Below, piece by piece: positions 1-64,000 of a stretch of DNA of 64,000 bases. The notes beneath the pieces are model-generated. The model saw only the letters and a list, made by a program, of their open reading frames with translations. It ran no database searches and was not told the origin of the DNA. Location: NCBI RefSeq assembly GCF_002937115.1, contig NZ_NHRY01000075.1, positions 1 to 64,000 of the forward strand, given 5' to 3'. Position numbers and translations under genes: made by a program. How positions within the stretch are numbered: the stretch's first letter is position 1; each line of letters begins with the position of its first letter. This DNA comes from Rhodopila globiformis (GTDB lineage Bacteria > Pseudomonadota > Alphaproteobacteria > Acetobacterales > Acetobacteraceae).

Positions 1-417
<417 letters not shown>

Positions 418-916
418 CGGCAGTCCAAACCTCCGGCAGGAAGAGTTGGTAGGCAACCGGCAGGCTGGCATGGTCATTGGCCACCGAGAGGCTGACCGCC
501 ACCTGGCAGTTGTCCTGCTTGCCGAGTTGGCCGCAGTACTGCCGCGTCACGCCAACGGAATGCTTGCCCTGCTTGGGAAAGCCGGTGTCATCGACGATCC
601 AGTAGGTGATCTGTCCATGCCGCTCGATCGCCGGCAGCACCTCGGCGCGCACCGCGGCCAGCAGTGCCGCATCGTCCCACTCGGCCTGCGCCACCACGTG
701 GTGCAGCGACTGGTGTTTGGCCTGCACATGCGCCGGGTCGAGCCGTGCGGCCATCGGCTCGATGCTCTTGCGCTCGCCGGGCAGCAGCAGCCCGGTGCAG
801 TAGGCCCGCGCCGAGGCGGTGCGGCGGGCATGCCCTAAACCTCCGACCACCGCATCCAGATACGCCTCCAACCGGGCCTCGCTTGTCGGCGCTTGTCTTG
901 CTCCTTGCTGTTCCAT
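418..916 (-). pseudogene. IS701-family transposase, N-terminal fragment cut by the IS21-type insertion
   Basis: Starting at the ATG at 916, about 165 residues are recognisable as an IS701-type DDE transposase. The hallmark block is YWIVDDTGFPKQGKHSVGV followed by RQYCGQLGKQDNCQ, and it contains the first catalytic aspartate. After LFLPEVW the frame runs into the repeated end sequence of the neighbouring element and stops at 401. A full-length protein of this family has about 400 residues, so the remaining catalytic residues are missing and the fragment cannot transpose. The element's own terminal repeats were not identified in 917-989. Confidence 0.8.
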
Positions 917-989
917 GCACCCTATGTGGGGTGGTTGTGGTCAATAGCTAGAGGATAGTGACACAGTAAGATTAAACGGCCGAGCCGTC

Positions 990-3554
990 TCAACTGGCTC
1001 GCGGTTTGCCGCAGCCGGACTTGCGCTCATGCCGGCTCCCCTTTCGCCAAACCAAGCCAGTCAAGTCATTGACCGCAACGGATACGAGCGCGGCGCCAGC
1101 AGCCTCGGCCAGGTGAGCGAGGCTCAGTGGCGCGAAGGCGAACAGCCCGCGCAGCCAGGGAGCGAACAGGGCCAGCACCAACGCCGGCAAGGTCACGCCG
1201 ACGACCAGCGCGAGCGCTGCATTCGGCCGGCGCAGGACGGTCAGCACGCCGGCCGAACTGGATCGGTTGGTCAGCACAAGACCGAGATTGCCGAGCACCA
1301 GCGTAGTGAACGCCATGGCGCGGGCCGTCTCCTCGGTGTGGCTGTCGGCAATGCCAAGCTGGAACACGCCGAGCGCGGCGAGCAGCACGACGAGCCCCTG
1401 GGACAGGCCGCGCGCCAGCAACGCAAGGTCGAACAGCGGTGCGTCCGGGCGGCGCGGCGGGCGCTCCATGATGCCGGCCTCCTCGGGCTCCGCCTCGAAC
1501 ACGATCGAGGAGACCGGATCGATGATCATCTCCAGGAAGACAACGTGAATGGGGCCGAGCAGCAGGGACCAGCCGGCGACGACGGGGATCAGCGACATGC
1601 CGGCGATCGGCACGTGGACTGCCAGGATATAGGCGAAGGCCTTCCGAAGATTGTCGTCGATCCGCCGGCCAAGCCGAACCGCCGTGACCAGGCTGACGAA
1701 GTTGTCGTCCAGCAGCACCAGGGCAGCGGCCTCGCGCGCCACGTCGGTGCCGCGGCCGCCCATGGCGACGCCGATATGCGCAGCCTTCAGTGACGGGGCG
1801 TCGTTGACACCGTCGCCGGTCATGGCCACCACCTCGCCGGCAGCCGTGAAGCCTTGGACAAGGCGCAGTTTCTGCTCCGGCATGATACGGGCAAAGACGC
1901 TGGTTTCCGCAAGACGGTCGCGCAGCGCGGCGTCGTCGAGCGCGGCAAGGTCGTCGCCGGTCAGGACGTGCCGGGCATCGATCCCGGCCTGGCGCGCTAT
2001 GGCGCGGGCCGTGCCGGAATGGTCGCCGGTAATCATCACCACGCGGATGCCGCTCGCCCGGCAAGCGGCAACCGCCGCCGGGACCTCGGGCCGCAGCGGG
2101 TCTGCGAGACCGGTCAGGCCGACGAAGCGAAAGGCAAAATCGTGCTGGTTGCCGGGCCAGGGGCCGGTCCAGCCCGCCTCGGCCACGGCCAGGACGCGCA
2201 GGCCCTCGGCGGCCAGGCCGGCAACGTCGCGCCTGATCCGTTCGATGGCGGGCGGGGACAGGTGGCAAAGATCGGCGATCGCCTCCGGCGCACCCTTGGC
2301 GGCGACGATGTAGGACGGCGAGTCCGGGTCGGCATCATGCCAGACCTGCGACATCGCCAGCATGTCCGGCGCCAGCGGATAGCCATGCGCCAGGGTCCAG
2401 TCGCCGTGGATATGCTCCGTGCGCGCCAGGAAGGTCTGGCCGAGATCGGTGAAGGCGCGCTCCATCGGGTCGAACGGATCGGGGCGGCTGGCCAGGATGG
2501 CGAATTCGACAAGGCGGTGAAACGCCTCCGGCAAGTCCGCCACGCCGTCCACCGCAAGCGATTGGCCGTCAGCCACCAGCCTGGCCACCCGCATGCGGTT
2601 CATCGTCAGCGTGCCTGTCTTGTCGGTGCACAGCACGGTCGCCGCCCCCAGCGCCTCGATCGCGCTGGCGCGGCGGCTCAGCACCTTGCTCTGCGCCATG
2701 CGCCAGGCCCCGATCACCAGGAACACGGTCAGGACGAGCGGAAATTCCTCAGGCAGCGTCGCCATCGCCAGGGTGATGCCGGCGAGGATGCCGTCCAGCC
2801 ACGCGCCGTGCAGCAGCCCGTAGACGACGGCCAGGACCACCGATGCGCCAACACCCAGGGCGGCGAACACCGTGACGAGCCGGCGGGTCTGCACCTGCAG
2901 CGGCGTCGGCGCGCTTTCCACCTCTCCAAGGGAGGCACCAATGCGGCCGATTTCCGTACGCGAGCCCGTGGCGGTGACGCGGGCAATACCTGACCCGCGC
3001 ACGACCAGCGTCCCCGACCAAAGGTTCGGCGTATGATCCCCGCCAGGCCGCGCGTCGGCCGGCAGTTCGGCGGTGACGGCCTTGACGACCGGAACGGATT
3101 CGCCGGTAAGCAATGACTCGTCCGCCTCGAGGTGGGTGGCGTCCAGCAGCAGCGCGTCAGCGGGAACACGGCTGCCTTCCTCGACGAGGATGACATCGCC
3201 GGCGACCAGGGACGCGGCGGGCACCGGCTGGCGGTGTCCGTCGCGGATCACCGTCGCCCGTGGCGCGGTCAGGTCCTTCAGCGCCGCCAGGGCGCGTTCG
3301 GTGCGGTTTTCCTGCACCACGACCATGACGACGTTGAGGACGGCGAAGCCCAGCAGGATCAGCGCTTCGGCCAGGTCGCCGAGCACGAGATAGATGATGC
3401 CGGCGGCGAGCAACAATTGCAGCATCGGCTCGCGCACCGCGTCCAGGACGATGCGGACCGGGCCACGCGCATGCTCCTGCGGCAGCACGTTCGGCCCTTC
3501 GCGCCGCAGGATCTCCCGGGCTTCCTGTGTCGTCAGGCCGGCGGTGCTGAACAT
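990..3554 (-). CDS. Cation-transporting P-type ATPase (P2-like, PEEFP variant)
   Basis: This 854-residue inner-membrane pump should couple ATP hydrolysis to cation transport. Visible motifs in order are TGES (150-153, actuator domain), PEEFP in the fourth membrane helix (268-272), DKTGTLT with the phosphorylated Asp311, KGAPE in the nucleotide domain (about 420) and TGDGVND (579-585). There is an N-terminal cation-ATPase domain and six C-terminal membrane segments. It lacks an N-terminal heavy-metal domain and a CPC motif, so it is not a CopA/ZntA type. The ion-site helix has PEEFP where Ca2+/Mn2+ pumps have PEGLP, so the substrate cannot be named. It is a lone gene; the next gene upstream starts 600 bases away on the same strand. 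Confidence 0.88.
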   Translation of the reverse strand: MFSTAGLTTQEAREILRREGPNVLPQEHARGPVRIVLDAVREPMLQLLLAAGIIYLVLGDLAEALILLGFAVLNVVMVVVQENRTERALAALKDLTAPRATVIRDGHRQPVPAASLVAGDVILVEEGSRVPADALLLDATHLEADESLLTGESVPVVKAVTAELPADARPGGDHTPNLWSGTLVVRGSGIARVTATGSRTEIGRIGASLGEVESAPTPLQVQTRRLVTVFAALGVGASVVLAVVYGLLHGAWLDGILAGITLAMATLPEEFPLVLTVFLVIGAWRMAQSKVLSRRASAIEALGAATVLCTDKTGTLTMNRMRVARLVADGQSLAVDGVADLPEAFHRLVEFAILASRPDPFDPMERAFTDLGQTFLARTEHIHGDWTLAHGYPLAPDMLAMSQVWHDADPDSPSYIVAAKGAPEAIADLCHLSPPAIERIRRDVAGLAAEGLRVLAVAEAGWTGPWPGNQHDFAFRFVGLTGLADPLRPEVPAAVAACRASGIRVVMITGDHSGTARAIARQAGIDARHVLTGDDLAALDDAALRDRLAETSVFARIMPEQKLRLVQGFTAAGEVVAMTGDGVNDAPSLKAAHIGVAMGGRGTDVAREAAALVLLDDNFVSLVTAVRLGRRIDDNLRKAFAYILAVHVPIAGMSLIPVVAGWSLLLGPIHVVFLEMIIDPVSSIVFEAEPEEAGIMERPPRRPDAPLFDLALLARGLSQGLVVLLAALGVFQLGIADSHTEETARAMAFTTLVLGNLGLVLTNRSSSAGVLTVLRRPNAALALVVGVTLPALVLALFAPWLRGLFAFAPLSLAHLAEAAGAALVSVAVNDLTGLVWRKGSRHERKSGCGKPRAS

Positions 3555-3609
3555 GCGGTGCGCTCCGGGACAAGGCGCGGCGACGGAGCAGATCCGCCGC
3601 CCGTTGTTG

Positions 3610-4158
3610 CTAACTGCGATCAGTCGTCGTCATAATAGCCCGGCTCCGCCCTCGTGGGCAGGCAACGCCGTTGGCTCTGCTCTTCACCTTCGGGTTGGCG
3701 AAGGCCGAGGCCGCGATCTCGCGCCGGTACTCGCAGATCCAGTACGGCGTGTCGGTGATCCGCAGCAGCGTCTCGCTGGCCGGCAGGCTGCGCAGCACAT
3801 GATCATGATAACTGCGGCTGCCGGCCGCGTCCGTCGCGGGTGTCCGGAGACAGGCCAGGATCTCGCGATCGGTATCCGCGTCCAGCATGGCGTTTTCAGC
3901 AAACTGGTTGTTCAGGCCGGCCATGAGCGCGACCCAGGATCGTGCCGGCAGCAGTTCCGGTTGGAACGCCATGGGGCAGGCGCCGTATTCCGTCCTGCAT
4001 GGGCCCTCGGCGCTGCCGGTTGGCACCGGTGCCGCCCAGGCGCCGGCCAGGGGTGCCAGCCCGCCGGCGGTTTCGACCACCATGAAGCCGCCGACCAGGG
4101 TCCGTGTGGCCCGTGCCCGCTTTTCATTGCTGCGGTCCGGCATCGGCTCAGGGCGCAT
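3610..4158 (-). pseudogene. Diheme cytochrome c (DHC family) with both heme-attachment motifs lost
   Basis: The body matches the periplasmic diheme cytochrome c that partners cytochrome b561: AFQPELLPARSWVALMAGL, NAMLDADTDREILACL, LLRITDTPYWICEYRREI, NPKVKSRAN. Where the family has CxxCH twice, this protein has Y58-G-A-C61-P62 and G164-V-A-C167-P168. At both sites the first Cys and the axial His are gone. The tail also looks frame-shifted: the frame used ends GRSRAIMTTTDRS, while a shifted frame reads RAEPGYYDDD and stops at 3620, like a normal family tail. The start overlaps the end of the b561 gene by 11 bases. The protein should be unable to bind c-type heme; a decayed gene is most likely. 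Confidence 0.65.
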
Positions 4159-4828
4159 CGGCCGGCTTGTCGCCGGTGATCATGCCACGCACCAGGTTCT
4201 CGCGGTGCGACAGGCTGGCCAGGGCGACGCCGGTGACGTGCAGCAGCACCAGAATCAGCGTCAGGTTGGCGAAGAACTCGTGGACCTCGCCGATGCCGCT
4301 CTCGCCGCCTTCATGGCCCTCGCCACCGGAGCCGCGGTCGTCATCGTCGCCGCCGGACCGGGCCGGCGCGATCAGGCCCGGGCCAGCCTGCGCGGCGGAG
4401 GGGCCGAACCACGAGGCCAGCGGGCCGGCATGCTTCTCCTGCGCCAGCACCATCATGCCGGTGCCGGCGGTCGCCGCCATCGAGACCAGCAGCGCCAGCC
4501 CCATCACAGCGCCCGCCGGGCTGTGGCCCAGGTACCGCTTGCTGCGCAGGCGCAGCGCGTCGCCCAGGTAGCGCAGCACCTCACCGGGCGGGCGCAGGAA
4601 ATTCGACAGGTCATCCTGCTCAGGGCCGATAATGCCCCAGGTCAGCCGCACCAGCACCGCGCCGGCCGCCGCGTAGCCTGCCCAGACATGCGCCGTCAGC
4701 AGGTCGTCCTCGGTCAGCCAGGCGATGGCGAAAGCGGCCACCAGGGTCCAGTGGCAGATGCGGATCACCGGATTCCAGACCCGGATCATGGTTTTCTGCG
4801 GCGGTGCAGCGATTTGCTGGCCCGACAT
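4148..4828 (-). CDS. Cytochrome b561-type membrane protein
   Basis: A 226-residue di-heme b-type cytochrome domain predicted to sit in the inner membrane and shuttle electrons to or from a periplasmic cytochrome c. Likely heme ligands are the histidines in RICHW, TAHVWAGY, VHEFF and LLHVTG, placed in hydrophobic helices. There is an Asp/Gly-rich loop (GGDDDDRGSGGEGHEGGE) before the last two helices. The start MSGQQIAAP at 4828 was chosen because GGAGAAGG lies just upstream; a longer frame to 4897 lacks membrane or family sequence. It is co-transcribed with the decayed diheme cytochrome c, so its normal electron partner may be missing. Confidence 0.85.
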   Translation of the reverse strand: MSGQQIAAPPQKTMIRVWNPVIRICHWTLVAAFAIAWLTEDDLLTAHVWAGYAAAGAVLVRLTWGIIGPEQDDLSNFLRPPGEVLRYLGDALRLRSKRYLGHSPAGAVMGLALLVSMAATAGTGMMVLAQEKHAGPLASWFGPSAAQAGPGLIAPARSGGDDDDRGSGGEGHEGGESGIGEVHEFFANLTLILVLLHVTGVALASLSHRENLVRGMITGDKPADAP

Positions 4829-4936
4829 GATGCCTTCTCCGTCTTGTGGCAGGCGCGAACCTGCTCCCGTGCCGCTGTCAGGGCGCTGTTGATCCATGTC
4901 AGCGAATTGTCAGGCGACGGCGCGGATACTGCGCCG

Positions 4937-5269
4937 ATGTGTCGTCCGACCCGCCGCGCCGTTCTCGGCTTCAGCCCGGGTGCAGCCGTCCTGCTCCTGG
5001 CCGGACTGGCGCGCGCGGATCACGACGACGACTGGCGTCACGACCAGGACCGCGCCCGTCTGGCCGTGGAGCGGGGCGAGGCGCAGCCGCTGTCGGAGAT
5101 TCTCGCCCAGGTGCGGCCGGCGCTCGGCGGCGAGGTCGTCGGCGTCGCCTTCCGCCGCCAGGGTGACCGCTGGCTCTACGAGTTCCGCGTCATCACCCGG
5201 GCTGGCCGAATGACGGAAGTCTACGTGGATGCCGCCACAGCCGAAATCGTCGAGCGGGAGCCCCACTGA
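4937..5269 (+). CDS. Small periplasmic PepSY-domain protein
   Basis: This 110-residue protein has an N-terminal signal sequence (MCRPTRRAVLGFSPGAAVLL, then LAGLARA) followed by an acidic stretch and one PepSY domain. The domain spans roughly residues 45-108: LAVERGEAQPLSEILAQV, GEVVGVAFRR, WLYEFRVIT, TEVYVDAATAEIVERE. PepSY proteins are often encoded beside b561 cytochromes and PhoPQ-type regulators, as here. The TGA overlaps the ATG of the response regulator (TGATG at 5267-5271), so translation is coupled and it is the first gene of a three-gene operon. The molecular role of such small PepSY proteins is not established; a sensing or inhibitory role is inferred. Confidence 0.82.
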   Translation: MCRPTRRAVLGFSPGAAVLLLAGLARADHDDDWRHDQDRARLAVERGEAQPLSEILAQVRPALGGEVVGVAFRRQGDRWLYEFRVITRAGRMTEVYVDAATAEIVEREPH

Positions 5270-5937
5270 TGCGTATCCTGCTGGTCGAGGACGATCCCCG
5301 CATCGCCCGCAAGGTGCAGGTGGCGCTGGAAGCCGCCGGCTACGCCATCGATGCCGCCGCCGACGGCGAGGACGCCTGGTTCCGCGGCGACACCGAGGAC
5401 TACGACGCCGCCGTGCTCGACCTCGGCCTGCCGAAGCTCGACGGGCTGGCGGTGCTGAAGAAATGGCGCGCGGCGCGGCGCGACTTCCCGGTGCTGGTGC
5501 TGACCGCCCGCGGCGCCTGGGCCGAGCGGGTCGAAGGCATCGACGCCGGCGCCGACGACTACCTGATCAAGCCGTTCGCCATGGAGGAACTGCTCGCCCG
5601 CGTCCGTGCCCTGCTGCGCCGCGCCGCCGGCCGGGCGAGCGCAATCCTGCGCATCGGCGCGGTGACGCTGGACACGCGGCAGATGCGCGTGCTGGTCAAC
5701 GACGAGAAGCTGCCGCTGTCGCCGCTGGAGTACCGCGCGCTCAGCTACCTGATGCATCACGCCGGCCGCGTCGTGCCGCCAACGGAACTGATGGACCACC
5801 TCTATGCCCACGACCACGACCACGACCTGAACGCCGTCGAGGTGCTGATCGGCCGGCTGCGGCGCAAGCTGGGCGTCGGCCTGATCGAGACCCGGCGCGG
5901 CTTCGGCTACGTTGTGTCGGAAGCCGCGCCGGCATGA
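5269..5937 (+). CDS. OmpR/PhoP-type response regulator
   Basis: A 222-residue DNA-binding response regulator. The receiver domain spans 1-115, with acidic pocket E7-D8-D9, phospho-acceptor Asp51 (AAVLDLGLPKLDG), Thr79 and Lys101 (YLIKPF). A winged-helix output domain follows at about 125-220 (LSPLEYRALSYLMHHAGRVV, NAVEVLIGRLRRKLG, TRRGFGYVV). The start overlaps the PepSY gene and the end overlaps the kinase gene (ATGA at 5934-5937), giving one translationally coupled operon. The sequence resembles the PhoP/QseB group. The divergent b561 operon and the PepSY gene are the obvious candidate targets; that is inference from context. Confidence 0.92.
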   Translation: MRILLVEDDPRIARKVQVALEAAGYAIDAAADGEDAWFRGDTEDYDAAVLDLGLPKLDGLAVLKKWRAARRDFPVLVLTARGAWAERVEGIDAGADDYLIKPFAMEELLARVRALLRRAAGRASAILRIGAVTLDTRQMRVLVNDEKLPLSPLEYRALSYLMHHAGRVVPPTELMDHLYAHDHDHDLNAVEVLIGRLRRKLGVGLIETRRGFGYVVSEAAPA

Positions 5938-7340
5938 GGAAGGGTTCGCTCCGGCTCCGCCTGTTCGCGGCCGGGGCGGCGTCGATCCTGCTGGCCCTGA
6001 CGATTGCCGCCGCCGGCCTGCTGCTGCTGTTCGAGCGCCATGTCGAGCGCCGCGTGGTGCTGGAGCTGGAAGGCGACCTGAAGGAACTGGTCAGCGATCT
6101 GACCCGCAACCCCGACGGCACGCTGGCCATCGGCCGTGCCCCGTCCGAACCGGCTTTCTCGGAGCCTCTGGGCGGACGCTACTGGCAGATCACGCAGCCA
6201 TCCGGCAGTCCGGTGCTGCGTTCGCGGTCGCTGTGGGATGGGCTCCTGGCGCTGCCGGCCGATACGCTGGCTCCTGGCGAGATGCACCGCCACGAGATGC
6301 GCGGCCCCGGCGGCAGCCACCTGCTGGCGATCGAGCGCGTCGTGACGCTGCCGGCGAGCCTGGGCGGCGGAGACATCCGCGTAGCGGTCGCCATCGACCA
6401 CCGCGAGATCACCGACGCCGCGCGCGCCTTCGCCGCCGATTTGCTGCCGGCGCTGGCGGGGCTGGTCGCGGTGCTGATCACCGCCGCCTGGCTGCAGGTG
6501 ACCGTCGGCCTGCGCCCGCTCGATGCCGTCCGCCGCCGGCTGGAGGCGGTCCGGACCGGGAAGATCCCGCGGCTCGGCAACGCCTTCCCTGACGAGGTGC
6601 AGCCGCTGGCGATCGAGATCGATACCCTGCTGGACGCGCAGGAGCAGGCGATCGCCCGGGCGCGGGCGCGGGCGGCGGACCTGGCGCACGGCCTGAAGAC
6701 GCCGCTGACGGTGCTGGCCGCGACCGCCGAGGAATTGCGCGAGCGGGGCGACGCCGCGGTCGCCGGCGAAGTGGCGAGCGTGGCCGACAGCATGCGCCGG
6801 CATGTCGAGCGGGAACTGGCGCGGACCCGCACCGGCATCTCCGGCCGTGCCCTGCCGCCGCAGCCGGTGCGTCCGGTGGTCGAGCGTGTCGTCGGCGTGC
6901 TGCGCCGCACGCCACGTGGCGGCGACCTCGACTGGCACGTCGATCTGGCCGAGGGGCTGTCGCTGGCCATTGATCCGCAGGACCTGGCCGAGATGCTGGG
7001 CAACCTGACGGAGAATGCCACGAAATGGGCCGCGACCCGGGTGCGCATCCTGGGGGCGGCGGAGCCTGGCGGCGTGGTGGTGGTGGTGGCGGTGGAGGAC
7101 GACGGGCCCGGCATTGCCGATGACGCCATCGAAGCCGCCCTGGCGCGTGGCGGGCGGCTGGATGAGTCGCGGCCCGGCACCGGGCTGGGACTCGCCATCG
7201 TCAGCGACCTCGTCGAAGCCTACAGCGGTTCCCTGGCCCTCGGCCGATCGGCTTTGGGGGGATTGCGGGCGGCGATCCGGATGCCGGGTGGGGAATGGCC
7301 CGCGGCATTGGGCCGGGGCGGCAAACCACAGGTGCCTTGA
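5934..7340 (+). CDS. Sensor histidine kinase (PhoQ/QseC-like)
   Basis: This 468-residue inner-membrane kinase is the partner of the preceding regulator. It has a membrane helix at about 8-33, a periplasmic domain of about 130 residues, and a second helix at about 166-188 followed by a HAMP-like linker. The H-box is ADLAHGLKTPLTVL with phospho-accepting His252. It also has an N-box (MLGNLTENATKW), G1 (DDGPGI) and G2 (GTGLGL). The H-box has HGLKTPL, a form seen in PhoQ-like kinases rather than HELRTPL. The start codon overlaps the regulator's stop. The signal is unknown; the adjacent PepSY protein could interact with the periplasmic domain. Confidence 0.9.
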   Translation: MRKGSLRLRLFAAGAASILLALTIAAAGLLLLFERHVERRVVLELEGDLKELVSDLTRNPDGTLAIGRAPSEPAFSEPLGGRYWQITQPSGSPVLRSRSLWDGLLALPADTLAPGEMHRHEMRGPGGSHLLAIERVVTLPASLGGGDIRVAVAIDHREITDAARAFAADLLPALAGLVAVLITAAWLQVTVGLRPLDAVRRRLEAVRTGKIPRLGNAFPDEVQPLAIEIDTLLDAQEQAIARARARAADLAHGLKTPLTVLAATAEELRERGDAAVAGEVASVADSMRRHVERELARTRTGISGRALPPQPVRPVVERVVGVLRRTPRGGDLDWHVDLAEGLSLAIDPQDLAEMLGNLTENATKWAATRVRILGAAEPGGVVVVVAVEDDGPGIADDAIEAALARGGRLDESRPGTGLGLAIVSDLVEAYSGSLALGRSALGGLRAAIRMPGGEWPAALGRGGKPQVP

Positions 7341-7741
7341 TTTGCCGATGAGGCGGCGGATCAGGGGCCGGGATGGCGCGGGTGGCCGGGCATCTCAGCC
7401 CCGTGATCTTGCAGTAAGCCACAGGTGGAGGGACATGGGCAGCAGGGTCCCCCGTTGCCGCTCCGTCATGGCCCGGCGTGTCCGCATGTGTATCAGGATA
7501 AGACGACAGTTAGAGAAGGATTTAGCGCCGAGGCCGTTCTCTCACCGTCGTGGTCGTCTCCCTGTCGTCATGGCCGGGCGTGTCCCGGCCATCTGCGCTT
7601 CGACGGTCGGGGGTGGATGGCCGGGACACGCCCGGCCATGACGGAGATGTAATAGATCCGGCTCCATCTTTCTAAGCCGGCGCCTTTGGGATAGTCCAGG
7701 CCATGACCGGGCCGCAACCGTCGCGACGCCGGCCCTGGTAT
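7341..7741. other. Intergenic region between convergent operons, carrying a palindromic repeat
   Basis: No convincing gene is visible. Besides the palindrome at 7567-7642, a half-copy of the same repeat (GTCATGGCCCGGCGTGTCC) starts at 7465. The region separates the 3' ends of the kinase gene and the metal-efflux operon, where strong hairpins could stop transcription from both sides. Confidence 0.6.
7567..7642. repeat. Palindromic intergenic repeat, copy 1 (26-bp perfect arms)
   Basis: Left arm 7567-7592 and right arm 7617-7642 are perfect reverse complements over 26 bases, separated by 24 bases. The element begins GTCATGG and ends CCATGAC. A second copy with nearly the same loop (CTGCGCTTCGACGGT) lies at 48442-48516, and related elements are at 55750, 58931 and 60456. 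Such dispersed palindromes resemble REP/BIME-type elements. Confidence 0.85.
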
Positions 7742-8131
7742 TCATCGCGCGACAATAACGGCTGTACTCGGTTGCCCGTCACACTCACAGGACACGGTGT
7801 AGCGGCCCGCCTTCAACGGCCCGAGGGGAATACGCGCCGTCCGGGACGGGTGAACGTGGGTCACCACCGGAGATCCGTAATCCGCCGCCGTCGCCGGGAT
7901 ACGCAGATCGTTGATGCCGGCGTCGGCAGCCGAGATCGCAATATCCACTTCCTTGATGGTGCCCACGGTCAGGACGAACGGCTGTTCGGCAGGAACGGTG
8001 ACCTCGGCGGGCTGGAGCCGATGATGCGTGACCGTCATCGACCGGTGGCCGGTTTCGGCCTTGAACAGGTCGCATCCGCCCAGGGAAAGCGCCGCCGCCA
8101 GCAGCGGCGTGGCCGGTTTGCAGACTCCCAT
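7742..8131 (-). CDS. Cupredoxin-like lipoprotein of the metal-efflux operon
   Basis: A 129-residue exported lipoprotein. The signal region ends in a lipobox (SLGGC, Cys20), so it should be anchored in a membrane facing the periplasm. The mature part looks like a cupredoxin-type beta sandwich: EVTVPAEQPFVLTVGT, VTHVHPSRTARIPLGPLKAG, RYTVSCECDG. Candidate metal ligands are His100/His102 in VTHVHP and the cysteines in SCECDG, with no typical C-terminal CxxxHxxxM loop. It starts 13 bases after czcA, so it is the last gene of that operon. A periplasmic metal-binding or delivery role is inferred. Confidence 0.75.
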   Translation of the reverse strand: MGVCKPATPLLAAALSLGGCDLFKAETGHRSMTVTHHRLQPAEVTVPAEQPFVLTVGTIKEVDIAISAADAGINDLRIPATAADYGSPVVTHVHPSRTARIPLGPLKAGRYTVSCECDGQPSTAVIVAR

Positions 8132-8144
8132 TACGATGCCTCCT

Positions 8145-11100
8145 TCATTGAATGTTTTGCGGGCGACGCGATTCGTGCTCGTACATCGCCTGCTGGCGCC
8201 GCTGGCCGCGTTCGGCGGTCCAGCTGTAGATGGCGGGCAGGACGACCAGGGTCAGCAGCGTCGAGCTGACCAGGCCGCCGACAACGACGGTTGCCAGCGG
8301 CTTTTGCACCTCCGAACCGATCCCGGTTGCCAGCAGCAGCGGCACCAGCCCGAGCGCGGCGACGGTCGCGGTCATCAGCACCGGACGCAGCCGCAGCATG
8401 GCGCCCTCGAACACCGCCTCGCGCACCGGCTTGCCGGTCTCGAGCAGCTGATTGAAATACGAAACCATCACCACGCCGTTCAGCACGGCCACGCCGAACA
8501 GGGCGATGAAGCCGACCGCCGAGGGCACGCTGAGGAACTGTCCGGACAGCCACAGCGCGCAGATGCCGCCAATCAGCGACAACGGAACATTCAGGATGAT
8601 CAGCGCCGCATCCGCCAGCGAGCCGAACGACAGGAACAGCAGCAGGAAGATCAGGCCCAGGCCGATCGGCACGACGATCGACAGCGTCTGCTGCGCCCGC
8701 TGCTGGTTCTCGAACTGCCCACCCCAGGTCACGTAATACCCTGGCGGCAGCTTCACTTTCTGTGCCACGGCCTGCTGCGCCTCGGCCACGAAGCCGCCCA
8801 TGTCGCGGTCGCGCACGTTGGTCTGGATCACCACGCGGCGCTGCGCGTCCTCGCGGCTGATCATCGGCGCGCCTTCCTCCAGCCCGATCGTCGCCACCTG
8901 TGACAGCCGGACACGCACGCCCTCCTTGTTGGCCACCCACAAATTGCCGATGGCGTCGGGATCGTTGCGGAACGCCTCGGCGACCCGCAGGTACACCGCG
9001 AAGCGGCGCTGGCCGTCGAGCACGTCGGTGATCCGCTCGCCGCCGACGGCCGTGGTCACCACGTCCATGACGTCGGCCACGTTCAGCCCGTAGCGCGCCA
9101 GATCCGCGCGCCGCGCCCGCACCACGAGCTGCGATTCGCCGCTGATCTGCTCCATCATCACCCCGGCCGCGCCCGGAACGGCGGCAACCGCCCCCTGGAT
9201 CGCGCGACCTTTCTCCTCAAGCACCTTCAGGTCGTCGCCGAACAGCTTGATCGCGATCTGCGCCTTGACGCCCGACAGCAGCTCGTCGACGCGGTTGGCG
9301 ATCGGCTGCGATATGCTGATCGTTACGCCAGGATATTCGCCGAGGTCGTCGGCGATCTTCTTCACCAGGTCCGCGCGGGAATGGGCCGTGGTCCACTCGT
9401 CATGCGGCTTCAGGCCAACCGCGATTTCGTTGTTGTTGACCGATTCGGGATCGCCGCCCAGCTCCGGCCGGCCGATCTGGCTCATGGCATAGGTTACTTC
9501 GGGGTAACGCTTCAGCTTCTGCTCCATGCGCCGGGCGATCCGCAGCGTTTCATCCAGCGAGATGCTGGGGTGCATGGTAATGCGGACATTAAGCGTCCCT
9601 TCCTCCAGTTCCGGAACGAACTCGGTGCCGAGGTGGGGAACCAGGGCGATGGCGCCGAGGAACGCCGTCACCGCGATACCGACAACGGCCAGCCTGCGCC
9701 GCAGCGCGAAGGCCAGGATCGGCCGGTAGCCCCGCTTCAGCCAGCGGACGATGACGCTGTCGTCTTCGCTGATCCTGCCGCACAGCATCAGGGACGCCAG
9801 CACCGGCACGATCGTCAGCGCGCAGACCAGGGAGCCGATCATGGCGAAGGCGATGACGAAGGCCATCGGGCTGAACAGCTTGCCTTCCACACCCTGCAGC
9901 GTGAACAGCGGCAGGAACACCACGATGATGATCAATACGGCGAAGAAAATAGGCTGCGCCACCTCGCGGGCTGCGTCCGCCACGCGCAGGGTGATCGACC
10001 GCTTGCCGTGGTTCGGCTCCGCCAGGTGCCGCATGATGTTCTCGACCATCACCAGCGAGCCGTCGACCATCATGCCGATGGCGATCGCCAGGCCGCCCAG
10101 CGACTGCAAATTCGCCGACAGGCCCCACCAGCGCATCATGATCACCGCCACCAGCATCGACAGCGGGATCGCGCTCAGCACCACCAGCGCGGAGCGGATG
10201 TTCCACAGGAACAGGGCCAGCACCACGACGATCAGCACCGCCGCTTCCTCCAGCGCCTTGGTCACGGTGTGGACGGCCGCCTTGATCAAGGAGGACTGGT
10301 CGTACAGCGGAGTCAGCGTCACCCCGGGCGGCAGCGTCGCCTGGATGGCTTCGATCTTCTTGCGGACGCCTTCGATCACCTTGTTGGTGTTGGCGCCCTT
10401 GAGCTGCTGCACGATGCCCATGACGACCTCGCCCTCGCCATTGAGGGACGATGCGCCCTGGCGGATCTCGCTGCCGTATTCCACGTCCGCGACATCGCGC
10501 ACATAGACCGGCGTGCCGTTCACCGATTTCAGCACGATGCTTTCGATGTCGAGCAGCCCATCCTGCCCGCCGCGGATCAGCCCCTCGCCGCGGATCACCT
10601 GCTGGTCCTGCGCACCTTCCAGGTACCACCCGCCGGCGTTGGCGTTGTTCGTCTGCAACGCGGCCTTCAGGTCGTCGATCGTCAGGTCATAGGCGATCAG
10701 CCGGTTCGGATTCACCCGGACCTGGTACTGGCGCACATGGCCGCCGATGCTCATGACATCGGTCACGCCCGGCACGGTGCGAAGCTGGAACTTGATCTGC
10801 CAGTCGTTGAGCGCCCGCAGGTCCATCAGGTCCATGGTCGGGCTGGTCAGCACATACTTGTAGATCTGCCCGAGCCCCGTGGTGATCGGCCCGAGTTCGG
10901 GATTGCCCAGGCCGTTCGGTATCCGTTGCCGGGCGATCTGTAATCGTTCCAGCACGAGCTGCCGGGCGAAGTAGGTGTCGATCGCATCCTCGAAGACGAC
11001 CGTCACCACCGACAGGCCGGTCTTCGAGATCGAGCGCACCTGGGTCACGCCAGTCAGGCCGCCCATCACCGATTCGACGGGGAAGGTGATCAGCCGCTCG

Positions 11101-11282
11101 ACCTCCGCCGCGGCCAGGCCGGGCGCCTGCGTATAGATCTGCACCTGGACGTTGGTGACATCCGGGAAGGCATCGAGGTTGAGCCTGGACGTGGACCACA
11201 GGCCGAACGCCAGCAGCCCGATCGCGGCCAGCACGACGATCAGGCGGTGCCCCAGGGCCCGTTCGATGATGGTATTGATCAT
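8145..11282 (-). CDS. czcA: Heavy-metal efflux RND transporter (CzcA/CusA family)
   Basis: This 1045-residue proton-driven inner-membrane pump exports divalent or monovalent metal ions through a tripartite complex. The N-terminus (RLNLDAFPDVTNVQVQIYTQ) and the sequence GGQFENQQRA near residue 840 are typical of the heavy-metal branch of the RND superfamily. The membrane motif IGMMVDGSLVMVENIM contains a single Asp, as in this branch, instead of the Asp-Asp pair of drug pumps. It has twelve predicted helices with two large periplasmic loops. The metal (Co/Zn/Cd/Ni versus Cu/Ag) cannot be fixed by eye. It lies 6 bases after czcB in one operon. Confidence 0.92.
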   Translation of the reverse strand: MINTIIERALGHRLIVVLAAIGLLAFGLWSTSRLNLDAFPDVTNVQVQIYTQAPGLAAAEVERLITFPVESVMGGLTGVTQVRSISKTGLSVVTVVFEDAIDTYFARQLVLERLQIARQRIPNGLGNPELGPITTGLGQIYKYVLTSPTMDLMDLRALNDWQIKFQLRTVPGVTDVMSIGGHVRQYQVRVNPNRLIAYDLTIDDLKAALQTNNANAGGWYLEGAQDQQVIRGEGLIRGGQDGLLDIESIVLKSVNGTPVYVRDVADVEYGSEIRQGASSLNGEGEVVMGIVQQLKGANTNKVIEGVRKKIEAIQATLPPGVTLTPLYDQSSLIKAAVHTVTKALEEAAVLIVVVLALFLWNIRSALVVLSAIPLSMLVAVIMMRWWGLSANLQSLGGLAIAIGMMVDGSLVMVENIMRHLAEPNHGKRSITLRVADAAREVAQPIFFAVLIIIVVFLPLFTLQGVEGKLFSPMAFVIAFAMIGSLVCALTIVPVLASLMLCGRISEDDSVIVRWLKRGYRPILAFALRRRLAVVGIAVTAFLGAIALVPHLGTEFVPELEEGTLNVRITMHPSISLDETLRIARRMEQKLKRYPEVTYAMSQIGRPELGGDPESVNNNEIAVGLKPHDEWTTAHSRADLVKKIADDLGEYPGVTISISQPIANRVDELLSGVKAQIAIKLFGDDLKVLEEKGRAIQGAVAAVPGAAGVMMEQISGESQLVVRARRADLARYGLNVADVMDVVTTAVGGERITDVLDGQRRFAVYLRVAEAFRNDPDAIGNLWVANKEGVRVRLSQVATIGLEEGAPMISREDAQRRVVIQTNVRDRDMGGFVAEAQQAVAQKVKLPPGYYVTWGGQFENQQRAQQTLSIVVPIGLGLIFLLLFLSFGSLADAALIILNVPLSLIGGICALWLSGQFLSVPSAVGFIALFGVAVLNGVVMVSYFNQLLETGKPVREAVFEGAMLRLRPVLMTATVAALGLVPLLLATGIGSEVQKPLATVVVGGLVSSTLLTLVVLPAIYSWTAERGQRRQQAMYEHESRRPQNIQ

Positions 11283-11288
11283 GCCGCG

Positions 11289-12431
11289 TTACTCGGCGCT
11301 GGCGAACGAGCTCTTCTCGAGCTCGGCGCGCAGCGTGAACGCGCCCTGGCTGACGACCTTCTCCCCCGGTTGCAGGCCGCTGACCACCTCGACGCGCGAG
11401 CGGCCGCGGTTGCCCAGGATCACCGGCCGCTTACGGAACACGCCCGGCGCTGCCTCCACGAAGACATAGGCCTGGTCCTTCTGCCGCTGCACGGCGGAAA
11501 CCGGGATGGCCAGCACGTTTGCCGGATGGGGCCTGATCGTGACCCCGGCGAAGCTGCCGGGGCGCAGCATGTGCTCGGCGTTGTCGAGCTCGACGCGGAT
11601 CTTCAGCGTCCGCGTCTGCTGGTCCACGATGTCGGAAATCCAGGTGACCTTGCCTTCGAAGCGGCGCTCGGGATAGCCCTCGACGATCACGCTGGCGGGC
11701 TGGCCGAGGGCGACTTTGCCGATGTCGCGGGCGAACACGCTGGCGATCACCCAGACATGGTCCAGGTTGGCCAGCCGGAACAGCGGCGTGCTGTCGCTCA
11801 CCTGGTCGCCGACATTGACGCGCCGCTCGATCAGCGTGCCGTCGATCGGCGCCCTGACCGGCATGCGGGGCGATACGCCGGTTGGCATCTCCCCAGCCTT
11901 GGCCGGATCGAGGCCCAGCAAGGTCAGCTTGCGCTCGGCGGCCCGCAGTTCCACGGCCGCCTGCTCGGCCGCCTGGCGGGCGACCTGGTACTCCTGCTCC
12001 GAGGTGATCCTCTTGGCGCGCAGGCTGGCTTCGCGCGCCGCCCGTGCCTGCATCAGCGCCAGCTTGGAGCGGGCCGTGAGATAATTTGCTTCCGCTTCCG
12101 CGATTGTGCTGCTCTCGATCACCGCCAGCGTGTCGCCGGTGCTGACGGTGTCGCCGAGGTGGCGCGGCACGTCGCGGACGATGCCGGCGCTGCGCGGCAG
12201 GATGTCGACGATGCGGTTCTGGTCGGGCATGACCTCGCCGTTCAGCAACAGCTCCGGGCTGATCGTGCCGGGCTGCGCCGGTTCGGTGGCAAGCTCGATG
12301 AGCTTGATCTGGTCCTGCGTCAGGCGGACCTCCCCGGACGGCGCGGCTTCCGGGGCGGGAGCGGCCCGGGCGCCGGTCATCACGAAGACCGGCAGCGTCA
12401 GCAGGGCCGCCATCAGGAATCGCCGGGTCAT
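11289..12431 (-). CDS. czcB: Periplasmic adaptor of the metal-efflux pump (CzcB family)
   Basis: A 380-residue membrane-fusion protein that bridges the RND pump and the outer-membrane channel. It has a signal sequence at 1-23 (FLMAALLTLPVFVMTGARA) and a split lipoyl domain (RSAGIVRDVPRHLGDTV and PVRAPIDGTLIERRVNVGD). These flank an alpha-helical hairpin (AEAEANYLTARSKLALMQAR onward), with beta-barrel and C-terminal domains following. Its first four bases overlap the end of czcC (ATGA), so the two are translationally coupled. No extra metal-binding N-terminal His-rich segment is present. Confidence 0.9.
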   Translation of the reverse strand: MTRRFLMAALLTLPVFVMTGARAAPAPEAAPSGEVRLTQDQIKLIELATEPAQPGTISPELLLNGEVMPDQNRIVDILPRSAGIVRDVPRHLGDTVSTGDTLAVIESSTIAEAEANYLTARSKLALMQARAAREASLRAKRITSEQEYQVARQAAEQAAVELRAAERKLTLLGLDPAKAGEMPTGVSPRMPVRAPIDGTLIERRVNVGDQVSDSTPLFRLANLDHVWVIASVFARDIGKVALGQPASVIVEGYPERRFEGKVTWISDIVDQQTRTLKIRVELDNAEHMLRPGSFAGVTIRPHPANVLAIPVSAVQRQKDQAYVFVEAAPGVFRKRPVILGNRGRSRVEVVSGLQPGEKVVSQGAFTLRAELEKSSFASAE

Positions 12432-13852
12432 GGTGCTGCTCCTTTCCCCGCACCACCGCGGCCGGGTTCGTTTCTTGATGATTGGCCGGTCAGCCGTTCG
12501 GCGTCGGCACTGGCGCCCTGGTAGGCCGCCTCGGCGTCGATCAGCTGCGCCCTGGCATCCAGCAGCGCGCGCTGGGCATCGAGAACTTCCAGGAAGCTGA
12601 ATTTTCCCTCCCGATAGCCTGTGCTGATGCCGTTGAACGTCGTCTCGGCGGCGGGCAGGGTGGAGCGGCGCAGTGCCCGCACGGTGTCATAGGCGGAGGT
12701 CAGCCGCTCATGCGTCTGCGCAATCGCCGCGGCAACCTGCTGGGTGACCTGCTGCTGCTGCGCCTGGCCCCTGGCCACCTGAAGCTGGGCGTCCCGCAGG
12801 TTGCCTTCGTTGATGCTGTAGACCGTCAGCGGGATCGAGAATCCGGCGATGAATGCCGTCTCTCCGACGCCATAGCCGTAGCGGCGGGCGCCGACGACGA
12901 TCCTCGGATCAGGAATGTTCTTTGCTTTCTCCAGCGCGACGCGTGCCTCGCGCTGGTTCATCTCGGCGGCCCATCGGGCGATGTCGGGGTTGTCGGCCGC
13001 CATGCGCTGCAACGCCGGCAGCGGCTGGACGGGCGCCACGTCGCCCAGGTCGCCAAGCGCTTCCTGGAAGCGTGGCTGCGTGCCGCCCCAGAAGGCGGCG
13101 AGGCGGGAGCGTGTGACCTGAAGCTCCCGCTCGGCCTTGTCCCGCGCCACCTGTCCGCCCGAGAGCAGCACCTGCGCGCGGCTTTCCTCCAGTGGCGACA
13201 CCTGCCCGGCGCGGGCGCGCTCGGCGACGGCGTTCGCCAGCTGGCGCTCGAGCCGCAGTGTTGCTTCGGCCAGCTTCAGCCGGCGCTGCGCGGCCAGGAC
13301 GTCGGTGAAGGCGCGCTTGGTGCCGACGAAGACATCGAGCCGCCTGGTTTCGTAGTCCCAGGCAGCCAGGGTTTCGCCCCATCGGGCCAGCCGGACCCGT
13401 TTCGCGCGTTTCGCTCCCAGTTCGACGACCTGTGCCAGGGCCAGCGTTGCCTGTGAGCCGCCCAGGGCACGCTTGGCCGGACCGGTGCCGGCGATATCCT
13501 CTCCCAGCACATCCATTTCGGGATTGGGCGGCCGATCGGCCTGGAGGGTACGGGCCTCGGCGGCGCGGATTTCGATGGAATACGGGGCCAGTGCGGGATT
13601 GCCGACCAGGGCGAGGGACAGGGCCCGCTGCAGGGTGAGACCGCCGATCGGCTCCGGGATGCGGGCGATGGTCGTGGCCGGCTGCAGCCCGGGCAACGGC
13701 GCGGACACGGGCAGCGGCGGTGACGGGGTTCCGATCGCATCCTGCACGAGCTGTGGAGGCGGCGGGCGGGTCATCTTTGCCTGGTCTGTGGCACAGGCGG
13801 TCAGGCCCAGCGCCAGGCATGCGCTGAGTGACTGCGACAGTCGTCGCGGCAT
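12428..13852 (-). CDS. czcC: Outer-membrane efflux channel of the metal pump (TolC/CzcC family)
   Basis: A 474-residue outer-membrane factor. The signal region ends in the lipobox LTAC with Cys20, predicting lipid anchoring in the outer membrane. Two TolC-type repeats are visible: LTLQRALSLALVGNPALAPY with the helical segment to about residue 240, and MAADNPDIARWAAEMNQREA onward to about 450. It is the first gene of the minus-strand operon czcC-czcB-czcA-cupredoxin. It is also the only outer-membrane channel in the window, so it could also serve the neighbouring MdtABC-like pump; that is inference. Confidence 0.9.
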   Translation of the reverse strand: MPRRLSQSLSACLALGLTACATDQAKMTRPPPPQLVQDAIGTPSPPLPVSAPLPGLQPATTIARIPEPIGGLTLQRALSLALVGNPALAPYSIEIRAAEARTLQADRPPNPEMDVLGEDIAGTGPAKRALGGSQATLALAQVVELGAKRAKRVRLARWGETLAAWDYETRRLDVFVGTKRAFTDVLAAQRRLKLAEATLRLERQLANAVAERARAGQVSPLEESRAQVLLSGGQVARDKAERELQVTRSRLAAFWGGTQPRFQEALGDLGDVAPVQPLPALQRMAADNPDIARWAAEMNQREARVALEKAKNIPDPRIVVGARRYGYGVGETAFIAGFSIPLTVYSINEGNLRDAQLQVARGQAQQQQVTQQVAAAIAQTHERLTSAYDTVRALRRSTLPAAETTFNGISTGYREGKFSFLEVLDAQRALLDARAQLIDAEAAYQGASADAERLTGQSSRNEPGRGGAGKGAAP

Positions 13853-14298
13853 GGAAAGCCCTTGTGTTGAATGGTCCGGCAGGCCTGGTTGCGATCAGGC
13901 CTGCATGCGGGCGTGCGCTTCGCGGATGCGGCCAGGAAGGCCGGGACTGTTGTTCAATGCTTCGTCATCCTGATCCATGAGCCTGCTCGTTGGCTGTCAA
14001 CCGTGCTCTTTTGCTGTTGCTTCGCGGAATGTGCGGCTTGGTTCGGGGCCGGCCCCGGGTTATGGGCGCGGTTCTATCGCAGGGTCACTGACACGTGGCT
14101 GTCGGCGCTTGTCAGCGAATGGACAGGTTGCGCAGGGTAAGGCCAGTAAGGACAGCCAGCCGGTAGATCGGTTGCTGGCGAGCGGCCGCACGATGTGTGG
14201 CCACCGTCCTGATCGGCACGGCAGGACTCAAATCAAGGCCGCCACCGGCAGGTCAGCCAGCGGCTCCGCGAGCGTTCCGCCGGCAAGGTGATCTTCTG
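13853..14298. other. Intergenic region upstream of the metal-efflux operon
   Basis: This region should hold the czcC promoter and the 3' end of the long glycosyltransferase/RND operon. I see no convincing gene, no clear terminator and no recognisable metal-regulator operator. No MerR, ArsR or CusR-type regulator gene sits beside this operon. Confidence 0.5.
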
Positions 14299-17200
14299 CT
14301 ACGACCAGTTCCGTACCCGCCGGACTCCGTGCCGGGCGCCGGCCATGAACGTATAGACCACCGGCGTGGTGTAAAGCGTCAGCAACTGGCTCAGCAGCAG
14401 CCCGCCGATCACCGCTATCCCAAGCGGATGGCGCAGCGCCGCTCCCTCACCCCCGCCGACTGAAAGCGGCACGGCGCCCAGCACGGCGGTCAGCGTGGTC
14501 ATCAGGATCGGGCGCACGCGCTTCAGGCAGGCGTCGCGGACCGCCTCGGCCGCGGAAAGCCCGCGCTCACGCTGATTGCTCAACGCGAAATCGACCAGCA
14601 TAATGCCGTTCTTCTTGACGATGCCCAGCAGCAGGATCACCGCAATCAGGGCGACCACCGTGAACGGCGTGCCGGTGACCCGAAGCGCCAGCATGGCCCC
14701 GATCACCGCCGGCGGCAGCGTGGAGAGGATCGTCAGCGGGTGCAGGAAGCTTTCGTACAAAATCCCCAGCACGATGTAGATGGTGACCAGCGCCGCCACG
14801 ATCAGCAGTGCCTCGGTGCGCTGCGAAGCCTGGAACGCGGCGGCGGCGCCCGCAAAAGCGCCATGCACCGATGCCGGCAACCCGATCCGCGCCACCGCCG
14901 CCGTGATGGCAGCGACGGCGCCGGCCAGGGTGCCGCCGGGCGGCAGGTTGAACGAGATCGTGGCCGCCGCCTCCAGCCCCTGGTGGTTGACGACGATCGG
15001 CGCGATCCCGCGCTGCCAGCGAGCCACCGCCCGCAGCGGCACCATGGGCTCCATGGCCGGGCTGATCGGCGCGGCCGAAGCCTCGCCGCCGCGGCCGACG
15101 GCGGCGATCGCGTTGCTTGCCTCCTGTTGCGCGGCACCAGGCGCCGGCGTGGCGCCAATCCGCACGCTGACCTGCCGGGCAAGCCCCTCAACCGGTCCGG
15201 CCGCAATCCCTGCGGTCACGCTGGTGCCGGCCGGCGGCGCTCCGACGGTGCCGATGAACAGACGGTCCAGCATCGCCGGGTCCTGCCAGTAGGCCGGCGC
15301 GGCCTCCAGCACGACGTGATACTGGTTCAAGGCATCGTAGATCGTCGAAACCTGGCGCTGGCCAAACGCATCGTACAGCGCATTGTCGATCAGCACCGGC
15401 GTCAGGCCATGCGCCGCCGCCGCATCCCGGTCGATGTGCAGCATCGCCGAAAGGCCGCGGAACTGCAGGTCGGAGTTGACGTCCACCAGAGCTCGGCTCT
15501 TGCGCAACGCGGCAACCAGCCGATCGGCCGCCCCCTGTACCGCGGCCTCGCTGTCGCCGCGCAGCGTGTACTGGAACTGCGCATTGCTCGACCGCCCGCC
15601 CAGGTGCAGGTCCTGCACCGCCGTGAGGTACAGCCGCGCTCCCGCCACCCGGGACAGTCTCGGCCGCAGCCGGGTAATCACCGCATCGGCGCTGACGCCG
15701 CGTTGCGCCAGCGGCTTCAGGCTGATGAACAGCGAGCCGGCATTGGTCTGCCGTCCGCCCGTGAAGCCAACCACCGAGCCGACGGCCGGGTCCTCCCGCA
15801 TGACCTGCTCGAACTGGGACAGCTTTTCGCGCATCAACTGGAACGACGCGCTCTGGTCGCCGATCAGCTTGCCCACCAGCCGGCCGGTGTCCTGCTGCGG
15901 GAAGAAGCCCTTCGGCATCGAGTGGAACACGACCAGCGTCGCGCCCACGCACGCCAGCAGGATTCCGCCCATGAACAGGCGGTGCCGCAACGCCCAGTCG
16001 AGTGACCGCCCATACAGCCGCATTCCCCCGGCGGCGCCCCGCTTTGCCGCCGCGCCGGGCCGCAGCAGCACCACGCACATCATCGGCGTCGTTGACAACG
16101 ACACGACCAGCGACACCAGTACCGCCACCGACAGGGTCACCGCGAATTCCCGGAACATCCGGCCGACCAGCCCGCCCATGGCCAGGATCGGCAGCAGTGC
16201 GGCAATCAGCGACAGGCTGATCGAGACGACGGTGAAACCGACCTCGCGCGTGCCGGCCAGGGCCGCGGCCCGGCGCGGCAGCCCCTCGGCCATGTGGCGC
16301 TCGATGTTTTCCAGCACCACGATGGCGTCGTCCACGACGAATCCAGTGGCGACGATCAGCGCCATCAGCGAGAGATTGTCGATGCTGTAGCCCAGCAGGC
16401 ACATCACGCCAAACGTGCCGGAGATCGAAACGACAACCGCCACCGCAGGGATCGCGGCGGCTCGCAGGCTGCGCAGGAAGACGACCACCACCAGTACGAC
16501 AAGCCCGATCGCCAGCAGCAGCGCCTCGCGCATGTCCGCCAGTGAGGCGCGGATCGTGGTGCTGCGGTCGACCGTGATGGCAAGGCTGGCATCCGCCGGC
16601 AAAGCGGCGGTCAGTTCCGGCAGCAAGGCCCGCACCTCGTCGGCAATGGCGATGATGTTCGCGGCGGGCTGGCGGTACAGCATCAGCAGGACCGCCGGCT
16701 TGCCGTTCGCGAGCCCGGCATTGCGCAGGTTCTCCACCGAATCCGTTACCGCCGCCACGTCGCTCAGCCGCACCGGCGCGCGGGTGTGCGCCCCGGGCTG
16801 CGTGCCCTGGCGCCACCCGACAATGATCTCGCGCAGATCGCTGGCCCGCCGGATCCGGTCATTGACGGCGATCTGCAGGCGATGCCCGGCGAATTCCACC
16901 ATGCCCTTGGGGCTGTTGGCATTGGCCGAGGCCGCGGCGGCGCGCAGATCCTCCATGCTGATGCCCAGTTCCGCCAGCGCGTCCGGGTTGGTCTCGATCC
17001 GCACCGCCGGCAGCGACGCACCGGCCATGTCCACGTCGCCCACGCCGGGCAGTTGCGACAGCCGCTGGCGCAGCACGCTGTCGGCAGCATCGAACAACTG
17101 CGCCTGCGTCAGCGTGGCGGACGTCAGCGCCAGCACCAGCACCGGCGCATCGGCCAGGTTCACCAGCCGGTAGATCGGATTGCTGCGCAGCGTCGCCGGC

Positions 17201-17556
17201 AAATCGGCGTGCGCGGCATTGATCGCCGCCTGGACATCGCGCGCCGCGCCGTCGATGTCGCGATCGAGGCCGAACTGAAGCGTGATGCGCGTCAGCCCGG
17301 TGAAGCTCTGCGAGGTCATCTCGGAGACATCGGCAATCGCCGCGAGGTGACGCTCCAGCGGCGCGGCGACGCTGCTGCCCATGATCGCCGGACTGGCGCC
17401 CGGCTGCCGTGCCTGCACCAGGATGGTCGGCATGTCGATCTGCGGCAGCGGCGCGACCGGCAGGCCGAAATAGGCGACAAGCCCGGCCAGCAGCACCGCG
17501 ATGGTCAGCAGCGTGGTCGCCACCGGACGGGCAATGAACAGGGCGGACAGGTTCAC
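14299..17556 (-). CDS. mdtC: MdtC-like RND multidrug/solute efflux subunit
   Basis: This 1085-residue inner-membrane pump belongs to the hydrophobe/amphiphile branch of RND. The N-terminus is NLSALFIARPVATTLLTIAV, and the proton-relay helix has the Asp-Asp pair in GFVVDDAIVVLENIERHM. It is paired with a second RND protein upstream, the hallmark of MdtBC hetero-trimers. Compared with the partner it carries an extra Ala/Gly-rich stretch of roughly 50 residues (around VRIGATPAPGAAQQEASNAI) just before VPLRAVARWQRG in the second periplasmic loop. The start overlaps the stop of mdtB by 4 bases. It is the last gene of a seven-gene operon. Substrate unknown. Confidence 0.9.
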   Translation of the reverse strand: MNLSALFIARPVATTLLTIAVLLAGLVAYFGLPVAPLPQIDMPTILVQARQPGASPAIMGSSVAAPLERHLAAIADVSEMTSQSFTGLTRITLQFGLDRDIDGAARDVQAAINAAHADLPATLRSNPIYRLVNLADAPVLVLALTSATLTQAQLFDAADSVLRQRLSQLPGVGDVDMAGASLPAVRIETNPDALAELGISMEDLRAAAASANANSPKGMVEFAGHRLQIAVNDRIRRASDLREIIVGWRQGTQPGAHTRAPVRLSDVAAVTDSVENLRNAGLANGKPAVLLMLYRQPAANIIAIADEVRALLPELTAALPADASLAITVDRSTTIRASLADMREALLLAIGLVVLVVVVFLRSLRAAAIPAVAVVVSISGTFGVMCLLGYSIDNLSLMALIVATGFVVDDAIVVLENIERHMAEGLPRRAAALAGTREVGFTVVSISLSLIAALLPILAMGGLVGRMFREFAVTLSVAVLVSLVVSLSTTPMMCVVLLRPGAAAKRGAAGGMRLYGRSLDWALRHRLFMGGILLACVGATLVVFHSMPKGFFPQQDTGRLVGKLIGDQSASFQLMREKLSQFEQVMREDPAVGSVVGFTGGRQTNAGSLFISLKPLAQRGVSADAVITRLRPRLSRVAGARLYLTAVQDLHLGGRSSNAQFQYTLRGDSEAAVQGAADRLVAALRKSRALVDVNSDLQFRGLSAMLHIDRDAAAAHGLTPVLIDNALYDAFGQRQVSTIYDALNQYHVVLEAAPAYWQDPAMLDRLFIGTVGAPPAGTSVTAGIAAGPVEGLARQVSVRIGATPAPGAAQQEASNAIAAVGRGGEASAAPISPAMEPMVPLRAVARWQRGIAPIVVNHQGLEAAATISFNLPPGGTLAGAVAAITAAVARIGLPASVHGAFAGAAAAFQASQRTEALLIVAALVTIYIVLGILYESFLHPLTILSTLPPAVIGAMLALRVTGTPFTVVALIAVILLLGIVKKNGIMLVDFALSNQRERGLSAAEAVRDACLKRVRPILMTTLTAVLGAVPLSVGGGEGAALRHPLGIAVIGGLLLSQLLTLYTTPVVYTFMAGARHGVRRVRNWS

Positions 17557-20500
17557 AGCGGGATCGGCCTCCGCCCGGACACGCCCGCCAACCGGTCGAA
17601 GAACAGATACACGACTGGCGTGGTCAGCACCGTCAGCACCTGGCTGACCAGCAGCCCGCCGACGATCGCCAGGCCCAGCGGCTGGCGCAGCTCGGCCCCC
17701 TGCCCGTGCGCGAACATCAGCGGCAGGGCCGCGAACAACGCCGCGCAGGTGGTCATCAGGATCGGCCGGAAGCGCTGCAACGCCGCCTCCCGGATCGCCG
17801 CCCGCGGCGACAGGCCGCGGTTGCGCTGCGCGTCCAGGGCGAAGTCGATCATCAGGATCGCGTTCTTCTTGACGATCCCGATCAGCAGGACAATGGCGAT
17901 GATGTCCAGCTCATGGCCCGAGATGAGCAACGCCAGCAGCGCGCCCACGGCCGCGGCCGGCAGCGTCGAAAGAATCGTCAGCGGGTGGATGAAGTTCTCA
18001 TACAGCACGCCGAGCACGATGTACATCGTGCCGACCGCCGCCAGGATCAGCAGCAGGTTGTTCGCCAGCGAGGCCGTCAGCGCCCGCGCCTCCCCCTGCA
18101 GCACCAGCCGGATCTGCCGCGGCTGGGCCGCCGCCCTCGCAGCGGCATGAATCGCCTGCAGTGCGGCATCCAGCGAGGCGCCGGGCGCCAGGTTGAACGA
18201 AACCGTCGTGGCCGGGAACTGCGCCAGGTGATCGATCGCCAGCGGCGCGGGGCGCGGGGTGATGGCGGCCAGCGCCCGCAGCGGCACCTGCCCGCCCGCC
18301 ACCAGGGCCGACGGCAGGTAGATGTCGTCCAGCGGCGCCGCGGCGCCGGTCGTGGCCGGGTCCGCCTCCATGATGACGCGATACTGGTCCGTGGGCGTGA
18401 AGATGGTGGAGACGATACGCTGGCCAAAGGAGTCATACAGGGCGTTGTCCACGCTCGCCGGCGTGATGCCGAACCGCGCGGCGGTATCCCGGTCGATCGC
18501 GACGCGCAGTTCCCGCCCGTCCTGGTGCAGATCGGCTGAAACATCCGCCAGGGCCGGCTGCGCCCGCAATTGCGCAAGGAAGCGGGGCAGCCACGCGGCA
18601 AGGTCCCGCAACCGCGGGGCGGAGAGCAGGAAGTGATAGCGCGTCGCCCCCGTGCTGGCATCCACGGTCAGGTCCTGCGTCGGCCTCAGTTGCAGCTCGA
18701 TGCCATCGACCGAGGCCGCCTCAGCCTGAAGCCGGCGCATGATCGCCGCCGCGGTCCCCTGCCGGTCCGTGCGCAGCACGATGCCCATCCGCCCCTGGTT
18801 CAGCGACGGGTTGCTGCCGTCCACGCCAATGACCGATGTCAGGCTGTCCACCGCCGGATCGCCCAGCAGCGCCGCCGCGAGCCTCTGCTGCCGTTCGCCC
18901 ATCGCCTTGAAGCCGATGCCGGCCGGCGCCCGGGTCACCGCCTGCAGCATGCCGGTATCCTGCGTCGGGAAAAATCCTTTCGGCACCCGGACGTACAGCA
19001 AGCCGGTCAGCCCCAGCGTCAGCACCATCGCGGCCAGCATCAGGCGCTGGTGATCCAGCACCCAGTCGAGCGCATGCGCATACACGGCCGGGGCCGCGTG
19101 CGTCCGCTGCGCCCGGGCGCGCGGCCGCAGCAGCCGGGCGCACAGCATCGGCACCAGCGTCAGCGCGACCACGGCGGACAGGACGATGCTGACCGCCAGG
19201 GTCAGCGCGAACTCATGGAACAGGCGCCCGACCACATCCGCCATGAACAGCAGCGGGATCAGCACGGCAATCAGCGAAACCGTCAGCGAGATCACGGTAA
19301 AGCCGATTTGCCGAGATCCGGCCAGGGCGGCGTCGCGCGGGGTCGCGCCGGCCTCGATATGACGGGCGATGTTCTCGATCACGACGATGGCGTCGTCGAT
19401 GACGAAGCCGGTCGCGATCGTCAGCGCCATCAGCGACAGGTTGTCGATGCTGAAGTTCCACAGGTACATCACCGCCAGCGTGCCCACCAGTGACAGCGGC
19501 ACCGACAGGCTGGGGATCAGCGTCGCCGGCACGGTGCGCAGGAACAGCATGATCACCAGCACCACCAGGGCGATCGCGAACAGCAGTTCCCGCGCCGCAT
19601 CCCGGATCGAGGCGTGGATCGTCACCGTGCGGTCGCTGACCACGGCAAGGCTGACCGACGCCGGCAGGCTGGCCCGGAGTTCCGGCAGCTTCGCCCTAAT
19701 CGCCGCCACCGCCGCGATCACGTTGGCGCCCGGCTGGCGCTGGATGTTCAGGATGACGGCCGGGACACGGTTCACCCAGGCCGCCTGCGCCGTGTTCTCC
19801 ACCCCCTCGGCCACGGTCGCCACGTCCGACAGCCGCACCGGCGCGCCGTCCCGCCAGGCGATCACCTGGTTCTGCAACGAATGCGCATCGAGCATCTGGT
19901 CGTTCGCGTTCAGGGCATAGCTGCGCGCGCGCCCGTCGAAGCCGCCTTTCGGCAGGTTGACGTTGAGATTGCCGATGGTCGTGCGCAGGTCGTCGATGTT
20001 GATCCCCAGGGCCGCCAGCGCCGCCGGCCGGAACCGCACCCGCAGCGCCGGCCGTCCGCCGCCGCCCATGCCGACCATGCCGATGCCGGGCAGTTCCGAC
20101 AGCTTCAGCGCCACCAGTTGTTCGGCCAGGTCGTGCACCCGCGCCAGCGGCAGCGTCGCCGAGGTCAGCGCAATCGTCATGATCGGCGCATCGGCCGGAT
20201 TGACCTTGGCGTAGATCGGCGGGGCCGGCAGATCGGCCGGCAGCAGGTTGCCGGCGGCGTTGATGGCGGCCTGCACCTCCTGCTCCGCCACGTCGAGCTT
20301 CAGTGACAGCGTGAATTGCAGCGTGATCACCGAGGCGCCGGCGCCGCTGGTCGAGGCCATCTGCGCCAGCCCCGGCATCTGGCCGAACTGCCGCTCCAGC
20401 GGCGCCGTCACCGCGTCTGTCATCACTTCCGGGCTGGCGCCGGGGTAGAAGGTCTGCACCTCGATCGTCGGGTAATCGACGTCCGGCAGCGCGGACACCG

Positions 20501-20597
20501 GCAGGAACCCGAGCGCGAGCAGTCCCACCAGGAGCATCGCCACCATCAGCAGCGTGGTGGCGACCGGCCGCTCGATGAACAGTTTCGACGGATTCAT
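17553..20597 (-). CDS. mdtB: MdtB-like RND multidrug/solute efflux subunit
   Basis: A 1014-residue RND pump with a typical N-terminus (PSKLFIERPVATTLLMVAML) and the Asp-Asp proton relay in GFVIDDAIVVIENIARHIE. Together with the downstream MdtC-like protein it should form a hetero-trimeric pump driven by proton entry. The ATG overlaps the end of the adaptor gene by 4 bases and its stop overlaps mdtC by 4 bases, so the three proteins are translationally coupled. In enterobacteria MdtABC exports bile salts and novobiocin. Here the operon partners are glycosyltransferases and an ABC exporter, which suggests a dedicated substrate. Confidence 0.9.
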   Translation of the reverse strand: MNPSKLFIERPVATTLLMVAMLLVGLLALGFLPVSALPDVDYPTIEVQTFYPGASPEVMTDAVTAPLERQFGQMPGLAQMASTSGAGASVITLQFTLSLKLDVAEQEVQAAINAAGNLLPADLPAPPIYAKVNPADAPIMTIALTSATLPLARVHDLAEQLVALKLSELPGIGMVGMGGGGRPALRVRFRPAALAALGINIDDLRTTIGNLNVNLPKGGFDGRARSYALNANDQMLDAHSLQNQVIAWRDGAPVRLSDVATVAEGVENTAQAAWVNRVPAVILNIQRQPGANVIAAVAAIRAKLPELRASLPASVSLAVVSDRTVTIHASIRDAARELLFAIALVVLVIMLFLRTVPATLIPSLSVPLSLVGTLAVMYLWNFSIDNLSLMALTIATGFVIDDAIVVIENIARHIEAGATPRDAALAGSRQIGFTVISLTVSLIAVLIPLLFMADVVGRLFHEFALTLAVSIVLSAVVALTLVPMLCARLLRPRARAQRTHAAPAVYAHALDWVLDHQRLMLAAMVLTLGLTGLLYVRVPKGFFPTQDTGMLQAVTRAPAGIGFKAMGERQQRLAAALLGDPAVDSLTSVIGVDGSNPSLNQGRMGIVLRTDRQGTAAAIMRRLQAEAASVDGIELQLRPTQDLTVDASTGATRYHFLLSAPRLRDLAAWLPRFLAQLRAQPALADVSADLHQDGRELRVAIDRDTAARFGITPASVDNALYDSFGQRIVSTIFTPTDQYRVIMEADPATTGAAAPLDDIYLPSALVAGGQVPLRALAAITPRPAPLAIDHLAQFPATTVSFNLAPGASLDAALQAIHAAARAAAQPRQIRLVLQGEARALTASLANNLLLILAAVGTMYIVLGVLYENFIHPLTILSTLPAAAVGALLALLISGHELDIIAIVLLIGIVKKNAILMIDFALDAQRNRGLSPRAAIREAALQRFRPILMTTCAALFAALPLMFAHGQGAELRQPLGLAIVGGLLVSQVLTVLTTPVVYLFFDRLAGVSGRRPIPL

Positions 20598-21772
20598 GAA
20601 GCGCCGGCCGTGTCCGACAGCACGACCCGCGCGCCCTCGCGCAGGCGGTCCGCGCCGTCGGTGACGACGCGGGCGCCGGGCTTCAGCCCGTCCAGCACAG
20701 CGATACGCCCGCCGGCCGCCGGGCCGGTGGAGACGCGCCGCACCGTCGCGCGGCCATGCGGCCCGATCAGCCAGACATAGTTGCCGTCGGTGCCTTCCTG
20801 GATCGCCGCCTCGGGCACCACCACCGCATCGTGCAGCGTATCGACCCGCAGGCGCGCGGTGACGAACTGGTTGGGGAACAGCACATTCGCGGCATTGGCG
20901 ACGCGCGCACGCAGCCTGGCGGTGCCCGTCGCCACGTCAACCTGGTTGTCCACGCTGAACAGGGTGCCGCTTTCGATCAGGGTCCGGCCGGCGCGGTCGT
21001 AGATGTCCACCGGCAGGTCCGCGCCCGCGGCCAGGCGGCGCATCACCTTCGGCAGATCGTCCTCCAGCAGCGGGAAGATCACGCTGATCGGCTGCAGCGC
21101 GGCAATGACGACAAGACCGGTCGGGTCGTCCGCCTTGACGTCATTGCCGGGATCCACCAGCCGCAGGCCGACGCGTCCGCCGATCGGCGCGGTGATGTGG
21201 CAATAGGCCAGGTTCAGTTGCGCGCCTGCCAGCCGGGCACGATCGGCAACCAGCGTGCCCTGGTACTGCCGCACCAGGGATTGCTGGGCGTCGTATTTCT
21301 GCTTCGAAATGTCGTCACGCTCGGCCAGCGGACGATAGCGCGCCAGGTCAACCTGCGCCTGCTGCAGCAGCGCCTGGTCGCGCATCAGGTCGCCCTCGAT
21401 CGCGCCGACAATGGCTTCATACGGACGCGGGTCGATCTGCGCGAGGTCGTCCCCCTGGCGCACCATCTGCCCCTCACGGAAGCTGACCGACTGCAGTTCG
21501 CCGCCGATGCGGGGCCGCACCGTTACCGTCGAGAACGGCGTAACGACGCCAAGCCCTTGCAGAATGATCGGCATATCACCGCGTGTTGCCAGCGCGGTGC
21601 GGACAGTGGGCCGGTTGTCCGCCGGAACCTGCGCCTGGTCCCGCGACATCCAGGGGTTCGGCAGCAGGAACGGCAGCGGGACAAGGCCAAGCGCGAGCAA
21701 CAGAAGCGCCAGGCGCAGCCGCGGGCGCGTGGCGGTTGGCGCGGGGCTGACGCGGGCAAGTTGGTCAGACAT
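20594..21772 (-). CDS. mdtA: MdtA-like periplasmic adaptor of the RND pump
   Basis: A 392-residue membrane-fusion protein. It has an N-terminal membrane anchor (LRLALLLLALGLVPLPFLLP) and a lipoyl half-domain (VTVRPRIGGELQSVSFREGQ). A short helical hairpin (IEGDLMRDQALLQQAQVDLA) and the second lipoyl half (CHITAPIGGRVGLRLVDPGN) follow, ending in VLDGLKPGARVVTDGADRLREG. The start MSDQLARVS at 21772 is chosen over a longer frame because the family begins here; it overlaps the end of the phosphatase gene by 8 bases. It feeds the two RND subunits encoded directly downstream. Confidence 0.88.
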   Translation of the reverse strand: MSDQLARVSPAPTATRPRLRLALLLLALGLVPLPFLLPNPWMSRDQAQVPADNRPTVRTALATRGDMPIILQGLGVVTPFSTVTVRPRIGGELQSVSFREGQMVRQGDDLAQIDPRPYEAIVGAIEGDLMRDQALLQQAQVDLARYRPLAERDDISKQKYDAQQSLVRQYQGTLVADRARLAGAQLNLAYCHITAPIGGRVGLRLVDPGNDVKADDPTGLVVIAALQPISVIFPLLEDDLPKVMRRLAAGADLPVDIYDRAGRTLIESGTLFSVDNQVDVATGTARLRARVANAANVLFPNQFVTARLRVDTLHDAVVVPEAAIQEGTDGNYVWLIGPHGRATVRRVSTGPAAGGRIAVLDGLKPGARVVTDGADRLREGARVVLSDTAGAS

Positions 21773-22385
21773 GGGCCGCAAGCTCCTTGTTGGCAGGAAA
21801 CAGACGTCCGTGGCACAGGCATGCCGCATGCACCGAGGCAGGCGGCACGCGCATGGCGCGGAAAGCGGCCAGGCAGGCTTCCTGCATCGCCAGCAGTGCC
21901 AGGCGGATGACGACGTCATGCGTCACCAGCACGACGTATCCGTCCGATGGTTGTTGCTGCAGACAATCGAGCAGGTCGTTCAGCCGCGCCGATACCTCGG
22001 CGAGCGATTCGCCACCCGGCGGGCGGCCTTCTCCCGGCGCGTGCTTCCAAAGGCGCAACGCCTCGGGCCAATGGCGTTTGATTCCGCTTTGCGTCCATCC
22101 CTCCCACTGGCCGTACGCCAGTTCGACCAGGCGAGAATCAAGCGCCAGGGGAACCGCCGCCGCCGCGGCAATCGGTCCGGCGGTGTCCCGCGCCCGCCGC
22201 AACGGGCTGGAGATCACCGTCGCAATCGGCATCCCGGCCAGGGACCGGGCAAGGCCGGCCGCTTCTGCCTCCCCTTCCGGCGACAAGGCGGTGTCCTGTC
22301 GTCCCTGGTAGCGGCCGGTGCGGGTCCAGTCCGTCGCGCCATGGCGCACGAACAGCAGGTTGATCGCAGCGGATGTGTCGAGCAT
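21765..22385 (-). CDS. Histidine phosphatase family protein (phosphoglycerate-mutase-like)
   Basis: This 206-residue cytoplasmic protein has the catalytic motif LLFVRHGATDW near the N-terminus (phospho-accepting His15). Other conserved parts are SSPLRRARDTA, the acidic ELAYGQWEGW and the second histidine in VVLVTHDVVIRL. The family removes phosphate from sugars, cofactors or sugar-phosphate intermediates; the substrate cannot be read from sequence. It sits 6 bases after the ABC exporter gene and overlaps mdtA, inside the glycosyltransferase operon. A role in dephosphorylating a glycoconjugate precursor is therefore plausible but inferred. Confidence 0.85.
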   Translation of the reverse strand: MLDTSAAINLLFVRHGATDWTRTGRYQGRQDTALSPEGEAEAAGLARSLAGMPIATVISSPLRRARDTAGPIAAAAAVPLALDSRLVELAYGQWEGWTQSGIKRHWPEALRLWKHAPGEGRPPGGESLAEVSARLNDLLDCLQQQPSDGYVVLVTHDVVIRLALLAMQEACLAAFRAMRVPPASVHAACLCHGRLFPANKELAAHV

Positions 22386-22391
22386 GGCTGT

Positions 22392-24188
22392 CTATTCCGC
22401 CGCGACCTGCGGCAGCGCCTCGACGCCATGATCCCGCAGCAGGCTGCCGTAGATGCCGCCGTTCCGCAGCAGGGCGTGATGCGAGCCGACCTGCGCGATG
22501 CGGCCATGCGCCAGCACGATGATCTCGTCGGCGTCGCGGATCGTCGCCAGCCTGTGGGCGATGACCAGCAAGGCCCGGTCCTGCCCGAGCCGCCGCAGGG
22601 CGCCGGCGATGCGGCGTTCCGTCGTCGCATCCAGGGCGCTGCTGGGCTCGTCCAGGATCACCACCCGCGCATCGGCCAGGGTGACGCGGGCGATTGCGAT
22701 GCATTGCCGCTGGCCGCCGGACAGGCTGCCGCCGCGCTCGGCGACGCGCGTGTCATAGCCGTCGGGCAAGGCGCGGATGACGTCGTCAACCCCGGCGGCA
22801 ATTGCGGCCTCGATCGCATCGGCCCGCCTGGCCCCGGGCCGGCCATAGGCGATGTTCTCCCACACCGTTCCGTGCAGCAGCGGCGAGTCCTGCAGCATCA
22901 GCGCCACGTGGCGGCGCACGTAGCGCAGCGGCAGCCGCCGCAGGTCCTCGCCGTCCAGCAGCACCTGGCCGGAACCGGGATCGGCCATGCGGATGGCCAG
23001 CATGGCGATGGTCGTCTTGCCGGCGCCGGTCGGCCCCACCAGCGCCACGCGGCGGCCCGGCGCGAGCGTGAAGGCGACGTCGGCCAGCGCGGCCACGCCC
23101 GGCTTGTAGGCAAACCCGACGCCGCGGAACTCCATCCGCCCGAGACAGCGGACGGGCACCACCGGATGCGGCGGGTCGCAGACCGGCGAGCGTTCGTCGA
23201 ACACCTCGCGGATGCGCTCCAGCGCCACGGCGCAGCGCCCGAGTTGCGGCGCGGCCTTGGTGATCTGCCGCACCGGCGTGACCAGGCCGCGCAGGTAGGC
23301 CAGGAACAGCAGCAGGTCGCCGGGCGTCAGCGACCCGGAAAGCGCCCGCATCGCCCCGTACCAGATGACGGCGGTGGTGCCCGTCGCGATCAGCACATCG
23401 ATCAGCGGGCGCAACTGCGCCTGCGTGCGGGTGGCGGCGAGCGCCGCACGCAGGCTGGACAAGCCCTGCAACGCGAACCGCCGCTGCTCATGCGGCTCCC
23501 GCCCGCTGGTCTGCACCAGGGGCAGTGCGGCGAGCACTTCCTGGGCGAGGCCCCATAGCTCGCCCTCCCTGCCGCGTGTCCGGCGCAGATGCGCCCGCAG
23601 GAGGTGCGACCAGCGGTAGTTGATGAAGCCCAGCATCGGCAGGATCGCGATGACCAGACAGGCGTAGCGCCAGTCGATCAGCAGCATCACGCCAACGATG
23701 CCGGCCAGGGTCAGCACATGGGGAAACAGGCTCGTGCCGGCGACGACGATCACATCCTGGATCTGCCCGGCGTCCTCGGTCAGGCGGGACATCAGTTCGC
23801 CGCCGCGGCGGTGGCGATGATAGGCAATCGGCAGGCTGAGCAGGTGATTGAAGACCTGGCGGCGCAGGGCGTACACCGTGCGCTGGCCGGCGGACAGGAA
23901 CAGCCGGTTGCCGCAATAATCCAGCGCCGCATCGGCCGCCGCCAGCGCCAGCATGACCACGGCGAGAAAATTCAGCAGCGCGATCCGCTCCGAGGCGATC
24001 GCCGGCGACAGCGACACCATCCAGTGCGGCGGGTGCCGGCCCAGGATCACGCAGTTCACGACGTATTTCAGCGGCCATGGCACCAGCACCAGCACGCCGG
24101 CGCGCCCGAGCATGGCCAGGCCGGCCAGGATGATCTGCTGGCGTCCGGTGAACAGCAGCCGGGCCAGCCACCATCGGTCCGCGGTCAT
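22392..24188 (-). CDS. ABC exporter, fused membrane and ATPase domains
   Basis: This 598-residue half-transporter has an N-terminal six-helix type-1 exporter domain (about 1-320) and a C-terminal ATPase domain. The ATPase has Walker A GPTGAGKTT, Q-loop LMLQDSPLLHGTVW, signature LSGGQRQCIAIAR, Walker B VVILDEPSSALD and the switch histidine in VIAHRL. It should work as a homodimer and flip a lipid-linked or amphipathic substrate across the inner membrane. The start MTADRWWLARLL at 24188 overlaps the glycosyltransferase stop (ATGA); an upstream-extended frame is not supported. Its position between glycosyltransferases and the RND pump suggests export of the glycosylated product. Confidence 0.9.
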   Translation of the reverse strand: MTADRWWLARLLFTGRQQIILAGLAMLGRAGVLVLVPWPLKYVVNCVILGRHPPHWMVSLSPAIASERIALLNFLAVVMLALAAADAALDYCGNRLFLSAGQRTVYALRRQVFNHLLSLPIAYHRHRRGGELMSRLTEDAGQIQDVIVVAGTSLFPHVLTLAGIVGVMLLIDWRYACLVIAILPMLGFINYRWSHLLRAHLRRTRGREGELWGLAQEVLAALPLVQTSGREPHEQRRFALQGLSSLRAALAATRTQAQLRPLIDVLIATGTTAVIWYGAMRALSGSLTPGDLLLFLAYLRGLVTPVRQITKAAPQLGRCAVALERIREVFDERSPVCDPPHPVVPVRCLGRMEFRGVGFAYKPGVAALADVAFTLAPGRRVALVGPTGAGKTTIAMLAIRMADPGSGQVLLDGEDLRRLPLRYVRRHVALMLQDSPLLHGTVWENIAYGRPGARRADAIEAAIAAGVDDVIRALPDGYDTRVAERGGSLSGGQRQCIAIARVTLADARVVILDEPSSALDATTERRIAGALRRLGQDRALLVIAHRLATIRDADEIIVLAHGRIAQVGSHHALLRNGGIYGSLLRDHGVEALPQVAAE

Positions 24189-25435
24189 GCCGCGGCCTCC
24201 GTTGGCCGCAGCGCCGGGTCGTCCAGGATGCGCTCGACGATGCCGGTCCAGTTCCAGACGCGGTGCGCGTGTTGCGAGGCCTGTTGCCCCAGGCGCCCGC
24301 ACAGGCCGGGTTCCGACAACAGCCGGTGCATCGCCGCCAGGAAGCCGACGTGATCGTCCGGCGGATACAGCAGGCCGGTGATGCCGTCGTCCACCAGCGC
24401 CGTGATCTGGCCGATGCCTGGCGCGACCACGGGGCGCCCGGCCGCGAGCGATTCGACCACCTTCAGCGGCGAGAAATAGAATCCCGGCTGTGCCGCATAC
24501 GGCGCGACGGTGAAATCCATTGACGCGAGGTACGCTGGCACCGCCGCATGCGGGACCGCGCCGGCAAAAATAACCGCGTCGGTAAGGCCGAGGGCGGCGA
24601 TCCTCTCGCGCGCCGCCTGCTGCATCGGGCCCTCGCCGACGGCCAGGAGCCGCGCGCCGGGGCGCTGCCGGTGCAGGGCGGCGAAGCTGTCGATCAGCAG
24701 GTCGATGCCGTGCCAGGCTTTGAAGCTGCCGACAAAGCCGATCAGGGGGACTTCGCCCAGGCCGAGCTTGCGGCGCATCATGGCGGCGACGACCGGGTCG
24801 TGCGCGAATGCCGACGTGTCGACGCCGTTCGGCGCGACCAGGATCTGCCGCGCCGTCACGCCGGCCGCCTCCAGGCGGTGCCGCATCGCCTGCGACACCG
24901 CCACATTCAGGGTCGCCGCGCGCCAGGACGCGGCCTCCCGCGCCGCAGCCAGGTCCCTGAGCACCAGCCCGCGATGGCGGGCCGCCTCCTCGGTCAGCGG
25001 CGAATTGACTTCGAGGATGCGTGGAACACGCAACCGCCTGGCAAGCGCGGCGCCGGTGCGGTGGAACAACGCGTGCCGCTCGTAGATCAGGTCGGGCGCC
25101 GGGGCGTCCCGCAGGACCGCGGCAATGCGCGCGGGCAACGCGCGGTCGTGGGCCAGTAACTCAAGCTCGCGGCGCACCGCCGGGCCCAGGGCCGCTTCTG
25201 GATCAAGGCCGAGCGTCCTGGCCTCCCGCTGCAGCATGTCGGTATCGACGCCGATGGGCAGTTCGATCATCCGTCCCGGCGGCGGCGCGTTGCCGGCGCC
25301 GAGCCGGGTGCTCAGCACCGTGACCTCATGGCCAAGCCGCGCCATGGCGGTGACGACAGACCGGACATGCACCGAGCCGCCCTTGTCGCCCAGCGTCGGA
25401 ATGCCGCGATCGAAATTGAGGTAGAGGATGCGCAT
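24185..25435 (-). CDS. GT4-family glycosyltransferase
   Basis: A 416-residue GT-B glycosyltransferase, predicted cytoplasmic. The N-terminal acceptor domain starts MRILYLNFDRGIPTLGDKGG followed by SVHVRSVVTAMARLGHEVTV. The C-terminal donor domain contains LVAPNGVDTSAFAHDP, PLIGFVGSFKAWHGIDLLID, LLAVGEGPMQQAARERI and the nucleotide-sugar motif FYFSPLKVVESLAAGRPVVA. The last block is the ExxxxxxxE-like segment with a Pro replacing the usual first Glu. The start at 25435 lies 5 bases after the upstream double glycosyltransferase; a longer frame to 25654 only reads through that gene's repeats. Donor and acceptor are unknown. Confidence 0.88.
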   Translation of the reverse strand: MRILYLNFDRGIPTLGDKGGSVHVRSVVTAMARLGHEVTVLSTRLGAGNAPPPGRMIELPIGVDTDMLQREARTLGLDPEAALGPAVRRELELLAHDRALPARIAAVLRDAPAPDLIYERHALFHRTGAALARRLRVPRILEVNSPLTEEAARHRGLVLRDLAAAREAASWRAATLNVAVSQAMRHRLEAAGVTARQILVAPNGVDTSAFAHDPVVAAMMRRKLGLGEVPLIGFVGSFKAWHGIDLLIDSFAALHRQRPGARLLAVGEGPMQQAARERIAALGLTDAVIFAGAVPHAAVPAYLASMDFTVAPYAAQPGFYFSPLKVVESLAAGRPVVAPGIGQITALVDDGITGLLYPPDDHVGFLAAMHRLLSEPGLCGRLGQQASQHAHRVWNWTGIVERILDDPALRPTEAAA

Positions 25436-25440
25436 GGCGG

Positions 25441-28086
25441 TCACTCCGCCGCGGCCAGGGTGATGCCGGGCGACAAGGCGAGGGCCGTGCCTGGGGCCAA
25501 ATCGGGGGCCAAATCGGGGGCCAAATCGGGAACCGTGTCGGGAACGATGCCGGGGACCGTATCGGGCGCCGTGTCGGGCGCTTCGACGGCCTCGCAGGTC
25601 AGCCGCCCGACCAGTCCGCGCAGCGCCCGGGTGTTTTGCCAGCAGTCGAAGCACTGTTCCAGGCGCGCCCGGGCTTCCGCCGCCAGGCGGCGGCCAAGCG
25701 CCGGGTCGCCGAGCAGCCGCGTCATCGCGGCCGCCAGGGCTCTGGGATCATTCGGCGGCACCAGCAGGCCGGTGCGCTCGTGCTCCACCACCTCGGGAAT
25801 GCCGGAGATGGCGGTGGAGACGACCGGGACGCCGGTTGCCATCGCCTCGACGATCACGTTGGGAATGCCGTCGCGGTCGCCGTCCTCGGCGATGCGCGGC
25901 GGCAGGGCGAACAGGTCGGCCTGCGCGAACAGGCCGATCAGGCGCTCGTGCGTCATGGCGCCGTCGAGGCTGACCAGACGATCGAGCCCGCGTGCCGCGA
26001 TGTCGGTCGCAAGCTGGTCGCGCAGCGGGCCGGCGCCGACGATGCGACAGCGGAACGGCACGCCTTGGCGCTTCAGCACGGCGCAGGCGGCAAGCAGGTC
26101 GTCCAGGCCCTTCTTCGGCACAAGACGGGCCACGCACAGGATCAACGGCGGCTGACCCGCGGCGGCGAATTCATACGGCGGCGCCCGGTAGCGGAAGCGG
26201 GACAGGTCGATGCCGTGATAGACCAGGTTGATCTTGCCGTGCTGGTCGCCCGGCACGATGCCGCGCAGATGGGCGACGTTGTAGTGGGTGCAGGTGGCGA
26301 CGAACGACGCGGCGCGGATGCGGCCGGCGACCAAATGCGGCGGCGTCAGGTAGATGTCCTTGGCGTGCGCGGTGAAGCTGAACCGCAGGCCGGTCATCAT
26401 GCTGACCAGGTGCGCCACCTCCGACGGTGCGTTGGCGAAATGCGCATGCAGGTGGGTGATGCCGCGCCGGCGCGCCTCGCTGGCGAAGAAGCCGGCCCGC
26501 AGGAACTGCCGCCAGGACGAAAGCAGCGGCGCCGACGTGACCGAGAGCCTCAGGGCATGGGAGAACGCGCGCGCATAGCCGGCGGGCGACGCGGCGGCCG
26601 CGGCGGCATGGCCGCGCCCCAGCGCAACCAGCTTGCGGCCCCAGGTCACGGGCAGGTGCGACAGCGCGGCGCGCACCTGCGCCACCAGCGGATGATGCGG
26701 CGGCGGTTCGGGCGGCAGCAGCGAGAAGATGTCAAGATGCTCGCCGAGCGCCTCCATGGCGCAGATTTCGTTGAGAATGAACGTTTCGCTCAGGCGCGGA
26801 TAGCGCTTCATCACGTAGGCGACGCGGCGTCCGGAGGCCGGTAACGGGGCAAGCTCGGTGACCGCCGCGGCCGCGCGCGCCGCGCCATCCAGCGGGATCG
26901 CATCCCATTGCGGCGTGGTTTCCACGCGGCCGGCCAGCACGCGCGGCAGCAGGCGCGCCAGTGTCCGGGCCAGATCGGCGCCCTCCTCGGCGACGTGCAC
27001 GAGCCCGAGCCGTTCCAGCATGCGCGCCCGCATCAGTTGCTCGACCCGCGGGGTGCTGCGGGGGACGATGATGGCCGGCTTGCGCGCGGCGAGGATCTCG
27101 GCCGTGGTGTTGTAGCCGCCCATCGACACGATGACGTCGGCCTGCGCCAGCAACGGCAGCAGGTTCGTGGTGAACGGCAGGATCGCCGTCCCGGGCCGCC
27201 CCGCCACCGCGCGCCGGAGCGCGTCCATCTGCCCGGCCGACATCAGCGGCCCGGGCACCAGCAGGGACGAGGTTGCCTGCGGCGGCAACGCGGCGAGGGC
27301 ATCGAGATAGGCCGCCATCATGGCGTGGCCGTCGCCGCCGCCGCCGACGGTGACCAGCACGCGCAACCCGGGCGCGTCGTGCAGGCCGGGCCAGGGCTGG
27401 TCCACCGCCGCCGCGGCCGGCCGGCCGACATAGCCGACGTACCGCAGCTTCGCGGCGACGGCGGGGGGCATTTCATACGCCTGAGAAACATCGAAGATGT
27501 CGCGGCTGCCGTACACCAGGATGCGGTCGTAGGCGTGCTCGAGGAGTTCGTAGATTTCCTCGTCCTGCCAGAGTTTGCGGACGACGTCGGGGCTGTCGAT
27601 GATGTCGCGCAGGCCCAGCACGACACGGGTGTTCGGCATTTCCTGCCGTACCATGGCCAGCATCGGCAGCAGTTCGTTCTTCATGCCGGCGGGCGCATGG
27701 TCGACCAGGATGACGTCGGGCCGTTCCCTCGCGACGGTGTTGAGGATCAGCGCCTCGCGGTAGCCCTTGACCAGCCCGAACGGGCTGCCCGCGCCATGCG
27801 CGGCATATCGTTCCGCTCCAGTCTTGACCACGGGCGGCAGTGGTTGCACCCTCAGTCCGGGCGGCAGGTCCCAGGACCGGATCACCGGGGAGCCGCTGAG
27901 CAGGAGCACGTCGCAGTTCCGCCACGGCGCGAGCAGCGCTTCCGCAACGGCGAGGTTGCGGCGCAGGTGGCCCAGGCCGAATGTGTCGTGTGAGTAAAGA
28001 ACGACGCGGCGGCGCGGGCCGTCCGCCGAAAGTGCCCCGTCGATCTGGAATGGCTGGGCAGAAAATGCGGTGCCGCCGTCGGCCAT
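25441..28086 (-). CDS. Fused double glycosyltransferase (GT28-like N-half, GT4 C-half)
   Basis: This 881-residue protein contains two complete GT-B enzymes. The N-half (about 25-410) resembles MurG/GT28-type transferases: VVLYSHDTFGLGHLRRNLAV, VLVTVGGGGDGHAMMAAY, VIVSMGGYNTTAEILAARKP. The C-half (about 425-830) is a GT4 enzyme: VAYVMKRYPRLSETFILNEI, THLHAHFANAPSEVA, LVYHGIDLSRF, LILCVARLVPKKGLDDLLAA, then DGIPNVIVEAMATGVPVVST with the EAMA donor-site motif. The start at 28086 is set by GGGGAGGA just upstream. A proline-rich repeat tail follows. It is the first gene of the seven-gene operon and would add two sugars in sequence; the acceptor is unknown. Confidence 0.85.
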   Translation of the reverse strand: MADGGTAFSAQPFQIDGALSADGPRRRVVLYSHDTFGLGHLRRNLAVAEALLAPWRNCDVLLLSGSPVIRSWDLPPGLRVQPLPPVVKTGAERYAAHGAGSPFGLVKGYREALILNTVARERPDVILVDHAPAGMKNELLPMLAMVRQEMPNTRVVLGLRDIIDSPDVVRKLWQDEEIYELLEHAYDRILVYGSRDIFDVSQAYEMPPAVAAKLRYVGYVGRPAAAAVDQPWPGLHDAPGLRVLVTVGGGGDGHAMMAAYLDALAALPPQATSSLLVPGPLMSAGQMDALRRAVAGRPGTAILPFTTNLLPLLAQADVIVSMGGYNTTAEILAARKPAIIVPRSTPRVEQLMRARMLERLGLVHVAEEGADLARTLARLLPRVLAGRVETTPQWDAIPLDGAARAAAAVTELAPLPASGRRVAYVMKRYPRLSETFILNEICAMEALGEHLDIFSLLPPEPPPHHPLVAQVRAALSHLPVTWGRKLVALGRGHAAAAAASPAGYARAFSHALRLSVTSAPLLSSWRQFLRAGFFASEARRRGITHLHAHFANAPSEVAHLVSMMTGLRFSFTAHAKDIYLTPPHLVAGRIRAASFVATCTHYNVAHLRGIVPGDQHGKINLVYHGIDLSRFRYRAPPYEFAAAGQPPLILCVARLVPKKGLDDLLAACAVLKRQGVPFRCRIVGAGPLRDQLATDIAARGLDRLVSLDGAMTHERLIGLFAQADLFALPPRIAEDGDRDGIPNVIVEAMATGVPVVSTAISGIPEVVEHERTGLLVPPNDPRALAAAMTRLLGDPALGRRLAAEARARLEQCFDCWQNTRALRGLVGRLTCEAVEAPDTAPDTVPGIVPDTVPDLAPDLAPDLAPGTALALSPGITLAAAE
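25493..25588. repeat. Eight 12-base tandem units in the tail of the fused glycosyltransferase
   Basis: Three perfect copies of GGGGCCAAATCG (25493-25528) are followed by five diverged 12-base units. On the coding strand they encode a four-residue Pro-Asp repeat (APDT, VPDT, APDL and similar). Because the unit is a multiple of three, copy-number change would alter tail length without shifting the frame. Confidence 0.85.
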
Positions 28087-28285
28087 GGTCCATCCTCCCC
28101 GTTCGGCTCCGGGTCCCGAAGCCGTTGATGTTACCGTTCCCGTTGTCGCCGAGGCACGACTGTGGCCAACATCGGCCTCCAGGCGTCGCCTTGACGCATG
28201 CCTGATGCCGGGAGAGGATAATCGCGCTGGCTGACGAGAGCCTGACCTGCCGCCGAAAGCGTGCAGTTTCATCAACCAGTAATAT

Positions 28286-28312
28286 TTGACAGACTTTCAA
28301 CTTATGTACTAA
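28286..28312 (+). promoter_or_regulatory. Possible promoter of the second two-component operon
   Basis: TTGACA at 28286-28291 is followed after 15 bases by TACTAA at 28307-28312, inside an AT-rich island between the divergent glycosyltransferase operon and the regulator gene. The regulator ATG is at 28320, only 7 bases past the proposed -10, and no Shine-Dalgarno sequence is visible. A leaderless transcript would be expected. The 15-base spacing is short, so this is tentative. Confidence 0.4.
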
Positions 28313-28319
28313 TGGCACG

Positions 28320-28994
28320 ATGCGCGTCCTGGTCGTCGAAGATAACGAGAAGCTGGCTGATCTGCTGACAAGCCGGCTCACCGAACAAGGTTATGCCGTC
28401 GATGCCGCGGCCAGCATTGACGCAGCCGCAGCAATGCTGGAAGTCGTTTCATTCGATCTGGTCGTTCTTGACCTCACACTGCCTGACGGCGACGGGCGGG
28501 CATTCCTGCGGGCATTGCGCGCTGCGGGCAATGGCGTGCCGGTACTGGCGGCAACCGCGCGCAGCGACCTGCTGGAGCGGGTGTGCACGCTGGACGACGG
28601 TGCCGACGATTATCTGGTGAAACCTTTTTCGACCGAGGAACTGCTGGCACGGGTGCGGGCGCTGCTGCGCCGCCCGCGCGTGACGCTCGATACCGTCCTG
28701 GCAGTCGGCAATATTGCGCTGGATACAGCGAGCATGGCACTGAGCATTGACGGCGCCGCCACGGAGATACAACGGCGGGAACTCAGCGTCCTTGCCGTCC
28801 TGCTGCGCGACCAGGGCCGCCTGGTGCCGCGGCGGGTACTTGAGGAGGCGATCTATTCGCTCGACGACGAAGTGACGCCGAACGCACTGGAGGCGGCGGT
28901 TTCACGCCTGCGGCGGCGACTCGAACAGCAGGGCGCGAGCGTGCGCATCGCCACGATGCGTGGCCTCGGCTATATCCTTTCGGAGCAGTCATGA
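28320..28994 (+). CDS. OmpR-family response regulator
   Basis: This 224-residue regulator has a receiver domain with E7-D8-N9, phospho-acceptor Asp51 (LVVLDLTLPDGDG), Thr79 and Lys101 (YLVKPF). A winged-helix domain follows (IQRRELSVLAVLLRDQGRLV, TPNALEAAVSRLRRRLEQQG, IATMRGLGYILS). The stop overlaps the kinase start (ATGA at 28991-28994). It is divergently oriented to the seven-gene glycosyltransferase/ABC/RND operon with 233 bases between the starts. Regulation of that operon is the natural hypothesis, although no repeated operator was identified. Confidence 0.92.
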   Translation: MRVLVVEDNEKLADLLTSRLTEQGYAVDAAASIDAAAAMLEVVSFDLVVLDLTLPDGDGRAFLRALRAAGNGVPVLAATARSDLLERVCTLDDGADDYLVKPFSTEELLARVRALLRRPRVTLDTVLAVGNIALDTASMALSIDGAATEIQRRELSVLAVLLRDQGRLVPRRVLEEAIYSLDDEVTPNALEAAVSRLRRRLEQQGASVRIATMRGLGYILSEQS

Positions 28995-30427
28995 CCGACA
29001 CCGCGCAATCACCCACGCTGATCCGGCTGCTCACGATGCGGATCTCGATTGTCGCCGGCGTGGCGGTGCTGCTGATGCTGGCGGCGTTCGTTGCGCAGTA
29101 CCTGGCGGACCCGGAAGAGCTCGTGCGGATGGTGCTGGAAACCGAGGCGAAATGTATTGCCGAGGCTGTCGCCAACGGCAACGTGCCCGCGCAGTGGGCA
29201 CATTACCGTGATTATCCGCAGGCCTACGGCTTTCGCGTGTTCCAGAAGGGACTGCCGCCCGGCAAGCGCCTGCTGGCACAGGTCAATGACGCTGCCATGC
29301 CTGCCATGCCCGCGTCAGTACCCAACAAGCGGGATCCCATACTGGCTTTGAACGAGGAGTTCGGAGCGCTGTCCGGGCCGGGCGGACCCAGGGATCATCG
29401 TGGTTGGATGATTACCCACCGCGTTGCGGTCCATGGCCACGGCTTCTGGGTGCAGGCCGTTCTGCGCAGCGATCCCGCCGGGCTGCGGTGGATGATGCTC
29501 GGCCAGGAGGTGCTGATGCGCGTGCTGCTGCCGTCGGGCCTGTTGATCCTGGTGATGGCATGCGCCGTGCTGTGGGTGATCCGGTCCGCGTTGCTGCCGC
29601 TGCAGCGGGTGGCGCGGGAAACCCGTGCCCTGGCCGACATGGTCGCCCAGGGCGAGCGCATGCAGCCGCTGGCCAAGGATGGCCTCACCCTGGAAATGCG
29701 CGAGGTGGTGCGCGCCCTGAACGGCATGACCGCGCGGCTGAACGCAACGATCGCGCGGGAGCGGGCGTTCGCGGCGGATGTGGCGCATGAGCTGCGCACG
29801 CCGCTTGCGGTCCTACGCCTGCAACTGGCGGAACTCCCGCCCGGACAGGTCGCGCGGCAGTTGGATGAGGAGGTCGCGGCCCTTGCGCACCTGGTCGGCC
29901 AGTTGCTGCGCTTTGCGCAGGCCGAAGAGGCGATGGCAAGCGAGCGCCGCCCCTGCAACCTGTCCGCCATCGCCCGCGATGTCTGCGAGGAACTGGCGCC
30001 GTCGGCACTGCGGCGGCGCCAGGAACTGAGCTTCGTGGCGCCGGACGAATCCTTGATCGTTTCGGGCAACCCGACGCTGCTGGACGTTGCGGTGCGCAAC
30101 CTCGTGGACAATGCCTTGCGCGTCTCTCCGGTCGAGGGCCTCGTAACGGTCAGCATCCTGGCACAGGGACTGGCGGTGGAAGACAGCGGGCCAGGTGTGC
30201 CGGACGCTCACAAGCCGCGCGTGTTCGACCGCCTCTGGCAAGCCGATCGGCGCCGTGGCGGCGCGGGGATCGGCCTCGCACTGGTTCGCCGCGTCATGCA
30301 ATTGCACGACGGTGCGGTCACAGTGGAGGATTGTTCCGATGGCGGCGCACGGTTCGTGCTGACATTCGTCCATGTCCAGCCGGTCTGCTGCAGGATGGGC
30401 GAACCCGCGCCGGCGGTGGTTGGCTGA
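28991..30427 (+). CDS. Sensor histidine kinase
   Basis: A 478-residue inner-membrane kinase, partner of the preceding regulator. Membrane helices lie at about 17-38 and 177-198 and enclose a periplasmic domain of about 140 residues that contains His-rich bits (ITHRVAVHGHGFW). A HAMP-like linker leads to the H-box AADVAHELRTPLAVLRL (His266), N-box (RNLVDNALRVS), G1 (VEDSGPGVPD) and G2 (GGAGIGLALVRRV). The operon is translationally coupled. The signal is unknown; the periplasmic domain has no recognised fold by eye. Confidence 0.9.
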   Translation: MTDTAQSPTLIRLLTMRISIVAGVAVLLMLAAFVAQYLADPEELVRMVLETEAKCIAEAVANGNVPAQWAHYRDYPQAYGFRVFQKGLPPGKRLLAQVNDAAMPAMPASVPNKRDPILALNEEFGALSGPGGPRDHRGWMITHRVAVHGHGFWVQAVLRSDPAGLRWMMLGQEVLMRVLLPSGLLILVMACAVLWVIRSALLPLQRVARETRALADMVAQGERMQPLAKDGLTLEMREVVRALNGMTARLNATIARERAFAADVAHELRTPLAVLRLQLAELPPGQVARQLDEEVAALAHLVGQLLRFAQAEEAMASERRPCNLSAIARDVCEELAPSALRRRQELSFVAPDESLIVSGNPTLLDVAVRNLVDNALRVSPVEGLVTVSILAQGLAVEDSGPGVPDAHKPRVFDRLWQADRRRGGAGIGLALVRRVMQLHDGAVTVEDCSDGGARFVLTFVHVQPVCCRMGEPAPAVVG

Positions 30428-30655
30428 TCGGCTCCTGCCTGAGTCCGGAGGGCTTGGCGGTGGCGTTGCTCGAGCAGGCGTTGAGCCCCGCCGCATTGGT
30501 CCGGCCTGCTGGCGGCGTGCAAATGCGGCCGCGTCGGCGGCTGTCGTGCTGCCGCAAGAGTGAGAATTTCTGCTGGATCACGCTCGCCGTTGACATCATG
30601 ACGCGGATGGTAACCGGCTTCTATCAGATCACTTATCCCACCGCCCTCGGCTGCC

Positions 30656-31177
30656 TCACGCCGACGTCGTCCGGTGCCGCCGCCGCAGGAACTGCGCATC
30701 GATGATCAGCGCCGCGACGCCGCAGACGATCGCCGCGTCCGCCACGTTGAACACATACCAGGACAGGTCGCCCCAGGGCGTGTTCACATGCGCATGGATG
30801 AAATCAACCACGGCGCCGAACCGCACCCGGTCGATGACATTGCCGATCGCCCCGCCGGCGATGGCGCCGATGGCGGTGCCGACGATGGCGTCCTCGGCCC
30901 GCCGCAGCCACACGCCCAGCGCCGCCACCACCGCCAGCGACACCGCCGCCAGCGCCACATGCCCCCAGGCGCCCAGGCCGTTCAGCATGCCGAACGTCAC
31001 CCCCCGGTTCCACACCATCGTCAGGTTCAGCACCGGCAGCAGCACCACCTGCCGCACCGCCTCCAGGTGAAGCACGTTCAGCACCCACCATTTGCTTGCC
31101 TGGTCCGCCGCCAGCACCACCAGACCGGCGGCAATGCCCAGCGGCACGTAGCTGCCGCGCCTCACGCCGGCTTGCAT
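30656..31177 (-). CDS. lspA: Lipoprotein signal peptidase (signal peptidase II)
   Basis: This 173-residue inner-membrane aspartyl protease cleaves lipoprotein signal peptides ahead of the lipidated cysteine. Four hydrophobic helices are visible, with family blocks ADQASKWWVL, MVWNRGVTFGMLNGLG, IGNVIDRVRFGAVVDFI and WYVFNVADAAIVCGV. The last two contain the two catalytic aspartates (in NVIDR and NVADA). The start MQAGVRRGSY at 31177 overlaps the last 16 bases of ileS, and ileS-lspA is a common gene pair. A longer frame to 31366 lies entirely in ileS and is not used. Confidence 0.93.
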   Translation of the reverse strand: MQAGVRRGSYVPLGIAAGLVVLAADQASKWWVLNVLHLEAVRQVVLLPVLNLTMVWNRGVTFGMLNGLGAWGHVALAAVSLAVVAALGVWLRRAEDAIVGTAIGAIAGGAIGNVIDRVRFGAVVDFIHAHVNTPWGDLSWYVFNVADAAIVCGVAALIIDAQFLRRRHRTTSA

Positions 31178-33969
31178 ACCAGCCCCGACTCCACTGCATC
31201 CGCGCAGCGCAGGCACAGCGTCGGATGCGTCGTGTTCGTCCCCACCTCCGGCAGCACCCTCCAGCAGCGGACGCATTTCTCGCCGGGCGCGGGCGTGACC
31301 TTCGCGAGGGGTTCGCCCGTGTCCAACCCGAGTTTGACGGAGGAGACGATCGCGATCTCGGCCCATGCGGCTTCATCCAATAATGTCTGGTGCGCCTCGT
31401 CCAGCGGCAGCTCGACCGCCGCCTGCAGCGAGGAGCCAATGAGGTTCGCCTTGCGGGCTTCCTCGATCGGGATGGTGATCCGGCGGCGGATGCCGCGGAT
31501 CGTCTCCCACCTGGCGGCCAGCGCCTCGTCGCGCCAATGCGCCGGCAGCACCGGGAACAGTTCCAGGTGGACGCTGGAGTCCGCGCCGAACCGGGCGGTC
31601 CAGGCTTCCTCGGCGGTGAAGCACAGCACCGGCGCCAGCCAGGTGCACAGGCAGCGGTGCAGGTGGTCCAGCACGGTGCGGGCGGCGCGGCGGCGCAGGC
31701 TGTCCGGGCGGTCGCAGTAGATCGCGTCCTTGCGGATGTCGAAGTAGAACGCCGACAGATCGACCGCGCAGAAATTGTGCAGCTCGGGATAGACGCCGGT
31801 CCAGTCGTAGGACTCGACCGAGGCGCGGATGCGGGCGTCCAGCTCGGTCAGCCGGTGCAGCACCCAGCGCTCCAGTTCCGGCATGTCCGCTTCCGGCACG
31901 CACTCGGCCTCGGAGAAGCCGTGCAGGCTGCCCAGCACCCAGCGCAGCGTGTTGCGCAGCCGGCGGTACAGCTCCGCCTGCTGCTTCAGGATTTCGGGGC
32001 CGATGCGCAGGTCTTCGGTGGTGTCGGAGGACATCACCCACAGCCGCAGAATATCGACGCCGAACTTGGCGGCGACCTCCTCCGGCGCGACGGTGTTGCC
32101 CAGCGACTTGGACATCTTGCGGCCTTTTTCGTCATTGACGAAGCCGTGCGTCAGCACCGCCTTGAACGGCGCGCGGCCACGGGTGCCGACGGCTTCCAGC
32201 AGCGACGAGTGGAACCAGCCGCGATGCTGGTCCGAGCCTTCCAGGTACAGGTCCGCCGGCCACGGCAGCCCGCGCTTCTCCAGCACGAAGGCGTGCGTCG
32301 AGCCCGACTCAAACCAGACGTCGACGATGTCCATGACCTGCTCGTACTCGTCCGGATTGTAGTCCGGCCCCAGGAAGCGACTGGGCGGCGAGGAATACCA
32401 GGTGTCGGCGCCTTCCTTCTCGAACGCCGCGACGATCCGCTGGACCACCGCCGGATCGCGCAGCGGCTGCCCCGTCCGCTTCTCGACGAACACGGTGATC
32501 GGCACGCCCCAGGCGCGCTGGCGGCTGATGCACCAGTCCGGCCGCGAGGCGACCATCGAGCCGATGCGGTTGCGCCCCTGGTCGGGCACGAACTTCGTAA
32601 TGGCAATGGCGGCCAGCGCCTTGCCGCGGATGTCGTGCGGCCCGTCCATCGGGATGAACCATTGCGGCGTGGCGCGGAAGATCAGCGGCGCTTTCGACCG
32701 CCAGGAGCACGGGTACGAGTGCACGATCTTGCCGCGCGCCAGGAGGTTCCCCGCCCCTTGCAGCGCCGCGCAGACCGGGTCCGCCGCCTTGTAGACATGC
32801 GCGCCGGCGAACAGCGGCACCCAGGCGTTGAAGGTGCCGTCGTCGCCGACCGTCTCCGGAATGTCCAGGCCGTGCGCGCGGCCGAGGATGAAGTCGTCCT
32901 CGCCATGGCCCGGGGCGATGTGCACGAAGCCGGTGCCGGCCTCGGTGGTGACGAAGTCGCCCAGCAGCAGCGGCGTGTCCTGCTCGTACCCCTGCCCGCG
33001 CAGCGGATGCGCCAGGATGGTGTCGGCAAGCTCCGCGCCCTTCAGCGTGGCCAGGACGGTGTGCGCGGTGATGCCGGTATCCGCCAGAACCGTCGGCAGC
33101 AGCGCCTCGGCGACGACGATCTTTTCCCCGGCCCGCGCCAGCGAGCCCTCGGCGACGCCGTCAACCTGCACGACGGCATAGTCGAATTCGGCGCCGGCGG
33201 CGACAGCGCGGTTGCCGGGCATGGTCCAGGGGGTGGTGGTCCAGATCACCACCGCGGCGCCCTCCAGCGCCGGGACACTGGCCTTGACCACGGGGAAGCG
33301 GACCCAGATCGTGGTGCTGGTGTGGTCGTGGTACTCGATCTCGGCCTCGGCCAGGGCAGTCTTTTCCACCGGCGACCACATCACCGGACGCAGGCCGCGG
33401 TACAGGCTGCCGTTCAGCAGGAACTTGCAGATCTCGGCGGCGATGGCGGCCTCGGACGGATAGTCCATGGTGGCATAGCGCTCGCCCCAGGCGCCCTCGA
33501 CGCCCAGGCGGCGGAACTCCTGCCGCTGCACGTCCATCCAGTGATTGGCGTAGGCGCGGCATTCGGCGCGGAAGTCCAGGATCGGCACCGCGTCCTTGTC
33601 CTGCTTGCGGGCGCGGTATTCTTCCTCGATCTTCCACTCGATCGGCAGGCCGTGGCAGTCCCAGCCGGGGATGTAGTTGGCGTTGTAGCCGGCCATCTGC
33701 CGGGTGCGGTTGATGACGTCCTTCAGGATCTTGTTCAGCGCCGTGCCGATGTGCAGGTGGCCGTTGGCGTAGGGCGGCCCGTCATGCAGGATGAACAACG
33801 GCCGTTCAGCCGCGGCGGCGCGCAGCTTGCTCCAGAGGTCGACCGCGTCCCACTTCGCCAGGATCTGCGGCTCCTTCTTCGGCAGGTCGCCGCGCATGGG
33901 GAAGCTGGTCTGCGGCAGGAACACCGTGTCGCGGTAGTCGCGCTGGGAGTCGGTGACGGCGTCGTTCAT
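31162..33969 (-). CDS. ileS: Isoleucyl-tRNA synthetase
   Basis: A 935-residue class I aminoacyl-tRNA synthetase that charges tRNA-Ile and edits mischarged valine. Motifs include the HIGH-type PYANGHLHIGTAL (about 66-78), the editing domain (WTTTPWTMPGNRAVAAG), KMSKS (GRKMSKSLGNTVAPEE), the anticodon-binding domain (about 670-860) and a C-terminal zinc ribbon with paired cysteines (GEKCVRCWR, LCLRCADAV). The start MNDAVTDSQRDYRDTVFLP at 33969 fits the family; an upstream extension to 34101 does not. Length is normal. It is transcribed with lspA. Confidence 0.97.
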   Translation of the reverse strand: MNDAVTDSQRDYRDTVFLPQTSFPMRGDLPKKEPQILAKWDAVDLWSKLRAAAAERPLFILHDGPPYANGHLHIGTALNKILKDVINRTRQMAGYNANYIPGWDCHGLPIEWKIEEEYRARKQDKDAVPILDFRAECRAYANHWMDVQRQEFRRLGVEGAWGERYATMDYPSEAAIAAEICKFLLNGSLYRGLRPVMWSPVEKTALAEAEIEYHDHTSTTIWVRFPVVKASVPALEGAAVVIWTTTPWTMPGNRAVAAGAEFDYAVVQVDGVAEGSLARAGEKIVVAEALLPTVLADTGITAHTVLATLKGAELADTILAHPLRGQGYEQDTPLLLGDFVTTEAGTGFVHIAPGHGEDDFILGRAHGLDIPETVGDDGTFNAWVPLFAGAHVYKAADPVCAALQGAGNLLARGKIVHSYPCSWRSKAPLIFRATPQWFIPMDGPHDIRGKALAAIAITKFVPDQGRNRIGSMVASRPDWCISRQRAWGVPITVFVEKRTGQPLRDPAVVQRIVAAFEKEGADTWYSSPPSRFLGPDYNPDEYEQVMDIVDVWFESGSTHAFVLEKRGLPWPADLYLEGSDQHRGWFHSSLLEAVGTRGRAPFKAVLTHGFVNDEKGRKMSKSLGNTVAPEEVAAKFGVDILRLWVMSSDTTEDLRIGPEILKQQAELYRRLRNTLRWVLGSLHGFSEAECVPEADMPELERWVLHRLTELDARIRASVESYDWTGVYPELHNFCAVDLSAFYFDIRKDAIYCDRPDSLRRRAARTVLDHLHRCLCTWLAPVLCFTAEEAWTARFGADSSVHLELFPVLPAHWRDEALAARWETIRGIRRRITIPIEEARKANLIGSSLQAAVELPLDEAHQTLLDEAAWAEIAIVSSVKLGLDTGEPLAKVTPAPGEKCVRCWRVLPEVGTNTTHPTLCLRCADAVESGLVCKPA

Positions 33970-34978
33970 TGAATATTCCGTACGGCAGTGGGCGGCCAGC
34001 CGGAGCTGTCCGGGGATCAGGGGGGCCAGCCTATACACGGATGCGCGCGGCGCGACCATGAAGAACGCAGAAAGGTGAGAAGATCGCGGCGCCCGTCCCA
34101 CCCGGCCGGTTGGCCGGGCCGTCCGTCAGGACCCTCGGAGCACCCGGCCCGGGGCCCTCCCACTGCTGATCACGCCCGGCCCCCGGACCTGCACCCGCTT
34201 GGCCGGATGCCGGATCTGCCTGATGGGCGCCATACTGTGGGCTCCGACGCAGCTGAGGCCGGCCGCCCTGGCTCCCCACCTGCGTATCACTGCAGAGGTT
34301 CGCGGCGGCGGACCGCAGCCCGGCTGTGCTCGGAAACAGATGTGACAGCGCTCCGCGCGCGGGCCATCCACGCCATGGCCCACCAACCGCAGGATCGCCA
34401 TTTGTGTTCATTTGTGGTTGCATTCATGTCGAAACCGGCACATCCGAAGCCGCGGCCCGAGCTTGCTGCCGGTGGCAACCGCCAGCGTCCGGTGATCGCC
34501 CAGCCTTGGAGCCGCGACCGTTCGGTTATGCAACCACAAATGAACACAAATGAACACAAATGTCCTTCGGTTTCATCTGCTTCGCCCGATACCAGACCTT
34601 GGTCGGCAGGAGCCACTGGCGGGGCAGGACAGGCACGGCATCACGCTGTTCTTCGTCATGCCCGAGCCGTTATGTTCGTCGATGCCTGATAAGAACAATC
34701 CGATATAGAATCTGTTTCTTTATCCCGCTCTTTGCGATGCCTTGCCGGCACGTGCCGCTGATTCATGACGCCGCTGCTGCATGCCGTTTTCTTCCGGCAT
34801 CGGGAAGATCCTGATATCGTTTGGACTTCTTTATCACCGTGCCATTCGTCGCATCCTCTGCCGAATCGCTCGACAAAAGCCCGATCGCCGGGAATCCTGG
34901 CAGGGGGAATCGTTCCGCAGGCAGGCGCATGCACTCAGGCGGCTTCGACCAGCAAGCAGATCCCGGGGTCCACCGGCC
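33970..34978. other. One-kilobase intergenic region with inverted repeats
   Basis: This gap separates divergent ileS and the HlyD/FUSC operon and holds no convincing gene. It contains the perfect 25-bp inverted repeat described separately and a direct repeat TGAACACAAA at 34541-34560. There is also a short hairpin around 34781-34800 (ATGCCG...CGGCAT) in an AT-richer stretch upstream of the HlyD gene. The AT-rich part (34680-34870) is the likely promoter zone of that operon. Confidence 0.55.
34399..34552. repeat. Perfect 25-bp inverted repeat in the ileS upstream gap
   Basis: Arms at 34399-34423 and 34528-34552 are exact reverse complements (core TTTGTGTTCATTTGTGG and its complement), 104 bases apart. 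Right of it one more TGAACACAAA unit is added. A partial relative (TTCATTTGTGGTT) lies at 62060-62072. The pattern suggests the ends of a small dispersed or non-autonomous element; no transposase is inside. Confidence 0.75.
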
Positions 34979-35950
34979 ATGACGCGCCGCCGGCGGATCT
35001 TCCTCGCCATGACGGCCGTCGCCGGCGCCTTCGCCGCCTACCAGGTCGCCACCAGCTTCATCGCCTACACCGCCGACGCCTACGTCCGCTCCGACCTCGT
35101 CGCCGTCGCGCCGGAGGTCACCGGGCGCATCGTCAGCGTGCGGGTCACGGACAACCAGACCGTGGCGCGCGGCGACCTGCTGACGCTGATCGATCCGGTG
35201 CCGTTTCAGCTCGACGTGGACCAGCGCCGCGCCGAGATGAACGAGGCGCAGGCGCAGGTCGCCGCGGACCAGGACAGCGTCACCTCGGCCGAGGCGGCCC
35301 TGACCGCCGCGATCGCCGCCGCCACCTATGCCCACGAGACCCATGCGCGGCTGACCGCCCTGGCGTCGGACCAGTTCGCCGCCCGTGCCGACTTGCAGAA
35401 AGCGGACGACGACATGCGCCAGGCCGACGCGGCGGTCGAGGCGGCCCGGGCCGCGACCGCGCGGGCGCAGGCAACGGCCGCCATGCACCAGGCGGCCGAG
35501 GCCCGGGCAACCGCGGCCCTGGGCACGGCCGAGTGGCGGCTGACCCGCACCCGGCTGACCGCGCCGGTCGACGGCAGCATCATCAACCTCGGCCTTCGCC
35601 CCGGCGACACCGCCGAGGCCAACCGGCCGCTGGTCGGGATCGTCGATGCGCATGCCTGGCGGATCGTCGCCAACTTCAAGCAAAGCTTCCTCAGCGGCTT
35701 TGCGCCCGGCGACGCAGCCTGGATCTGGCTTGACTCCGAGCCCTGGCGCCTGCACCGCGCCCGCGTCCAGGGCATCGCCCGCGGCATCAGCCGCGATCCG
35801 GCGCCGGGCAAGCTGCTGGCCTATGTCGCGCCGACGACCGACTGGATCCGGCTGCAGCGCCGCTTCCCGGTCACCCTGACCCTGGTCGATCCCCCGGCCG
35901 ATCTGACGCTGTACATGGGCGCCGACGCCCGGGTGCTGATCCTGCCATGA
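34979..35950 (+). CDS. HlyD-family membrane-fusion protein (AaeA/EmrA-like)
   Basis: A 323-residue periplasmic adaptor with one N-terminal membrane anchor (IFLAMTAVAGAFAAYQVATS). A split lipoyl domain (VAVAPEVTGRIVSVRVTDNQ and TAPVDGSIINLGLRPGDTAE) brackets a long Ala-rich coiled hairpin (about 85-185), followed by a barrel domain ending DLTLYMGADARVLILP. The start is the ATG at 34979 (MTRRRRIF); the upstream frame is not coding-like. The stop overlaps the FUSC gene by 4 bases. AaeA-like adaptors work with FUSC-type inner-membrane proteins to export aromatic acids or similar compounds. Confidence 0.87.
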   Translation: MTRRRRIFLAMTAVAGAFAAYQVATSFIAYTADAYVRSDLVAVAPEVTGRIVSVRVTDNQTVARGDLLTLIDPVPFQLDVDQRRAEMNEAQAQVAADQDSVTSAEAALTAAIAAATYAHETHARLTALASDQFAARADLQKADDDMRQADAAVEAARAATARAQATAAMHQAAEARATAALGTAEWRLTRTRLTAPVDGSIINLGLRPGDTAEANRPLVGIVDAHAWRIVANFKQSFLSGFAPGDAAWIWLDSEPWRLHRARVQGIARGISRDPAPGKLLAYVAPTTDWIRLQRRFPVTLTLVDPPADLTLYMGADARVLILP

Positions 35951-37059
35951 GCGGGCCGTTCGCCGCCGCGGTCCGGGTGACGCGGGAGGCGGGCGTGGCG
36001 CTGCGCCAGGAACTCGCCGAACTGCACCTGCTCAGCGACCGGGGGCCACGCTGCACCATGACGGCGGTGTCGGTGGCGCTGGCGGTCATGCTCGCGCTGA
36101 TGCTGCGGCTACAGGACGCCTGGTGGGCGGGGATCAGCGGCTTCGTCTCGATGCAGGCGACGGCGCCGGCCTCGCTCCAGCGCGGCGTGCTGCGGATCAT
36201 GGGAACCTTCGTCGGCGCGGGCGCGTCGGTGCTGCTGAGCCCCTGGCTGGCCGGCGATCCGCCGACGCTGGCGCTGGTGCTGTTCGCCGTCAGCACGCTG
36301 GGCGTGCTCGGGCTGCTGGTCAGTCCGCACGGCTATGCCTGGCTGCTGGGGGCGATGACCGCCGACATGGTGCTGGTGGCGCTGCTGAACGATCCGCCCT
36401 CGGCCATGGGCGTCGCCGCCAACCGCATCGCCGAGGTGGTGACCGGGACCGTCGTCGCCGTCTGCGTCGCGCTGGCCCTGGCGCCGGAGGCCGACACCGC
36501 GGCGGCGGCGCCACCGCCGGGATGGGGCGACCTGCTCGGCATGCAATGGGGTACGGTGCAGTTCGCGCTGCGGGCCGGCGCCGGCGCCATGCTGGTGCCG
36601 CTGGTGTGGAACTGGCTGGACCTGCCCAGCCTGTCCCAGGCCGCCGTGACGGTGACCGCCGTGATGGCGGTGCCGCGGCTGTCCGCGGACGACGCGGCGA
36701 ACCAGCAGATGGTCACCGAGCGCGCACTGCAGCGCGTCCTCGGCTGCCTGCTGGGCGGGATTGCCGGTTTGGCGTGCGTGGCGCTGTCGCTCGACAGCGT
36801 GCTGCCCTGGCTGCTGCTGCTGGCGGGCGGTGTCTGGGTGTGCGCGCATATCCAGGCCAGCGTGCGCGGCATCGGCTATGTCGGCACCCAGGCCGCGGTG
36901 GTGTTCATCCTGACGCTGGTCCAGGGGCCGGGGCCGCCGCAGAGCATCCTGCCCGGCATCGGCCGCTTCGCCGGCGTCACCGGCGGCCTGCTGATCCTGC
37001 TGGCGGTGTCCGCCCTGACCGCGCCGTCCACCAATGCGCCGGCGGCGGTCCGGCGCTGA
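35947..37059 (+). CDS. FUSC-family inner-membrane transporter (AaeB-like)
   Basis: This 370-residue integral membrane protein has two blocks of hydrophobic helices. The first is about 40-175 (CTMTAVSVALAVMLALMLRL, WWAGISGFVSMQATAPASLQ, MGTFVGAGASVLLSP). The second is about 210-350, where the FUSC pattern recurs (LPSLSQAAVTVTAVMAVPRL, ERALQRVLGCLLGGIAGLA). It lacks the big cytoplasmic domain of full-length AaeB (about 655 residues) and so is a compact form. It is translationally coupled to the HlyD-type adaptor. Export of small aromatic or anionic compounds is the family role; the substrate is not known here. Confidence 0.85.
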   Translation: MSGPFAAAVRVTREAGVALRQELAELHLLSDRGPRCTMTAVSVALAVMLALMLRLQDAWWAGISGFVSMQATAPASLQRGVLRIMGTFVGAGASVLLSPWLAGDPPTLALVLFAVSTLGVLGLLVSPHGYAWLLGAMTADMVLVALLNDPPSAMGVAANRIAEVVTGTVVAVCVALALAPEADTAAAAPPPGWGDLLGMQWGTVQFALRAGAGAMLVPLVWNWLDLPSLSQAAVTVTAVMAVPRLSADDAANQQMVTERALQRVLGCLLGGIAGLACVALSLDSVLPWLLLLAGGVWVCAHIQASVRGIGYVGTQAAVVFILTLVQGPGPPQSILPGIGRFAGVTGGLLILLAVSALTAPSTNAPAAVRR

Positions 37060-37163
37060 GGCACCGGCACGGGGCCTGGCTCTGTGTCGGCCCGCTGTAG
37101 GAACCTGGCTTGCCGCGCGGGATCTCGTCGAGGAGCCGAATGGCCTGTGACGAAAGCCGCGTC

Positions 37164-37436
37164 TCAGGCCTGGCTCCCGGGCCAGCCTTCCGGCAACTCA
37201 TCACCCGGGACAAGCGTTGGCGCGCCCGCCTTGGCGAGAATACGCCCGAGATCGCCTGGCGCGGCGCGCGCCGCCCGTTCGGCCAGGTAGTCCCGCGCCT
37301 TCAGGGCCGCCACCTTCTCGGCCGCCGCCTGAACCAGGAACTGATTGACCGACACGGCATCGCGACTGGCCAGCGCTTTCACGTCTTCCATCAGGGAAGG
37401 CGGGATGCGGAGGGCAAAGTTGCTGATGGTCGCCAT
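37164..37436 (-). CDS. Ribbon-helix-helix antitoxin (HicB-like group)
   Basis: This 90-residue protein begins MATISNFALRIPPSLMEDV followed by KALASRDAVSVNQFLVQAAAEKV, a ribbon-helix-helix DNA-binding fold (residues about 5-45). The C-terminal tail is Ala-rich and then acidic (LVPGDELPEGW) and probably binds the toxin. GAGGAGG lies 5 bases upstream of the ATG. It is encoded downstream of, and overlapping by 46 bases, a PIN-domain protein, so the toxin gene comes first. Autoregulation of the pair is expected from the family; no operator palindrome was identified. Confidence 0.8.
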   Translation of the reverse strand: MATISNFALRIPPSLMEDVKALASRDAVSVNQFLVQAAAEKVAALKARDYLAERAARAAPGDLGRILAKAGAPTLVPGDELPEGWPGSQA

Positions 37437-37861
37437 GATAGCCTCCTCAAAATGTCGCCCGGCCGGCAGACCGGAATATCCAGACGCGGCGCACCAGGAT
37501 CAAGGGTGCGGTAATCCGCGATATTGAACGATACCAGGGCATCAGCCTGGCCGTTGATCGCCAACTCCGCGAACATCTCGTCGTCCGGATCGCGCACCGA
37601 AGGCCGGATGCGAAAATGCGTCGTGACGGCATCGGCCTGCGCCACGAAAGCATCCAGAAAGCGATCCACGTCCTCGGCATCCATCCGCATCGCGTGCAGG
37701 TGCTCGGTCCGCTTCAGCACGGCCTCGTATTCGATCACCGTGGCGACGCTGACCAGCGGCGTGATCACCTTCGCCTCCATGGCCAGCAGGAGAACCCGAG
37801 AGGCGCCAATGGTGCTGCGCAGACCGCTCAGAAGAACGTCGGTGTCCAACACCGATCTCAT
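37391..37861 (-). CDS. PIN-domain toxin (VapC-like, COG1569 type)
   Basis: A 156-residue probable ribonuclease. PIN acidic residues are visible: Asp6 and Asp8 in VLDTDVLLSGL, Glu in ATVIEYEAVL and the DPDDEMF cluster, with the conserved ADALVSFNIADY near the end of the fold. The start MRSVLDTDV at 37861 is preferred over a longer frame because the PIN fold begins directly there. The last 15 codons overlap the antitoxin start. PIN toxins of this kind cleave RNA and are neutralised by the partner; activity here is inferred. Confidence 0.8.
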   Translation of the reverse strand: MRSVLDTDVLLSGLRSTIGASRVLLLAMEAKVITPLVSVATVIEYEAVLKRTEHLHAMRMDAEDVDRFLDAFVAQADAVTTHFRIRPSVRDPDDEMFAELAINGQADALVSFNIADYRTLDPGAPRLDIPVCRPGDILRRLSWRPSATLPSASRLP

Positions 37862-38111
37862 ATTGCCTACAATATCACCATGCGTCGTGGCTGGCAATCA
37901 TTGCGCATTACGATGGCTTTGCTATCGGCCTGGGGCTTGGATACGTCGGTCCGGCCGGAGCCAGTTCGCATTCACCTGCAAACCACCGAGGCGCTGAATG
38001 CCGGGTGGCGGATCGCAACCCAGCCGTGGCTCGGCCCACGCCTTGCCGGCCCACATGGTGATGCATCAGGCGTGATCCCGCCGATTGGCCGCGGCGCTCT
38101 GCGCGCCGCCA

Positions 38112-39248
38112 TCAGTCCGCCAGCTTCACCGTCCAGGCGTCGTAGCCATAGACCCAGTCGGCGTCGTGTGGCTCCCGCAGCCAGGTGTTCTGCGCCGAGG
38201 TCTGCTGGATGCGCGAGGTCCGCGGCTTGCGCGTCGCCTGGTAGCGGCACAGCGCCGCGTGCACGCCGTCGGGATCGACGCCGTCGAGGCAGCGCGCGAG
38301 GATCGCGGCATCCTCGATCGAGGTCGCGGCGCCCTGCGCCATATAGGGCGTCATCGGGTGGCAGGCGTCGCCCAGCAGCGCCACGTTGCCCTCGACCCAG
38401 CGCGGCAGCGGATCGCGCTCGACCAGCGCCCATTTGTGCACGTCGGGACAGGCGGCGAGGATCGCCCGCACCTGCGGGTGGAAGCTTTCGTAGGCAGCGC
38501 GCAGCGTCGCCAGGTCGCCCTTGGCGGACCAGGACTCGACCGAGAAATCCGGCTCCGGCGTGCTGGTGACGAAATACAGCTCGTCGCGGCGCGGGTTGAC
38601 GAAATAGCTGACGATGTGGCGATCCGGCCCCCACCATTTGACGCAGGGATACGGCTGCACCCCCTGCACCCGCGCGGTGGGAAACACGGTGCGGTAGGCG
38701 ACGCGGCCGGTGTAGCGCGGTTGTTCCTTGCCCAACATGAACTCCCGCACCACCGAATGCACGCCGTCGGCGCCGATGACCGCGTCGGCCTCGGCCGTCT
38801 CGCCGTTGGCGAAGGCCATGCGCACGCGGCCCGCCGCCCCCTGCTCCAGGCCCACCAGCCGGTGGTCCAGGCGGATGATGTCGGCCGGCACCAGGTCCGC
38901 CAGCATGGCGTGCAGGTCGCCGCGATGCATCAGGAAATACGGCACGCCGTGACGCTGCCGCACCGTTTCCCCGAGCGGCAGGGAATTGGTCAGCGCGCCG
39001 GTATCATGATCGCGGCTGTCGTTGCTGTCCGGCTGGAACGCCTGCGCCAGCAGCGTGTCCTCCAGGCCGATTTTGTAAAGCACCCGGACCGAATTCGGCG
39101 CCTGCTGGATGCCGGCGCCGAGCCGGGTGAAGCCGCGCGCCTGCTCGTAAACGCGGACATCCAGGCCGATGCGGCGCAGGCAGGCGGCTGCGGTCAGGCC
39201 GCCGATGCCGGCGCCGATGATGGCGATGCGGGGCTTGCGCTGCGGCAT
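38112..39248 (-). CDS. FAD-dependent monooxygenase, 6-hydroxynicotinate 3-monooxygenase-like
   Basis: A 378-residue class A flavoprotein hydroxylase. The FAD fold is GAGIGGLTAAACLRRIGLDV, with VIGADGVHSVVREF and the second FAD motif LGDACHPMTPYMAQGAATSI. The stretches PCVKWWGPDRHIVSYF, DELYFVTSTPEPD and the end DADWVYGYDAW recall NicC-type 6-hydroxynicotinate 3-monooxygenases more than generic salicylate hydroxylases. GGAGGAAAAC upstream supports the start at 39248; the longer frame to 39692 lies antisense to the next gene. No other nicotinate-pathway genes are nearby, so the substrate is uncertain. Confidence 0.75.
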   Translation of the reverse strand: MPQRKPRIAIIGAGIGGLTAAACLRRIGLDVRVYEQARGFTRLGAGIQQAPNSVRVLYKIGLEDTLLAQAFQPDSNDSRDHDTGALTNSLPLGETVRQRHGVPYFLMHRGDLHAMLADLVPADIIRLDHRLVGLEQGAAGRVRMAFANGETAEADAVIGADGVHSVVREFMLGKEQPRYTGRVAYRTVFPTARVQGVQPYPCVKWWGPDRHIVSYFVNPRRDELYFVTSTPEPDFSVESWSAKGDLATLRAAYESFHPQVRAILAACPDVHKWALVERDPLPRWVEGNVALLGDACHPMTPYMAQGAATSIEDAAILARCLDGVDPDGVHAALCRYQATRKPRTSRIQQTSAQNTWLREPHDADWVYGYDAWTVKLAD

Positions 39249-39381
39249 CCGTTTTCCTCCGTCGGCCAAAGTGTGATCCACGTCACACCGGCGGGCAAGC
39301 GGGACGCCTACTCTGGCCCAATTCCACCATGGACAGCGGCACCGATTGCCGCTGTAGTCGCGCCGGCAGGGAGAAAGCGCA

Positions 39382-40821
39382 ATGGACATCAGGCATGTTG
39401 TCGTGCTGATGCTGGAGAACCGCTCGTTCGACTGTATGTTGGGGCAGTTGTACCAGAGCGACGCCACGTTCGACGGCCTGACCGGCACCGAGCAGAACAC
39501 CTGGCACAAGCCGGGCGGCCTGCAGCAGACCATCCCCGTGTGGGCATCGCCAGAGCTGACCCCGACCGCCGCGTGCATCCCCGCCCCCGATCCGGGCGAG
39601 CTGTTCACCGACATCGCCATGCAGATCCAAGGCCTGGTCGCGGACGGCCAGCCCAACACCGGCCCGGCGACGATGGGCGGTTTCGTTGACAACTACATGC
39701 GCCAGCCGCTGCCCGATCCGAAGACCGATCCGCCGCCCGATCCGCCGGCGGTGATGCATTATTTCACCCCCGACCAGGTGCCGGTGCTCAGCGAGCTGGC
39801 GCGTGCGTTCGGCGTGTCGGACCGCTGGCATGCCTCGGCACCGTGCCAGACCTGGCCGAACCGGTTCTTCGTCCATACCGGAACCGCGAACGGCTACGTC
39901 AACAACTCGCCGACGCATTTCCCCTATACCATGCAGACGGTGTTCAACCGGCTGGAGGACGCGAAGCAGAGCTGGCGCGTGTATTTCCACGACATCCCGC
40001 AATCCTCGACCCTGGCCCGGCTGTGGGACAACGCGGTGACGAACTTCCGCTTCTTCGACCGGGAGTTCGAGGAAGATGCGAGGAAGGGGCGCCTGCCGGC
40101 CTACAGCTTCATCGAGCCCCGTTACTTCACCGATCCGGTGCTGCGGCAGATGCCGAACGACCAGCACCCGCCGCACGACATCCGCCATGGCGAGGCGCTG
40201 ATCGCGCGGGTCTACAACGCCGTGCGCGCCGGCCCCGGCTGGAAGAACACGCTGCTGATCATCACCTATGACGAGCATGGCGGCTGCTACGACCACGTGG
40301 TGCCGCCGCCGGCGACGCCGCCCGGAGGCCAGACGCCGGACGGCTACACCTTCGATTCGTTCGGCGTGCGGGTTCCCGCGGTGATCGTCTCGCCCTGGGT
40401 GCCGAAGGGCGCGAAGATTCGTCCGCCGGGCCCGACGCCGTTCGACCACACCTCGGTCATCGCCACGCTGGCGAAGCTGTTCCGTTTCGCGTCGCTGACG
40501 CCGCGCGACGCGGCGGCGCCAAACCTGCTGGAGGCGCTGACCGGCGACGGCGGCAACAACGGCCCCGCCTCGATCGCCGTGCCGACTGTGACGGTGACGC
40601 CGGAGCAGCTTGCGCGATCGGTCGCGCGCCCGGCCAACGCCATGCAGAAGGGACTGCACACCGCGGCGATCGTGCTGCCGACCGCGGGCGCGAACGTTGG
40701 CGCGCATATCCAGCGACTGGCGCAGGCGCCCGATCCCGCGCCGATGCCGACGCCCGCGCTGGCTGAATCGCCGGTGGCGGCGATTGCGGCGCATATCAAG
40801 GCCTTCCTGGGAAGCCTGTAG
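39382..40821 (+). CDS. Phosphoesterase of the phospholipase C / acid phosphatase family
   Basis: This 479-residue metal-dependent hydrolase has ENRSFDCMLGQL near the start (metal or nucleophile region). It also has the block LLIITYDEHGGCYDHVVPPP and SPWVPKGAKI with TPFDHTSVIATL, all typical of the PF04185 phosphoesterase family. Many relatives are secreted and about 700 residues long. This one is shorter and begins MDIRHVVVLMLEN directly, without a visible signal peptide, so it may be cytoplasmic or exported in another way. The C-terminal 100 residues are Ala/Pro-rich with no recognised domain. It is a lone gene divergent from the monooxygenase. Confidence 0.85.
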   Translation: MDIRHVVVLMLENRSFDCMLGQLYQSDATFDGLTGTEQNTWHKPGGLQQTIPVWASPELTPTAACIPAPDPGELFTDIAMQIQGLVADGQPNTGPATMGGFVDNYMRQPLPDPKTDPPPDPPAVMHYFTPDQVPVLSELARAFGVSDRWHASAPCQTWPNRFFVHTGTANGYVNNSPTHFPYTMQTVFNRLEDAKQSWRVYFHDIPQSSTLARLWDNAVTNFRFFDREFEEDARKGRLPAYSFIEPRYFTDPVLRQMPNDQHPPHDIRHGEALIARVYNAVRAGPGWKNTLLIITYDEHGGCYDHVVPPPATPPGGQTPDGYTFDSFGVRVPAVIVSPWVPKGAKIRPPGPTPFDHTSVIATLAKLFRFASLTPRDAAAPNLLEALTGDGGNNGPASIAVPTVTVTPEQLARSVARPANAMQKGLHTAAIVLPTAGANVGAHIQRLAQAPDPAPMPTPALAESPVAAIAAHIKAFLGSL

Positions 40822-41447
40822 GCGGGGTGTCATGTCCACGCCAACCGGAGGCGGCCCGCCGCGCCGGTCCGGCTGCGACAGGCGGGGCGGACGAGTGAAG
40901 CGCGAACGTCGTGCCTCCGGCAAGTCCCCGGATCGGCACGGCATCCGGCCGGTCCGGCATGATCGCGATCAGGAATGGTCCCGCTGTCGACAGCGGAATT
41001 CCGACCGCCGGGCGCGACCACGCGTTGCCCGGAATGCCTGTCCAGGCCGATGCCACAGCAAACCGCATGCAGGTCGGGACATCGCCTGCGATGGAGAGAG
41101 CGGAGGATTTCCCCCGTCCCCCCGACCCGGACGAGGATCTCCGGCAGAGCGGGTAACGCCCCGCCTGCCGGTTTCAGCCGCCACAGGACCTTGGTTGTGA
41201 CCAGAGTGCAGTCCGCTGTCGGCAACCCAAGATCGCCCTGTGCCGATTCCGGCGAATCGAAGGTCGGGTCGGCATGGCAACGCGATCACCATCAGACGCT
41301 GTATGGTAGAATGTATTTTTCGCTTTTGTCGCTTTCGTAAAACTGGAAGCTTTTTTCGATCCGCGTGGTTGCCAAAGAACGTTGAAGCAACCTTTCATTG
41401 CCGTCAGTCAGCCAATTCCGTTGCTGACAGGAGAAGGTGATGCCGGT
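40822..41447. other. Intergenic region upstream of the outer-membrane barrel gene
   Basis: No convincing gene is present between the phosphoesterase and the barrel protein. The last 150 bases (about 41295-41360) are distinctly AT-rich for this genome, with runs such as TTTTTCGCTTTTGTCG and GAAGCTTTTTTCG. They probably hold the promoter of the following gene; an exact -35/-10 pair is not clear. Confidence 0.5.
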
Positions 41448-42464
41448 ATGATTCCATACCGTTTGAGAGACGCAACACGCCACGGTGCAGCCAGGGCGCC
41501 CCTGACCTGTCTCGCCATGGTGGTGGCGATCGTGCCGCGCCTCGCCTGCGGGGCCGAGGGGCTCGACATGACCCTGCCGCCCACCAGCATGCCCGTTCAA
41601 TCGGCTGCGACTGCGCCAACGGATCCGCCGGCCGACCCCGGCGGCTTCAGCGATTTTCTCGCAACGTGGAAAGCCCGGGCGGCGCAGGCGCGCGCGACAC
41701 AGCCGGCATGGAGCAGTCCGCTCGTCACCACCAGCGGCATGCTCGAACAGCGGATCCGCTTCGATATGGCCGCGCAGCATTCCGGCAACGGGACGAACAC
41801 CACCGTGCTCGACGGCGGCAAGGGCATCGACCTGATTGTCGGCCCGACCACTGAAATCCAGTTCGCCGTGGCGCCCTATGACTTCCGCACCGGGGTCCCC
41901 GGCACCGGCCCAAAGAACAAGGGGGCGATCGCGTCCCTGAACGGGTTCGGCGACTGGCCGTTCGTCCGCATCAAGCAGCGGCTGGCGAGCGGATCAGCGA
42001 ACGAAGGCAACTACTTTGTTTCTGCCCTGTTCCAGATCCAGGCGCCAACGGGGATCGCCCGCCTGACCAGCGATGCCTGGACTCTCCTGCCGACCCTGGC
42101 ATTCGGCAAGGGATGGGGCGCGTTCGATATCCAGGGCACGGTCGGCGGCATTCTGCCGCTGTCGAGCGCCGACAGGATCGGCTACCAGGTGGCGACCAAC
42201 GTCGCCTTCCAGTACCACGTGCTGCGCGTGCTCTGGCCGGAACTGGAAGTGAACTGGATCTATTACGCCAACGGCCAGCGCGGCGGCCTGAATCAGGTGT
42301 ACCTGACGCCGGGGCTGGTGGCCGGCCGGCTGCCGCTGTCAGACAATCTGAAATTCACGCTCGGCGTGGGCTACCAGGTGGCCGTCTCGCCGGCCTACGT
42401 CGCCAGGCCGCTGACGCCCGCGTACAACCATGCGTGGCTGTTGACGACGCGGATGAACTTCTAG
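41448..42464 (+). CDS. Predicted outer-membrane beta-barrel protein
   Basis: This 338-residue protein has a signal sequence (residues about 1-38, ending near RLACGAEG) and a Pro/Ala-rich linker. A series of amphipathic strands with aromatic girdles follows (FVRIKQRLASGS, YFVSALFQIQAP, FDIQGTVGGILPL, YQVATNVAFQYHVL, WELEVNWIYYA-like, FTLGVGYQVAVS), ending in Phe (LLTTRMNF). The terminal aromatic residue is the usual sorting mark of outer-membrane barrels. The start at 41448 (MIPYRLRD) follows AGGAGAAGG. I cannot name a family; a small-molecule channel or structural role is open. Confidence 0.68.
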   Translation: MIPYRLRDATRHGAARAPLTCLAMVVAIVPRLACGAEGLDMTLPPTSMPVQSAATAPTDPPADPGGFSDFLATWKARAAQARATQPAWSSPLVTTSGMLEQRIRFDMAAQHSGNGTNTTVLDGGKGIDLIVGPTTEIQFAVAPYDFRTGVPGTGPKNKGAIASLNGFGDWPFVRIKQRLASGSANEGNYFVSALFQIQAPTGIARLTSDAWTLLPTLAFGKGWGAFDIQGTVGGILPLSSADRIGYQVATNVAFQYHVLRVLWPELEVNWIYYANGQRGGLNQVYLTPGLVAGRLPLSDNLKFTLGVGYQVAVSPAYVARPLTPAYNHAWLLTTRMNF

Positions 42465-42485
42465 CGGCGAGCATGGAGGCGGCCG

Positions 42486-43442
42486 TCATCGCGCCGCCAG
42501 CATCTCCAGGAACGTCTGCAGCACCGGCACCACCACCTCCGGCGCGTCCTCCTGGATGTAGTGCCCGGCGGATGGCACGTGCACGGCCGGCGCCTTTGGC
42601 CACAGGCCGTCGAAATCGGCCAGCGCCAGTGCCGGCGGGATGGCGCGGTCGCGCATGCCCTCGATCATCAGCGCCGGCTTCGCGCGCAGGGCGGGCACGC
42701 CGGCGGCGCCTTCCCTGACGAACTCCCGGATCCGCCCCAGCGCCAGGTCGAGCGGAAATTCGATCGCGCCCTTGCAATCCGCCGGCGTCGGGAACGGCGC
42801 GGCATAGGCGCGGATGAAGGTCGGATCGACCCGGTCCAGCCGCTCCAGCCCGACGATCTGCATCACCGACAGGATGGTCGAGCCAAGCTGCGACAGCACC
42901 GCCTCGGTGCGGCCCGTCGGGAGTCCCTCGCGAATCCAGCGGAACCACGGCGTTTCCAGCGGGTTCGGCAGATCGCGCCGCCCGGCCGCGCCATAGCCGA
43001 CGACGGTATTCATCAGGACCAGGCTGTGGATGCGCTCGGGGTGCCGCGCCGCGTAGCCGACGCCGATGGGGCCGCCCCAGTCCTGCATCACCAGGGTGAT
43101 GTCGCGCAGGTCCAGCGCTTCGATCAGCGCCGCGAGGTTGGCGACGTGCGTACGCAGCGTGTACTCCCGGTCGGGCGGAGTCGCGCTCTTGCCGAAGCCC
43201 ATGTGGTCCGGCACCACGACGCGATGGCCCGAGGCTGCCAGCGACGGGATGAAGCGGCGCCAGATATAGCCCCATGTCGGCTGCCCGTGCAGCAGCAGCA
43301 CGGGACGCCCCTGGCCGTTTTCCCCTGGGTCTCGGTCTCCCCCTGGGCCTTCGTCAACGTAATGCTGCCGGAAGCCCGCCGCTTCGCAAAAGCGCGGGGC
43401 GAAGGGCCAGGTGCCGTCGAAGGTCTCGTCCGCCGCGATCAT
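42486..43442 (-). CDS. Alpha/beta hydrolase, haloalkane-dehalogenase-like
   Basis: A 318-residue alpha/beta hydrolase. It has oxyanion motif LLHGQPTWGYIWR (about 50-62), nucleophile Asp121 followed by Trp122 (VMQDWGGPIG), a catalytic acid in EGMRDRAIPP and the catalytic His in SAGHYIQED. Asp nucleophile plus Trp is the hallmark of haloalkane dehalogenases and close epoxide-type hydrolases; the Trp is one halide-binding residue. The second halide ligand cannot be assigned by eye. It starts 3 bases after the phytoene-synthase-like gene on the same strand, so the two are probably co-transcribed. Confidence 0.78.
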   Translation of the reverse strand: MIAADETFDGTWPFAPRFCEAAGFRQHYVDEGPGGDRDPGENGQGRPVLLLHGQPTWGYIWRRFIPSLAASGHRVVVPDHMGFGKSATPPDREYTLRTHVANLAALIEALDLRDITLVMQDWGGPIGVGYAARHPERIHSLVLMNTVVGYGAAGRRDLPNPLETPWFRWIREGLPTGRTEAVLSQLGSTILSVMQIVGLERLDRVDPTFIRAYAAPFPTPADCKGAIEFPLDLALGRIREFVREGAAGVPALRAKPALMIEGMRDRAIPPALALADFDGLWPKAPAVHVPSAGHYIQEDAPEVVVPVLQTFLEMLAAR

Positions 43443-43445
43443 TGC

Positions 43446-44249
43446 CTACTCCTGCGCAACCATGCGTGTCCGAATGTGTCCGGTCAATCCCGCGAACGTG
43501 ACGGCCAGCCGATCGGCCAGGCGGCGCGGCTGTGCGACGGCCGGCCAAGCCGCCAGGTCGCGCCGCGCCAGCACCGCCGGCAGCGCCGCCGCCACCGCCG
43601 ACCGCGGCACCGCGCGGGGCCGGGCCTGCGCCAGGAACGCCCGTCCCTCGCCGGCGACCGCGTCCAGCACCGCCCGCGCCGGCGCGGCGCCGGGATCATG
43701 GATGAATGCCTCCGGCGACAGTCCGTGCCGCGCCAGCAGCTCCTGCGGCAGCAGGCAGCGGTCCTGCGCCGCCAGCGCGCCGCTGGCCCGCAGCAGCGCC
43801 GCCACGCCATAGGCGGCACCGAACGGCCGGAACGGCTCGGGGTCCGGCGCGCCCAGTGCGGCCGCCGCCGCCACCGCCAAGCCGCCGGCGCCGGCCAGCA
43901 GCCAGCCGCGCCAGTCCGCCAGTGTCGGGAAGTCGCCATACGCCTCCGCCTCCCGCGCCTCGATCAGCGGCAACAGCCGATCGGCTGGCAGCGCACCGGT
44001 TGCGATGGCCGCCGAGACGGGCGTGGCGACCTCGTGCGGACGGGGCGCGCCCTCCACCACCTCCCGCCACCATTGCAGCCGGATCAGCGCCAGCGGCGGC
44101 TCGTGCGCGACGCTGCGGGCGCGGGCGAGTTCGTGGTTGAAGGCATACAGCGTCAGCAGCGCGTCACGCCGCGGGGCCGGCGCGAACAGCGCGGTCAGGA
44201 ACCGGTCCGGGTCATGGCGGCGAACCAGGGCGACGATCGAGTCGTTCAT
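43446..44249 (-). CDS. Squalene/phytoene-synthase-like protein lacking clear Asp-rich motifs
   Basis: This 267-residue protein is related to the trans-isoprenyl diphosphate synthases of the COG1562 group. Family blocks are RFLTALFAPAPRRDALLTLY, AFNHELARARSVAHEPP and LIRLQWWREVVEG. True synthases have DxxxD-type Mg2+ motifs in helices near YAF and in the second half. Here the first reads NHELAR and the second region reads RCLLPQELLARHG, so catalysis is doubtful. It may be an assembly factor of the NDUFAF6 kind. The start MNDSIVAL at 44249 matches the start of the degraded second copy at 48203. Together with the dehalogenase-like gene it forms a short operon. Confidence 0.7.
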   Translation of the reverse strand: MNDSIVALVRRHDPDRFLTALFAPAPRRDALLTLYAFNHELARARSVAHEPPLALIRLQWWREVVEGAPRPHEVATPVSAAIATGALPADRLLPLIEAREAEAYGDFPTLADWRGWLLAGAGGLAVAAAAALGAPDPEPFRPFGAAYGVAALLRASGALAAQDRCLLPQELLARHGLSPEAFIHDPGAAPARAVLDAVAGEGRAFLAQARPRAVPRSAVAAALPAVLARRDLAAWPAVAQPRRLADRLAVTFAGLTGHIRTRMVAQE

Positions 44250-44400
44250 GCCGCGGGTCGTCGCGCGGTTCGTGCCGCCTGGCAAGCCTGCCCGCTCTTG
44301 GCCTGCCGGCACGGGTTGACGACCCGCCATCGCAACCATAGCTACGGATCGTTACCGGCCGCATCCACGGCACCCAACAGCACTGTGTTTGGAGGTATCC

Positions 44401-45000
44401 ATGGCTTTCGAACTGCCGACCCTGCCCTACGCCAAGAGTTCCCTCGGAGCGAAGGGTATGTGTGAGGAAACCCTCGATCTGCATCACGGCAAGCACCATC
44501 AAGCCTACGTGACGGCGCTGAACGGCTTCGTCGAGAAAGATTCGGCGCTGCAAGGCAAGTCGCTGGAGGACATCGTCAGGTCCACCTACAACGACGCCGC
44601 CAAGGCGCCGGTGTTCAACAATGCCGGCCAGCACTGGAACCACATCGTGTTCTGGCAGTGCATGAGCCCGAACGGCGGCCGCATGCCGACGAAGCTGGAA
44701 GCGAAGATCAAGGAAGACCTGGGCGGCGTGCAGGCGTTCAAGGACGCCTTCAAGGCCGCGGGCGCCAGCCAGTTCGGCTCGGGCTGGGCCTGGCTGGTAC
44801 TGGGGCCGGACGGCAAGCTGAAGGTCACCAAGACCCCGAACGGCGCCAACCCGCTGGCCACCGGCGAGGGCAAGGTGCTGCTGGCCTGCGACGTGTGGGA
44901 GCACAGCTACTACCTGGATTTCCGCAACCGCCGCCCGGACTACCTGCAGAACTGGCTGGATAACCTGGCGAACTACGAATACGCCGAGGCCCAGCTGTAG
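44401..45000 (+). CDS. sodB: Fe/Mn superoxide dismutase
   Basis: A 199-residue cytoplasmic enzyme that converts superoxide to oxygen and hydrogen peroxide. The four metal ligands are visible: His28 (LDLHHGKHHQAYV), His in GQHWNHIVFW, and Asp and His in CDVWEHSYYLDF. QFGSGWAWLVL is the conserved core. No signal peptide. GGAGG sits just before the ATG at 44401 (MAFELPTLPY). The type of metal (Fe, Mn or both) is not decided by eye. A hairpin follows directly. The gene lies inside one half of the tandem duplication and has no second copy. Confidence 0.95.
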   Translation: MAFELPTLPYAKSSLGAKGMCEETLDLHHGKHHQAYVTALNGFVEKDSALQGKSLEDIVRSTYNDAAKAPVFNNAGQHWNHIVFWQCMSPNGGRMPTKLEAKIKEDLGGVQAFKDAFKAAGASQFGSGWAWLVLGPDGKLKVTKTPNGANPLATGEGKVLLACDVWEHSYYLDFRNRRPDYLQNWLDNLANYEYAEAQL

Positions 45001-45005
45001 GAACC

Positions 45006-45040
45006 AACAACCCGGACGCGGTCGCCGCGCCCGGGTTGTT
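45006..45040 (+). terminator. Hairpin downstream of superoxide dismutase
   Basis: AACAACCCGG at 45006-45015 pairs with CCGGGTTGTT at 45031-45040, and inner bases CGCGG/CCGCG extend the stem with one mismatch. It lies 6 bases after the stop codon. There is only a weak T-run, so stopping may be partial or help RNA stability. Confidence 0.65.
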
Positions 45041-45051
45041 CCTGTCCTCGG

Positions 45052-45093
45052 CCAGACGGGGCGTTTCCACGCGCGTGGAAACGCCCCGTCTGG
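45052..45093. repeat. Perfect 42-bp palindrome between convergent genes
   Basis: The 42 bases are their own reverse complement without a loop (core GGCGTTTCCACGCGCGTGG). The site lies between the ends of superoxide dismutase and porin 1. Related shorter hairpins with GCGTTTCCA/TGGAAACGC are at 53235-53259, and GTGGAAACGC occurs at 48571-48580. Confidence 0.85.
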
Positions 45094-45113
45094 TGTTGCA
45101 CGAGCCACCGCGT

Positions 45114-45144
45114 CAGCCCGGGACCGCTTCGGAATCCCGGGCTG
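45114..45144 (-). terminator. Hairpin downstream of porin 1
   Basis: CAGCCCGGGA (45114-45123) and TCCCGGGCTG (45135-45144) form a perfect 10-bp stem with an 11-base loop, 9 bases past the porin stop on the minus strand. A stem of the same design sits after porin 2 (48611-48639). Confidence 0.65.
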
Positions 45145-45152
45145 GCGTTATG

Positions 45153-46436
45153 CTAGTGCGGCACGAAGGTCGGCCACTCGAAGGCCTGGCCGAGATCGAT
45201 CGCGACCTGGAAGCCGAGCACCCAGGCGTTATGGTACTGGACCGGTGGCGTCCCCGCCGGCGTGCCACCGTTGGTCGGGTTGACAATCAAATCCGCAAAC
45301 GGCTTGAACGTGATGCCCGGAATGACGCTGAAGCCGTAGTTCAGCTCGAAGTCGTATTCCTTGTTAAAGGCGGGATTGATCTGCGAGTTGTTGACGTACA
45401 GCGAGGCAATGAAGCCGGCCGTATCGCGTGGCCGCGAATAGATTGGCCCCTGGGTGAACAGGCCGCCATAGTACTGGCCCCATTGCCCGGAGTTTCCGGT
45501 ATAGGTGATGGCACCGCCGAACACCCACAGGCTTTGATTGGTGTTGCGGTCCGGCCGCCAGACGGCCTGCTGGCCCTGCGCATACCAGGCGCCACGGGCA
45601 TTCCGGCCGCCGATGAACGTGTTGGCGTTGGCGATGGCGGTGTCCACGTAGCCGCCAATGTCATACTTCGCCGGATACTGGGCGGTCTTGTAGCTGGTCT
45701 GGTAGCCGATCTCCATCGGGATGAAGGCGCCCGGCGTGGACGGCCACCAGGCGAACCCGTGATCGGCGTACGGGAAGGGGGGGTTGAACTGGTGCTGGTA
45801 AACACCGGCCCTGACATAGACTTCCGGCGTCACCTGGAAGTTGACGCGCCCGCCCCACTCCGAGATCGGATACGCGCCGTTCAGGTTGTTGCCATACCAG
45901 CTTGTCGGCTGCGCGCAGATCTGGCCGACGAAGGTGCAGGAGATGTCCGAGAACGCGAAGTCAAACGTCGGGTTGGTACGGCCGAGGGTGACGTCCAGCC
46001 GGTCGTTCCAGAAGCCCTGTTCCCAGTACAGGTAGCCCAGGCGGATCTGGAACGGGCCCTGGTCGGACGTGATCAGGCCCGCGGTATTGCCGGCGATTCC
46101 TTCGATGGGAATGCCGGCGCGCTGGTCGAAGCCGATATGGATCGAGGCCGAGGGGATGCCCAGGATGGTCTCGAGGTCAAACACCGCGGCCGTGGAGAAA
46201 TGGCCGATCGGCATGATGCCGTTCTCCTTGCCGCCGGAAACGACGGCCGCGAAATCATAGGCGTAGGCGGCGTCGAAGTAGATGCCGTTGTTCTTCAGGG
46301 TCTGCCCGAAGTTGATGATCGGGTCGAATGGTGCCGCCGACGGCACAGCCTGGGCATGGGCTGAACGTGGATCGAGGCACAGGACGCCGGCAAGCGCCGT
46401 AACGCCCAGGTAAAGCCCGTAACGCATTTTCGACAT
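45153..46436 (-). CDS. OprB-like outer-membrane porin, copy 1
   Basis: This 427-residue barrel protein has a signal peptide (MSKMRYGLYLGVTALAGVL, cleavage near AHAQA). Repeated amphipathic strands follow, such as GIYFDAAYAYDFAAV, FQIRLGYLYWEQGFW, VYVRAGVYQHQF and GITFKPFADLIVNP. The carbohydrate-porin-like stretch IPSASIHIGFDQRAG is near the start. It is strongly similar along its length to the protein encoded at 48649-49926. It lies 83 bases downstream of a DUF3313 lipoprotein gene on the same strand, an arrangement also duplicated. Uptake of sugars or other small solutes is the family role; substrate unknown. Confidence 0.83.
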   Translation of the reverse strand: MSKMRYGLYLGVTALAGVLCLDPRSAHAQAVPSAAPFDPIINFGQTLKNNGIYFDAAYAYDFAAVVSGGKENGIMPIGHFSTAAVFDLETILGIPSASIHIGFDQRAGIPIEGIAGNTAGLITSDQGPFQIRLGYLYWEQGFWNDRLDVTLGRTNPTFDFAFSDISCTFVGQICAQPTSWYGNNLNGAYPISEWGGRVNFQVTPEVYVRAGVYQHQFNPPFPYADHGFAWWPSTPGAFIPMEIGYQTSYKTAQYPAKYDIGGYVDTAIANANTFIGGRNARGAWYAQGQQAVWRPDRNTNQSLWVFGGAITYTGNSGQWGQYYGGLFTQGPIYSRPRDTAGFIASLYVNNSQINPAFNKEYDFELNYGFSVIPGITFKPFADLIVNPTNGGTPAGTPPVQYHNAWVLGFQVAIDLGQAFEWPTFVPH

Positions 46437-46519
46437 GATACACTCCCAGTCAGCCCGTTACCGGCTGTTTTTATTCCTATTGTACGATTGCTTCCCGTGC
46501 GGAGGCATCCCTGCCGGTC

Positions 46520-47344
46520 CTACTGCTGCGCTGGCGGCAAGGCTCCGTTGGCCTGCCGCTGGCGGATCATGGCCCTGACCAGGTCGTCGGCGAACTGTTC
46601 GCACGCCGCGTCGGCGAAATCCAACGCCCGCGTCGGCCGGCCGGGCGCCGGAAGGTCCATCACCGTCGGGCTGACCGGCGAGGAGAACGCCACCAGCAGG
46701 TTGCCATTCTGGGAATCGGTGAGCTTGCCCGACATGGTCATCGTGCCGGCGGTCGATCCACTGCCCTCGGGCATGCCGACCGACAGCGCCGGTCCGGCAA
46801 AGTTCCAGCCCGCCGGCGCAGCGTACTGCGGCCGCGGCGGAACCAGACGGGCCAGAACGAGTTCCAGCCTGAACACGCCCGGCCCGGGCTGGTCCACGAC
46901 CCTGAACCGCCGGCCAACGGCCGCACGCACATCCCTGGTGCACATGGCGGCAACCTGGTCCACCTGGTCCGGGCTCAGATCGGCGAAGTACGAGCCTCTG
47001 CCGCGATACACGGTGGCCGGCGGGATCTGGTAGGCGGATGCCGAGCGCTCCGCGGCGGCGAGTTCGGGGCTCCGCCACAGCCGGGTGCCCATCGGCGCGG
47101 CGCCCGAAAGATCCTCCGGTGCCTTGGTCAGCGGCACGTTGGTGTTGAGCGCCCGCGCCCCTGGCGGGGTGCACGCCGAGAGCAGCAGCCCGAACGCACC
47201 GATCGCTGAAAACGACAGCACCGCGCGTGACTGTCGGGACAACAATCGCACCACGCCGGATCGACACTGGGTCTCTGTTTCCCGAGACCGAACTACCTTG
47301 GAACCGCGCATCGGAGCGCCGATCGCTTGAACAGTCTTTTTCAT
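46520..47344 (-). CDS. DUF3313-like lipoprotein, copy 1
   Basis: This 274-residue protein has a long basic N-terminus and a lipobox-ended hydrophobic segment (SAIGAFGLLLSAC), so it is an exported lipoprotein. The mature part (WRSPELAAAERSASAYQIPP, FADLSPDQVDQVAAMCTRDV, VVDQPGPGVFRLELVLARL, CEQFADDLVRAMIRQRQ) resembles the DUF3313 family of unknown function. The start MKKTVQAIGA at 47344 was chosen because the paralog at 50826 starts the same way (MKKIVQATDV). It is the first gene of the lipoprotein-porin operon and may help porin placement or stability, which is only a guess from context. Confidence 0.72.
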   Translation of the reverse strand: MKKTVQAIGAPMRGSKVVRSRETETQCRSGVVRLLSRQSRAVLSFSAIGAFGLLLSACTPPGARALNTNVPLTKAPEDLSGAAPMGTRLWRSPELAAAERSASAYQIPPATVYRGRGSYFADLSPDQVDQVAAMCTRDVRAAVGRRFRVVDQPGPGVFRLELVLARLVPPRPQYAAPAGWNFAGPALSVGMPEGSGSTAGTMTMSGKLTDSQNGNLLVAFSSPVSPTVMDLPAPGRPTRALDFADAACEQFADDLVRAMIRQRQANGALPPAQQ

Positions 47345-47711
47345 TGTGTTGCCCCCACAGACCAAAGCCGCGCAGGACTTATTACTTACTGGACGCACGG
47401 ATGCATTATAGAACGCGGCTTCGTTCGCCAGACTGACGACGCTTCCAGCGAACTGTCAATTGCAATGATAGTGCTGCGGCGATCCGGCAACGCCAAAAAA
47501 CACCACCCGGCAAATGATAAATGGCCAGATCAGTTTCGATAACTACATTCCATTAGCAGGAAATGAGAAGAATGTCGTCGTACAAGCGACGCACAATAAA
47601 TTACCGTTATGAGAGATGCACGTCATGCGGGAAATGCGCCACCGTTGGATCGAAATCACAAGCTGGCGACCTCATGCCGCAGCCTTCTTGTTGCCGCCTT
47701 GAGTGTGGCGG
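47345..47711. other. Upstream region of DUF3313 copy 1, duplicated at 50827-51154
   Basis: No gene is seen. The AT content is higher than average, and several blocks are shared with the region upstream of the second DUF3313 gene. One of these is CGAACTGTCAATTG at the same relative place. Conservation between the copies points to a shared promoter/regulatory region for the lipoprotein-porin operon. Confidence 0.6.
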
Positions 47712-48203
47712 TCAGGCAACACCGAGCACCCGCATAATGTGGCGAAACAGCCCGACTAAATCGAACCCGGCCCCGGCGCCCGAACGTAACGCCGATCGGC
47801 GGTCCGCGATCGCGTGGTCCGTGAGCATTGCCGGCACGCTGGCAAATCGCCTCGCTGGCAAATGAGCCGCGGATCTTATCGGTGGGCCGGGCCGATGTCC
47901 GGGCTGAGTGGGCCGCGCCACGGCCGCGTCAGTCCCGAACACCCGATTGCGAGGCGGCAGCGGCCGTGCGAAGCCGATGGTCCGCGACTGGCCAGCCACC
48001 TGCGCGCCGTCCACCATCTCCCGCCACCATTGCAGGCGGATCTGCGGCGGCGGCTTGTGCGCGATGCTGCGGGCACGAGCGAGTCCATGGTTGAAGGCGT
48101 ACAACCGCAGCGGCGCATCGCGGCACGGGGCGGGCACGAACTGCGCGGTCAGGAACCGGCCGGGGTTGCGGCGGCGAACCAGGGCGGCGATCACGTCGTT
48201 CAT
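47712..48203 (-). pseudogene. Shrunken copy of the phytoene-synthase-like gene
   Basis: Starting at 48203 the frame reads MNDVIAALVRRRNPGRFLTA followed by QFVPAPCRDAPLRLYAFNHG and IRLQWWREMVDGAQ. This is clearly homologous to the first 75 residues of the protein at 43446-44249. After that the similarity is lost, and only the last stretch (LVGLFRHIMRVLGVA, compare FAGLTGHIRTRMVAQE) looks related. The product would have 163 residues instead of 267, so the central helices are deleted. Because a frame remains open it might still be translated, but the enzyme fold is gone. It is a decaying leftover of the duplication. Confidence 0.75.
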
Positions 48204-48441
48204 GCTGCGGGCCGTCGTGCGGTTCGCGTCGTCCGTGACGCATGTCCGCAAGGGCTTGTCCCCATGAATTGACGACTCGCGTGGACGCGGCTGAGGCCGG
48301 CGGAAGGTCGCCACGCAGTCGGAACGGCTCGAATCCGGGGACAATGGAGGAAGACAGGACATGGCCCCACCCGCATGCACACCCGTCGGAAACAACCGCG
48401 AAGTCAGGGGCTTGCCCGGCGGCCCGGCATGTTGCGCTATC

Positions 48442-48516
48442 GTCATGGCCAGACGTGTCCTGGCCATCTGCGCTTCGACGGTGGGGGTGGATGGCCGGGA
48501 CACGCCCGGCCATGAC
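48442..48516. repeat. Palindromic intergenic repeat, copy 2
   Basis: Arms 48442-48467 and 48491-48516 form an imperfect stem. The right arm is identical to that of the copy at 7617-7642, and the loop is nearly the same (CTGCGCTTCGACGGT...GGTGG). The element lies in the gap between the phytoene-synthase relic and porin 2. Confidence 0.82.
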
Positions 48517-48551
48517 GGAGGAGCAACGAACCTGGGGCGCCATGCAGGACA

Positions 48552-48584
48552 GGCAGCGTCCCCATCCTGCGTGGAAACGCTGCC
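48552..48584. other. Short hairpin near the end of porin 2
   Basis: GGCAGCGT (48552-48559) pairs with ACGCTGCC (48577-48584). The right side contains GTGGAAACGC, the half-site of the 42-bp palindrome at 45052. It lies downstream of the porin 2 terminator hairpin on the minus strand. Confidence 0.45.
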
Positions 48585-48610
48585 GCCCATGAATCGTGAA
48601 CAACCTGATC

Positions 48611-48639
48611 AGCCTGCGGTCACGCTGCGACCGCAGGCT
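48611..48639 (-). terminator. Hairpin downstream of porin 2
   Basis: AGCCTGCGGT (48611-48620) and ACCGCAGGCT (48630-48639) form a perfect 10-bp stem with a 9-base loop, 10 bases past the porin stop. It matches the position of the porin 1 hairpin but has a different stem sequence. Confidence 0.65.
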
Positions 48640-48648
48640 GGCACCGTG

Positions 48649-49926
48649 CTAGTGCGGCACGAAAGTCGGCCACTCGAAGGCCTGGCCGAGGTCGATGGCA
48701 ACCTGGAAGCCCAGCAGCCAGGCGTTGTGCGGCTTGAACCCAACGCCGGAGCCCCCGTTCACGTTGCTCGGGTTGACGACGTAATTCGCGACCGGCTTGA
48801 ACGTAATGCCCGGGACGATGCTGAAGGCATAGTTCAGTTCAAAATCGTATTCCTTGTTATAGGCGGGCGTGATCTGCGAATTGTTGACGTACAGTGAGCC
48901 GATGAAGCCGATGGTGTCACGTGGCCGCGACAGGAACGGCCCTTGGTCGAACAGTCCAAGATAGTATTGGCCCCACTGGTTCGAGTTCCCGGTGTACGTA
49001 ATGGCACCGCCGAAGGCCCACAGGCTCCGGTTGGTATTGCGGTCCGGCCGCCACACGGCCTGCTGGAACTGCGCCCACCATGCGCCGCGGGCATTCCGGC
49101 CGGGAATGAGCGGGTTCGCGTTGGAGATGGCGGTATCCACGTAGCCGCCGATGTCATACTTCGCCGGGTACTGGGCGGTCCTGTAGCTGGTCTGGTAGCC
49201 GATCTCGGCCGGGACGAAGACGCCCGGCGCATTCAGGCCCCAGTTGAACTGGTGACTGGCGTAACCGGTGTCGGCGGTATGCTGATAGGCACCGGCCCTG
49301 ACATAGATGTCCGGCGTCACCTGGAAGTTGGCGCGGCCGCCCCACTGGGAGTTCGGATAAGCCGCGTTGGCGTTATTGAAGTACCAGCTTGTCGGCTGGG
49401 CGCAGATCTGGCCGACGAAGGTGCAGGAGATGTCGGAGAACGCGAAGTCGAACGTCGGGTTGGTACGGCCCAGGGTGATGTCCAGCCGGTCGTTCCAGAA
49501 GCCCTGTTCCCAGTACAGGAAGCCCAGGCGGATGGCGAACGGACCGGCGTCGGCGGACTGAAGCAGGCCGGCGGGGCTGCCGGCGATCTGCTGGACCAGC
49601 AGACCATAGCGTTGATCGAAGCCAATATGCACCGAGGCCGAGGGGATGCCCAGGATGGTCTCGAGGTCGAACACCGCAGCCGTCGAGAAGTGGCCGATCG
49701 GCATGACGCCGTTCTTCTGGCCGCCGGCAACGACGGCACTGAAGGTTTCGGAGTAGGCGGCATCGAAGTAGATGCCGTTGTTCTTCAATGTCTGCCCGAA
49801 ATTGATGATCGGATCGAATGGTGTCGCCGACGGCACTGCCTGGGCATGGGCTGCACTCGGGTCGAGGCACAGCAAGCCTGCAAGCGCCGTCGTACCCAGG
49901 TAAAGCCCGTAACGCATCTTCGACAT
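48649..49926 (-). CDS. OprB-like outer-membrane porin, copy 2
   Basis: A 425-residue paralog of the porin at 45153-46436, with nearly the same signal peptide (MSKMRYGLYLGTTALAGLL) and the same start and end (FEWPTFVPH). Long stretches are unchanged, for example GYLYWEQGFWNDRLD versus GFLYWEQGFWNDRLD and FSDISCTFVGQICAQPTSWY. Differences cluster in segments likely to be surface loops or pore loops (QHTADTGYASHQFNWGLNAP against QHQFNPPFPYADHGFAWW). This suggests the copies diverged in substrate or phage exposure. It lies 84 bases after DUF3313 copy 2. Confidence 0.83.
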   Translation of the reverse strand: MSKMRYGLYLGTTALAGLLCLDPSAAHAQAVPSATPFDPIINFGQTLKNNGIYFDAAYSETFSAVVAGGQKNGVMPIGHFSTAAVFDLETILGIPSASVHIGFDQRYGLLVQQIAGSPAGLLQSADAGPFAIRLGFLYWEQGFWNDRLDITLGRTNPTFDFAFSDISCTFVGQICAQPTSWYFNNANAAYPNSQWGGRANFQVTPDIYVRAGAYQHTADTGYASHQFNWGLNAPGVFVPAEIGYQTSYRTAQYPAKYDIGGYVDTAISNANPLIPGRNARGAWWAQFQQAVWRPDRNTNRSLWAFGGAITYTGNSNQWGQYYLGLFDQGPFLSRPRDTIGFIGSLYVNNSQITPAYNKEYDFELNYAFSIVPGITFKPVANYVVNPSNVNGGSGVGFKPHNAWLLGFQVAIDLGQAFEWPTFVPH

Positions 49927-50010
49927 GATACCCTCCCAGTCAGCCCGTTACCGGCCGCTGTTCATTCCTAGAGTGTTACAGTATCCCGTGTCCGGGCACC
50001 CGTGCCGATC

Positions 50011-50826
50011 CTACCGCGGCAAGGTCCCGTTGGCCTGCCGCTGGCGGACCATGGCCCTGACCAGGTCGTCGGCGAACTGTTCGCACGCCGCGTCGGCGAA
50101 ATCCAACACCCGCTGCGGCCGGCCGGGCGCCGGCAGGTCCATCACCGTCGGGCTGACCGGCGAGGAGAACGCCACCAGCAGGTTGCCATTCTGGGAATCG
50201 ATGAACTTGCCCGACATGGTCATCGTGCCGGCGGTCGATCCGCCGGCCTCGGGCATGCCGACCGACAGCGCCGGACCGGCGAAGTTCCAGCCCGCCGGCG
50301 CAGCGTACTGCGGCCGCGGCGGAACCAGGCGGGCCAGAATCAGTTCCAGCCTGAACACGCCCGGCCCGGGTTGGTCCACGACTCTGAACCGCCTGGCGAC
50401 GGCGCTGCGCACATCCCTGGTGCACATGGCGGCAACCTGGTCCACCTGGTCCGGGCTCAGATCGGCGTAGTATGAGCCCCGGCCGCGAAACACCGTGGCC
50501 GGCGGGATCTGGTAGGCGGATGCCGAGCGCTCCGCGGCGGCGAGTTCGGGGCTCCGCCACAGGCGGGTACCCATCGGCGCGGCGCCCGAAAGATCCTCCG
50601 GTGCCTTCGTCAGCGGCACGTTGGTATCGAGCGCCCGGGCCCCCGGCGGGGTGCACGCGGCAAGCAACAATCCGAACGCTCCAGCCACGGAAGCCGCCAG
50701 CATCGATCGTGACTGTCGAGACAACAGCCCGGCCATGCCGGATCGGCGCTGTGGCCCGGCTTCCTGGAAACGCCTCATGTCTGGGCCGCGCATTGTAACG
50801 TCGGTCGCCTGGACAATCTTCTTCAT
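50011..50826 (-). CDS. DUF3313-like lipoprotein, copy 2
   Basis: A 271-residue paralog of the lipoprotein at 46520-47344. It has the same layout: basic N-terminus, hydrophobic segment with lipobox LLLAAC, and the conserved blocks TNVPLTKAPEDLSGAAPMGT, RLWRSPELAAAERSASAYQI and GPALSVGMPEAGGSTAGTMT. Changes are scattered and conservative, and the frame is intact, so it is probably expressed. It heads the second lipoprotein-porin operon. Function unknown, as for copy 1. Confidence 0.72.
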   Translation of the reverse strand: MKKIVQATDVTMRGPDMRRFQEAGPQRRSGMAGLLSRQSRSMLAASVAGAFGLLLAACTPPGARALDTNVPLTKAPEDLSGAAPMGTRLWRSPELAAAERSASAYQIPPATVFRGRGSYYADLSPDQVDQVAAMCTRDVRSAVARRFRVVDQPGPGVFRLELILARLVPPRPQYAAPAGWNFAGPALSVGMPEAGGSTAGTMTMSGKFIDSQNGNLLVAFSSPVSPTVMDLPAPGRPQRVLDFADAACEQFADDLVRAMVRQRQANGTLPR

Positions 50827-51385
50827 TGTTCTACCCCACAGACCAAAGCCGCGCATAACTTGTTACTCACTGGACTTTCAGATGCTTCGGCGAAACGCAG
50901 CTTCGTTCACCACACCTGACTGCGCTTCCGACGAACTGTCAATTGTAATGACGGCGCTGCAGCGATCCGGCAACGCCAAAAAGCATCACTGGATAAATGA
51001 TAAGCAACTCAATCAGTTCCGGACAAATTTGTAAATGGCAAATTATTGGAAAATTCCGCCTTATAAGATATAGATAGGTGCTATATCGACATATAAATCG
51101 CCAAAATCAGCCGGAATTTCGCAGCCTTGACATCGAAATCACAAGCTGGCGACCGTGTGCGGCAAGCCTCCGGAAGCCGTCAGAACTGTGGCAAATGGGC
51201 AACACCAACGCCAATATTAATTCGTTGAAAACGATTCGACAAATTTGGATCCGGCTGCGGCAACCGAACATCATGCCGATCGTTATATGGGGTCGCAAAT
51301 CCCGTGAGCCTTGCCCACATGCCGTCAAATGACTACAGCGAACCGCAGGCCGTTGCGGAACTCACTCTTGGGATGGAGTCTGCCG
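50827..51385. other. Upstream region of DUF3313 copy 2 and of the TPR gene
   Basis: The part 50827-51154 duplicates the region upstream of the first DUF3313 gene. The stretch 51010-51080 is AT-rich (TAAATGGCAAATTATTGG, ATAAGATATAGATAGG) and may hold promoters for both divergent genes. No coding region is evident. Confidence 0.55.
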
Positions 51386-51895
51386 ATGCCCGGCTTGAAT
51401 GACCTGCGCGCCCGGCGTGCCAGTCTCGAACAGGCAATCGAGGCCCGCCAGCGGCAGCCTGGCGCCAATGATCCGCTCCTGGCCGGCGACCTGCGCGACC
51501 TCGGCCGCCTGTCGCACGAACTGGGCGACTTCGCCGACGCACAGGCGCAACTGCGCAGCGCCCTGGCTATGCATACCGAAACGCTCGGCGCGGAGCACCC
51601 CGAAACCGCCACCGACATCAACCATCTCGGCCTTGTGCTGCACGATCTCGGCGACCTGGAGGAAGCCTGCGCCGCGTTCGAGCGTGCCCTGGCGATCGAC
51701 GAGATGGCGCTCGGGCGCGACCATCCCAGTGTTGCCCGCGACGCCAACAACCTGGCCGGCGTGCTGAAGGACATGGGCGACGCATTCTCGGCGCGCGAGG
51801 CGCTGGACTGGGCGCTGTCGATCACGCGGAAAGTCTACGGGCCGGATCATCCGACAACCCGGGCCATCGCCCGCAACCGCGCCGGGCTCGGGTAA
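51386..51895 (+). CDS. Tetratricopeptide-repeat protein
   Basis: This 169-residue protein is built almost wholly of TPR helices. Repeats of about 42 residues are visible at LAGDLRDLGRLSHELGDFAD, TATDINHLGLVLHDLGDLEE and VARDANNLAGVLKDMGDAFS. Each is followed by an AL-type helix and ending motifs such as GAEHPETA, GRDHPSVA and GPDHPTTR, the kinesin-light-chain/TPR_12 style. Such proteins are protein-binding scaffolds; a partner is not evident. The start at 51386 (MPGLNDLR) follows GGATGGAG; an in-frame start further up at 51311 is possible. No signal peptide. Confidence 0.72.
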   Translation: MPGLNDLRARRASLEQAIEARQRQPGANDPLLAGDLRDLGRLSHELGDFADAQAQLRSALAMHTETLGAEHPETATDINHLGLVLHDLGDLEEACAAFERALAIDEMALGRDHPSVARDANNLAGVLKDMGDAFSAREALDWALSITRKVYGPDHPTTRAIARNRAGLG

Positions 51896-52464
51896 AGCGG
51901 CTTCCGTCCCGGGACCGGGAACGCCCGACAGCAGACCACACGCACGTCGAGACAGTCCCGTAGGTCACGGGGCTGCCGGGTCATCATGGATGACGGGAAC
52001 AATGGCGGCTGTCGATACCATCATATGCGGCTGCGGCAGAGTTGTCAGGCGTCCCGCGCAGCCTCGGCGCGACCTGGCAACGATCGGGTTGGTTGCCGGT
52101 CATCACGACGGCGGTTCGGCATCCCGCATGATGCCCCTGCAAGGAGTCCTGGCGGAACGGACCGTCCCCTTCCGTGTCGCCGTCATGGACAGCAAGCCGC
52201 CGTTCCCGGCGGCCGAAGCAGACCGGCCGGCTGGTGCTGGGCCTGCCCGGCGCCGGATCGGGACGAACCGGCTGATCGCCGGCTGCGCGGCGACGCGCTG
52301 GCACTGTTTGCCGCGCAGCCGGCTGGCCCCGGGCGAATCGGAACGCGTGGTCTGGCAGTAGGCGCTACGGGCGAGAGAGGACGCAACCCAGCGTTACCCG
52401 GTCCGGGCTTCCGATCGCCGGGATCGTGATGTAAACGCCCGGCCACCGTGAAGCCGGAGCTTGC
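51896..52464. other. Gap before hisG
   Basis: Short overlapping frames occur, the longest at 51990-52361, but none resembles a known protein or has a convincing ribosome site. I regard the gap as non-coding or degenerated DNA. The hisG promoter must lie in its right part; no clear attenuator or His-rich leader peptide was found. Confidence 0.45.
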
Positions 52465-53163
52465 ATGACCGCCTCGTTCCCGACCTCGGCGCTAGCGCCG
52501 GACGCGACGACACCGTTGATCCTGGCGCTACCCAAGGGGCGCATCCTGTCGGAGTGCGGCCCGCTGCTGGCGCGGGCCGGCATCGTGCCGTCGCCGGACT
52601 ACGCCGACGGGGACAGCCGCCGGCTGCGCTTCCCGACAGACGATCCGCTGCTGGACATCGTCCGCGTCCGCCCGTTCGACGTCGCCACCTTCGTCGCCTT
52701 CGGCGCCGCGCATATCGGCATCTGCGGCGCCGACGTGCTGATGGAATTCGACTACCCGGAGGTGTACGCGCCGCTCGACCTGGGCATCGGCAAGTGCCGT
52801 GTCTCGGTCGCCGAGCCGGCGGCAACGGCCGGGACCGACGATCCGTCGCGCTGGTCGGAGGTGCGGGTGGCGTCGAAGTATCCCAACATCGCCCGGCGGC
52901 ACTATGCCGGCCGCGGCATCCACGCCGAGGTGGTGCACCTGAACGGCGCGATGGAGCTGGCCCCAGGCCTCGGCCTGTGCCGAATGATCGTCGACCTGGT
53001 GCAGACCGGCTCCACCCTGAAGGCCAACGGGTTAGTGGAAACCGAGGTGATCGCCGACGTCACCAGCCGGCTGATCGTCAATCGCACCGCGCTGAAGACG
53101 CAGCCTGAGGCCATCGGCGCCTGGATCGCCCGCTTCCGCGCGGCGCTGGAGACCGGCGGTTAG
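52465..53163 (+). CDS. hisG: ATP phosphoribosyltransferase, short (HisZ-dependent) form
   Basis: This 232-residue enzyme catalyses the first step of histidine synthesis, joining ATP and PRPP to phosphoribosyl-ATP. Family blocks are LILALPKGRILSECGPLLAR, FGAAHIGICGADVLMEFD, ASKYPNIARRHYAGRGI, LNGAMELAPGLGLCRMIVD and the PRPP loop near DLVQTGSTLKANGL. The C-terminal regulatory ACT-like domain of long forms is absent, so it should need the HisZ subunit, which is not in this window. It is separated from hisD by a toxin-antitoxin module. Confidence 0.95.
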   Translation: MTASFPTSALAPDATTPLILALPKGRILSECGPLLARAGIVPSPDYADGDSRRLRFPTDDPLLDIVRVRPFDVATFVAFGAAHIGICGADVLMEFDYPEVYAPLDLGIGKCRVSVAEPAATAGTDDPSRWSEVRVASKYPNIARRHYAGRGIHAEVVHLNGAMELAPGLGLCRMIVDLVQTGSTLKANGLVETEVIADVTSRLIVNRTALKTQPEAIGAWIARFRAALETGG

Positions 53164-53234
53164 AGCGCTATCGGCATGGCTGGAATCGCCGAGCGATTCG
53201 GGTCGATGAAATTGCTCGCGAGATATGAGCGAGG

Positions 53235-53259
53235 GCGTTTCCAGTCTGGGTGGAAACGC
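53235..53259. repeat. Short hairpin downstream of hisG, related to the 42-bp palindrome
   Basis: GCGTTTCCA (53235-53243) and TGGAAACGC (53251-53259) form a 9-bp perfect stem with a 7-base loop. The same arm sequence builds the perfect palindrome at 45052-45093. It may act as a terminator for hisG or for the convergent toxin-antitoxin operon. Confidence 0.6.
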
Positions 53260-53432
53260 TCTGGCGTCTGCAGGACGGTCATTGATGGGTGGCGAATCGG
53301 GGCGCACGCGAAGGCGTTCTGTTTTTCGCCGGCTCTGATCCTATGCATTTCCTGGACCAGCCGATCAAAGCCGTTTGTCAGGACGAATAACATTGGCATC
53401 ACTGCCGTTGGCGCGGTCTGTGGCCTGGCCGG

Positions 53433-54032
53433 TCATGCAGCCTGAACGCCCAGCTCATGCCGGGCTTCACGAACCGCATTGATCGCGTGCTGCGCCATAT
53501 CGGCGATATCCATATTCCGGCCCGACGCGATTATCCGGGCTCGCAAATTCGCTTCGGCAAGTCGCTTCGTATCCTCATCGATTTGAGCAAAAACCGCATC
53601 CGCCGCAGGATTGTCGATATTGGCTTGCATCATCAAATGTCTTGCGACTTCCGGATCAGTTGCCAGAACCCTGATCAACGTATCGGCTGCCTTGTTTTGG
53701 GGCACTTTACCCCGCTCCCACCGCGTCCAGGTCTTGGGGCCGATGGAAAGCATCGCTTCAAGGTCCGTTTGGCGCAACGCGTATTTCAGACGGATGCGGC
53801 GCAACGCCTCAGCGCTCAAGAGACCATCGAGTTCGCGAATCTTCGCCGCTACGGCGAGTTCATGCCGGCTGATCTGATCGCCTGAGTACACGATGCTACC
53901 GCATGTGCCACAGACCGTGCGTTCGTCATCAATCGTGGTTTCCTTGCCGCCATGGACAAAGGTGAATGGAGCAATTTGTTGAAATATCGCTGAACTTCCG
54001 CAGTTCGTGCAAATCTCATTCATATCTCTCAT
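53433..54032 (-). CDS. mqsA: MqsA/YgiT-type antitoxin with zinc finger and HTH
   Basis: This 199-residue protein has an N-terminal zinc-binding part with CxxC pairs (C8-TN-C11 and C41-GT-C44). A Cro/CI-type helix-turn-helix follows (LRRIRLKYALRQTDLEAMLS and GPKTWTRWERGKVPQNKAAD, about 78-118), which is the MqsA domain order. The C-terminal 70 residues are helical and unusual in length: E. coli MqsA has 131 residues. The gene overlaps the toxin-like gene by 17 bases and lies second in the operon, as in mqsRA. It should bind the operon promoter through the HTH and neutralise the partner. Confidence 0.82.
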   Translation of the reverse strand: MRDMNEICTNCGSSAIFQQIAPFTFVHGGKETTIDDERTVCGTCGSIVYSGDQISRHELAVAAKIRELDGLLSAEALRRIRLKYALRQTDLEAMLSIGPKTWTRWERGKVPQNKAADTLIRVLATDPEVARHLMMQANIDNPAADAVFAQIDEDTKRLAEANLRARIIASGRNMDIADMAQHAINAVREARHELGVQAA

Positions 54033-54336
54033 CCCTCTTGAAGGATGTCACAACCAGTTTCTCTCCACTGACAAGAAGCTTGATGAACATCTTCGTTCCG
54101 CACCCGTCGATCCAGATCGAGTAATAGTCTGAGGTCGTTTGCGGAAAATATTTTTCCGTCGGCTTCGATTTGAAGCAATGAATCTCGCCCAGCTCGGTGG
54201 CCAATATCTCCCGGAGGTCGTCCGAGTCCAAATCATGCCGCCGAAGCTCCGCAAGAACCGGTTGGAAGAACGAGCAAGTGCGTTCGTCGGCGACAAGCCT
54301 ACGAACTGTTTCAAGAGCATTGGCAGGCATAATCAC
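54016..54336 (-). CDS. mqsR: MqsR-like toxin
   Basis: A 106-residue protein upstream of, and overlapping, the MqsA-type gene. The C-terminal part (EIHCFKSKPTEKYFPQTTSD, YYSIWIDGCGTKMFIKLLV, KLVVTSFKRDERYE) follows the pattern of MqsR-type mRNA interferases, with a Lys-Ser pair, a central Trp and a final SFK. The N-terminus (LDSDDLREILATELG) fits the helical part. The annotated start is GTG at 54336; an in-frame ATG at 54330 (MPANALE) is an alternative. Similarity to E. coli MqsR is moderate, so the family call is likely but not certain. Confidence 0.68.
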   Translation of the reverse strand: MIMPANALETVRRLVADERTCSFFQPVLAELRRHDLDSDDLREILATELGEIHCFKSKPTEKYFPQTTSDYYSIWIDGCGTKMFIKLLVSGEKLVVTSFKRDERYE

Positions 54337-54340
54337 CCAT

Positions 54341-54365
54341 TAGAGGTAGCACGGTGCTACCTCTA
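54341..54365. promoter_or_regulatory. Perfect palindrome, likely operator of the MqsRA-like operon
   Basis: Two 12-base arms (TAGAGGTAGCAC and its complement) flank a single central base. The site lies 4 bases upstream of the toxin start codon and thus overlaps the expected promoter. It fits binding by the HTH of the antitoxin as a dimer; the sequence differs from the E. coli mqsRA operator. Confidence 0.7.
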
Positions 54366-54438
54366 TTGTCAACGCAACCCAACCAGCCCGAACGATACCG
54401 GCTTGGACGGAGGCAACGTTATCCGCTAAACGGCATTC

Positions 54439-55728
54439 ATGATTTGTATCTCCACCACCGACGCCGACTTCGAGGCGCGCTTCACCGAACTGCTGTCGCA
54501 AGCGCGCGAAACCACCGAGACGGTTGATCGCATCGTCGCCGGCATCATCGCCGATGTGCGCGCCCGCGGCGACGCGGCGCTGATCGACTACACCGCGCGC
54601 TTCGACCGCCAGACGCTGACGCCCGGGACGCTGCGCGTCAGCGCCGCGGAAATCGAGGCAGCCGCCGCGTCCATTCCGGCAGACCTCGCCGCCGCCCTGG
54701 ACCTCGCCGCGATCCGGATCGAGACGTTCCATCGCGCCCAACTGCCGCAGGACCTGCGGATGACCGACGCCGCCGGCGTGACCATGGGCCAGCGCTGGAC
54801 CGCACTGGATGCGGTCGGGCTGTACGTGCCCGGGGGCAAGGCGGCCTATCCGTCCTCGGTGCTGATGAACGCCATCCCGGCACGCGCGGCCGGCGTCGGC
54901 CGCATCGCCATGTGCGTGCCGACGCCCGGCGGCGTGCTGAACCCGCTGGTGCTGGCCGCCGCCCGCCGCGCCGGGGTCACCGAGATCTACCGCATCGGCG
55001 GCGCCCAGGCGGTCGCGGCCCTGGCCTACGGCACCGCCAGCATCCCGGCCGTCGATCGCATCGTCGGGCCCGGCAACGCCTATGTCGCCGAGGCCAAGCG
55101 CCAGGTGTTCGGCCGCGTCGGCATCGACAATATCGCCGGCCCGTCCGAGGTGGTGGTGCTGGCGGATGCGAACAACGATCCGCGCCGCATCGCCGTCGAC
55201 CTGCTGGCGCAGGCCGAGCATGACGAGGCGGCGCAGTCCATCCTGATCACCGACAGTGCCGCCTTCGCCGACGCCGTCGCCGCCGCGGTGGCGGCCGAGC
55301 TGCCCACCCTGCCCCGCGCCGCCATTGCCGGCGCCAGCTGGGAGGCGCACGGCGCCATGATCGTCGTCGATGACTGGGCGCAGGCCGTCGCCCTGGTCGA
55401 TCGCCTGGCGCCGGAGCACCTGGAGCTGATGCTGCCGGACCCGGAGGCGATGTTCGCCCGCGTCCGCCACGCCGGCGCCGCCTTCCTGGGCGGCTGGTGC
55501 CCGGAAGCGGTGGGCGACTACGTGGCCGGCCCGAACCACGTGCTGCCGACCGGGCGGACCGCGCGGTTCGCCTCTGGCCTGTCGGTGTTCGACTTCCTGA
55601 AGCGGACGACCTGGGTGTCGGCGAGCCGGGCGGCACTGGCGGAAATCGGCCCGGCCGGCGTGGCGCTGGCCGAGGCGGAGGGCCTGCAGGCGCATGCGCG
55701 CAGCATCGCCCTGCGGCTGCAGTCGTAG
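54439..55728 (+). CDS. hisD: Histidinol dehydrogenase
   Basis: This 429-residue zinc enzyme performs the last two oxidations of histidine synthesis (histidinol to histidine, NAD-dependent). Hallmarks are YVPGGKAAYPSSVLMNAIPA, IYRIGGAQAVAALAYGT, IVGPGNAYVAEAKRQVFGRV, IDNIAGPSEVVVLAD and the catalytic Glu-His in RLAPEHLELMLPD, then GPNHVLPTGRTARFASGLSV. Length and ends are normal. It belongs with hisG but is now parted from it by the toxin-antitoxin module and probably has its own promoter in 54366-54438. Confidence 0.97.
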   Translation: MICISTTDADFEARFTELLSQARETTETVDRIVAGIIADVRARGDAALIDYTARFDRQTLTPGTLRVSAAEIEAAAASIPADLAAALDLAAIRIETFHRAQLPQDLRMTDAAGVTMGQRWTALDAVGLYVPGGKAAYPSSVLMNAIPARAAGVGRIAMCVPTPGGVLNPLVLAAARRAGVTEIYRIGGAQAVAALAYGTASIPAVDRIVGPGNAYVAEAKRQVFGRVGIDNIAGPSEVVVLADANNDPRRIAVDLLAQAEHDEAAQSILITDSAAFADAVAAAVAAELPTLPRAAIAGASWEAHGAMIVVDDWAQAVALVDRLAPEHLELMLPDPEAMFARVRHAGAAFLGGWCPEAVGDYVAGPNHVLPTGRTARFASGLSVFDFLKRTTWVSASRAALAEIGPAGVALAEAEGLQAHARSIALRLQS

Positions 55729-56208
55729 CGCGGCGAGTTGCTGCTTCCCGTCATGGTAGGCGAAGGCCCACCATCCACGCCTGGCGGTGCCGATATCAGC
55801 CAACGCCGTGGATGGTGGGCCTTCGTCTACCATGACAACATAGCAACGCCACTGCCACCAACCCGCAAGTTTTAACGCACATGCGGCCTGCGCCAGCCAT
55901 GACGATGAAGCTGTGCCGTCGATCCGTCCCGACTCATGTTCGATTTGCTCTGGCGCTCTTACAGACGTTTCCGCCCCGGGGCGCTCCATCCGCAACCCGG
56001 ACGGAAGACGTTTTCGTGACCGCTTTTCGCCGCGGGCGGCCATGTGGAGCGGGTGCAGCGGCGCGGTAGCGGCGGCACAACCCGCTTCGGACGGCAGGGT
56101 TGACGGGTGGCCGCCATCGGGCGGGCAACGCCGCGGCCGCTGCTATCACTTGACCTTGCCGGCGCCGAATATCATGTTCCCGCCGAATCAACGGAACCAT
56201 GGGGCCTG
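55729..56208. other. Gap between hisD and infA
   Basis: Apart from the palindromic repeat at 55750-55836 no gene or RNA is recognisable. In related gene orders one or two small genes often sit here; none is evident. The infA promoter should lie in the right half. Confidence 0.5.
55750..55836. repeat. Palindromic intergenic repeat, long form, copy 1
   Basis: Arms of 30 bases (55750-55779 and 55807-55836) match with one mismatch around a 27-base loop. The ends are GTCATGG and CCATGAC as in the copies at 7567 and 48442, but the inner arm reads TAGGCGAAGGCCCACCATCC. It begins 21 bases after the hisD stop and could serve as its terminator. Confidence 0.85.
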
Positions 56209-56427
56209 ATGTCAAAAGAGGACATGATCGAATTCAGCGGCACGGTGATGGAGCTTCTGCCCAACGCCATGTTCCGCGTGAAGCTGGACAACGAGCACTC
56301 CATCCTTGCCCACACCAGCGGCAAGATGCGCAAGAACCGTATCCGCGTACTGGCCGGCGACCGGGTGAACGTCGAGATGACGCCCTACGACCTGACCAAG
56401 GGCCGGATCACCTTCCGCTTCAAGTAA
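56209..56427 (+). CDS. infA: Translation initiation factor IF-1
   Basis: This 72-residue single S1/OB-fold protein binds the ribosomal A site during initiation. The sequence [20 protein letters not shown], then [20 protein letters not shown] and [20 protein letters not shown], is nearly the universal IF-1 pattern, ending KGRITFRFK. Length is typical. It is followed 16 bases later by maf, so the two are likely in one transcript. Confidence 0.97.
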
Positions 56428-56443
56428 TGCGCGTGCCCTGCGG

Positions 56444-57019
56444 GTGAAGCCGCTCCCGCTGGTGCTGGCCTCATCCAGCCCGCGACGCCTGATGCTGCTG
56501 CAGCAGATCGGCATCACGCCCGCGCATATCATTGCCCCCGATATCGACGAGACTCCCGCGCCCGATGAGCCGCCGCGGCTGTATGCCGCGCGCATGGCCC
56601 GCGGCAAGGCGGCTGCGGTGCGCTTTCCGGACCACCTGGTGCTGGCCGCCGACACGGTGGTTGCCGCCGGACGGCGCATCCTGCCCAAGGCGGAAACGCC
56701 GGACGATCTCCGCGCCTGCATGGCCCTGCTGTCCGGCCGCCGCCACCGGGTGATCACCGCGGTCGCACTGGCCAGCCCCGACGGCGCGCTGCGGGAGCGC
56801 GTGGTCGAGAACATCGTCACCTGGAACCGCCTGACGGACGACCAGGTCGAGCGCTATGTCGCCACCGGGGAAGGCCTCGGCAAGTCCGGCGGCTACGCGA
56901 TCAACGGCTATGCCGCCAGCTTCATCCGCTTCCTGTCGGGCAGCCAGTCCGGCGTCGTCGGCCTGCCTCTGTTCGAAACCGCCCAGTTGCTGCGCAGCTT
57001 CGGCTGGCAGGTGCCGTGA
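56444..57019 (+). CDS. maf: Maf-family nucleoside triphosphate pyrophosphatase
   Basis: This 191-residue protein hydrolyses non-canonical or excess nucleotides (dTTP/UTP-type in many relatives) and is linked to septum formation. Family blocks are LVLASSSPRRLMLLQQIGI, the active-site aspartate in VLAADTVVAAGRRILPK, SGRRHRVITAVAL and GKSGGYAINGYAASFIRFLS. The start is GTG at 56444. The stop overlaps the GTG start of the RNase gene (57016-57019), so translation is coupled. Confidence 0.92.
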   Translation: MKPLPLVLASSSPRRLMLLQQIGITPAHIIAPDIDETPAPDEPPRLYAARMARGKAAAVRFPDHLVLAADTVVAAGRRILPKAETPDDLRACMALLSGRRHRVITAVALASPDGALRERVVENIVTWNRLTDDQVERYVATGEGLGKSGGYAINGYAASFIRFLSGSQSGVVGLPLFETAQLLRSFGWQVP

Positions 57020-58134
57020 CGCTGTCCATCCGCGTCGCCGCCAGCCCGGGCGAGGCGCAGGTTGCCGTGGTCGCCAGTGATCGCTTGGTGGACTACGCGC
57101 TGTGGCGCCCGGGCGCGCCGGACGGCGTCGGCGACCTGCACGTCGGCCGGGTGACCGCCGTGGTCCCGGCGATGGCCGGGGCGTTCGTCGCCCTGGCGGA
57201 TCATCAGGGCTTCCTGCCCGACAGCGAAGGCGGCAAGGGCCTGACCGTGGGAACGATCCTGGCCGTGCGGGTGACCCGCGCCGCCCAGGGCAGCAAGGGT
57301 CCGCGACTCACCGCCCGTGTGGACCAGGCACTGGCCGCAGGCGGGCCGCCGCGCATGCTGCAGCGCGGCCCCGGCCCGGTGGCGCGCCTGGCGGAACGCC
57401 ATCCGGACGCCGCCATCCTGGTGGACGACGCGGGCCTGGCGGTGGCGCTGCGGGCCGAGGCCGGGCGTCCGGTGTCGGTGACTGCCGGCGTGTTCGACGC
57501 GGACATCGCCGACGCCGTCGACGCGCTGTCCCGTCCGGTTGTCGTGCTGCCCGGCGGCGCCCGGCTGTCGATCTGGCCGACTCCGGCACTGGTGGCGATC
57601 GACGTCGACGCCGGCGGCGCGCTGGAGGGCGGCGGTGGCGCACGCGGCCGGCACGAGGCACTGAACCGGTCCGTGCTGCCGGCGCTGGCGGCGCAGATCA
57701 GGCTGCGCAACCTCTCGGGCGGCATTGTCGTTGACTTGGCGGGGCTGTCGCCGCGGCGGCGGACGGCGCTGGCGCCGGATTTCGTCCGTGCCCTGGCGGA
57801 TGACCCATTGCGCCCCCGCTTCCTGGGCTTCACCGCGCTCGGGCTGGCGGAGATTGTCCGGGCCCGGGTGCATCCGCCGCTGCATGAGCTGCTGTCCGGC
57901 CCGCTCGCCGCCGGGCTGGCCGGGCTGAAGGCGGTGCTGGCGGCGCATGGCCAGGACCCGCGGCGGATGCCGGCGCTGCGGGCGCATCCTGCGGTGGTCT
58001 CGGCCTTGCAAAGCGACGACGTAGCCCTGGCGGATCTTGTCCGGCGGACCGGACGCGCGGTTACAGTGCGCTCGGATCCATCGCTGCCGCCGTTCACCTG
58101 GCTGCTGGAGACAGACAATGGCCAAGGAGCCTGA
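57016..58134 (+). CDS. rng: Short ribonuclease E/G-family protein
   Basis: A 372-residue RNase E/G-like protein. An S1-like N-terminal part ([31 protein letters not shown]) is followed by the catalytic fold. The two Mg2+-binding aspartates can be seen in [12 protein letters not shown] and [15 protein letters not shown]. Full RNase G has about 490 residues. This compact type lacks most of the C-terminal part and the zinc-link CxxC, and its usual neighbour is yacG, as here. It probably trims rRNA or mRNA. Start GTG at 57016. The end overlaps yacG by 17 bases. Confidence 0.85.
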
Positions 58135-58315
58135 AACCAAGTCGCTGCCCCCCTGCCCGGTCTGCGGACGGCCTGCCGCCGCGGCGCACCGGCCGTTCTG
58201 CTCGGCGCGCTGCCAGGAGGTTGACCTCGGGCGCTGGCTGTCGGGCGTCTATCGCATCCCCGGCCCGCCGGCGGAACTGGACGAGGATCCGCCGCCGTCG
58301 CCGGATGCGGCGTGA
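58118..58315 (+). CDS. yacG: DNA gyrase inhibitor / zinc protein YacG
   Basis: A 65-residue zinc-binding protein. The four cysteines of the family are visible in CPVCGRP (about 13-19) and [15 protein letters not shown] (about 28-42), and YRIPGP follows as usual. YacG binds GyrB and inhibits gyrase in E. coli. The acidic Pro-rich tail ([12 protein letters not shown]) is typical. It overlaps the end of the RNase gene and closes the infA-maf-rng-yacG operon; tRNA-Phe follows. Confidence 0.93.
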
Positions 58316-58441
58316 GCCGATACCTGACGCGGCCCAAGGCGTCTGCCGGTGCGCCGAAAAAGATGAATTTCGTGGGTTGATCCCGGCACGGGGCTGGGCT
58401 AATCAGCCGCCTCCAACGCGGTCGCGGTTGCGGCCGGCGAT

Positions 58442-58517
58442 GCCCAGGTAGCTCAGTTGGTAGAGCATGCGACTGAAAATCGCAGTGTCGGTGGTTCGAT
58501 TCCGCCCCTGGGCACCA
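58442..58517 (+). tRNA. tRNA-Phe (anticodon GAA), CCA encoded
   Basis: A full cloverleaf can be drawn. The acceptor stem GCCCAGG pairs with CCTGGGC, followed by ACCA. The D-arm is GCTCAGTTGGTAGAGC. The anticodon stem TGCGA/TCGCA has loop CTGAAAA with anticodon GAA, and the T-arm contains GGTTCGATTCC. The terminal CCA is encoded (58515-58517). A T-run follows directly. Confidence 0.97.
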
Positions 58518-59039
58518 TTTTGAAATTGCTGGTTTGTTTGCGGTTTCCCCCATCCTTCCCGAACTGGCAGCCAGCGCTGGACCCCATAGGGAACGCCTCC
58601 TGTCCCGGCGCCGGGAGCAGTTCCGGAAAACGGGCCACAGCTTCGTCCGTCATGTCGCCGATGGCTTGATTGGACTCCCTGAGTGATCTGGCCCGTTGAA
58701 CGTCAGCCTCTATCATCGCACCGTTCTGCGGGCACCATCCCCTGCGACGCGCGGGTGCGTCAACTCGCATGGGATCGGCACCCCCATCAGGCCGGCTCCA
58801 TTATCCGCCATGCCGGTGACTCCCGCTGGAGACGAAAGAGGGATTGCCATGCCCTCCGGCAAGGGCGGGCGCTGGAGCGGCTGGCGACGGTGCCGGCAGG
58901 CGTTAAATCAGGGCTGGCTGTTGCCTATCCGTCATGGCCCGGCTTTCTCCGGTCTGAACAACAAGCCGGGGCCATGACGGAATGGCAAGCATCGTGCCCT
59001 CGATCCCGATATTCTAACGCCAATGGGGGCCATCCCCGC
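58518..59039. other. Gap after tRNA-Phe, with a palindromic repeat
   Basis: No convincing gene is visible. A short palindrome of the GTCATGG/CCATGAC family lies at 58931-58978 near the end of the acyltransferase gene. tRNA genes are frequent integration sites, but no copy of the tRNA 3' end that would mark an attachment site was found in this window. Confidence 0.5.
58931..58978. repeat. Palindromic intergenic repeat, short form
   Basis: Left arm GTCATGGCCCGGCTT (58931-58945) and right arm 58963-58978 pair with one bulged base. Ends GTCATGG and CCATGAC are the same as in the longer family members. Confidence 0.7.
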
Positions 59040-60275
59040 CTACCGCGCCATCCTGGCCGGGGCAGGACGACCGCCGGAAGCGTCTCGCACGCGCCGCCCC
59101 AGGATGATCGCACCGGCGTCGATACGCGCGAACGCGGCCGCAGCCACCAGACTTGCACCCAGCACAACGACGACGGTGGCCAACCGCGCCGCCCGCAGGC
59201 CAATCATCGGCGCAGCCGTTACCAGCAACAGCGCCCCCAGGCCGAAAACAATCGGCCAGTGGACAAGGTAGATCGAAAACGACAGACGTCCGAGGCCTAT
59301 CAGCATGGGGCGCGTGAGCGCAGCCCGGATGGCAGGCGAGGTCACCAAGCCAAAATATAACACAAGCGCACCGAGCACCTTTTGTGGATGGGGCGTGCAA
59401 GGCAGAATGGCCAGAAGATGCGCCTGGCACACCTTCGCGAGAACGGGGGCCTGCCACACCTCGGCCCGTACGCAGAGGAAAATGCCGGCGGCGATCAAGG
59501 CCACGGTGACGGCCCGGGGCAGATCCGGCAGCCGGCCGCGGCGCAGCGCGACCGCCAGCACGTGTCCGGCAATGAAGCACAGGAAGTGCGTCCGGGCGAG
59601 AAATGTGGTCGCCGCCGCCAAAGTCAGCAACCAACTCGTGCGGGACCGCCGTTGTGCCAGGGTCAGCAACAGCACCAGGACCGAGCCCTGCAGTTCCACG
59701 CTGAGGGTCCAGATTGGTGCGACATAGGCCAGGGTGACCGGATCGAGCCACCGTCCGAAGCCGAGCAGTGTCGGTGTTCCCATGCCGGCGTAGCCGAGAA
59801 AGAGCCCGTTGACGACGGCGTCCCTGACAAGGAATCCCACGCCGGGCGGCGGTCGCCACAGGCTCGCCAGCCACGACGAGTGCGTAAGGGCGCCGGCGGC
59901 CACGTTCGGCGAGCCGACGGCCAATTTGATTGCAAAAGAAAATATGCAGGCCGCGGCCGCGGGCACCAGCAGGCGCGTGACGCGCCCGGCCAGCAGCGCG
60001 CCTGGCCGGTCCAGCCGGGGCGCGAAGGCTGCCGTCAGCACCGTGCCGCTCAGCACGAAGAACAGGTAAACGGCGCTGTAGCCGTCGTAGATGAAGAACA
60101 AAGGCGATTCGCGCACCAGCCCGGCAATCGTTCCTGTGGCGAGGGTCGAAAATACCAGCACAGGCGCGAAAGCCGTCAGCACGTGCAGTACCAGAACCTG
60201 CAACGACGCCAGTCCGCGAATCGATTCCAGGTAGCCCACGCGCCGGGCAAAAGCGTCACCGGCGGACTGGGTCAT
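59040..60275 (-). CDS. Acyltransferase family 3 membrane protein
   Basis: This 411-residue integral membrane protein has about ten hydrophobic helices. Family features are RVGYLESIRGLASLQVLVLH (with the conserved N-terminal His in VLHVL), FFVLSGTVLTAAF and the late block RLSFSIYLVHWPIVFGLGAL. Members O-acetylate or O-acylate lipopolysaccharide, exopolysaccharide, Nod factors or other glycans at the inner membrane. The start MTQSAGDAFARR at 60275 is the first ATG with family sequence. A lone gene; the substrate glycan is unknown. Confidence 0.85.
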   Translation of the reverse strand: MTQSAGDAFARRVGYLESIRGLASLQVLVLHVLTAFAPVLVFSTLATGTIAGLVRESPLFFIYDGYSAVYLFFVLSGTVLTAAFAPRLDRPGALLAGRVTRLLVPAAAACIFSFAIKLAVGSPNVAAGALTHSSWLASLWRPPPGVGFLVRDAVVNGLFLGYAGMGTPTLLGFGRWLDPVTLAYVAPIWTLSVELQGSVLVLLLTLAQRRSRTSWLLTLAAATTFLARTHFLCFIAGHVLAVALRRGRLPDLPRAVTVALIAAGIFLCVRAEVWQAPVLAKVCQAHLLAILPCTPHPQKVLGALVLYFGLVTSPAIRAALTRPMLIGLGRLSFSIYLVHWPIVFGLGALLLVTAAPMIGLRAARLATVVVVLGASLVAAAAFARIDAGAIILGRRVRDASGGRPAPARMAR

Positions 60276-60826
60276 TTCAGAATTCGGATTGCCATGCAGC
60301 CCCACAACACTGACGCCAGGACCCTGCCAGGACCCTGCCAGACGTGCCGCCAGAGGGCAATCAGGCAAAGAGGCAGATGACAACTGCCGAGGTGCTGAGC
60401 TTGAGGCGCCCTTGCGCCGTATTGGCGTTAAGATTGCGGCGGCCGTTGCTGTTCCGTCATGGCGGGCGCAGGCTAGGCATCCACGCCTTGCGGTGTTGAT
60501 GCCGTCGAAAGACGTGGATGGGGCCCCCGCAACCGCCATGACGACAAAGCGGCCGCGCCGTCTCAACCTGTCTGCGGTTTGCTGTGTGAATACAAGTGTT
60601 CTTCGGTTTCGCGGTCCTACCAACCTGGCAGAAAGCGCTGGCTGGGATTGCAGCCCTCCAGCACGATCCGCCTGAGGGGAACCATCGGCGGAAACCGGTC
60701 ATCGGACCAGGCCGCTGGCATAACCGCGCCGCGACGCCGCCGGGCGAGGTGACAATCCGCGGCGTACCCTGTTGCATTGTTCAGACAGGACCACATTCGT
60801 TGACAAGAAATTCGGAGGGCAACGCC
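60276..60826. other. Gap between the acyltransferase and methyltransferase genes
   Basis: This divergent intergenic region contains the palindrome at 60456-60542 and a tandem CAGGACCCTGC repeat near 60320-60340. No gene is evident. Promoters for both flanking genes must lie here but are not clear. Confidence 0.5.
60456..60542. repeat. Palindromic intergenic repeat, long form, copy 2
   Basis: Arms 60456-60485 and 60513-60542 are 30 bases long around a 27-base loop, the same layout as 55750-55836. The ends (GTCATGG, CATCCACG/CGTGGATG, CCATGAC) are conserved while the middle of the arms has drifted, so the stem is imperfect. Confidence 0.75.
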
Positions 60827-61645
60827 ATGGCAGCGACATTCGATCCCGGGACCGCCCCGGCCATCACATTCAAGGCCCGGAACGCCGAAGCCTATGAACG
60901 GGTCATGGGCCAGTGGAGCCGCCGGTTGGCGCCGCTGCTGATCCGCTTCGGCGGCCTCGCGGACGGTGACCGCGTCGTGGACGTCGGCTGCGGCACCGGC
61001 AGCCTGACCTTTACCGCGCCGCAGGTCGCCAACGTCGCCGCCGTGGCGGGGATCGACCAGGCCGAGGTCTACGTCGCCCATGCGCGCGCCCGGAACACCG
61101 ATCCGCGCATCACCATCCAGCAGGCCGACGCGCGTGCCCTGCCGTTTGCCGACGCCGCGTTCGACCGCGCCTTCTCGATGCTGGTGCTGCAATTCATCCC
61201 GGATGCCGCACGCGCGGTGGCGGAGATGCGCCGCGTCGTGCGCCCCGGTGGAACGGTGGCCGCGGCGGTGTGGGATGCCTATGGCGGCATGCTGCGGACC
61301 CGCCTGATCTGGGACACCGCCGCGATGCTGGATCCAGCGTTCGAGCCCCCGCTGTTCCGTTCCCTCAGCGCGCCCGGCGAACTGGTGACCACATGGCGCG
61401 AGGCCGGCCTGGTTGACGTGGAGGAGACGGACCTGGTGATCCGCATGGAATTTGCCGATTTCGACGACTACTGGACATCCAGCACCGCCGAGGGACCGAT
61501 GTTCCAGTTTGTCTCCGGGCTGCCGGACTCCGCCCGGGCCGCGCTGGCCGAGCGCGTGCGGCGCGCTTACTGCGCCAACCGGCCGGATGGCCCGCGCTCG
61601 TTCGCCAGCGTGGCATGGGCCTGCCGGGGCCGTGTTCCCGGATAG
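60827..61645 (+). CDS. Class I SAM-dependent methyltransferase
   Basis: This 272-residue cytoplasmic methyltransferase has the SAM-binding motif I VVDVGCGTGSLTF (about 46-58). It also has the acidic ribose contact GIDQAEVYVAHA, ADARALPFADAAFDRAFSML and the post-motif RRVVRPGGTVAAAVWD. This is a UbiE/Methyltransf_11-type fold. The start at 60827 follows GGAGGG. It sits alone between two long gaps; the substrate is unknown. Confidence 0.88.
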   Translation: MAATFDPGTAPAITFKARNAEAYERVMGQWSRRLAPLLIRFGGLADGDRVVDVGCGTGSLTFTAPQVANVAAVAGIDQAEVYVAHARARNTDPRITIQQADARALPFADAAFDRAFSMLVLQFIPDAARAVAEMRRVVRPGGTVAAAVWDAYGGMLRTRLIWDTAAMLDPAFEPPLFRSLSAPGELVTTWREAGLVDVEETDLVIRMEFADFDDYWTSSTAEGPMFQFVSGLPDSARAALAERVRRAYCANRPDGPRSFASVAWACRGRVPG

Positions 61646-62376
61646 CCGGCCAGGCCATCGGACGCGGATCCTGTTGCGGATCCGCCGTTCAGGGGCACGG
61701 CGGGACACCCTGCCGCATCGCGCCAGCCGGATCGCCCAGACCGTCACGAGAGAAAAAAGGCGGCGCATGCGCCGCCAGTTGAGGGAGGAAACGTCCAGAG
61801 ACGCAGCCGCGTCGGCTGCGGGACCGGGCACTGCGCGGCGATATGGGAACGCCGGAGCAGCGGCCGTGGCGCATGATCCGCGAACGAGGGTATTTGGTCT
61901 GTTGCCTCGGTCACATCCGGAGCGAATTCCGCCCGCGCCGGCAGGGTATGATACCAACGGCCCGGACCAGTGGCCTGTCCTGTGCTGTGCGGCAATGACC
62001 GGTTCGGACCGTCCGGTCTGCGGTATTGGATCGCGCCGCCGGAACAGGAACCAGCTGTATTCATTTGTGGTTCCTTTCATGCAACAGGGCCAGCAACCAC
62101 GCCGCATACCGGTCAGGGCGCCGGCGGCGCTTTCGGCCGCGCTGAGGACGGCTGGTTTGGATCGGCGGGGAGCCACCGCGACCGCAGGCCGCAACAACAT
62201 CGGCTCCGCGGACTCTGCGCGCCGCTCGGCGAACGCTGCGTTTCAAAAAATGTGGTGCCGGAACAAAAACCGGCCAACGGGCGTGACGTCGGGCGCATCA
62301 CCGCGTGCTCAACGACCGTCCGTTCCCAGGACATGGTTGCCCAAGCCCACCGTCTCCGCTACCGTTAGGGGCCGAT
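61646..62376. other. Long gap upstream of the fluoride riboswitch
   Basis: No convincing gene is seen. TTCATTTGTGGTT at 62060-62072 recalls the arms of the inverted repeat at 34399-34552. An open frame crosses the region in phase with the downstream CrcB gene, but it shows no family similarity and passes through the riboswitch, so it is not coding. The promoter of the fluoride operon should lie near 62300-62370. Confidence 0.55.
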
Positions 62377-62423
62377 GGGGATGGGGTTCCCCGAAACCGC
62401 CCGCTGGGCTGATGACTCCTACC
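62377..62423 (+). promoter_or_regulatory. Fluoride riboswitch (crcB motif) aptamer
   Basis: The RNA follows the fluoride aptamer consensus. P1 has GGGGATGGGGTTCCCC (62377-62392), a purine joint is followed by CCGCC, and the stem GCCC/GGGC carries loop GCT (62400-62410). The conserved 3' segment GCTGATGACTCCTAC ends at 62423. The class is known to bind a fluoride-magnesium cluster and switch on fluoride-defence genes; here it precedes crcB and enolase. A small stem TACCGC/GCGGTA (62420-62425/62434-62439) overlaps the 3' end and could be the alternative pairing. Confidence 0.93.
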
Positions 62424-62461
62424 GCGCGAGATTGCGGTACGAGTCCGTCCACCGACCGACG

Positions 62462-62484
62462 GCCTGCCGTAAGGCGGGCTTTTT
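62462..62484 (+). terminator. Intrinsic terminator of the fluoride riboswitch
   Basis: GCCTGCC (62462-62468) and GGCGGGC (62473-62479) form a 7-bp stem (one G-U) with loop GTAA, followed by five T. The 3' arm can instead pair perfectly with GCCCGCC at 62488-62494, giving a competing hairpin. This supports control by transcription termination. Confidence 0.85.
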
Positions 62485-62526
62485 CATGCCCGCCCTCGCC
62501 TCGGGAGAAGGACGAGAGGAGGTGTC

Positions 62527-62576
62527 ATGGTTATGGACTGGGCATACACACGACCGCTGAAGCCCCGGGGCCACCC

Positions 62577-62580
<4 letters not shown>
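62527..62580 (+). CDS. 17-codon leader reading frame before crcB
   Basis: A strong ribosome site (GAGAGGAGG) precedes ATG at 62527. The frame reads MVMDWAYTRPLKPRGHP and stops at 62580. Its TGA overlaps the GTG start of crcB (GTGA at 62577-62580), so re-initiation could couple crcB translation to this leader. The GTG of crcB itself has no good ribosome site. Whether the peptide has any function is unknown; it may only deliver ribosomes. Confidence 0.55.

Positions 62581-64000
<1,420 letters not shown>

Follow-up and report, generated by a model that had tools for sequence, protein, structure and literature searches.

In an intact SHP operon, quinol electrons are thought to run from CytB, a cytochrome b561, to the diheme cytochrome c DHC and from there to the oxygen-binding SHP. 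A known type of this operon also carries divergent genes for Orf1 (a PepSY protein), a response regulator (RR) and a kinase with SK1 signatures (Meyer et al. 2010, PMC2909971). DHC structures have been solved for Rhodobacter sphaeroides (2fw5 and 2fwt) and Shewanella baltica (3u99). In the R. sphaeroides protein, H51 is the sixth ligand and lies 18 residues before a signature tyrosine, and no variation was reported in the sixth ligands of DHCs (Meyer et al. 2010, PMC2909971).

The 64-kb window analysed here (the whole stretch of DNA presented above) holds a locus that differs from the described operon (PMC2909971) in two respects: SHP is undetectable in the genome and the DHC gene is damaged. 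We think that this gene is probably a decaying DHC of an SHP operon from which SHP has been lost and in which CytB is intact.

The locus and its relatives

Judged from its sequence, the locus represents a reduced form of the known type of SHP operon, with CytB and DHC on one side and divergent Orf1, RR and SK1 on the other (Table 1). The start of the DHC-like gene overlaps the stop of CytB, whose product keeps all five invariant histidines (H49, H70, H125, H206 and H220); the intact b561 gene claimed by the first-pass annotation is indeed present. As in the regulated subtype of the operon, the divergent genes encode a PepSY protein, an OmpR-type regulator and a kinase that bears the YWQ and RSRSLWD signatures. 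The likeness extends to nearby heavy-metal efflux genes, which have been reported for some species, near SHP-type loci in some Chromatiaceae (Meyer et al. 2010, PMC2909971). In the window, a CzcCBA-type heavy-metal RND efflux operon (8145-13852, minus strand) is followed by a second RND pump (14299-17556). A small cupredoxin-like protein with the C-terminal end SCECDG adjoins the CzcA-type pump (7742-8131, minus strand) and, judged from its own sequence alone, seems to be without the usual Cys-His-Met copper loop. Near the contig start there is a truncated DDE_5 transposase (401-916, minus strand) that covers about half of its profile (positions 4-143 of 272).

Table 1. Features of the SHP-type locus in the window; residue numbers refer to the DHC-like ORF.
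Feature	Position	Strand	Remarks
Cation P-type ATPase	990..3554	-	downstream of DHC; in L038, too, DHC is followed by a 72% identical gene
DHC-like ORF, heme-less and frameshifted	3610..4158	-	182 codons
Ancestral C-terminal tail TRAEPGYYDDD*	3620..3655	-	readable in neighbouring frame after motif 2
H168P	3655..3657	-	at site of one-base net deletion
C167 kept	3658-3660	-	heme motif 2
C164G (GGC)	3667..3669	-	first cysteine of heme motif 2 lost
H144Y (TAC)	3727..3729	-	invariant REH histidine lost (CEY here); presumed distal ligand of heme 2
Y103C (TGT)	3850..3852	-	signature Tyr in C-terminal helix of domain 1 changed
H85Q (CAG)	3904..3906	-	sixth ligand of heme 1, by correspondence, lost; HFGE to QFAE
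H62P (CCC)	3973..3975	-	proximal histidine of heme 1 lost
C61 kept	3976-3978	-	heme motif 1
C58Y (TAC)	3985..3987	-	first cysteine of heme motif 1 lost
CytB (cytochrome b561 / Ni_hydr_CYTB), intact	4148..4897	-	stop overlaps DHC start
Orf1 of SHP operon, small exported PepSY protein	4937..5269	+	
OmpR-type response regulator	5269..5937	+	84% identical to regulator beside CytB in G1043
Sensor kinase, SK1 type	5934..7340	+	signatures GGRYWQ ... RSRSLWD

Two genomes of the same family, G1113 and G1043, show the same divergent layout, with CytB 64-66%, RR 83-84% and SK1 65-69% identical to those of the window. The order in G1113 is Orf1/RR/SK1, CytB, further genes, SHP and DHC, and G1043 has the same parts, with SHP and DHC grouped close by. 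Unlike the window, both have SHP and a heme-binding DHC. The succession of DHC and P-type ATPase recurs in L038, and therefore the window DHC seems to be a long-standing member of such clusters and not a stray fragment; a 71% identical ATPase lies downstream of CytB in the congener G027.

SHP (DUF1924) was not detected by profile search in the source genome or in four congeners, with a search that found it in six of seven other DHC-bearing genomes as a positive control, and tblastn gave no SHP in the 64-kb window. None of the 32 congeners searched by profile has a DHC. A CytB of 40-50% identity is kept in four of them (G006, G027, G002 and G022), beside Orf1/RR in G006 and upstream of the P-type ATPase in G027. 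A G006 locus (L159, contig C149, 2915-5185) has a tandem pair of b561 genes and, at a contig end, a stretch that matches an SK1-like kinase, with no DHC.

Heme sites and reading frame

The DHC-like ORF matches PF09626 with 71.5 bits (E 1.6e-19, cut-off 22.2) over profile positions 3-109 of 116, which confirms the first-pass assignment to the DHC family, and no other DHC was found in the 7.25-Mb genome; a contig scan with its protein gave no match. It is homologous across the whole domain to the solved DHCs, with which, as with the PF09626 family, it shares an adjoining CytB. Its nearest homologs are about 50% identical over residues 55-168, and most of its non-heme conserved positions are ordinary, in keeping with the earlier description of the rest of the chain as well kept.

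In contrast to those DHCs, neither of the two CxxCH motifs that mark a functional diheme cytochrome c is intact. Motif 1 reads EYGACP (Y58-G-A-C61-P62) and motif 2 reads NGVACP (G164-V-A-C167-P168), so that an alignment of 173 homologs bears out the YxxCP and GxxCP noted at first reading. The distal histidines, which a functional protein would need as sixth ligands, are missing as well (H85Q and H144Y), two losses beyond those that had been listed. From its distance of 18 residues to the signature tyrosine, H85 corresponds in sequence to H51 of the R. sphaeroides DHC, and H144 is presumed from its invariance to be a ligand of heme 2. Altogether, six of the eight heme residues are lost (C58Y, H62P, H85Q, H144Y, C164G and H168P), that is, all the iron-ligand histidines and half of the heme-attaching cysteines, and only C61 and C167 are kept. 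The 173 homologs show no variation at C58, H144, C164, C167 or H168, and at most one deviating sequence each at C61, H62 and H85.

The frame changes at the H168 codon, inside the second heme motif, by a one-base net deletion, and therefore H168 was lost through or together with the deletion, and H168P is not a separately countable event. The shifted tail suspected at first reading is real: the tail readable in the neighbouring frame resembles that of normal DHCs (G-x-Y-D-D-D in many homologs). Since the deletion sits in a short C run of a draft assembly of 278 contigs, it could be a sequencing or assembly error, yet five separate single-base changes on heme codons form no error pattern and the long neighbouring genes are open (CytB, the 854-aa ATPase and a 1045-aa RND pump). 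An artefact behind the motif changes is thus extremely unlikely. A single base change separates every substituted heme codon from TGC or CAC, so the heme sites have not diverged far since their release.

Losses at conserved sites are uneven and concentrated at the heme sites. Taking as conserved the positions with at least 80% agreement in the 60 nearest homologs, five of the seven heme residues that precede the frameshift are changed, compared with 3 of 34 other positions. In a simulation weighted by codon mutability this gives P ~0.002 (0.002-0.013 across thresholds), a post hoc value that assumes independent sites and is uncorrected for threshold choice; Fisher tests give 0.0004-0.004 at most thresholds. 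Both distal histidines, which played no part in the choice of the finding, are lost; on their own they give P ~0.02-0.05 (also post hoc). At most thresholds the window deviates at non-heme conserved positions like typical intact homologs, apart from a few strongly conserved ones (G87A, Y103C, P131L and R142C). Cysteines C54, C103 and C142 are new, and the predicted model was too uninformative to claim any of them as disulfide partners.

Ancestry of the heme-less chain

A tree of 104 columns, from which the heme columns had been removed, places the window DHC within a small cluster of intact DHCs, those of L038, L063, L079 and L006 (local support 0.91). As the chain nests among heme-binding DHCs, its loss of heme residues is, on this sequence comparison, derived; a branch that never had the motifs, which would have overturned the first-pass reading, is ruled out. 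With the heme columns masked, the window tip branch is ordinary (78th percentile).

Both CxxCH motifs are present in all 216 collected DHC domains save one remnant. Many of these domains were gathered with CxxCH patterns, which are blind to heme-less relatives. Profile searches that are independent of the motifs were also run, and the one that covered 398 genomes of the phylum is therefore the fairer test: of the full-length matches listed from it, only the window scores less than about 89 bits. The remnant (L013, 1480-1800, minus strand, in the alphaproteobacterium G121) is a second, independent one; its N-terminal half is missing and its frame is broken, and in contrast to the window it keeps the second CxxCH.

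Decay or reuse of the fold

The first-pass annotation had left the choice between recent decay and reuse of the fold without heme. Under reuse, the DHC fold would be selected as an apo-protein, for instance as a periplasmic partner of CytB, and the frameshift would just swap a short tail. The clustering of the losses on heme residues, both distal histidines included, speaks for it and counts against plain decay, as neutral decay should strike all codons alike; so does the typical state of the other conserved positions. The ORF, moreover, stays open over 182 codons, overlaps the CytB stop with its start, has no premature stop and retains codon-position GC periodicity. The ordinary tip branch was also counted against plain decay, but it is a weak argument, because late decay on a long branch would hardly lengthen it. 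The fold is predicted to be that of a DHC: the AlphaFold model (mean pLDDT 72.6) reaches a TM-score of 0.75, normalized by the target, to 2fw5, and its only convincing matches are 2fw5, 2fwt and 3u99. The input alignment consisted of heme-binding homologs, however, so the model is no proof that the heme-less chain folds, and the P values, besides being post hoc, are modest. As a rule, small c-type cytochromes depend on heme for folding. No other heme-less full-length DHC occurs among the 216 domains or among the matches listed from the 398 genomes, and a literature search found no clear precedent for heme-less c-type cytochromes. In our opinion, reuse is unlikely, although it is the strongest alternative to decay.

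Decay is better supported. The ORF combines the frame disruption and the loss of essential residues expected of a pseudogene, SHP is missing, no congener searched has a DHC, and damage extends to further conserved sites, including the helix tyrosine. The signal peptide is weakened as well: Glu29 lies in its core, and its peak hydrophobicity ranks at the 7th percentile among 136 homologs. The "recent" of the earlier proposal is plausible, but the nearest homolog, only ~51% identical, is too distant to date the decay. A two-step history, in which a heme-free protein was used for a time before the frameshift began true decay, would accommodate both the heme-site concentration and a shifted tail that is still intact. 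The tail is just 11 codons long, however, and so dates the frameshift poorly; we regard this history as very improbable.

In the decay that we favour, SHP would have been lost first, and constraint on DHC would then have relaxed, since with SHP gone DHC had no known acceptor. The heme sites would have been lost and a small deletion would have shifted the frame in the second motif, leaving a product that, by its sequence, would carry no c-type heme and no electrons. CytB and Orf1/RR/SK1 remain and would presumably serve another acceptor, by analogy with congeners that have a related CytB but no DHC; we infer that CytB is still working.

Were reuse true, the protein would offer a rare example of the fold of a small c-type cytochrome existing without heme. 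In its fullest form, a diheme cytochrome c fold would have lost its two hemes but would continue to be produced, and to be maintained by selection, as a heme-free partner in the periplasm for a b561 cytochrome that has lost its downstream acceptor; this seems to us rather doubtful. If the gene is decaying, as we think probable, the locus is ordinary in kind, yet it shows with unusual clarity an intermediate stage in the loss of an electron-transfer chain: the acceptor and the ligands of the carrier are gone, and the membrane donor and the regulators are kept. Decay of DHC would fit the proposed order of quinol, CytB, DHC and SHP, and hints at another use of CytB.
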